The position numbers were made by a program, and so were the translations under genes. DNA of 23,840 nucleotides from a virus: positions 1-23,840 of IMG/VR virus record IMGVR_UViG_3300031269_000088; one strand, written 5' to 3'. A model generated the notes under the pieces. That model saw nothing but the letters and a program-made list of their open reading frames with translations, did not search any database and had not been told where the DNA came from. Positions 1 through 23,840 of this stretch are shown here, one piece after another (the stretch's first letter is position 1; every line of letters begins with the position of its first letter).

Positions 1-297
1 TCACCACACCACCTCCATGGTGAGAGCCTCGGGAACAGTTTGGCGACGGTCCCGGGGCTCGCTTTGTTTTTGCGACAGGATTGTCCCACCGCCCCGGCAA
101 AGATGACTGAACGGACGTGCAGTGTCAACACGTTCATGGGATGAAATTCGGGCGAGCCTATGGCTGTAGGCTCGGCGCCGATCTGGGGATTGCCCAAGGC
201 ATAGCTGTCTGGTAGATGCTCGCATGATCGCGGCGCTGCGTGGTCAGGGGCTGCTCGTCGGACTTCGCAATCTCCGGGCAGCCCTGCTGGTTTTTGG
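1..297. other. Left-edge intergenic stretch, no convincing gene
   Basis: The only open frame of any length runs on the minus strand over 1-225. It has no ribosome-binding site and an Arg/Ser-rich composition typical of a spurious GC-rich frame, so I do not call it. The stretch holds one perfect 8-bp dyad (153-174) and the left copy of a 19-bp inverted repeat (251-269). The 10-mer TGGTCAGGGG occurs at 241-250 and again at 295-304, the second copy running into the stop codon of the minus-strand regulator. It may be a control region or a boundary of the phage genome, which the sequence alone does not settle. Confidence 0.5.
153..174. repeat. Perfect 8-bp dyad (hairpin or operator)
   Basis: CGAGCCTA (153-160) and TAGGCTCG (167-174) are exact reverse complements around a 6-nt loop. 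No T-run follows on either strand, so this is not a typical intrinsic terminator. An operator or an RNA hairpin is equally possible. Confidence 0.5.
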
Positions 298-600
298 TCA
301 GGGGATGAGTTGCTCCATGAGCATTCGCCTCCCGGCTTGGGTGGGAACGAGTTCGGTGGACGAGTCCAGCGACTCAAGCATGCCGTCAGATATCAGGCGC
401 TGACATGCGCGATGTATAGTTGTATAATGCATGTCGATACCGTCACCCACACACCATCGATAGATGGACTTGCTTGTGAGGCCGACTGCGCCGCTGGTGA
501 GGTCTGCGACTTTACGACATCGCTCAACGACGGCAATCTCCAGTTCAGTGTTGCGTGGCTTGGGCACGGTGGGGTTCTCTATTGCGATGTTTGAATGCAT
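298..600 (-). CDS. Small winged-helix-like DNA-binding regulator
   Basis: This encodes a 100-aa protein. A strong GGAGGTG ribosome-binding site lies just upstream of the ATG, which fixes the start. Residues about 20-80 have the pattern of a winged helix: an amphipathic first helix (ELEIAVVERCRKVADLT), a helix-turn-helix-like segment (GLTSKSIYRWC, then YTTIHRACQRLISDGMLESL) and a C-terminal wing (LVPTQAGRRML). MarR/PadR-like small regulators share this layout, but I cannot assign a family. It lies inside a 19-bp inverted repeat and is divergent from the plus-strand early genes. A role as phage repressor or early-promoter regulator is therefore plausible, but is inference. A plus-strand promoter lies inside it in antisense. 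Confidence 0.65.
   Translation of the reverse strand: MHSNIAIENPTVPKPRNTELEIAVVERCRKVADLTSGAVGLTSKSIYRWCVGDGIDMHYTTIHRACQRLISDGMLESLDSSTELVPTQAGRRMLMEQLIP
400..435 (+). promoter_or_regulatory. Near-consensus sigma70 promoter antisense to the regulator gene
   Basis: CTGACA (400-405), a 17-nt spacer, then a perfect TATAAT (423-428). The element is framed by GACATGC (402-408) and its reverse complement GCATGTC (429-435). It points rightward toward the early genes, from inside the minus-strand winged-helix gene. It shares TGACATGCG with the promoter at 689-717. Confidence 0.55.
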
Positions 601-688
601 GACACCTCCGGGTTGTATTTGTCGAACTTCGCACCGTTGTCGGTAGCAGGGGGTGAATCATTGTGCAACAAATGTTCGCACTGAATGG

Positions 689-717
689 TTGACATGCGAT
701 TCTGTGTCGCATATTGG
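689..717 (+). promoter_or_regulatory. Early promoter with a dyad in the spacer
   Basis: A perfect TTGACA (689-694), a 17-nt spacer and a weak TATTGG (712-717) lie upstream of the 90-aa ORF. Most of the spacer is a dyad, ATGCGA (694-699) and TCGCAT (707-712). The right copy of the 19-bp inverted repeat follows at 724-742. This is a typical arrangement for a repressible phage promoter. Confidence 0.55.
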
Positions 718-780
718 TGGCCGTGCGAAGTCCGACGAGCAGATCGTCACCAACCCAGACGCCCCACCAGGAGCACCCTC

Positions 781-1053
781 ATGAACCTCACCGCTCACGT
801 CTCCCACGACTCCCCCACCCTTGAGCCAGCCGAGCGCATTCTCAGCGCGCTCGCAGGCGTCGGCATCCGCCCCCACGTCCGCGTCGTCTTCGGTCGCACG
901 GACTGTCACGGCACACTCACTCGTCGAGGGTACATCGCCTCCGCCCGCTTCTGCGGTCGCCACCTCTCGACACCCGTCTGCGAGGACGCGTCGGAATCGG
1001 TGGAGACCTGGTGGCAGATGCACGGCCACACGGTTCCCGCCGTCGCTGCCTGA
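781..1053 (+). CDS. Hypothetical 90-aa protein
   Basis: The ATG at 781 follows AGGAG at a normal distance, which favours it over the upstream in-frame ATG at 685. The 90-aa product has three cysteines (DCHG, RFCGRH, PVCED) but no clear zinc-binding pair, and its C-terminus ends in WWQMHGHTVPAVAA. I recognise no family. It is the first plus-strand gene after the early promoter at 689 and is separated from the exonuclease gene by a second promoter/operator region. A small early protein (regulatory or anti-host) is possible, without direct support. A non-coding leader is the alternative. Confidence 0.5.
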   Translation: MNLTAHVSHDSPTLEPAERILSALAGVGIRPHVRVVFGRTDCHGTLTRRGYIASARFCGRHLSTPVCEDASESVETWWQMHGHTVPAVAA

Positions 1054-1100
1054 GCGACGCTGGCGACTATTCTTTCGGGCGCGGTGCAGATCGCGCCGCA

Positions 1101-1142
1101 ACAGGTCTCGACACCTGTCCGCGATGCGGATACTATACAGGT
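1101..1142 (+). promoter_or_regulatory. Promoter/operator of the recombination operon
   Basis: TCGACA (1108-1113), a 17-nt spacer and TACTAT (1131-1136) form a sigma70-like promoter. A perfect dyad ACAGGT (1101-1106), 6 nt, ACCTGT (1113-1118) overlaps the -35 box. A further half-site ACAGGT lies at 1137-1142, just past the -10. This suggests repression by a dimeric regulator (CI- or LexA-like logic), which is inference. Confidence 0.55.
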
Positions 1143-1163
1143 GTTCAGTGGAGGACGGACAAC

Positions 1164-2231
1164 ATGAATACCGCAAATGAGCAGCGCCTCGGGCGCATCA
1201 AGGGGCTCTCGAATGCCGAGTATCACGGCGGCGAGGGCGTTTCATCTACCGAGCTCAAGAAGCTCCTGCAGAGCTACAATCACTGGAAACAGTACAAGCT
1301 GGAGCAGGCAGAAGAGCGCGCGGAAGCGGCCAGCGGAGAGTCCAAAGTCCGCAAGGCTAAGGACGCCCGCGACAAGGGCAGCCTTGCGCACGCCATCATC
1401 CTCGAGCCGCACACGGTCGAGCCAGAGTTCTGTCCGCATCCGGACAAGCCGGAGGACATGGTATCGAACGCCACCGCCGCGAAGGCGATGCTCAAAGAGG
1501 CAGGGTACGACATCAAGGGGCTCTCGAAGGCGGACGACCTGTACGCTGCCGTGCATGAGCACATGCCGACGGTGATGACCTCGGCGAAGTGGGACACACA
1601 CCTTTCCCAGCTCGCCAGCGAGAAGACAATCCTGCACCCGGACGACTGGCGAGACGGCAGCGCCGCCGCGAAGGCTGTGCTCGAGCACCCGGTTGCGGGC
1701 CCGCTCTTCACCGGTGGCAATGCTGAGGAGTCCTGGTACGCCATCGACCCGCACACGGGGTTGCTGCGCAAGTCGCGCACCGACTACCTGTCGCAGTGCG
1801 ACGAGACCGGCAAGGTCATCGTGACCGACCTCAAGACCATCCGGGATGCCGCCGGAGACAAGTGCCACAAGGAAGTCGGCGATCGGGACTACTTGATGAG
1901 CGCCTCGTTCTATCTCGACACCATCGCGCTGGTGCTCGGCTTGCCGGTCGATGGCGAGACGTTCCGTTACTTCGAGTGGTGCTGGGTATTTGTGGAGACC
2001 GCGGCGCCTTACGGTGTCCGCATCCTTCGCGCCAGCTACGACGACCTGATGCTGGGTCGTGGAATGTACGAGCGCGCGCTGTCTGTGTACGCGGAACAGA
2101 AGGAAGCAGAAGCAAAGGGAGAGAAACTGTGGGGTGGGTACGACCCGGAGGTCGCCCCTCTCGACATCGCGCCGTGGCGTCGTCGCCAAATGGTCGCCGC
2201 GGCAAATCAACTGGTCACTTTCGACCAATAA
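1164..2231 (+). CDS. RecE-like phage exonuclease (PD-(D/E)XK fold)
   Basis: This 355-aa protein matches the C-terminal nuclease region of RecE/exonuclease VIII-type phage enzymes. These resect dsDNA ends 5' to 3' so that a partner annealase can load on the 3' tail. Visible hallmarks are an N-terminal YHGGEGVSSTELKKLL segment, the helix GSLAHAIILEP (about residues 73-83), and the core KSRTDYL followed by VIVTDLKT (about 198-225). That core supplies the D...(D/E)-X-K metal and catalytic residues. The start is the ATG at 1164, 9 nt after GGAGG; upstream in-frame ATGs lack this. The next gene is a RecT-like protein, the usual partner. The promoter at 1108-1136 probably drives the pair and the operon behind it. 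Confidence 0.82.
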   Translation: MNTANEQRLGRIKGLSNAEYHGGEGVSSTELKKLLQSYNHWKQYKLEQAEERAEAASGESKVRKAKDARDKGSLAHAIILEPHTVEPEFCPHPDKPEDMVSNATAAKAMLKEAGYDIKGLSKADDLYAAVHEHMPTVMTSAKWDTHLSQLASEKTILHPDDWRDGSAAAKAVLEHPVAGPLFTGGNAEESWYAIDPHTGLLRKSRTDYLSQCDETGKVIVTDLKTIRDAAGDKCHKEVGDRDYLMSASFYLDTIALVLGLPVDGETFRYFEWCWVFVETAAPYGVRILRASYDDLMLGRGMYERALSVYAEQKEAEAKGEKLWGGYDPEVAPLDIAPWRRRQMVAAANQLVTFDQ

Positions 2232-2252
2232 CAATCCATGGAGGAACGGAAT

Positions 2253-3635
2253 ATGAACGATACCAATAGAGACAGTGATCTTCAGACGTACAAGCAGGCA
2301 GCCGTTGAGGTGCCTCGCTACTCACAAACTGGGGAGGCGGACGAGGTTGAGGAGATTCGTCGCGTCATCTCTCGCATGCAGGCTGGCGGGTTCACCGTCA
2401 GCAAGTCGCGGGATCGAAACGGAAACGAGAGCACGACCGAGATGTCTACTGCGGTGCAGTTCGCCATTGGAGCGGTCGCACGCCGATACGGGTTGGACCC
2501 GCTCATGGGTGAGATCTACATCCTCGGCGACAAGCCATACGTTTCAACGCAGGCCATGCAGCGTCGCGCTGTCGAGCAGGGTGCCCACATCGCGTACGAG
2601 CCTGCGTCTGAGGAGCACCGCAAAGCGTGGGACTGTGAGGACGACGAGGTGATGATGGTCGCCACGCTGGTCATGCCTGGCCGCGACAAGCCGCTCACTG
2701 GCTATGGTCATGCCAGTCCGCCGAACACGCCCATCGCTGAAATCTCGCGGTGGGAGTGGTCCGGCGGCAAGAAGTCCAAGGTGCACATCGGCTGGGACAA
2801 GCGCATCCTCCGCCGCATGGCACGCACTCGCGCATTCCGCGACGTGCTCGGGATGGCGTACGGCGTGGCGCTCGCGGATGCGGACGACCCACGCCTGAGC
2901 GACATCGGCACGCAGACCGCCGTGCCTATCGAGCAGACGGTGACTCCCACAGCTCCACCGAAGCGCCTGCAGATGCCGGCTGCACAGGTCGTGACCGCCG
3001 CTCCCGAGCCAGCGCCAGCTGCAGAAGCGAAGCCAGCGACCAAGCCGAAGGTGGCACCTGTACCAAAGCCAGCACCTGAGCCAACACCTGAGCCCGAGCC
3101 AGCTGCAGCGGTCACCGAGGAGCAGGCTCCTGAGCCAGAGCCGGAGCCCGCTCCCCTCGAGGATGACGCGCCCGCCGGCGACGAACTCGCGGAGCAGGCC
3201 GACCCGACCGACGCGCCGATGTGGCCATACTTCGCCGAGCTCGCCGCCGCGCTACGGTCAGCAGAGCAGAGCCCAGAGCTGGACGAGGACCAGGCGGGCG
3301 ACTGCTCCAAGGCGCTCGACTATCTGTTGGCGTCACTGCGTGCGAACATCTGGCCCGGAGGGGTGGCACAGCAGCTGCAGGCTGCAACAACCATTCTCGA
3401 CAGTGTTGACCTCGGTGTCGGCTCGCGGGACCACACCCAGACGTGCGAGCTGATTGGTGCGTGGGCGGGCCTCGCTCCGGAGGATGCGGAGGAGTTCGCG
3501 ACATCGATGGGCAATAAGGCGTGTGCTGCACGCATGCGTGACGTCGTCCAGATGAAGACCGACGACGAGCGGCGAGATGCGTGGCTGGCCTGGTATGTCG
3601 AGTTCGACGAGACGACGGAGGCCCACAATGGCTGA
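2253..3635 (+). CDS. RecT-like single-strand annealing protein with long C-terminal extension
   Basis: This 460-aa protein has residues about 60-210 resembling RecT/Red-beta annealases: GAVARRYGLDPLMGEIYILG, a KPYVSTQAMQRRA segment, then IGWDKRILRRMARTRAFRDV. RecT partners the upstream exonuclease in strand annealing. The start is the ATG at 2253. The ATG at 2238 forms part of the GGAGG ribosome-binding site itself. The annealase is followed by a Pro/Glu/Ala-rich linker (about residues 240-310) and then a C-terminal domain of about 150 residues that I do not recognise. RecT proteins are usually about 250-330 aa, so the tail is an extension or fusion. The gene lies 21 nt after the exonuclease gene. 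Confidence 0.72.
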   Translation: MNDTNRDSDLQTYKQAAVEVPRYSQTGEADEVEEIRRVISRMQAGGFTVSKSRDRNGNESTTEMSTAVQFAIGAVARRYGLDPLMGEIYILGDKPYVSTQAMQRRAVEQGAHIAYEPASEEHRKAWDCEDDEVMMVATLVMPGRDKPLTGYGHASPPNTPIAEISRWEWSGGKKSKVHIGWDKRILRRMARTRAFRDVLGMAYGVALADADDPRLSDIGTQTAVPIEQTVTPTAPPKRLQMPAAQVVTAAPEPAPAAEAKPATKPKVAPVPKPAPEPTPEPEPAAAVTEEQAPEPEPEPAPLEDDAPAGDELAEQADPTDAPMWPYFAELAAALRSAEQSPELDEDQAGDCSKALDYLLASLRANIWPGGVAQQLQAATTILDSVDLGVGSRDHTQTCELIGAWAGLAPEDAEEFATSMGNKACAARMRDVVQMKTDDERRDAWLAWYVEFDETTEAHNG

Positions 3636-4005
3636 GTCAATCATCGATCGATTCCTCGACCAGCTCGAAAAACAACTCGACTACGTGCGGTCCGAGCAGC
3701 GACTGCCCGGCCATGGTCAGCAGCAAACGTGCTGGCTTCGACGGCCTGCAGCCGGACTGGAACGGCCAGAGGTGCGAGTGCGTGTTGATGCGCTCCGCTC
3801 CGGAATGGTCAACATCTCTGGTTCAAAGCACGACCAGCTGACGACGCTGTCGCGTCTCGCCAGCGAGTGCCACACCGAGGCCTGCCGTCTGGCGAGCCCA
3901 CGGATGAATCGGCCAGCGATGGCGAAGGCGATGGCGGACCTGTCACGCACGGCCGCTGAGAGCGCTCGCTGGCACGGCGGTCCGGGGGAGGTGGCACATG
4001 TTTGA
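3628..4005 (+). CDS. Hypothetical 125-aa early protein
   Basis: The ATG at 3628 lies 6 nt after GGAGG and overlaps the end of the annealase gene by 8 nt, so the two are probably translationally coupled. The N-terminus (MAESIIDRFLDQLEKQLDYV) is a likely amphipathic helix, as is the Ala-rich C-terminal part (MAKAMADLSRTAAESARW). The middle is Arg-rich. The alternative plus frame at 3581-3841 also stays open here, so I cannot exclude a frameshift in the middle. No family is recognised. Its position next to recE/recT-like genes allows a recombination accessory role, but nothing in the sequence shows one. Confidence 0.6.
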   Translation: MAESIIDRFLDQLEKQLDYVRSEQRLPGHGQQQTCWLRRPAAGLERPEVRVRVDALRSGMVNISGSKHDQLTTLSRLASECHTEACRLASPRMNRPAMAKAMADLSRTAAESARWHGGPGEVAHV

Positions 4006-4774
4006 CTTCGGCATCGAGGAAGAGGTCGTCGACCTCAAGCTGCCCGAACGCTACGACGATTGTCTCCGTGAGTTCGCCACGCTGCTGGGCTGGCCGTGCA
4101 CGCATGACGACGGCAGGAGGTCACACCTCACGCATCCGGAGAGCGGCTACTACGTGCAGATCAAGCACGGCGATAAGATTCTCCCCTGCTCGGCCCGCAT
4201 CTTCCAGTTGGACCACAAGTCAGGAAAGTGCGGTGCGTCATCGACGTGGCCAGACTGCTTGCGCCAGCTGCTTGATTCGGCAGGCTGTCACAATGCGCAG
4301 TGCATCGATCGCGGGGATGGATACATCGAGGTCGTCGACGCCCTGCGTGTGACGCTGGCCCGGCACCCGGTGCGGAACGCATACGCCGAGAGCAAGGGAC
4401 TGGACCTCGCGCTCCGGTGGGTACCAGAGCAGTGGCGTGAGTTCCTCGACTACCTGCTGACGTCTCCATTGTGGGCGTTGCAGCCAGCGGAGGTGTACGG
4501 CAATGGCGCGACTCGTGCCGTGTTCGTTGCGGACGATACCGCTACGACAGCGACGGTGTGCCAGCTCAATCACTTCTTCGGCGGGCGGTACATGTGCCTG
4601 ATGCGAGGGCTCGTTGACGGCAAACAGAGCGTGCGCTGCTACGGCGAGCCGAGCCACAATGCGGCGGAGGTGCTGGCTGCGTTTCGACGGGGCATCATCA
4701 GCACCCAGCCGAAGAACCGCACGCCGGCGATGATGGAGATGCTTGAGGTGTTGGGCGGCGAGGTGGCGGCATGA
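3998..4774 (+). CDS. Hypothetical 258-aa early protein
   Basis: The start at 3998 follows GGGGAGGTGG and overlaps the preceding gene by 8 nt. The protein is soluble-looking and has scattered Cys (CGASSTWPDCLRQLL, CHNAQC). A C-terminal part (AVFVADDTATTATVCQLNHFFGG) looks like an alternating beta/alpha fold. No catalytic motif or known family stands out. It is followed by an ATGA-coupled gene. Co-transcription with the recombination genes makes it an early protein, perhaps in DNA metabolism or host takeover, and this is inference from position only. Confidence 0.7.
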   Translation: MFDFGIEEEVVDLKLPERYDDCLREFATLLGWPCTHDDGRRSHLTHPESGYYVQIKHGDKILPCSARIFQLDHKSGKCGASSTWPDCLRQLLDSAGCHNAQCIDRGDGYIEVVDALRVTLARHPVRNAYAESKGLDLALRWVPEQWREFLDYLLTSPLWALQPAEVYGNGATRAVFVADDTATTATVCQLNHFFGGRYMCLMRGLVDGKQSVRCYGEPSHNAAEVLAAFRRGIISTQPKNRTPAMMEMLEVLGGEVAA

Positions 4775-5172
4775 TGCAGTCTTCACTGTTTGAGCCGGCG
4801 CGAGCATGGGCAGACGGGTGGAGCCAGGGCAAGATTGGCGACGCCGAGCCAGGAGGCTTCTTCACCGAGCTCGTGACCAGCTACGTGCACCACAGCGGTG
4901 CGCAGCTGGCGACCAGGATGTTGTGCCGCGACGGTGATCTCTGCGGCTGGCGCGTCTGCGTCTGGCTGACGGAAGACGAGTGGTGTGAACACTTCGTCGG
5001 CAGCTGGTCGCACCTCGGCCACCTGTCGCAACCGCCCACGAGCGGAGAGTGGGACCGGTTGCTCGAGGAGACGGAGCCGACATGGCCGTGCGAGGAATGC
5101 CCCGCAGTCTATGGCCAGTGGGTGTTCATTCGCGAGCTGCTCGAGGCGCTCCGAAACCGGGGGTTGGCATGA
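4771..5172 (+). CDS. Hypothetical 133-aa early protein with a CxxC pair
   Basis: The tandem ATGATG start at 4771 overlaps the previous stop in the ATGA manner, behind a GGCGAGG-type site. The product is Trp-rich (WADGWSQGK, WSHLGHL, WPCEECPAVYGQW) with a single CEEC near residue 104 that could be half of a metal site. Other cysteines (LCRDGDLCGWRVCVW) might complete it. I do not recognise a family. It forms part of the tightly coupled early operon. Confidence 0.65.
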   Translation: MMQSSLFEPARAWADGWSQGKIGDAEPGGFFTELVTSYVHHSGAQLATRMLCRDGDLCGWRVCVWLTEDEWCEHFVGSWSHLGHLSQPPTSGEWDRLLEETEPTWPCEECPAVYGQWVFIRELLEALRNRGLA

Positions 5173-5294
5173 GACGTATGCGCAGCGAGCAACGCCGGAA
5201 GGCGTATCTCGCTGCCAATAAAGCTTGGGACCGTGCGCGCGCGGCCAGCGATAGTGCGCACCTGCGCGGCATTCCGGGAGGCGAGCACCCATGA
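5169..5294 (+). CDS. Tiny basic 41-aa protein
   Basis: The ATG at 5169 overlaps the preceding stop (ATGA), and the stop at 5292-5294 overlaps the next ATG in the same way. This ORF therefore exactly fills the gap between two coupled genes. The peptide begins MRRMRSEQRRKAYLAANKAW and is strongly basic and helical, which fits a small nucleic-acid- or protein-binding phage peptide. There are no homology clues. Its exact fit into the stop-start chain is the main support for it being real. Confidence 0.55.
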   Translation: MRRMRSEQRRKAYLAANKAWDRARAASDSAHLRGIPGGEHP

Positions 5295-5533
5295 ACCGAA
5301 CCCTGCAAACATCAATCGTCTTGGAGCCAGCCACTCGGCCGTACGTGGTGGGCGAGACGCTCGTTCATTCGGCCGACGATGGCTGGACTCGTCGGCATGT
5401 CGAGGTGATCAACACCGAGGTCAAGTCGTTCGCTCCGCACTACCGGCCTACGGTCCAGGTGGTGCCGTGGGGCCTGCGCCGGCGAGCACAGCATGCACCG
5501 ACGGCGGAGCTGTACCGCGAGGTGCACCCATGA
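5291..5533 (+). CDS. Hypothetical 80-aa protein
   Basis: The start ATG at 5291 lies 10 nt after GGGAGG and overlaps the previous stop. The stop overlaps the next ATG at 5530. The sequence looks like a small beta-rich fold (IVLEPATRPYVVGETLVH, then RHVEVINTEVKSF, then PTVQVVPWGL), reminiscent of small SH3-like or KOW-like phage proteins, though not diagnostic. It contains no cysteine. Function unknown. The unbroken coupling to both neighbours supports it as a real gene. Confidence 0.6.
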   Translation: MNRTLQTSIVLEPATRPYVVGETLVHSADDGWTRRHVEVINTEVKSFAPHYRPTVQVVPWGLRRRAQHAPTAELYREVHP

Positions 5534-6336
5534 CCGACCTCATCAAATCCACCAGCGTCGAGGCCCTCGTCCTCAAGCGAGACGCCATCATCGCCCACCT
5601 CTCCGCAGCGGTTGACGCAGTTCAGACCGCGTCCAAAATCTCCAAGTCCATCACCATCGATGGAGACAGGGGCGTACACATCCCCGTCGTCACCGTCCGC
5701 TTCTCACGCGGCACCGACCTCCGGATCGATGGAGAGGTCACCCTCGATCGCATCATCGCCGACGTCGACCAGTCGATGTGGAAGTCACTCCTGCGCGGTA
5801 CTCAGCTCGACACGCTGATGCCGGAGCGGGTGAAGAAGGAGCTGACCGAGCAGCTCCAGACGAAGCCACCGACGTTCGACGTGCCGACCATCACCGCCAC
5901 ATTCGCGGGGCTGATGGAGAGCCGGCAGGACCTCGTCGAGGAGTCGGTGGTCGACCTGTTCCGTTCCCTGAACTGGGACCGGAAAACGAACAACCCCGTG
6001 GCGTTCGGCGATCGTATCATCTTCAGCATCGCGAGCTGGATGTCGTTTCTCGGTTGCGAGCAAATCAACGATATCGTGCGAGTGTGTTGTGTCGTCGCCG
6101 GCGAGCCAACCCCTGACCACTCATGTAGCGCGAGTTCGTGGATGGTCGATGAGGATGGCAGGCCTGTGCACTACGAGGGCCAGTTGCCGTGTGTGTGGGA
6201 GCGGCAGTGGTTCAGGCTCAAAGTCCACAAGAATCGGTCCGCTCATTTGACGTGGACGGATACGGCGGTGCGAGACCGCCTCAACGAAATCATTGCGGCC
6301 CGGTATCCGGGCTGTCTTCCAGCAGGTAAAAAATGA
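5530..6336 (+). CDS. DUF4942-like phage protein
   Basis: This 268-aa protein resembles the DUF4942 family found in phages and mobile elements. The family layout is an N-terminal helical region, a central part with DRIIADVDQSMWKSLL and a PPTFDVPTITATFAGLMESR segment, then VVDLFRSLNWDRKTNNPVAFGDRIIF (about residues 138-163). It ends with a conserved section, here WFRLKVHKNRSAHLTW followed by VRDRLNEIIAARYPG. The biochemical role of DUF4942 is not established; some relatives are fused or adjacent to DNA methyltransferases. The start at 5530 overlaps the previous stop (ATGA). The longer frame from 5233 only runs over the upstream genes. Confidence 0.68.
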   Translation: MTDLIKSTSVEALVLKRDAIIAHLSAAVDAVQTASKISKSITIDGDRGVHIPVVTVRFSRGTDLRIDGEVTLDRIIADVDQSMWKSLLRGTQLDTLMPERVKKELTEQLQTKPPTFDVPTITATFAGLMESRQDLVEESVVDLFRSLNWDRKTNNPVAFGDRIIFSIASWMSFLGCEQINDIVRVCCVVAGEPTPDHSCSASSWMVDEDGRPVHYEGQLPCVWERQWFRLKVHKNRSAHLTWTDTAVRDRLNEIIAARYPGCLPAGKK

Positions 6337-6695
6337 ACACAGCAGAAGTAACCAACGAGCAGCTCGTCGAGCTGTATGAGTCAGGCCTCAGCTTCGAGGG
6401 TGTGGCCAGGGCTGTTGGGACCCTCAATGCCCACCAAGTCAGCAATCGGCTGCATACCGAGGCAGCATTCGGCTATGTCGTCATCCGCGCTGCGCGCGAC
6501 CACTGGCATCGACGGAGCGCGAAGTCAGCACGGCCGAAGAAGGCCCGTGTTGCTGGTCCGCCAGAGCTGGTCGCGGTGACCTGGGCGGTTCAGTGCCTGG
6601 ACCTGCCGATTGAGGTGGCGCGTCGTCACGTGGGAAGGATGATGCAGCCGGCGGCATGGCAGGTGCTGGCGAGACTTAAGGGGGGTGCGGTATGA
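6333..6695 (+). CDS. Hypothetical 120-aa protein with HTH-like N-terminus
   Basis: The start at 6333 overlaps the preceding stop (ATGA). The N-terminal 35 residues (TNEQLVELYESGLSFEGVAR, then AVGTLNAHQVSNRL) read like a homeodomain-type helix-turn-helix, with helix, glycine turn and recognition helix. A basic linker follows (RRSAKSARPKKAR), then a hydrophobic helix (VAVTWAVQCLDLPIEVARRHV). A small DNA-binding protein is plausible. I cannot place it in a family or name a target. Confidence 0.6.
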   Translation: MNTAEVTNEQLVELYESGLSFEGVARAVGTLNAHQVSNRLHTEAAFGYVVIRAARDHWHRRSAKSARPKKARVAGPPELVAVTWAVQCLDLPIEVARRHVGRMMQPAAWQVLARLKGGAV

Positions 6696-7306
6696 AAGAG
6701 CGACCAATACTATTCAACGGGTCAATGGTCCTCGCCATCCTCGAAGGGCTAAAGACCCAGACGAGGCGGCCCATGAAGCGACCTGCCGGGCTCAGTGACA
6801 GTGATTTCTCCGACCTTGTCGCGTGGATGATGCGGACCGGCTCATGCAATGTGGACGTTGCAGGCCCTGCGGATGGAAGGCAACGCGTCGTTCGGTGCCC
6901 GTTCGGCAAGGCTGGCGACCGGCTGTGGGTACGGGAGGCGCACTTTATCGAGGGCACCCACCGGGGCAGTCACGACAAACCGAACCATCTCCGATGGGGC
7001 GCGTACTGGGGGTTCTCCGGCACCGTGTCACCTGATGGCATGAGGATCGCTTACCACCGAGTAGGATGGGACTGCCATGACAGCGACGTGAGGTGGCGCC
7101 CCTCCATCCACATGCCCCGCTGGGCATCACGCATCTCGCTGGAGGTCACGCGTGTCCGGCTCCAGCGCCTCCACGACATCACTGAGGAGGACGCGGCCGC
7201 GGAGGGGTTTAAGAGTCGTCAGGCATTCCTTGACGGGTGGGCGGGCATCTACGGGCCAGATAATGAGCTCGTGTGGGTCGGCGACTTTGCGAGGGTGACA
7301 CCATGA
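6692..7306 (+). CDS. Phage ASCH-domain protein
   Basis: This 204-aa protein matches a widespread phage protein type that carries an ASCH (PUA-like) fold, thought to bind RNA or modified nucleotides. Typical landmarks are KERPILFNGSMVLAILEGLK at the N-terminus followed by TQTRRPMK, then CPFGKAGDRLWVREAHF (about residues 70-86). Further on come WRPSIHMPRWASRISLEVTR (about 132-151), LQRLHDITEEDAAAEGF, and the closing VWVGDFARV. No residue of the usual pattern is obviously missing. The start at 6692 overlaps the previous stop in the ATGA manner, and AAGGGGGT lies upstream. Its exact role in phage infection is not established. Confidence 0.85.
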   Translation: MKERPILFNGSMVLAILEGLKTQTRRPMKRPAGLSDSDFSDLVAWMMRTGSCNVDVAGPADGRQRVVRCPFGKAGDRLWVREAHFIEGTHRGSHDKPNHLRWGAYWGFSGTVSPDGMRIAYHRVGWDCHDSDVRWRPSIHMPRWASRISLEVTRVRLQRLHDITEEDAAAEGFKSRQAFLDGWAGIYGPDNELVWVGDFARVTP

Positions 7307-7620
7307 CCACAACCCAAGACATGATCGGCGATGTTCTTCGCGAGATTCACGAAATCCGGCACGCCGCGCAAGGGGGCAAGCACGAGCTTGCCCTTGCGGA
7401 AGGGGCCGAAAACGCCGCGTTTCGCCTCCGCGAATTGGCGAAACTGCTACGCAAAATTGGCGAAAGCGAAAGCGCGACCGCCATCAATGAAGAGGCCGAG
7501 AACTTCGATGGCCGGAAGGTCGCTCACGAACGGCGGGCCGACGAGGCCCAGTCCGCGCTGCACGATGCGCATCGGCGATACAATGACGCAGTTGCGCGTA
7601 TGGAGGGATGGAAGCCATGA
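7303..7620 (+). CDS. Hypothetical 105-aa coiled-coil protein
   Basis: The start at 7303 overlaps the ASCH gene stop (ATGA); the upstream in-frame ATG at 7273 lies inside the ASCH gene. Nearly the whole product is charged, Ala-rich and helical (AENAAFRLRELAKLLRKIGE, then RADEAQSALHDAHRRYND), suggesting a coiled coil. No signal peptide or membrane segment is visible. A strong imperfect hairpin lies inside the coding sequence at 7367-7398. Function unknown. Confidence 0.6.
   Translation: MTTTQDMIGDVLREIHEIRHAAQGGKHELALAEGAENAAFRLRELAKLLRKIGESESATAINEEAENFDGRKVAHERRADEAQSALHDAHRRYNDAVARMEGWKP
7367..7398 (+). repeat. Strong hairpin inside a coding sequence
   Basis: The left arm (7367-7381) pairs with the right arm (7386-7398) over 13 bp with two extra G residues on the left, around an ACGA loop. 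It lies about 65 nt into the 105-aa gene. It could slow ribosomes or RNase, or be a relic of a repeat. There is no T-run. Confidence 0.6.
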
Positions 7621-7822
7621 CCCCCGTCCCTGCCGCATGTGCGGCGCAACCATCGATCTAATTCGCACCCCCGCCGGCAAGACGATGCCGGTCGATGCGG
7701 AACCACGGGTGACAGTCGTCACCGACGACGGCCGGGTCGTGACCGGTAGAACTCCGCACTGGGCGACGTATCCGGATGCTGACAGCTTCAGAAAGAAGAA
7801 CACACCCAAGGTGAAACAGTGA
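7617..7822 (+). pseudogene. Frameshifted small zinc-ribbon-like phage protein
   Basis: The expected ATGA-coupled start at 7617 opens a frame that stops after 14 codons. The reading frame two bases over continues with CRMCGATIDLIRTPAGKTMP, then VDAEP and later HWATYPDADSFRKK. This resembles small phage proteins with one CxxC and a TPAGK-x-x-PVDAEP motif. One extra C in the five-C run at 7621-7625 would join the 7617 ATG directly to that frame (MTPRPCRMCG). Either the gene carries a 1-nt deletion, the assembly lost a base, or translation starts elsewhere. An in-frame ATG at 7583 exists but overlaps the previous gene by 38 nt and lacks a good ribosome-binding site. Confidence 0.6.
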
Positions 7823-8073
7823 CAACCAAGCTAAAACTCACGAAGTTCAAGCACATCCTCTGCGGCATCACGAACGAAACGACGTGGGCGATCCTCAGCG
7901 AAGTTCGGTCCGCTCATCCGGACGCAGGATGGGGTGTCGAGATTGTCGGCGACCACGAGCCAGGAACTGAGCCGTTCGATGTCGAGTTCAAGATCCAAAT
8001 CCGAAGTGATGTTTCGACGGCTGCAGGTGCGTTCTTCGCTGCATGCACCAAGCTTGGCGTGGAGGTTCCATGA
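7819..8073 (+). CDS. Hypothetical 84-aa protein, GTG start
   Basis: The GTG at 7819 overlaps the preceding stop (GTGA), the same coupling used along the operon. The product has an alternating beta/alpha look: KLKLTKFKHILCGI, a helix ETTWAILSEVRSAHP, then GWGVEIVGDHE, FDVEFKIQIRSD and a final helix AAGAFFAACTKLGVEV. There are two cysteines and no recognisable motif. Function unknown. The downstream ATG at 8070 again overlaps its stop. Confidence 0.6.
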   Translation: MTTKLKLTKFKHILCGITNETTWAILSEVRSAHPDAGWGVEIVGDHEPGTEPFDVEFKIQIRSDVSTAAGAFFAACTKLGVEVP

Positions 8074-8237
8074 TTCATTGCCCCAAGTGCAACGCATCAG
8101 ACATCACGGCACGCCCGACATCAGGGTGGGGAGGGCTGCGGAGTGATCCCGCCCTGACCGCACTCCACTCCCTCTCTGCCATGCTCTCCCCATGGCACGA
8201 ACAAAACAACCCAAGTCCGAATACCTCCGCGCGCTGA
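8070..8237 (+). CDS. Small N-terminal zinc-ribbon-like protein (55 aa)
   Basis: The ATG at 8070 follows GGAGG (8061-8065) and overlaps the previous stop. The peptide starts MIHCPKCNASDI, a typical first CxxC knuckle of a zinc ribbon, but no second CxxC follows. The site would need a dimer or would be incomplete. Its last 46 nt overlap the start of the endolysin gene in another frame, so the C-terminal half is less certain. It may be a truncated zinc-ribbon protein. Confidence 0.5.
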   Translation: MIHCPKCNASDITARPTSGWGGLRSDPALTALHSLSAMLSPWHEQNNPSPNTSAR

Positions 8238-9091
8238 CCTACCCGGCCCCCCGCACCGCCGGCGCGCACATCCGTCTTCTACAGACCGAGCTCATCGCTT
8301 CAAAGCATGACCCCGGTCCGGTCGACGGCATCTACGGCCCGCTCACCCGAGCGGCACTCTCGGCCTACATCGCCGAGCGTCTGCCGAAGCCGGAACCCAT
8401 CGCCCCTGGTCAGCTGGCCCTGCGCCTGTTGCGAGAGGCGCACATGGATTGGGAGGCCGGCACAAGCGAGAGCGACCAGTCGACGGAGGGCCGGCTCTCC
8501 GCCATCTTCCGAGACAGTGGCTGGTCGCTGCGCACGGACGTCAGCAGGCGCACCGGGCGCGTGAAGGACTGGTGCGGCATGTCCGTTGCTGCCTGGGCAG
8601 ACCGCTGTGGTTTCGCGCCGGCACTGCGCTCGGCGATGTACCAGACGAACAACGTCCGCTCGTTCTTCTCATATCGACGGGCCGGCCCTGTGCACCATCG
8701 CACGGACATGGTCGCCATCGTCGCCGGTGTCGAGCGCCCCCTCGAGGAGCTCCACCGCCAGCGCGGTGCCCTTCGCGCGTGGATTGAGACCGACAAGCTC
8801 CACGGCCTGCCGCTCGACAAGTGGACCATCGCGCCCGGCGCCGTCCTCCTCATCAACCACCACGGCCGGCGCGACAAAGCGCACCACATCACTCTCGTCG
8901 AGTCCTTCGATGGGCGCACGCTGGTAACGATGGAGGGCAACGCCAGCGGCCAGAGCGGCGGCGGAAAGCGTATCTCTCAGGCCGTCGTGCGGGTCACGCG
9001 CGACCTCACCGATCCCGCCGTCAGGGCCACCATCTTCGGGCACGGTAAATTCAGCAGTGTCGATTTCGACGCCACTGTCTCCTACCCGTGA
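8192..9091 (+). CDS. Endolysin: peptidoglycan-binding domain plus CHAP/NlpC-like domain
   Basis: The 299-aa product starts with a peptidoglycan-binding-1-type domain (about residues 20-65: GAHIRLLQTEL, PGPVDGIYGPLTRAALSAY). The C-terminal part looks like a CHAP or NlpC/P60-type cysteine hydrolase. It has KDWCGMSVAAWADRCGF (candidate nucleophile Cys about residue 128), then IAPGAVLLINHHGRRDKAHH and ITLVESFDGRTLVTMEGN with a candidate catalytic His. It would cut peptidoglycan at the end of infection. No signal peptide is seen, so export needs the holin. No strong ribosome-binding site precedes the ATG at 8192, so the start is the weakest point. It heads the lysis cassette. Confidence 0.75.
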   Translation: MARTKQPKSEYLRALTYPAPRTAGAHIRLLQTELIASKHDPGPVDGIYGPLTRAALSAYIAERLPKPEPIAPGQLALRLLREAHMDWEAGTSESDQSTEGRLSAIFRDSGWSLRTDVSRRTGRVKDWCGMSVAAWADRCGFAPALRSAMYQTNNVRSFFSYRRAGPVHHRTDMVAIVAGVERPLEELHRQRGALRAWIETDKLHGLPLDKWTIAPGAVLLINHHGRRDKAHHITLVESFDGRTLVTMEGNASGQSGGGKRISQAVVRVTRDLTDPAVRATIFGHGKFSSVDFDATVSYP

Positions 9092-9297
9092 GAAGCCCCA
9101 TGCTCGACAAGCTCAAGTCCATCAACCAGACGCAGGTCCGCGCCATCGTCGCCGGCATCGGCATGGCGGCCGGCCTGCAGCTCAGCGGTGACCTCGGCGC
9201 CGACGTAGTCATCATCATCCTCTTCATCGCCGGCGGCATCACCGACCTGGTGCACTCCTTTCGCCGCCCCCAGAGCGACGCCGGAGCCGCACAATGA
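9088..9297 (+). CDS. Holin-like small membrane protein
   Basis: This short protein (69 aa from the GTG at 9088, 65 aa from the ATG at 9100) has two hydrophobic stretches: VRAIVAGIGMAAGLQL and ADVVIIILFIAGGITDLV. A basic tail follows (HSFRRPQ). Size, topology and position directly after the endolysin gene fit a phage holin, which forms the inner-membrane lesion that releases the endolysin. The GTG overlaps the endolysin stop as elsewhere in this operon, whereas the ATG at 9100 has a weak GAGAAG behind it. Both starts are possible. Confidence 0.65.
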   Translation: MRSPMLDKLKSINQTQVRAIVAGIGMAAGLQLSGDLGADVVIIILFIAGGITDLVHSFRRPQSDAGAAQ

Positions 9298-9737
9298 ACG
9301 AGTCCATCACCATCAGCCGGCCCTTCGCCTGGGTCGCATCCGCACTGCTGGCCCTGCTCGTCGCTGGCCTCATGCATATGTCCACCCATGGCTGCGCCAC
9401 CGTCAGCATCACGCCGGACGTCGAGGTGACTGAGGCGGTCATCGACGCCACGGCCTACATCGGCGACCTCACCGTCGATCTCGACGCTCCGGACGCTGAC
9501 GAGTTCCGCTCGGCGCTGGTCCAGCTGCTCGACGAGGTGCCGGACGACGCGACCGTCGATGAGGTCCGTGCGTATCTGCAGACCGTCGACCTCGCTGTCA
9601 CCGTCGATGCTACGCTGGAGGCCGACGTCCGTGGTTCGCCAGCGGCCGTCGATGTACGGATTGATTCACGCGCCGGAGGTGAGGTCTGTCTCTCTGTCGG
9701 CATCGTTCCGCCGTTCTGTTTTACACGACTCTGGTAG
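9294..9737 (+). CDS. Membrane-anchored lysis-cassette protein, possible outer spanin
   Basis: The 147-aa product is ATGA-coupled to the holin-like gene. It has an N-terminal signal or anchor (FAWVASALLALLVAGLMHM) followed by STHGCATV. The Cys at residue 34 sits where a lipobox Cys would be, but the -3 residue is Thr rather than Leu, so lipidation is doubtful. The remainder is acidic and beta-like (VTEAVIDATAYIGDLTVDLD) and ends with two cysteines (GEVCLSVGIVPPFCFTRLW). The place between a holin-like gene and a coiled-coil gene suggests an outer-membrane spanin or other lysis accessory protein. This is inference from position. Confidence 0.5.
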   Translation: MNESITISRPFAWVASALLALLVAGLMHMSTHGCATVSITPDVEVTEAVIDATAYIGDLTVDLDAPDADEFRSALVQLLDEVPDDATVDEVRAYLQTVDLAVTVDATLEADVRGSPAAVDVRIDSRAGGEVCLSVGIVPPFCFTRLW

Positions 9738-9741
9738 GCTC

Positions 9742-10215
9742 ATGGACATCGAGCCACTCCTCACCGGTGCCGGTGTCCTCGTCGGTGGTATCAGCCTCAA
9801 CGAAATCTGGCGCGCCTGGCAAGCGCGTCGAGGTAAGACGGAGCGGCACCGCGAGACCTTGTTCGCCGGCGCCACCCAAGGCGTCATCGAGGACCTCCGC
9901 GCCCAGATGCTCGCGCTGGCAACGCGCGAGACCGAATGCCAGCGGAACGTGCTCGACCTGTCTCGCCGCATCGACCAGCTCGCCAGCGCAAATCAGGCCC
10001 TGTTGGGGCGACTGGAGCGCGAGGAGACGCGCAACAGCCGTCTCATGGAGTCGCAGCTCCGCATCCTCCGCCGGCAACAGGTGATGGAGCGCCAACTGCG
10101 GCAAGCCGGCATCGACGTCGATACGGAGGACGTCGCCGTGGAGGAACTCAGCATGGATTACTCCGAGCTGATGGCTGATGGCGACACTCCGCCAGCCGGA
10201 ACCGAGCCTGTCTAG
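9742..10215 (+). CDS. Coiled-coil protein, possible inner spanin
   Basis: This 157-aa protein has a short apolar N-terminus (PLLTGAGVLVGGISLNEIW) followed by a long charged coiled coil (about residues 45-125, with ETECQRNVLDLSRRIDQLAS and LLGRLEREETRNSRLMESQL). A short apolar anchor with a periplasmic coiled coil is the layout of i-spanins (Rz-like), and it closes the lysis cassette. The apolar segment is short for a membrane helix, so a structural or regulatory coiled coil remains possible. The start at 9742 lies 4 nt after the previous stop. Its TAG stop shares the palindrome CTAG (10212-10215) with the stop of the convergent regulator gene. Confidence 0.55.
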   Translation: MDIEPLLTGAGVLVGGISLNEIWRAWQARRGKTERHRETLFAGATQGVIEDLRAQMLALATRETECQRNVLDLSRRIDQLASANQALLGRLEREETRNSRLMESQLRILRRQQVMERQLRQAGIDVDTEDVAVEELSMDYSELMADGDTPPAGTEPV

Positions 10216-10919
10216 GCCCCGTACATCTCCTCACGGAGGGCTCGGCCGTATCGATTGAGCTGCGCCTTCGGGGCGCTGCTCACATCATCGTCCAGCTCGC
10301 ACGACTCACGCACGGCGATCGGCTCACGCATGACCGCGCGCTGGTCGTCGTCCAGCCAGAGCGTGTACTGCTGGTCGGCGCGGTCGACTTGGCGGCCAGC
10401 GAATGCGGCCTCGACCGTCTCGCCGGCGAGCAGCGAACTCCAGACGGACTCCGGCAGGAGGTCGTAGGCTGTGTACGTGAACTGGATGGCCAGCTGCTGC
10501 CACTTGTCGCGCTTGCGCAGGTCTCGCAGCTCCTGGTGGGTGCGCTCATGCTTGGCGCGGAACCGGTCGAGGTCCGACTTCGATTTGCGCGCGACATCGC
10601 GAGGTCGTAGGCGATGCTTGCACTGCAGCTCCCACGCTCGCTGCCTCGCGAGACCCGTCTCTGCCTCGACCTCCGAGGGTGAGGCCGCACGTGCCAGCAT
10701 CGCCAGGGCCCGCGACTCCTGCAGCCGTCGACACTCTGGGATGGGCATCTCGTACTCTGGCGCATCGTCGATGCACTCCACTGACGCCTGCTGTGTCCGC
10801 CAGCGGCGAACCGTCCGAGGGTCCACGCCGGTGAGTCGAGCAATCGCACTGGTGCCCATGCCATCGGCGATGAGCCGGAGCCCGTATCGCCGGGTCTCAG
10901 ATTGTGTGATCGTCTGCAT
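10212..10919 (-). CDS. Helix-turn-helix protein, candidate late regulator or small terminase-like protein
   Basis: This encodes 235 aa from the ATG at 10919, which follows GAGGGAG. The longer frame to 10994 would run through a dyad operator. Residues about 10-42 form a homeodomain-like helix-turn-helix (GLRLIADGMGTSAIARLTGV, then DPRTVRRWR). A second HTH-like segment follows (LARAASPSEVEAETGLARQR), then a basic and charged region. The rest is helical and acidic at the end. It is the last minus-strand gene, after the tail fibres. A perfect dyad lies 19 nt upstream, which suggests autoregulation. A transcription factor for phage genes is my favoured reading. A small terminase subunit-like DNA binder is the alternative. 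Confidence 0.6.
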   Translation of the reverse strand: MQTITQSETRRYGLRLIADGMGTSAIARLTGVDPRTVRRWRTQQASVECIDDAPEYEMPIPECRRLQESRALAMLARAASPSEVEAETGLARQRAWELQCKHRLRPRDVARKSKSDLDRFRAKHERTHQELRDLRKRDKWQQLAIQFTYTAYDLLPESVWSSLLAGETVEAAFAGRQVDRADQQYTLWLDDDQRAVMREPIAVRESCELDDDVSSAPKAQLNRYGRALREEMYGA

Positions 10920-10937
10920 GGCTACTCCCTCAGAGGG

Positions 10938-10959
10938 CGGACAATCCGGACATTGTCCG
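10938..10959 (-). promoter_or_regulatory. Perfect dyad operator upstream of the HTH gene
   Basis: CGGACAAT (10938-10945), 6 nt, ATTGTCCG (10952-10959): exact 8-bp arms, centred about 30 nt upstream of the ATG. Extra half-sites (GGAC at 10948-10951, TGTCC at 10963-10967) surround it. A candidate minus-strand promoter lies just upstream (TTGCCG, 17 nt, TACATT, read on the minus strand across about 10983-11011). Confidence 0.6.
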
Positions 10960-10991
10960 AGATGTCCTACCGTAACCCGGTGAATGTACGA

Positions 10992-11009
10992 CATGAACAG
11001 ATGTGCGGC
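10992..11009. promoter_or_regulatory. 18-nt motif shared with the region upstream of gene J
   Basis: CATGAACAGATGTGCGGC here matches 16 of 18 positions of the sequence at 18970-18987. Both copies lie in the two largest minus-strand intergenic gaps, upstream of the HTH gene and of the baseplate J gene. It is a candidate binding site for a phage regulator or part of a phage-specific late promoter. Confidence 0.5.
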
Positions 11010-11027
11010 AATACGGTTGTTCAGTAG

Positions 11028-12017
11028 TCAGGGGGTGAACGTCACCCCGACGAAATGGGCGACGTCCATCGTCACGGTGCCGCTGCTGGAGTTCACGAGG
11101 GGTCCGGTAATGAAGGTGCTCGCGCTCGCTTGGATGTTGCGGCTGTACGCCGAGTAGAGCCGACCACCACGCCACACCTCGGAGTTGCGAGACCGGCCGC
11201 TGTCGACCGTCTCGACGAACTCGGCCGCGCCCGAAGTCGTCGCCAGCGCCGTACGTGTATCGTCCGCCTGGCTGGACGCACTGACGGCGGCGGCGGTCAT
11301 GTGCGTCAGCTGCCCTCCCGCGACTTGGCCGACTAGCAGGATTCGGGCGCCGTCGGCCAAGAACACCAGTGCGGCGTATCCAGCAGGCACGTCAGCGCGC
11401 GTGACCATGCGCGTGTAGTAGGCGAGCGATGCGGTGGCGGTGACGCCCGTGGGCTGCAGGCCGATCGAGCCCGAGGCGCCGGACCGCTGCAAACGGACGA
11501 AGCCGGAGCCGATGGTCAGCGTCTTGGTGGCGGCTCCGCTTGTGTAGACGGTGTTGCCCTGGTCGTCCTCGAGCACCGCTTGGCTCGCCTCGGTACCGAC
11601 AGCCCAATGGCGCAAGAACGGGTTGCGAGTCGCAATGTATGGCGGCAGCCACTCGTCACGAGCCACGCCGCCGGCGACGCGATCGCTGGCAAACGTGTGG
11701 CGAACGAACGAACGGCCGGCTGAGGTGCAGACTGCGCCGGAGCGGATGGGCTGGGCGAACGCAGCCATCGCCGTGCATGTACCGAACGTAGCGCTCAGCA
11801 GCTCCCAGCGCGAACCGGTGCTGGTGTATCGTACTCGGCCTGAGTTGCTGCTGGCGTCGATGGCGGTGACGTCGACGAGGTCACCATCCAGCGGAGCCTC
11901 AATGCCGGCGAGCGCAGCCCACGTCGCGACCGTTGGCCAGACGCGGGCGAAGTCACGGGCAGCGGCCACCGTGCCACGGGCGACCTGCAGGCGTGGCAAG
12001 AATCCATCCCAGCTCAT
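11028..12017 (-). CDS. Tail-fibre or receptor-binding protein (distal)
   Basis: This 329-aa protein is rich in Ser, Thr, Ala and Gly with a beta-rich look (ATKTLTIGSGFVRLQRSGAS, then GSIGLQPTGVTATASLAYY). No cytoplasmic enzyme motif is visible. The start at 12017 overlaps the previous stop by one base (TGATG). It is the last structural gene after gpI and two other fibre-like genes, which is where distal fibre, tip or receptor-binding proteins usually lie. A lectin-like or C1q-like tip domain would fit the C-terminal half, but I cannot identify one. Role assigned from position and composition. Confidence 0.55.
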   Translation of the reverse strand: MSWDGFLPRLQVARGTVAAARDFARVWPTVATWAALAGIEAPLDGDLVDVTAIDASSNSGRVRYTSTGSRWELLSATFGTCTAMAAFAQPIRSGAVCTSAGRSFVRHTFASDRVAGGVARDEWLPPYIATRNPFLRHWAVGTEASQAVLEDDQGNTVYTSGAATKTLTIGSGFVRLQRSGASGSIGLQPTGVTATASLAYYTRMVTRADVPAGYAALVFLADGARILLVGQVAGGQLTHMTAAAVSASSQADDTRTALATTSGAAEFVETVDSGRSRNSEVWRGGRLYSAYSRNIQASASTFITGPLVNSSSGTVTMDVAHFVGVTFTP

Positions 12018-12736
12018 CAGCTCGGCTCCGGCTGGCAGGGTCCGACGTGGACGCGGACGCGCTCCTTGTAGGTGCTGCTGCGATCGATGCCGGTGACCTG
12101 CACGTACAGGCGCGCCAGCGGTGAAACGCGTGCGAAGGTGCTCCAGTTCTGAGTGATGGTGGTCGCCTCGGTCTGCTCGAGCATCGTCCAGACTTCGGAG
12201 CCGGTGCCCAGACCCCAGAGCGTGACGCCCACGGAATCGGCTGAGCGGTCGCCGGCGGTGACGTTTGTCGGGCTGGTCGGCGCGGTTGGCCGTGTGCCGT
12301 CGAGGCGCCAGACGTCGAGAGCTGCCTCGATCACGCCGTCGTACTCGTCGTCGAATGCCACGCGCGCACCAATGTAGCCGTCACCCTCGTCGAACACGAT
12401 GCCGGCGAGTTCGTTGGCGATGACCGAGGCATCCGTCGCGCCACTGGTGCTGTAGGTGTACGTCGTCGCACCGATGTCGAACTCGTATGTCGCCGCACCA
12501 GCCTGGCGATCAATGACGATACGGACAGCGTCCCGGTCTGCACGACGCCGGAGTTCGAGCGCGATGTGCGCGAGTTGGATGTCTGTGACCGACACGCCAG
12601 CAGTGGACGAGCCAGGCGGTGTCAGGCCGCTCGGGTTGTCGCCACCTCCGAGGTACGGCTCGCCGGTTTGCCACGAGGGATATCGGCCGGCGTTCAGAGC
12701 GGCTAGTTGGTTCAGCTGGGAGTCAGTCAATGCCAC
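12017..12736 (-). CDS. Tail-fibre-associated protein, GTG start
   Basis: This 239-aa protein starts at a GTG behind GGAG. It begins with a helical section (TDSQLNQLAALNAGRYPSWQ), then a Gly/Ser/Pro-rich linker, then beta-rich repeats (YEFDIGATTYTYSTSGATDA), and ends in an Ig/FnIII-like stretch (ARLYVQVTGIDRSSTYKERV). Its place between the propeller-like fibre gene and the distal fibre gene, with gaps of only 3 nt and -1 nt, fits a fibre connector or second tail-fibre subunit. Family not recognised. Confidence 0.55.
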   Translation of the reverse strand: MALTDSQLNQLAALNAGRYPSWQTGEPYLGGGDNPSGLTPPGSSTAGVSVTDIQLAHIALELRRRADRDAVRIVIDRQAGAATYEFDIGATTYTYSTSGATDASVIANELAGIVFDEGDGYIGARVAFDDEYDGVIEAALDVWRLDGTRPTAPTSPTNVTAGDRSADSVGVTLWGLGTGSEVWTMLEQTEATTITQNWSTFARVSPLARLYVQVTGIDRSSTYKERVRVHVGPCQPEPS

Positions 12737-12739
12737 GAT

Positions 12740-13987
12740 TCACTCCGGGATAAGCGACCAGCCGAATGGCCGGTACAGGTCTGAGGTGTCGGCGACGGTC
12801 CACATCCGGGCCCGGTCGCTGCCGATGCGCACGCGGTGGATGCGATTGCCGCCGCCGGTCGCGGCGACGTAAACGAACTGGCCGTCGCAGGTGATGTCGA
12901 CGATGCCGGAGGCGACTGACACCTGGTCGACCTCGATGCCGGTTAGCTTGTCGAGCGCTCGCAGGATGCTGCCGCCGGCGCGCACGGCGTAGACGTAGCG
13001 CTGGTCGACAGTGATGTGGGTGTAGCCGTCGTCCGCTCCTGAGCCTCGCTGCCAGATCGTCGTGTTGAGGCTGAATGGAGCGACGCAGCGCAAGGAGTTT
13101 GCGCCTCCAGAGACGGATACTGCGAGGTACAGTCGCTCGCCATCGTGCGCGAGCTTGGTGGGCCCATTGGTGACGTTGGTCTGGGTCTGCTCAGGGGTCG
13201 CGGATTCGGTGGTGAATCGGCGCAGCTTGTAGTCGGCGCCGTCGAGGCCGGACGACCAGACTCGGCCACCGTGCATGACGATGTCATACGTCTCTGTCTC
13301 GTCGAAGCGCCAGACCTGTCCGCCGTCATCGACATCGGCCACACGGATGCTGGCGTCATTGGTGTCGAGGCCGTTCGCCGAGGGTCCGCAAATCGCGAAC
13401 CGTGAGCCCCTGATTGCGGCACCGCTGATGGGTCCACCGAACGTGGTCACGAGGGTGGAGCCGACCGTGCCGTCGACCTCGTAGACCTTCGCCTCGCCGC
13501 CTGCGGAGACGATGACGATGTTCGCGCCGTCGGTCGCGCATGGTCCTTCGTTTCCCGTGCCACCGAAAGCGCTGACCCATTCCTCGGCGCCGTCCGCACG
13601 GGCGAGGCCAATCAACTCCGAGTCGCGACTGGCGTACACTCGACGAGCATCGGCGCACACGCCACGCGGTACCGAGTCCAGCGTCGCCAGCACGGACGAT
13701 CCGCGAGCGGTGGCAGGAACGCGGACAATCGCTGGGTCGCCAGCCACGAGCGTGCCGGCATCTGCCAGAAAATGCACGCCCTCAAGCGCGTCGACCGTTG
13801 GCGTGTGGCCGTCGGCGAGATAGGCGAGCCACTCGTTGGCCTCGTGGAGTACGCCGTTGTGGCCCTTGCTCGTAAGGACTTGCGTCACGTATCCAGTCGC
13901 GCGCAATCCAGCCGAGGGCCGGTCGATGCTGGAGTCGGAGTCTGCCCACCTCGGGTCGTGTGTTGGCTTGGCAATGGGGGTGGTCAT
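12740..13987 (-). CDS. Tail-fibre protein with beta-propeller-like repeats
   Basis: The 415-aa product has an N-terminus typical of phage fibre adaptors (HDPRWADSD, IDRPSAGLRATGYVT, NEWLAYLADGHTPT). From about residue 75 it shows repeated beta blades such as GVCADARRVYASRDSELIGL, GADYKLRRFTTESA, THITVDQRYVYAVRAGGSIL and GIVDITCDGQFVYVAATGGG. These look like PQQ/YVTN-type propeller blades. A propeller head could bind host surface glycans or proteins. The start at 13987 overlaps the gpI-like stop by one base. Fibre role is from position and N-terminus; the propeller is from pattern. Confidence 0.68.
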   Translation of the reverse strand: MTTPIAKPTHDPRWADSDSSIDRPSAGLRATGYVTQVLTSKGHNGVLHEANEWLAYLADGHTPTVDALEGVHFLADAGTLVAGDPAIVRVPATARGSSVLATLDSVPRGVCADARRVYASRDSELIGLARADGAEEWVSAFGGTGNEGPCATDGANIVIVSAGGEAKVYEVDGTVGSTLVTTFGGPISGAAIRGSRFAICGPSANGLDTNDASIRVADVDDGGQVWRFDETETYDIVMHGGRVWSSGLDGADYKLRRFTTESATPEQTQTNVTNGPTKLAHDGERLYLAVSVSGGANSLRCVAPFSLNTTIWQRGSGADDGYTHITVDQRYVYAVRAGGSILRALDKLTGIEVDQVSVASGIVDITCDGQFVYVAATGGGNRIHRVRIGSDRARMWTVADTSDLYRPFGWSLIPE

Positions 13988-14562
13988 CAGAAGCTCTCAG
14001 CGAGGACGCCACGGTCAAAACCGAGGGTCGGGACGTCGAAGGTGAAGGAGGTCGGTCGTGCGTCGACGATCGGGTCGATGCGCACGCTGGCAGGCGCCGC
14101 CGACTCAAGGTCAGCGCGGACGGCCTGCCGCTGCAGCGCCGGGAGCGGAATCGGTGAATCCCGACGCGCCTCAAGCGTGACGGCTCCCGGCGTGACAGCC
14201 CATGTCACTGGCTGGCCGGGTGCGGTGAGCTGGCGCAGGATGGCGCGCAGCTCGTCGAGGGTTCCACGGCTCCGCTGAATCTGGAGCTGCGTGGCGATGG
14301 CGCCAGAATACTCCGGGTCGCCGCGCCCGGAGCGTGGCTCGCCGATGATGCCGCCCCACCGGTCGAGGCCTGCGCCGGTGCTGCCGCTCGGGCCACGTTC
14401 GACGACGTCGAGAATGCGCGTGGCGGCGGCGAAGGTGTCGGCCACGAGTGACGCGGCGGCACGGGTCAGCGCCATCATCACCGGGCCCGACAGTGAGGGC
14501 AGCAGGAGCGACACCGCAGTGGAGGCGAGGTCGGTGGGTGGTGAGTAGTCCGGCGTGGTCAT
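13987..14562 (-). CDS. Baseplate/tail protein I-like (DUF2612-like)
   Basis: This 191-aa protein fits the gpI or DUF2612-type connector that joins the baseplate wedge to tail fibres. The hallmark region is AGLDRWGGIIGEPRSGRGDP followed by EYSGAIATQLQIQRSRGTLD and ELRAILRQL (about residues 64-113), which matches the family pattern LDxxGxxxGxxR...D...YxxxI...SrGT. In contractile phages this gene normally follows J directly. Here it lies more than 3 kb from J because plus-strand genes intervene. The ATG at 14562 has no good ribosome-binding site, and the DNA just upstream belongs to the inserted region, so its own expression signals are unclear. Confidence 0.75.
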   Translation of the reverse strand: MTTPDYSPPTDLASTAVSLLLPSLSGPVMMALTRAAASLVADTFAAATRILDVVERGPSGSTGAGLDRWGGIIGEPRSGRGDPEYSGAIATQLQIQRSRGTLDELRAILRQLTAPGQPVTWAVTPGAVTLEARRDSPIPLPALQRQAVRADLESAAPASVRIDPIVDARPTSFTFDVPTLGFDRGVLAESF

Positions 14563-14633
14563 GCGAGCATGGTACGCCAGACACGTGGGGTCGGCGCACG
14601 AGCGGGTGCGGGGTGTTGTGGAGGGGCACCCGA

Positions 14634-15027
14634 CGGCGCTGGCGCGGGAGTTGGCGGCACTGCCTCGGTGAGCTGATTCGGGCCCGCTCAGCTTTTGTTC
14701 ATTTTCTTCGTTACATTTATTGACACGGGCGGCGAGTGGGTATAGAGACTCTCATCAAGGTGAAGGAACGGTCCTTCGCCACCAACCCACGGAGCACACC
14801 ATGAGCATCTCAGACGACTTCCGCACAGCCCGCGACACTCGGTCCTTCATCTACTGCGGCGACGAGCGCTGCACTTTCGCTGAGGCCATCGAGGACTTTG
14901 GCGGCGAGTGGATTGCTGACCACGGCGACTTTGAGCACGTCGCGGGCACACGTGAATTCGAGCGCGCCACCAAAGACGGGAAGGAGTATGGCATGTGGAC
15001 CGATGGAAACGGCTGGGTGGCCTTCCC
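14634..15027 (+). repeat. Direct repeat R1 (promoter, leader, small gene)
   Basis: This 394-nt unit is repeated at 15841-16247. The coding core 14828-15027 is identical to 16048-16247 except for one silent T/C change (14953 against 16173). The upstream part, including the promoter and leader hairpin, is highly similar with a few substitutions and a 1-nt indel. The two copies differ by 12 nt near the N-terminal codons. The copies flank the 235-aa gene. Confidence 0.92.
14720..14777 (+). promoter_or_regulatory. R1 promoter and leader hairpin
   Basis: TTGACA (14720-14725) and TATAGA (14741-14746) are separated by an unusually short 15-nt spacer. The AT-rich upstream tract (14693-14719) contrasts with the GC-rich surroundings. 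The leader carries GAAGGA (14762-14767), ACGG, TCCTTC (14772-14777), a hairpin or operator kept intact in the second copy. Confidence 0.6.
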
Positions 15028-15043
15028 GGTCACCCAAGACTGA
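14801..15043 (+). CDS. Small acidic protein, copy 1 (80 aa)
   Basis: The ATG at 14801 follows GGAG in a conserved leader. The product is acidic and compact, with an RSFIYCGDERCTFAEAIEDF stretch carrying two cysteines (CGDERC), then GGEWIADHGDFEHVAGTREF and an aromatic ending GMWTDGNGWVAFP. The second copy at 16009 is almost identical but has four extra N-terminal residues and a different tail. The fold is unknown; it reads like a small soluble alpha/beta protein. It has its own strong promoter and an inverted orientation relative to the tail genes. Together with the duplication this suggests a moron gene expressed independently of the late operon. Function unknown. Confidence 0.8.
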   Translation: MSISDDFRTARDTRSFIYCGDERCTFAEAIEDFGGEWIADHGDFEHVAGTREFERATKDGKEYGMWTDGNGWVAFPVTQD

Positions 15044-15087
15044 GCCACCCGACAGGCGGGCAGCCGGGTTCGAGCCCCAGCGGTGGC
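15044..15087 (+). other. tRNA T-arm-like stem-loop between copy 1 and the 235-aa gene
   Basis: GCCACC (15044-15049) pairs with GGTGGC (15082-15087). Inside lies GGGTTCGAGCCC (15066-15077), which fits the tRNA T-arm pattern. There is no D-arm or anticodon arm, so this is not a tRNA gene. It could be a remnant of a tRNA-derived recombination site or a chance structure. It has no counterpart after copy 2. Confidence 0.35.
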
Positions 15088-15121
15088 CTTGCGCAATTCA
15101 GCGCGGAAAGGGAGATGAGAG

Positions 15122-15829
15122 ATGACGACTATACTAAATGACACGATGATAAAAACAATGCATCGGATGGCCTGCGCATACGGGCACGAATGGTCATCAG
15201 TGATGACCCTCGCCGAGGCCTTCGGGCACGAGACAGACGACGCGCTCCGCGCCACCTTTGAGGCTCACCCTGATCGCGGCGAATGGCCCGGCGTTGGGCC
15301 GGCCGTGTCACATTTGACAATGACCGGGCGGACGGCGTGGAGCGTGAACGCTTATGTTAACAAGATGGAGATCACGGTGGCGCGTAAATTTCCTGACGGT
15401 GCCGGCGTCAATGACTGCGGCGGCGTCGACGTGATCTCCATCAATATAGACTTTGCGGATGGCGAGGTTGATTTAGAGATCGCCACCGGTGGCCCGGAAT
15501 GGGCGCGGGCAGAAGACCGGCACCGTGACGCGGCGTTCGTGGCGTTGACCGCCGCGTGCGGGGGCGGGAGTCTCCGACTCCTCGACGCCTACCAGGAGGC
15601 CGCTCGGCAACTTGCGCCGCCGGCCCTCCTGTCCGAGGAGTGGGGCGTCATGGCACCCTCGCGTGTCGCGTTCGGCCCGCCGATGACCGACCACCCTGAG
15701 CAGTCAGCCCGGATCAGCGTAGATGGTGTGGTTATGGCGGCGCTCGCGTCGTGCGGGACGGTCGACTGGCTCGTCCACTCCCCAGACGGGTGGCGATATT
15801 ACGGCATCCCTCAGGACCGAGCCGTATGA
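15122..15829 (+). CDS. Orphan 235-aa cargo protein
   Basis: The start at 15122 follows AAGGGAGATGAGAG. The first codons are AT-rich compared with the rest. I recognise no family. The N-terminal third is helical (MIKTMHRMACAYGHEWSSVM). The middle is beta-rich (AWSVNAYVNKMEITVARKF, then VDVISINIDFADGEVDLEIA). A helix with RHRDAAFVALTAACGGGSLR follows, and the end is TVDWLVHSPDGWRYYGIP. There is no signal peptide or membrane segment, so it is probably cytoplasmic. It lies between the two direct repeats and is probably co-transcribed with the first small acidic protein. Possibly an exclusion, defence or toxin-type function, but no catalytic motif supports that. Confidence 0.7.
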   Translation: MTTILNDTMIKTMHRMACAYGHEWSSVMTLAEAFGHETDDALRATFEAHPDRGEWPGVGPAVSHLTMTGRTAWSVNAYVNKMEITVARKFPDGAGVNDCGGVDVISINIDFADGEVDLEIATGGPEWARAEDRHRDAAFVALTAACGGGSLRLLDAYQEAARQLAPPALLSEEWGVMAPSRVAFGPPMTDHPEQSARISVDGVVMAALASCGTVDWLVHSPDGWRYYGIPQDRAV

Positions 15830-15840
15830 TGCGGAGGGGT

Positions 15841-16247
15841 CGGCGCTGGCGCAGGAGTTGGAGGCACTGCCCCGGTGAGCTGATTCGGGCGCGTTCAACC
15901 CTTGTTCATTTTCTTCGTTACATTTATTGACACGGGCGGCGAGTGGGTATAGATACATCTCATCAGGCTGAAGGAACGGTCCTTCGCCGCCAACCCACGG
16001 AGCACACCATGAGCATCTCAGACGCCCTCAACACCGCATTCAACACCGCCCGCGACACTCGGTCCTTCATCTACTGCGGCGACGAGCGCTGCACTTTCGC
16101 TGAGGCCATCGAGGACTTTGGCGGCGAGTGGATTGCTGACCACGGCGACTTTGAGCACGTCGCGGGCACACGCGAATTCGAGCGCGCCACCAAAGACGGG
16201 AAGGAGTATGGCATGTGGACCGATGGAAACGGCTGGGTGGCCTTCCC
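15841..16247 (+). repeat. Direct repeat R2 (promoter, leader, small gene)
   Basis: This is the second copy of the unit at 14634-15027. It begins 12 nt after the stop of the 235-aa gene, suggesting the junction was set by the duplication or by recombination. The coding core 16048-16247 differs from copy 1 at one silent base. Confidence 0.92.
15927..15985 (+). promoter_or_regulatory. R2 promoter and leader hairpin
   Basis: TTGACA (15927-15932), 15 nt, TATAGA (15948-15953), then GAAGGA (15970-15975), ACGG, TCCTTC (15980-15985). The hairpin and promoter hexamers are unchanged from copy 1, while surrounding leader bases differ. This hints at selection for these elements. Confidence 0.6.
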
Positions 16248-16269
16248 CCTTAAAACAACAGAAGCCTGA
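16009..16269 (+). CDS. Small acidic protein, copy 2 (86 aa)
   Basis: A near-duplicate of the 80-aa protein at 14801. The first five residues (MSISD) and the core from TARDTRSF to AFP are shared. The segment between them is longer here (ALNTAFN against DFR), and the tail is LKTTEA rather than VTQD. The stop overlaps the next ATG (TGATG at 16267-16271), so it is coupled to the 164-aa gene. The near-zero divergence of the core means recent duplication or gene conversion. Keeping both copies intact suggests that each serves its own downstream cargo, perhaps as a partner or antidote-like protein. That is speculation. Confidence 0.8.
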   Translation: MSISDALNTAFNTARDTRSFIYCGDERCTFAEAIEDFGGEWIADHGDFEHVAGTREFERATKDGKEYGMWTDGNGWVAFPLKTTEA

Positions 16270-16763
16270 TGCGGGTCGAGACTTCAGACGCGGACCTTGT
16301 CCTCATTGCGCTCTGGTCTCTCGTCGACCCGGACGAGGCCTGCGACCCTTCGCTCGGGTTGATGGGAGTTCGCGCTGGTCGCGTTGAGCTGGCGCGAGCG
16401 TGCGGAGCAGTTCGCCCGCTCAACCACCGGCACATCAACAATGCCTTGCGGGCGCTCGGCGGCGCGGGCGCTATCGACATTGCCGAGGAGGCGAAGAGGG
16501 GGCGAGGCGGCGCTGGGCTATACGAGCTGTTGATGCCGCCGCCGACGCTGCTGCGGTACCACCAGGAGGACGGTGAGACGAATCAGGCGCTGACTTGGCC
16601 GAGTTTGGTGTTTGAGGTGGTTCGCGGCATAGATGGGCTGGTCGCGCTGGCGGGTGGTGGAGCGGTCACCGGTGAGCAGCTGGCGGATGAGGTGGTTGCT
16701 GGCGGGCCATTGGCGCTGCTGTATCGGGCGGTTCGGCTGGCTGGCTGGGCGGGGTTGGCGTGA
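16269..16763 (+). CDS. 164-aa cargo protein, possible winged-helix protein
   Basis: Starts at 16269, overlapping the previous stop by one base, so it is probably made together with acidic protein copy 2. Residues about 35-90 suggest a winged helix: AGRVELARACGAVRPLNHRH, then INNALRALGGAGAIDIAEEA, then a basic Gly-rich loop KRGRGGAGLYELL that could be a wing. The C-terminal half is hydrophobic and helical (WPSLVFEVVRGIDGLVALAG, then GGPLALLYRAVRLAGWAGLA), perhaps membrane-associated or a dimer interface. A DNA-binding regulator is possible. No family is recognised. It is followed 40 nt later by the lipoprotein gene. Confidence 0.6.
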   Translation: MRVETSDADLVLIALWSLVDPDEACDPSLGLMGVRAGRVELARACGAVRPLNHRHINNALRALGGAGAIDIAEEAKRGRGGAGLYELLMPPPTLLRYHQEDGETNQALTWPSLVFEVVRGIDGLVALAGGGAVTGEQLADEVVAGGPLALLYRAVRLAGWAGLA

Positions 16764-16803
16764 GCAGGTCGCACCCACTATACGTCTACCCATGGAGGAC
16801 CCC

Positions 16804-17748
16804 TTGAATCGCCACACCCTACCGGCCCTCGCGGCCGTCCTGCTCTTCGCCTGCGCCGACGACGCCACGGGCCCGGTCACCAGCTTCTCGCCCACCCAAC
16901 TGGACGCCGGCGACACCGCGAGCACTGATCTGGGCACCGTCCCGGACAGCGTCGTGGACCAATCGGACACCGATGACCAAGAATTGAACCACTCAGACGC
17001 CCAGACAGATGGCGGCTCAGCGCCTGATTTGGACCAGTCGGACGCCGTTGACCAAGAATTGAACCACTCGGATGCCGAACCCGACACCGGCCCCCAGAGC
17101 CTCTGCACCAGCCCCTTCGACTCTGCCCCGATGGAAGACCGCGAGGCGCTCCAGACGCTGGCGTGGGAATGCCTGGTCGACTGCGGGCGTGATGTCGCCC
17201 CGGATGACGTGCTGTCCTGCACAACGTCGTGCGTCGATGACGGGTCGGAGCTGACGCCCGGGTGCTCGACGTGTCATGCCGAGCTTGCGGAGTGCGGGTT
17301 GAACGAGGGGTGCTTTGAGGATTGCGCCGAGGATGCGACTGGGTGGGAGTGTGCGCACTGCCAGTGGACGGAGTGCCGGGCGGAGTTCTTTGAATGTGCG
17401 GGGGTGCCGGCTTGGAGAACGGAGCCGGGGTGTGAGGAAGGCCAAGGCTACCGACACAACCTTGGTTGGGAGTGTGCGGGCACGACGGACGTCATCGACG
17501 GCGATGAGACACTTGAGGAATGCCTCGAAGGCCGGGTCAGCGAATCGCGAAGTGACGAATGTCGAGACTGCGTCGTGGACTACAATCTGGAGGTCGCGGC
17601 GGCGTGCCCCGCCTGCCTCGAGGACTCCTGGTGCAAGACCGCTTGCGTCAGCTGCATTGCGGAATCGTCGGCATCCCTCTTGGAGCGAGCGCGGTTCTGT
17701 TCCGGCTCTGGTCCTACATCGATGTCCGACGACGACCTGTGTGACTAG
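16804..17748 (+). CDS. Cysteine-rich lipoprotein (cargo), TTG start
   Basis: GGAGG (16794-16798) lies 5 nt before the TTG at 16804, and this start gives a clean lipoprotein signal MNRHTLPALAAVLLFAC with the lipidated Cys at residue 17. The ATG at 16792 overlaps the ribosome-binding site and is less likely. After the Cys comes an Asp/Ser/Thr-rich linker with two copies of a 15-residue repeat (DQSDxxDQELNHSDA; 16957-17001 and 17032-17076). A domain with about 26 more cysteines in pairs follows (CSTCHAELAEC, CAHCQWTEC, CIAESS), probably disulphide-bonded outside the cytoplasm. A host-surface lipoprotein made by the prophage, for instance blocking phage adsorption or DNA entry, is a reasonable hypothesis. 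Its TAG stop shares CTAG with the J stop. Confidence 0.8.
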   Translation: MNRHTLPALAAVLLFACADDATGPVTSFSPTQLDAGDTASTDLGTVPDSVVDQSDTDDQELNHSDAQTDGGSAPDLDQSDAVDQELNHSDAEPDTGPQSLCTSPFDSAPMEDREALQTLAWECLVDCGRDVAPDDVLSCTTSCVDDGSELTPGCSTCHAELAECGLNEGCFEDCAEDATGWECAHCQWTECRAEFFECAGVPAWRTEPGCEEGQGYRHNLGWECAGTTDVIDGDETLEECLEGRVSESRSDECRDCVVDYNLEVAAACPACLEDSWCKTACVSCIAESSASLLERARFCSGSGPTSMSDDDLCD

Positions 17749-18941
17749 GCGAACGTCACTTGCGTGTCGGCATCGGCAATCGTCGCCTTCTCACGATAGG
17801 TCATGACCACGCCGGTGGTGCCGAACGAGCCCGACACTTTCGCCAGCTCAATCAGGGAGGCGTCGGACACCCCGTCAACGGCGACGATGGCCGCGACCAG
17901 TCGGGCGTAGCTGACAGTCTCGCCCACCTGCAGCGCGTTTACGAACGCGGCAACAGCGGTCCGGATCGCGGTCGTGTACTCAGCCGCACTGCCCGACTCC
18001 ACGCTCAACCCCGTGATCTGCACCTTCATCGGCACAGCATCTGCCACGTTCCAGCGCAGCGTCCTCTCAGTCCCGCTGTCGTCGACCGTCTCCCACGTCT
18101 GGGTGCCAACCGTCTCCCCAACCCCAGCAGGCTGGTGGAACAACAGCACCGGCCCCACACGCGTCGCGTCGATCGACGGGTAGATGATGGCCTCAAACGA
18201 GTGAGCAGGCCGCCCCTCGCCGTCTGGGATGTCCTGCCGGTTCGAGATGACGTCCACAGCTGTGACGCCCGGCACTGCGCGGAGGGATGCGCGGATCGCG
18301 TTCTCGGTGCCTCGGCCAGCGACGAAGCGTGAGTCGGTGGCCCGGTACCGGAGTCGCAGCTCTGGATCTGTCTCGGTGAGTCGGCCCGGCGAGTAAGGCG
18401 CAGCAACCGCCGCCGAGTCGAGCCCGAAGATGGGGTTCACAATCGCGACCGGGTCGACGATGGGCCAGTCGCCCGGACTAACCGAGGTGCACAGCCCCTC
18501 GACCGTGCCGCCCACGCCAATCGTGACAGCCTCGTTCAAGGCGTACAACCCGAGAGCTGGGCCTCGGAATCGCGTGCCGGCTGGGATGACGATGCCAGCG
18601 GTACCGGTCAGGGTCAGGCGCACGAGCGACGGAGCTGCAGCGAGTCGCGTCACACGCACCAGCCCGGCTGCTGCATCAAGCGCGAGGCCTGTGGCGGTGT
18701 TTGCCTGCATCTGCTGCCAGAGGCGCTCCATCACGCCATAGGTTGAGTCCATGACGTTCGCCTGCGCCGCCACCAAGATATAGAGCACGTTCGTCGGGTT
18801 GCGGACCTGTCTCCAGTCGGCGATGCCGGCTTGCTGCAGCTCGATCTCGAACTGGTCCATGTAGCGCTCTATGAGGTCGGCGAGCGGTGGGCGGACAAAG
18901 CCGGTGTCGGTATAGCCCCAGGTGGATGGGTCGGTCTGCAT
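17745..18941 (-). CDS. Baseplate J family protein (gp47-like wedge)
   Basis: The 398-aa product matches the baseplate J/gp47 family. It has an N-terminal helical part (LADLIERYMDQFEIELQQAG, then VLYILVAAQANVMDSTYGVM). The central family core runs LALDAAAGLVRVTRLAAAPS, LTGTAGIVIPAGTRF, then ETDPELRLRYRATDSRFVAG and RGTENAIRASLRAVPGVTAV. A C-terminal part follows with AVAAFVNALQVGETVSYARL. It forms the wedge around the tail hub in contractile tails. The ATG at 18941 follows GGAG, whereas the frame upstream to 19070 runs through a dyad and is not coding. It is separated by 245 nt from the W-like gene and by a plus-strand island from gpI, both unusual. Confidence 0.88.
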   Translation of the reverse strand: MQTDPSTWGYTDTGFVRPPLADLIERYMDQFEIELQQAGIADWRQVRNPTNVLYILVAAQANVMDSTYGVMERLWQQMQANTATGLALDAAAGLVRVTRLAAAPSLVRLTLTGTAGIVIPAGTRFRGPALGLYALNEAVTIGVGGTVEGLCTSVSPGDWPIVDPVAIVNPIFGLDSAAVAAPYSPGRLTETDPELRLRYRATDSRFVAGRGTENAIRASLRAVPGVTAVDVISNRQDIPDGEGRPAHSFEAIIYPSIDATRVGPVLLFHQPAGVGETVGTQTWETVDDSGTERTLRWNVADAVPMKVQITGLSVESGSAAEYTTAIRTAVAAFVNALQVGETVSYARLVAAIVAVDGVSDASLIELAKVSGSFGTTGVVMTYREKATIADADTQVTFA

Positions 18942-18969
18942 GGTGTCTCCAGAATCTGTACGTGCCCGG

Positions 18970-19013
18970 CATGAACACTTGTGCGGCGCAACATGCGTCC
19001 ACCGCACAAGTGT
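18970..19013. promoter_or_regulatory. 12-bp dyad and shared 18-nt motif upstream of J
   Basis: ACACTTGTGCGG (18975-18986) and CCGCACAAGTGT (19002-19013) are exact reverse complements with a 15-nt spacer. The left arm lies within an 18-nt motif (18970-18987) that recurs at 10992-11009 with 16 of 18 matches. It lies about 30-70 nt upstream of the J start and is a candidate operator or activator site for separate control of J. Confidence 0.6.
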
Positions 19014-19059
19014 GCACTGCGAGCGCGCAAAATTGGAAGCGTGGCGCACCATGCCGTCG

Positions 19060-19090
19060 GCACCCGCCACAGGGGCAGGCGGGCGGGTGC
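19060..19090. terminator. GC-rich hairpin between the W-like gene and J
   Basis: GCACCCGCC (19060-19068) and GGCGGGTGC (19082-19090) form a perfect 9-bp stem with a 13-nt loop, 97 nt after the stop of the W-like gene on the minus strand. No T-run follows, so it is at best a weak or Rho-assisted terminator or an RNA-stability element. Confidence 0.35.
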
Positions 19091-19186
19091 GTCAGGACAG
19101 GGCTGCAGACTCAATGTGGAGACATCATCGGCAGCGAGAGCGATCGTGCACTGCGGAGGATCTCGATGTCCAGCGTTTTGTTCGAG

Positions 19187-19639
19187 CTACAGTGATGACA
19201 ACCCAGCACCCAACCCAAGCTGTCCACTCGGCCCACTCATCAACAGATAGAACCGCCCAGCCTGCAACACATCCCCCGGCAGCGCCTCGCCGGCGACAGT
19301 CGCCGCCGTGATCACTCCCGCATCCGTCGATACCTCGAACGACACGCGCAGCACCCGCGACGCCGCATCGAGCACCAGCGTCACCGACACCACGCGCAGC
19401 ACCCCTGGCACCGCCAACAGCAGGCGCCGCAAGTCCGACTCCACCAGGCGCAGGTCCGGCGCCTTCTTCAGCCAGGTCTCGAAGTACCGCGGCCCGAAGT
19501 CACGGTCGAGCCACCACGTGCCCGCAGCCGTCCGGAGGGCGACAAGGATGCGCTGGGCCACCAGCCGCACCGGGTCGGTTTCGAGCACCGCCGGCAACAC
19601 CGGGTCCATCGTTATCCAGTCGAGTCGGATGTCACTCAT
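19187..19639 (-). CDS. gp25/W-like sheath initiator
   Basis: This 150-aa protein follows the pattern of the GPW/gp25 or DUF2634-like baseplate proteins. It has an N-terminal DPVRLVAQRILVALRTAAGT, then WWLDRDFGPRYFETWLKKAP, then VESDLRRLLLAVPGVLRVVS and VLRVSFEVSTDAGVI. These proteins sit at the base of the sheath and start its polymerisation. It lies between the spike and J genes, the standard position. The start overlaps the preceding stop (ATGA at 19636-19639). Family assignment rests on pattern and order. Confidence 0.72.
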   Translation of the reverse strand: MSDIRLDWITMDPVLPAVLETDPVRLVAQRILVALRTAAGTWWLDRDFGPRYFETWLKKAPDLRLVESDLRRLLLAVPGVLRVVSVTLVLDAASRVLRVSFEVSTDAGVITAATVAGEALPGDVLQAGRFYLLMSGPSGQLGLGAGLSSL

Positions 19640-20229
19640 GAGTCCACCAGGGTTGTGAGTTCAGCGGCGAGCGTGACGAGGCTCGACGCCGAACTCAGAG
19701 GGTCAGGGCCAGCGGTCGTCGTGGAGAGCAGCAACACCAGCTCCTGCAACTTGGCGACGAGGTCCACCGCCGGCGAGCCCAGCCGCAGCTTGCCATCCTC
19801 AGTGACAACAAGCTCAATCGCCGGCGCTCCGGAGGACGGAGCAAACCCAGCAAAGGCGACCGCATCCGACAGCGACGCCCGCCTCGAGGAGCGACCGCCA
19901 GCTGCAGCGCCTGCCGTCTTCCACCCGCCGATGTCTCGAGACCCGAACGCCAGCCACACTTGGTCGCCCTCGGCAAGCGGCCAGCTCATGCGGAACCCGC
20001 CACCAGCCGGATACACCACCGGCACATCGACGATGACAGGTAGCGAGGACTCCTCGCCCGTCTCCGGGTCCACTCGCCGAATCAGCGGTCGCACCGAGCA
20101 CCGCGCCGGCGGCCCCTCGGCGAACGACACCACCTCTGCCGGCATGCCCGTCTGCATCGACGCAGTCGCACCTCCGACGATGCCGCTCATCATGTCAGAC
20201 AGTGAGGGTAGTTGCAGGTCATCGGCCAT
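19636..20229 (-). CDS. Gp138-type membrane-puncturing spike protein
   Basis: The 197-aa product matches the Gp138 spike family. It shows MPAEVVSFAEGPPARCSVRP, then LIRRVDPETGEESSLPVIVD, then VPVVYPAGGGFRMSWPLAEG with DQVWLAFGSRDIGGWK, and a short beta-helix-like C-terminal part (AIELVVTEDGKLRLGSPAVD). The spike sits at the tip of the hub and breaches the outer membrane, pointing to a Gram-negative host. The ATG at 20229 lies 8 nt after GGGAG. The ATG at 20235 is only 2 nt from it and is less likely. Confidence 0.82.
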   Translation of the reverse strand: MADDLQLPSLSDMMSGIVGGATASMQTGMPAEVVSFAEGPPARCSVRPLIRRVDPETGEESSLPVIVDVPVVYPAGGGFRMSWPLAEGDQVWLAFGSRDIGGWKTAGAAAGGRSSRRASLSDAVAFAGFAPSSGAPAIELVVTEDGKLRLGSPAVDLVAKLQELVLLLSTTTAGPDPLSSASSLVTLAAELTTLVDS

Positions 20230-20231
20230 CG

Positions 20232-21071
20232 TCATCGCTCCCTGAGCAGTAGGTCACTGACCCAGTCTCCGCCGTGGGTATCACCCTGATGGGTGACCTC
20301 TGCCACGGTGTAGATACCAGTGTACCGCTCGCTGCGCAGGTCGACGACTCGGCCGGGACGCAGAGGAGCGTAGAGCTGCACCCGCGCCTCCAGCCCCTGG
20401 ATGGTCGTGCGCCTGCCCGTCTGTCGCTTGCGCGGCTTTGGGTATCCGATGAGTCCCGTGTCCGGACTGGCAACGAGTGCACGATCATCGAGCACGCCGT
20501 TCGGTGGCACCAGCACAGCGTCGCCGTCTTCTATCATCCAGCTCCAACCGCTCGGCAGAATCTCCGTGATGACGAGGTCGAGACTGCCGTCGAGGGCGCC
20601 GACATAGCGCTCCTGCCATGATTCATCAGTGGCGGCTGCATTCTCACGCAGACCCAAAGTGCCGCCGACAATCTGCTGCAGCACCTCAAGCCGGGTCTGC
20701 TCCTCGCTGGTCAGGGACACTCGTGTCGACCGGCGCACACGCTCGCCGTCCGCAACCTGCATCGTCGAGACCCAGTCAACGCGCTGGCGGTCGTGCTCGA
20801 CGCGAATGATGTCGCCCTTGATGACGATGGGAATGGCGCCGCCGCTGCGGTCAGCGTCATAGCCAGCACGCAGAGTGACCTTGGCGTCGTCGCGATCGAG
20901 CCATGCACGAGAATCTGCCGATAGGTTGTAGACCCTCGCCTCGCCGGGCTCTGGTCGTCCACCGCGCTTCAGGGTGATTTTGAACGCGATGCGCAGGTCC
21001 GACCAGACTCGGGCCTCGCCGGTGCCTATCTCGACCTGCAGCTCCGCCCTGCGAAGGAAGAGCTCAGTCAT
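20232..21071 (-). CDS. Baseplate hub protein (gpD/gp27-like)
   Basis: This 279-aa protein starts with RRAELQVEIGTGEARVWSDL, then IAFKITLKRGGRPEPGEARV, then YNLSADSRAWL and VTLRAGYD, a pattern common in hub proteins of small contractile phages. It ends with TTIQGLEARVQLYAPLRPGR then VVDLRSERYTGIYTVAEVTH, typical of hub C-terminal barrels. The hub connects the tail tube to the spike encoded downstream. The start at 21071 overlaps the previous stop (ATGA). Assignment is by pattern and by its place directly before the spike gene. Confidence 0.75.
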   Translation of the reverse strand: MTELFLRRAELQVEIGTGEARVWSDLRIAFKITLKRGGRPEPGEARVYNLSADSRAWLDRDDAKVTLRAGYDADRSGGAIPIVIKGDIIRVEHDRQRVDWVSTMQVADGERVRRSTRVSLTSEEQTRLEVLQQIVGGTLGLRENAAATDESWQERYVGALDGSLDLVITEILPSGWSWMIEDGDAVLVPPNGVLDDRALVASPDTGLIGYPKPRKRQTGRRTTIQGLEARVQLYAPLRPGRVVDLRSERYTGIYTVAEVTHQGDTHGGDWVSDLLLRER

Positions 21072-21457
21072 GCGGCCCCACTGGCGAACGCCTCGAGGTC
21101 AGCGACAGGGATGTAGATGAGCTGCACCGTGGAGCCGAGCGCCTCGTACGGGATGGTCGGTTCTGCGCTGTCGCCATTGATGGCCTGCTGCTCTGTGCGG
21201 GCAGGTGCGGAGGCGCCCACGACAATCATCTCGCCCGGCGGACGCACTGGCGCCACCCAGCCCTGCAGCAGCAGCGTCTCCGGCTGCAGAGGTCGACGTG
21301 TCAGCAGTGGCGTGCCGTCGATCGTCCGCAGCGACAGGTACCACGCCTCTGGCAGGTACGACCATTCGAGCTGCAGCCGGTACCGGACGCCATCGATGGC
21401 AACGGTCTGCTCCTGCCTGGCCGCATTGCGGGTGATGGGGATGCGCTGGGTGGTCAT
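21068..21457 (-). CDS. Baseplate plug-like protein (DUF6983-like)
   Basis: This 129-aa protein resembles the small plug proteins of simple contractile baseplates (cyanophage Pam3 gp18-type). It has VAIDGVRYRLQLEWSYLPEA, then WYLSLRTIDGTPLLTRRPLQ, and a later VQLIYIPVADLEAF. Such proteins sit inside the hub channel before contraction. The order Dit-like, plug, hub, spike supports this. The start overlaps the preceding stop (ATGA at 21454-21457). Confidence 0.68.
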   Translation of the reverse strand: MTTQRIPITRNAARQEQTVAIDGVRYRLQLEWSYLPEAWYLSLRTIDGTPLLTRRPLQPETLLLQGWVAPVRPPGEMIVVGASAPARTEQQAINGDSAEPTIPYEALGSTVQLIYIPVADLEAFASGAA

Positions 21458-22089
21458 GGCAGCCCCAGAAACGAGCGAACGAAGGAGGCATCGAGGGGCG
21501 TGGCGCTGCCGTCGCCGTAGATCTCGTTGTAGAGCGCGGTCTCGTTGCGCTCCAGCTCAGCGTCCGCTGCCGCATCGTCGCCGGCCGTGCCGTCGCCTGC
21601 CGCCTGCGCGCCAGTGTCGATGGTCTGCGAGATGCGCCGCTCGTTGACCGGCAGTGGCGGAATCTGGACGGTCTGACGGCTGGCGAACCGGAGCCGCCGG
21701 AGGGTAACACGGGGCACGCATGCCTCGCCGGTGCGGCTGTCGGCGCTCTCGTCGATGCCGGTGATGAGCCAGTCGTCTGCGTCGACCAGCTCGGAGATGA
21801 TGGTCACGAGCTCGCGCGCTGCCCACATCTCCTGCAGCGTGCCCCGGAACTGCCGGTCGCGGTCATCGCTGGAGGCCTCACCGTTGAGTGGCGAGGTCGT
21901 TGCGATGAGGTCGAGCGTCAGCTCTGCCTGACGCAGGCGTGCGTGGTCGCTGGTGCTCGCACCGTCCTCGACCTCGTTCTCGGTGACGTCTGACTTGAGG
22001 CTGTAGCTCTCGGTGATGGTGGCATCCCAGACGAGCTCGCGCGTGAGCGAGACCATCGATGCGCCGGATGTCGCAATGGGTCGTGCCAT
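21454..22089 (-). CDS. Dit-like baseplate protein
   Basis: This 211-aa protein carries the N-terminal signature of Dit-like proteins of small myophages: ITESYSLKSDVTENEVEDGA then STSDHARLRQAELTLDLIAT. The middle part has EMWAARELVTIISELVDADD then WLITGIDESADSRTGEACVP and VTLRRLRFASRQTVQ, which resembles a tail-tube or LysM-like fold. The acidic Ala/Gly-rich stretch near residues 160-185 looks like a linker. The start follows GGAGGAGT, 3 nt after the tape-measure stop. Confidence 0.74.
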   Translation of the reverse strand: MARPIATSGASMVSLTRELVWDATITESYSLKSDVTENEVEDGASTSDHARLRQAELTLDLIATTSPLNGEASSDDRDRQFRGTLQEMWAARELVTIISELVDADDWLITGIDESADSRTGEACVPRVTLRRLRFASRQTVQIPPLPVNERRISQTIDTGAQAAGDGTAGDDAAADAELERNETALYNEIYGDGSATPLDASFVRSFLGLP

Positions 22090-22092
22090 CCG

Positions 22093-23840
22093 TTACTCCT
22101 CCAGCCGAGCGCGCTCGAATGCCGGCTCGAGCGCTGCGGCCATGAGCGACGGGAGTTCGCGCTGGAGCCGTCGTGCGACCTGGTCGGCGACGTCGGGTGA
22201 GTCGACAGTGAGTTGCAGGAGCACTTCGGCGGGCTGGACATCGATGGTGACGTTGCGCTGGGTGTTCTGGTTCGCCGGCATCATCGCTTGCGCCATCGAT
22301 GCGCCGCCTCCGGACTCGGCATCCACGCCACGCATCCACTGCCACCACGTGCGCTCTGTGCCTGCGCTGGTGATGGGTGCGCCGTCTGCGCCGGTCAGCT
22401 GACGCGACGCCGAAGCGCCGCCCATCATGCCGCCGGCGAGTCGGTTGCCTGCGTCCGTGGAATCGGAGAAGTCGCCGGTGACCATGCGACCGATCATCGC
22501 CAGAGGGTGGCGGCCGATTGTGTTCCCGACTGTGTTGCTCATCAGCCAGTCGAGGTATGGGCGAATCTCCTCCGGCACCATTGTTCGGAGCGCCTCGCGG
22601 ATAACATCGATCGCATCCACCACCGGTGCGGCGAAGTGGTCGTAGGCCATGCTCGCAAGTTGGCGAATGCCGGCCCAGATGGACTGAATGTCTGCCCACA
22701 TGAGGTCGAGCGCATCCTTGCCGTGGTCGCGAAGGTCGAGGAAGAACCGTGCGAGGTCGCCCATGGCTCCGTCCGCTTCCCCATTGGCGTCGACGAATGT
22801 GCCGATGACCGAGTCCTTGCCGGCGAGCCAGCCCATGAAGTCGTCGATGATGAAGGCGGCACCAATGAATGCGGCACCCACCGCAAGCTGAACAGCGAGC
22901 GCCTCCAGCGCAATGAGCCCCATCGACAGGCTGACCTGCCGGAGCAGGTGGACCATGCGCACCAGAGTAGACCCAGCGACCCACGTGCCAATCCATGACA
23001 GCCCCTGCTGGACCTTGTCCTGGTTGTCAGCGAGCCATTGCATGCCCATCGCCGCGAGACGGACCGCACGCGAGAGAGCTCGACCGATGACCGTGCTCAG
23101 GTCGCCGTTGGTGTCGAGCAGCGCGGTCGTGCTCTGCACCAGCCCGGTCACTGCATCGCGGAGGCCAGCGTCGCCAACGGAAACGAGGAACTGGTAGACG
23201 CTATCGCCGAGCATTCCCATTTGGCCGGACATCGTCGCGGCCATCCGCTCCATGCCTCCGGCGAAACGACCCTGCCCGAGCTCCTCGACGAACGCTGAAA
23301 TCTCCTCGAATGAGGAACCAATCTCGCGCATCTCTCCATCGATCATGGCGGAGAGCACACCCTGGCGCGAGCTGAAGTTTAGCCCGAATCGAGCGAACAG
23401 CACATCAAGCCGCTCGGTGTTGCCGATCGTGCCGCCGCTGATGGCATCGATGAGCGTCTGCACGTCCGTCTGCACAGCAGCGGCGGAGTCGCCGAGCGCG
23501 GTCATACGCTCAGTTGTGGGGTCCAGCCCTTGCGCACGCAGCATCTGGTATGCGGCGGTCACCTGCGCCAAAGAGTCTGGAGACAGCTGTGCGAACTCCT
23601 GCACGAACGCCATCGCCTGCGCGGTGCCCTCAGCGCTACCAGTGACCAGGTCAAGGGAGGCGGCGAGGGTCTGGGCCTCCGAGTTGGCCTGATACCACGC
23701 GTTGGCCGCGAGCCCCGCAGCGATACCAGCCCAGAGCCCCAGACTCATCCGCTGCTGAGCCGCAGTCACCTCAGCGACTCGATGCTGGTAGCGGTCGAGC
23801 TGGTTGTCGACTCGCACGATGGAGCGCTCGTCGATGTCGA
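22093..23840 (-). CDS. Tail tape-measure protein (partial, cut by window edge)
   Basis: The frame stays open to the right edge, so the N-terminus is missing; at least 582 residues are visible. It is Ala-rich and helical, with AFVQEFAQLSPDSLAQVTAA and RAQGLDPTTERMTALGDSAA, then IDAISGGTIGNTERLDVLFA, a typical tape-measure start. A central hydrophobic region follows (VQLAVGAAFIGAAFIIDDFM). The C-terminal part contains the polar linker TVGNTIGRHPLAMIGRMVTG and ends with NVTIDVQPAEVLLQLTVDSP. Tape measures set tail length and often form the DNA channel. The order just before the Dit-like gene supports this. No lytic transglycosylase or peptidase motif is visible in the part present. Confidence 0.82.
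   Translation of the reverse strand, partial: DIDERSIVRVDNQLDRYQHRVAEVTAAQQRMSLGLWAGIAAGLAANAWYQANSEAQTLAASLDLVTGSAEGTAQAMAFVQEFAQLSPDSLAQVTAAYQMLRAQGLDPTTERMTALGDSAAAVQTDVQTLIDAISGGTIGNTERLDVLFARFGLNFSSRQGVLSAMIDGEMREIGSSFEEISAFVEELGQGRFAGGMERMAATMSGQMGMLGDSVYQFLVSVGDAGLRDAVTGLVQSTTALLDTNGDLSTVIGRALSRAVRLAAMGMQWLADNQDKVQQGLSWIGTWVAGSTLVRMVHLLRQVSLSMGLIALEALAVQLAVGAAFIGAAFIIDDFMGWLAGKDSVIGTFVDANGEADGAMGDLARFFLDLRDHGKDALDLMWADIQSIWAGIRQLASMAYDHFAAPVVDAIDVIREALRTMVPEEIRPYLDWLMSNTVGNTIGRHPLAMIGRMVTGDFSDSTDAGNRLAGGMMGGASASRQLTGADGAPITSAGTERTWWQWMRGVDAESGGGASMAQAMMPANQNTQRNVTIDVQPAEVLLQLTVDSPDVADQVARRLQRELPSLMAAALEPAFERARLEE

Follow-up and report, generated by a model that had tools for sequence, protein, structure and literature searches.

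Why does a phage carry a cysteine-rich lipoprotein gene among its baseplate genes, where did this gene come from, and what might its product do? These questions are raised by a single gene in the window, by which we mean the whole 23,840-base viral record that was analysed. The gene and its parts are as follows.

16794..16798, plus strand: Shine-Dalgarno sequence GGAGG, 5 nt ahead of the TTG start and overlapping an alternative in-frame ATG
16804..17748, plus strand: cysteine-rich lipoprotein gene, 314 aa, TTG start, TAG stop at 17746-17748
16804..16854, plus strand: lipoprotein signal peptide, predicted by a pattern test, ending in the lipobox LLFAC with the lipidated Cys as residue 17
16855..17097, plus strand: acidic Asp/Ser/Thr linker, aa 18-98, recognised by composition
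16955..17016, plus strand: linker repeat copy 1, from direct-repeat comparison
17030..17091, plus strand: linker repeat copy 2, 81% identical to copy 1
17104..17403, plus strand: domain A, aa 101-200, the 14-Cys lipoprotein domain of Myxococcota, with a 52-bit profile score and all invariant columns
17425..17706, plus strand: second cysteine-rich stretch, aa ~208-301, with a cysteine order partly parallel to that of domain A

A sequence-only reading of this DNA had proposed a TTG start and a clean lipobox, and both were borne out, as the TTG at 16804 opens the 314-aa frame with GGAGG 5 nt before it, and the N-terminus, MNRHTLPALAAVLLFAC, combines LLFAC (C17) with a hydrophobic core (mean hydropathy 2.3) and an n-region containing Arg/His. 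Starts were assessed with a mechanical test for a lipobox, hydrophobic core, basic n-region and Shine-Dalgarno sequence, and among 838 start candidates in the window solely TTG 16804 had lipobox, hydrophobic core and Shine-Dalgarno sequence together, with zero such starts in 20 Markov-resampled windows. An in-frame ATG at 16792-16794, four codons upstream of the TTG (MEDPLNRH...), is a possible alternative start. The GC content at the three codon positions (0.64/0.53/0.77) is like that of the neighbouring phage genes, which indicates that the frame is coding.

The 81-residue linker contains 18 Asp, 9 Ser and 9 Thr, and its near-repeat, DQSDTDDQELNHSDAQ / DQSDAVDQELNHSDAE, is encoded by a 62-nt direct repeat with 81% identity, in agreement with the proposed Asp/Ser linker and internal repeat. 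Likewise, the approximate figure of 26 further cysteines proved to be exact, with 27 in total including C17. Structure prediction of the lipoprotein from its single sequence was poor (mean pLDDT 42).

We found no match to the lipoprotein in Pfam, NCBIfam, PHROGs, PDB or plasmids, and no relative in 50,697 phage records. The protein search that had been suggested for the Cys-rich domain did return matches in Myxococcota genomes, our entry to these being an unrelated phage-protein search that led to L084, a Polyangiaceae genome. BLAST-type matches were obtained in 14 of 379 Myxococcota genomes, with E down to 1e-9 per genome, and the matched host proteins all contain a domain of ~97 residues. 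Most are lipoproteins composed of a lipobox, a low-complexity linker and one to three domain copies, an arrangement of lipobox and linker ahead of the domain that the window protein has too; the strict lipobox test was passed by 24 of 38 host proteins, with several of the others cut by contig ends.

A domain profile built from the Myxococcota hosts, with the window protein left out, scored aa 101-200 at 52 bits, while none of 1000 full shuffles of the lipoprotein was reported at E<10 and the best of 1000 shuffles keeping the cysteine positions reached 30 bits. The invariant columns of the family alignment comprise 14 Cys, Asp6 and the final Gly, and the phage domain keeps every one of these at ~30% identity to the host copies. 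Searching with the profile (E <= 1e-8) detected the domain in 74 of 379 Myxococcota genomes, compared with 0/299 in Pseudomonadota, 0/199 in Planctomycetota and 1/198 in Desulfobacterota (74/379 versus 1/696 control genomes; Fisher p 1e-34), where the phylum label of each genome set is that of the loci used as set centres. Loci that carry the domain in Myxococcota include L093, L094, L097, L106 and L107. The sole genome outside this phylum (G901:C21, Desulfobacterota; L295-L298) carries four or more copies within a single 1332-residue open frame, and transfer or a misplaced genome may be the reason.

Like the Myxococcota lipoproteins at L093, L094, L097 and L107, the phage protein has a lipobox, an acidic or low-complexity linker and a ~97-aa domain, in which 14 ordered cysteines end in C[SA]G and the invariant columns are retained. 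Unlike them, it lies in a phage, has one additional residue between C164 and C170, and contains a second, poorly matching cysteine-rich half. This second half (aa 208-301) scores 6-10 bits against the domain profile, which is below significance; since the host family includes tandem arrangements, this half may represent a second copy that has decayed. By sequence comparison the 14-Cys lipoprotein domain is an uncatalogued family, present in none of Pfam, NCBIfam and PHROGs. The Myxococcus disulfide repeat TIGR02232 is also a cysteine-rich module of Myxococcota; it differs in that it has no match above cut-off in the window, and the NCBIfam search of the lipoprotein gave none either.

Because the core domain is found almost only in Myxococcota, the virus probably took the gene from a Myxococcota host, and we consider it very probable from these comparisons that the protein is a captured Myxococcota-type lipoprotein moron. 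The sequence-only reading had taken it for a surface lipoprotein of host type that the phage had captured, and had seen in its composition a hint of host lineage; the same-architecture lipoproteins with a homologous domain in 74/379 genomes, set against the control phyla, support both, the lineage at phylum level. A tree nested the phage domain among host domains, subject to long-branch caution, and its pairing of the phage domain (P0001) with L093 joins two long branches and is no proof of a specific donor. The host loci L093 and L132 are chromosomal in appearance, not prophage. As the baseplate J protein is 28-33% identical to that of Myxococcota prophages and other phages are equally close, the host of this phage is inferred from the lipoprotein alone.

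The host family also bears on what the gene might be for. It is multi-copy, with up to seven matches per genome, among ordinary chromosomal lipoproteins, and the domain occurs in larger multi-domain host proteins, all of which points to a module for surface binding in general and less to a device against phages. The captured lipoprotein could therefore be a lysogenic-conversion gene that serves the host in adhesion, prey contact, ligand or metal binding, or surface protection. We regard such a use as rather unlikely, though a serious competitor, and the position of the gene beside baseplate and fibre genes instead recalls known exclusion lipoproteins.

The position of the gene was described in the sequence-only reading as within a baseplate operon but in the opposite direction. 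The minus-strand tail genes of the window encode tape measure, LysM-type, hub, gp25-like, baseplate J, gpI-like and fibre-like proteins, the names LysM-type and gpI-like being our own reading of PHROG matches. Between the J stop at 17745 and the gpI-like start at 14562 lies a 3.2 kb plus-strand cassette of five ORFs, as listed here with its flanking genes.

13987..14562, minus strand: gpI-like baseplate gene, on the far side of the cassette, from PHROG matches
14634..15027, plus strand: duplicated block copy 1, with an AT-rich stretch, promoter-like site, leader and small ORF
14720..14746, plus strand: promoter-like TTGACA-15-TATAGA copy 1, inferred by eye
14801..15043, plus strand: small ORF first copy, MSISDDFRTARD..., 80 aa (MSISD...), with relatives only in the overlapping contig
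15122..15829, plus strand: 235-aa ORF, for which family searches gave no match
15841..16247, plus strand: duplicated block copy 2, sharing 93% identity with copy 1
15927..15953, plus strand: promoter-like TTGACA-15-TATAGA copy 2, inferred by eye, upstream of the two ORFs leading up to the lipoprotein gene
16009..16269, plus strand: small ORF second copy, MSISDALNTAFNTARD..., recognised by sequence
16269..16763, plus strand: 164-aa ORF, whose start overlaps the preceding stop (TGATG) and for which no family was matched
17745..19070, minus strand: Baseplate_J (PF04865) gene, convergent with the lipoprotein gene

Thus the strand and the surroundings were correctly described, but the lipoprotein gene is not a lone gene within the operon, being the last of five plus-strand ORFs (small ORF, 235-aa ORF, second small-ORF copy, 164-aa ORF, lipoprotein) in an inserted, oppositely transcribed cassette. 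Only 40 nt separate the stop of the 164-aa ORF from the lipoprotein start, and the lipoprotein and J stop codons interlock in CTAG. The duplicated block is ~400 bp long and its two copies are 1.2 kb apart. An automatic promoter scan of the window found none by its rules, and the 15-nt spacing of the two promoter-like sites is outside the range of that scan.

The window and the Myxococcota prophage L307 have gpI-like genes that match the same PHROGs, and in the Myxococcota prophages L307 and L308, whose baseplates are related to that of the window, the J and gpI-like genes overlap; since the corresponding genes are split in the window, being 3.2 kb apart, the cassette is an insertion, or 'moron'. 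No integrase or repressor was identified within the 23.8-kb fragment. Elsewhere in the window, the gene at 6692-7306 (plus strand) is a relative of P1 PmgT (phrog_874), whose protein family is found very widely among the phages and prophages of numerous phyla.

A gene inside the baseplate cluster might encode a virion protein, such as an accessory of the baseplate or fibre whose coding strand happens to differ. We think this very improbable, since the gene is on the strand opposite to the entire tail cluster, its lipoprotein export signal and many cysteines suit an exported protein, and its relatives are bacterial lipoproteins, with none in the 50,697 phage records.

A second contig, IMGVR_UViG_3300031216_000220, matches window positions 15050-23840 with nine mismatches, all after 23703, so that the junction between J and the lipoprotein gene is present in two contigs, although these may not be independent. 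The nine mismatches between the window and this contig (L002) are at 23704-23835, within the last 140 bases, and such a cluster resembles variation between strains or an effect of the assembly end. In 6-peptide scans for the lipoprotein, genome and viral contigs returned only the overlapping contig. DNA patterns based on the exact cysteine spacing were run against IMG/VR, and after profile rescoring no other phage member was present among the matches listed; these patterns recover 17/46 (10-element) or 32/46 (7-Cys) of the host copies, equivalent to 37-70%, and because they miss many host copies, the absence of further phage members in IMG/VR is weak evidence.

That one phage only is known as a carrier would suit a passive hitchhiker, whether as recently acquired host DNA that serves no selected role or as host and phage sequence joined in the assembly, and selection on the lipoprotein is not measurable because the overlapping contig is nearly identical. 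Several features nevertheless make a hitchhiker improbable: the codon-position GC does not differ from that of the phage genes, an unbroken frame follows a strong Shine-Dalgarno sequence, the stop interlocks with that of J and the same J junction recurs in the second contig. Furthermore, the domain has diverged far from the host copies yet has lost none of its invariant residues.

Myxococcota also have a class of lipoproteins that is often on mobile elements, the SitA proteins of Myxococcus xanthus, whose sitAI genes are always in one operon (PMC8546572). The phage gene could by this likeness encode a prophage-borne lipoprotein toxin that one myxobacterium passes to another by outer-membrane exchange. 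SitA, however, ends in a nuclease at its C-terminus and has its immunity gene next to it, and the phage lipoprotein has neither: the next gene downstream is the convergent baseplate J with its interlocking stop, Pfam and NCBIfam searches of the lipoprotein gave no nuclease or other toxin domain, and the cysteine-rich domain forms the C-terminus of many host proteins too. Given the invariable sitAI operon, the lack of an immunity gene and of a toxin domain disfavours a SitA-type toxin, which we consider highly unlikely.

We return to the lipoprotein as a moron, and as an overall account we give about even chances to a Myxococcota-type envelope lipoprotein that is the cargo of a contractile-tailed phage and alters the cell surface to the benefit of that phage. 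Its kind, a phage lipoprotein moron, is ordinary, and its content is unusual, as a nearly Myxococcota-private, uncatalogued disulfide domain is carried on a phage. As for function, superinfection exclusion, which the sequence-only reading had also raised, is our best single guess, held at slightly below even odds, and it is drawn from the analogy of layout and gene position with known exclusion lipoproteins. No known exclusion-protein family was matched by the lipoprotein in Pfam, NCBIfam, PHROGs or the phage records.

The lipoprotein Ltp of the Streptococcus thermophilus phage TP-J34 has a lipid anchor, a serine-rich spacer and a repeat domain, and excludes phages (PMC3952083). It resembles our protein in its lipid anchor, spacer of small polar residues and folded domain region, and in being a moron; it differs in belonging to a Gram-positive system and lying in the lysogeny module, and searches of the phage libraries gave no sequence similarity. 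Similarly, Llp jams FhuA and is encoded beside a receptor-binding gene (PMC9586334). Llp of phage T5 and Cor of T1/phi80 are, like the candidate described here, phage lipoproteins (both of the outer membrane) encoded near receptor-binding genes, but they are small, single-domain proteins that act on TonB-dependent receptors; no sequence relation to it was found, and neither was found with a 14-Cys domain.

The mechanism that we propose would begin with the cassette promoter, which would drive the lipoprotein gene against the late tail transcript. As the cassette would then be crossed by an antisense transcript, production of the lipoprotein is more plausible at times when the tail genes are silent, namely during early infection or lysogeny. 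From established biology, the protein would be exported by Sec and then lipidated at C17, and its cysteines would pair as disulfides outside the cytoplasm, with the acidic linker probably keeping the domain at a distance from the membrane. In that position it would most likely change the cell surface in favour of the phage, and might mask or jam a phage receptor, resulting in superinfection exclusion as with Ltp, Llp and Cor. In a bolder version, which we judge unlikely and put a little lower than host service, the phage would have turned a disulfide domain nearly private to Myxococcota into a surface shield, in which a copy of a host protein acts as decoy or receptor mask, is silenced late by antisense tail transcription and represents an exclusion lipoprotein of a new fold class.

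Surface-altering phage lipoproteins are known from enteric and Gram-positive hosts, and the present candidate comes from Myxococcota, which are predators whose phages are little sampled. It provides a clear example, open to testing, of how a phage takes over a surface module of its host, and with the 14-Cys family in about a fifth of the sampled Myxococcota genomes, the domain could be used as a lineage marker for the hosts of orphan metagenomic phages.

Two further cysteine-rich lipoproteins were seen near phage tail genes in Myxococcota. In one genome a homologue of baseplate J is located ~13 kb away from a 599-aa lipoprotein with 89 cysteines (L321; G329:C171:27355-29154, minus strand). In the other (G048:C33), L307:5228-5725 (plus strand) encodes a lipoprotein with lipobox IGGC, an acidic linker and ~15 Cys in a different spacing, immediately following the fibre-like gene in a tail cluster that resembles a prophage, and on the opposite strand, and this may be a parallel case to the window lipoprotein.
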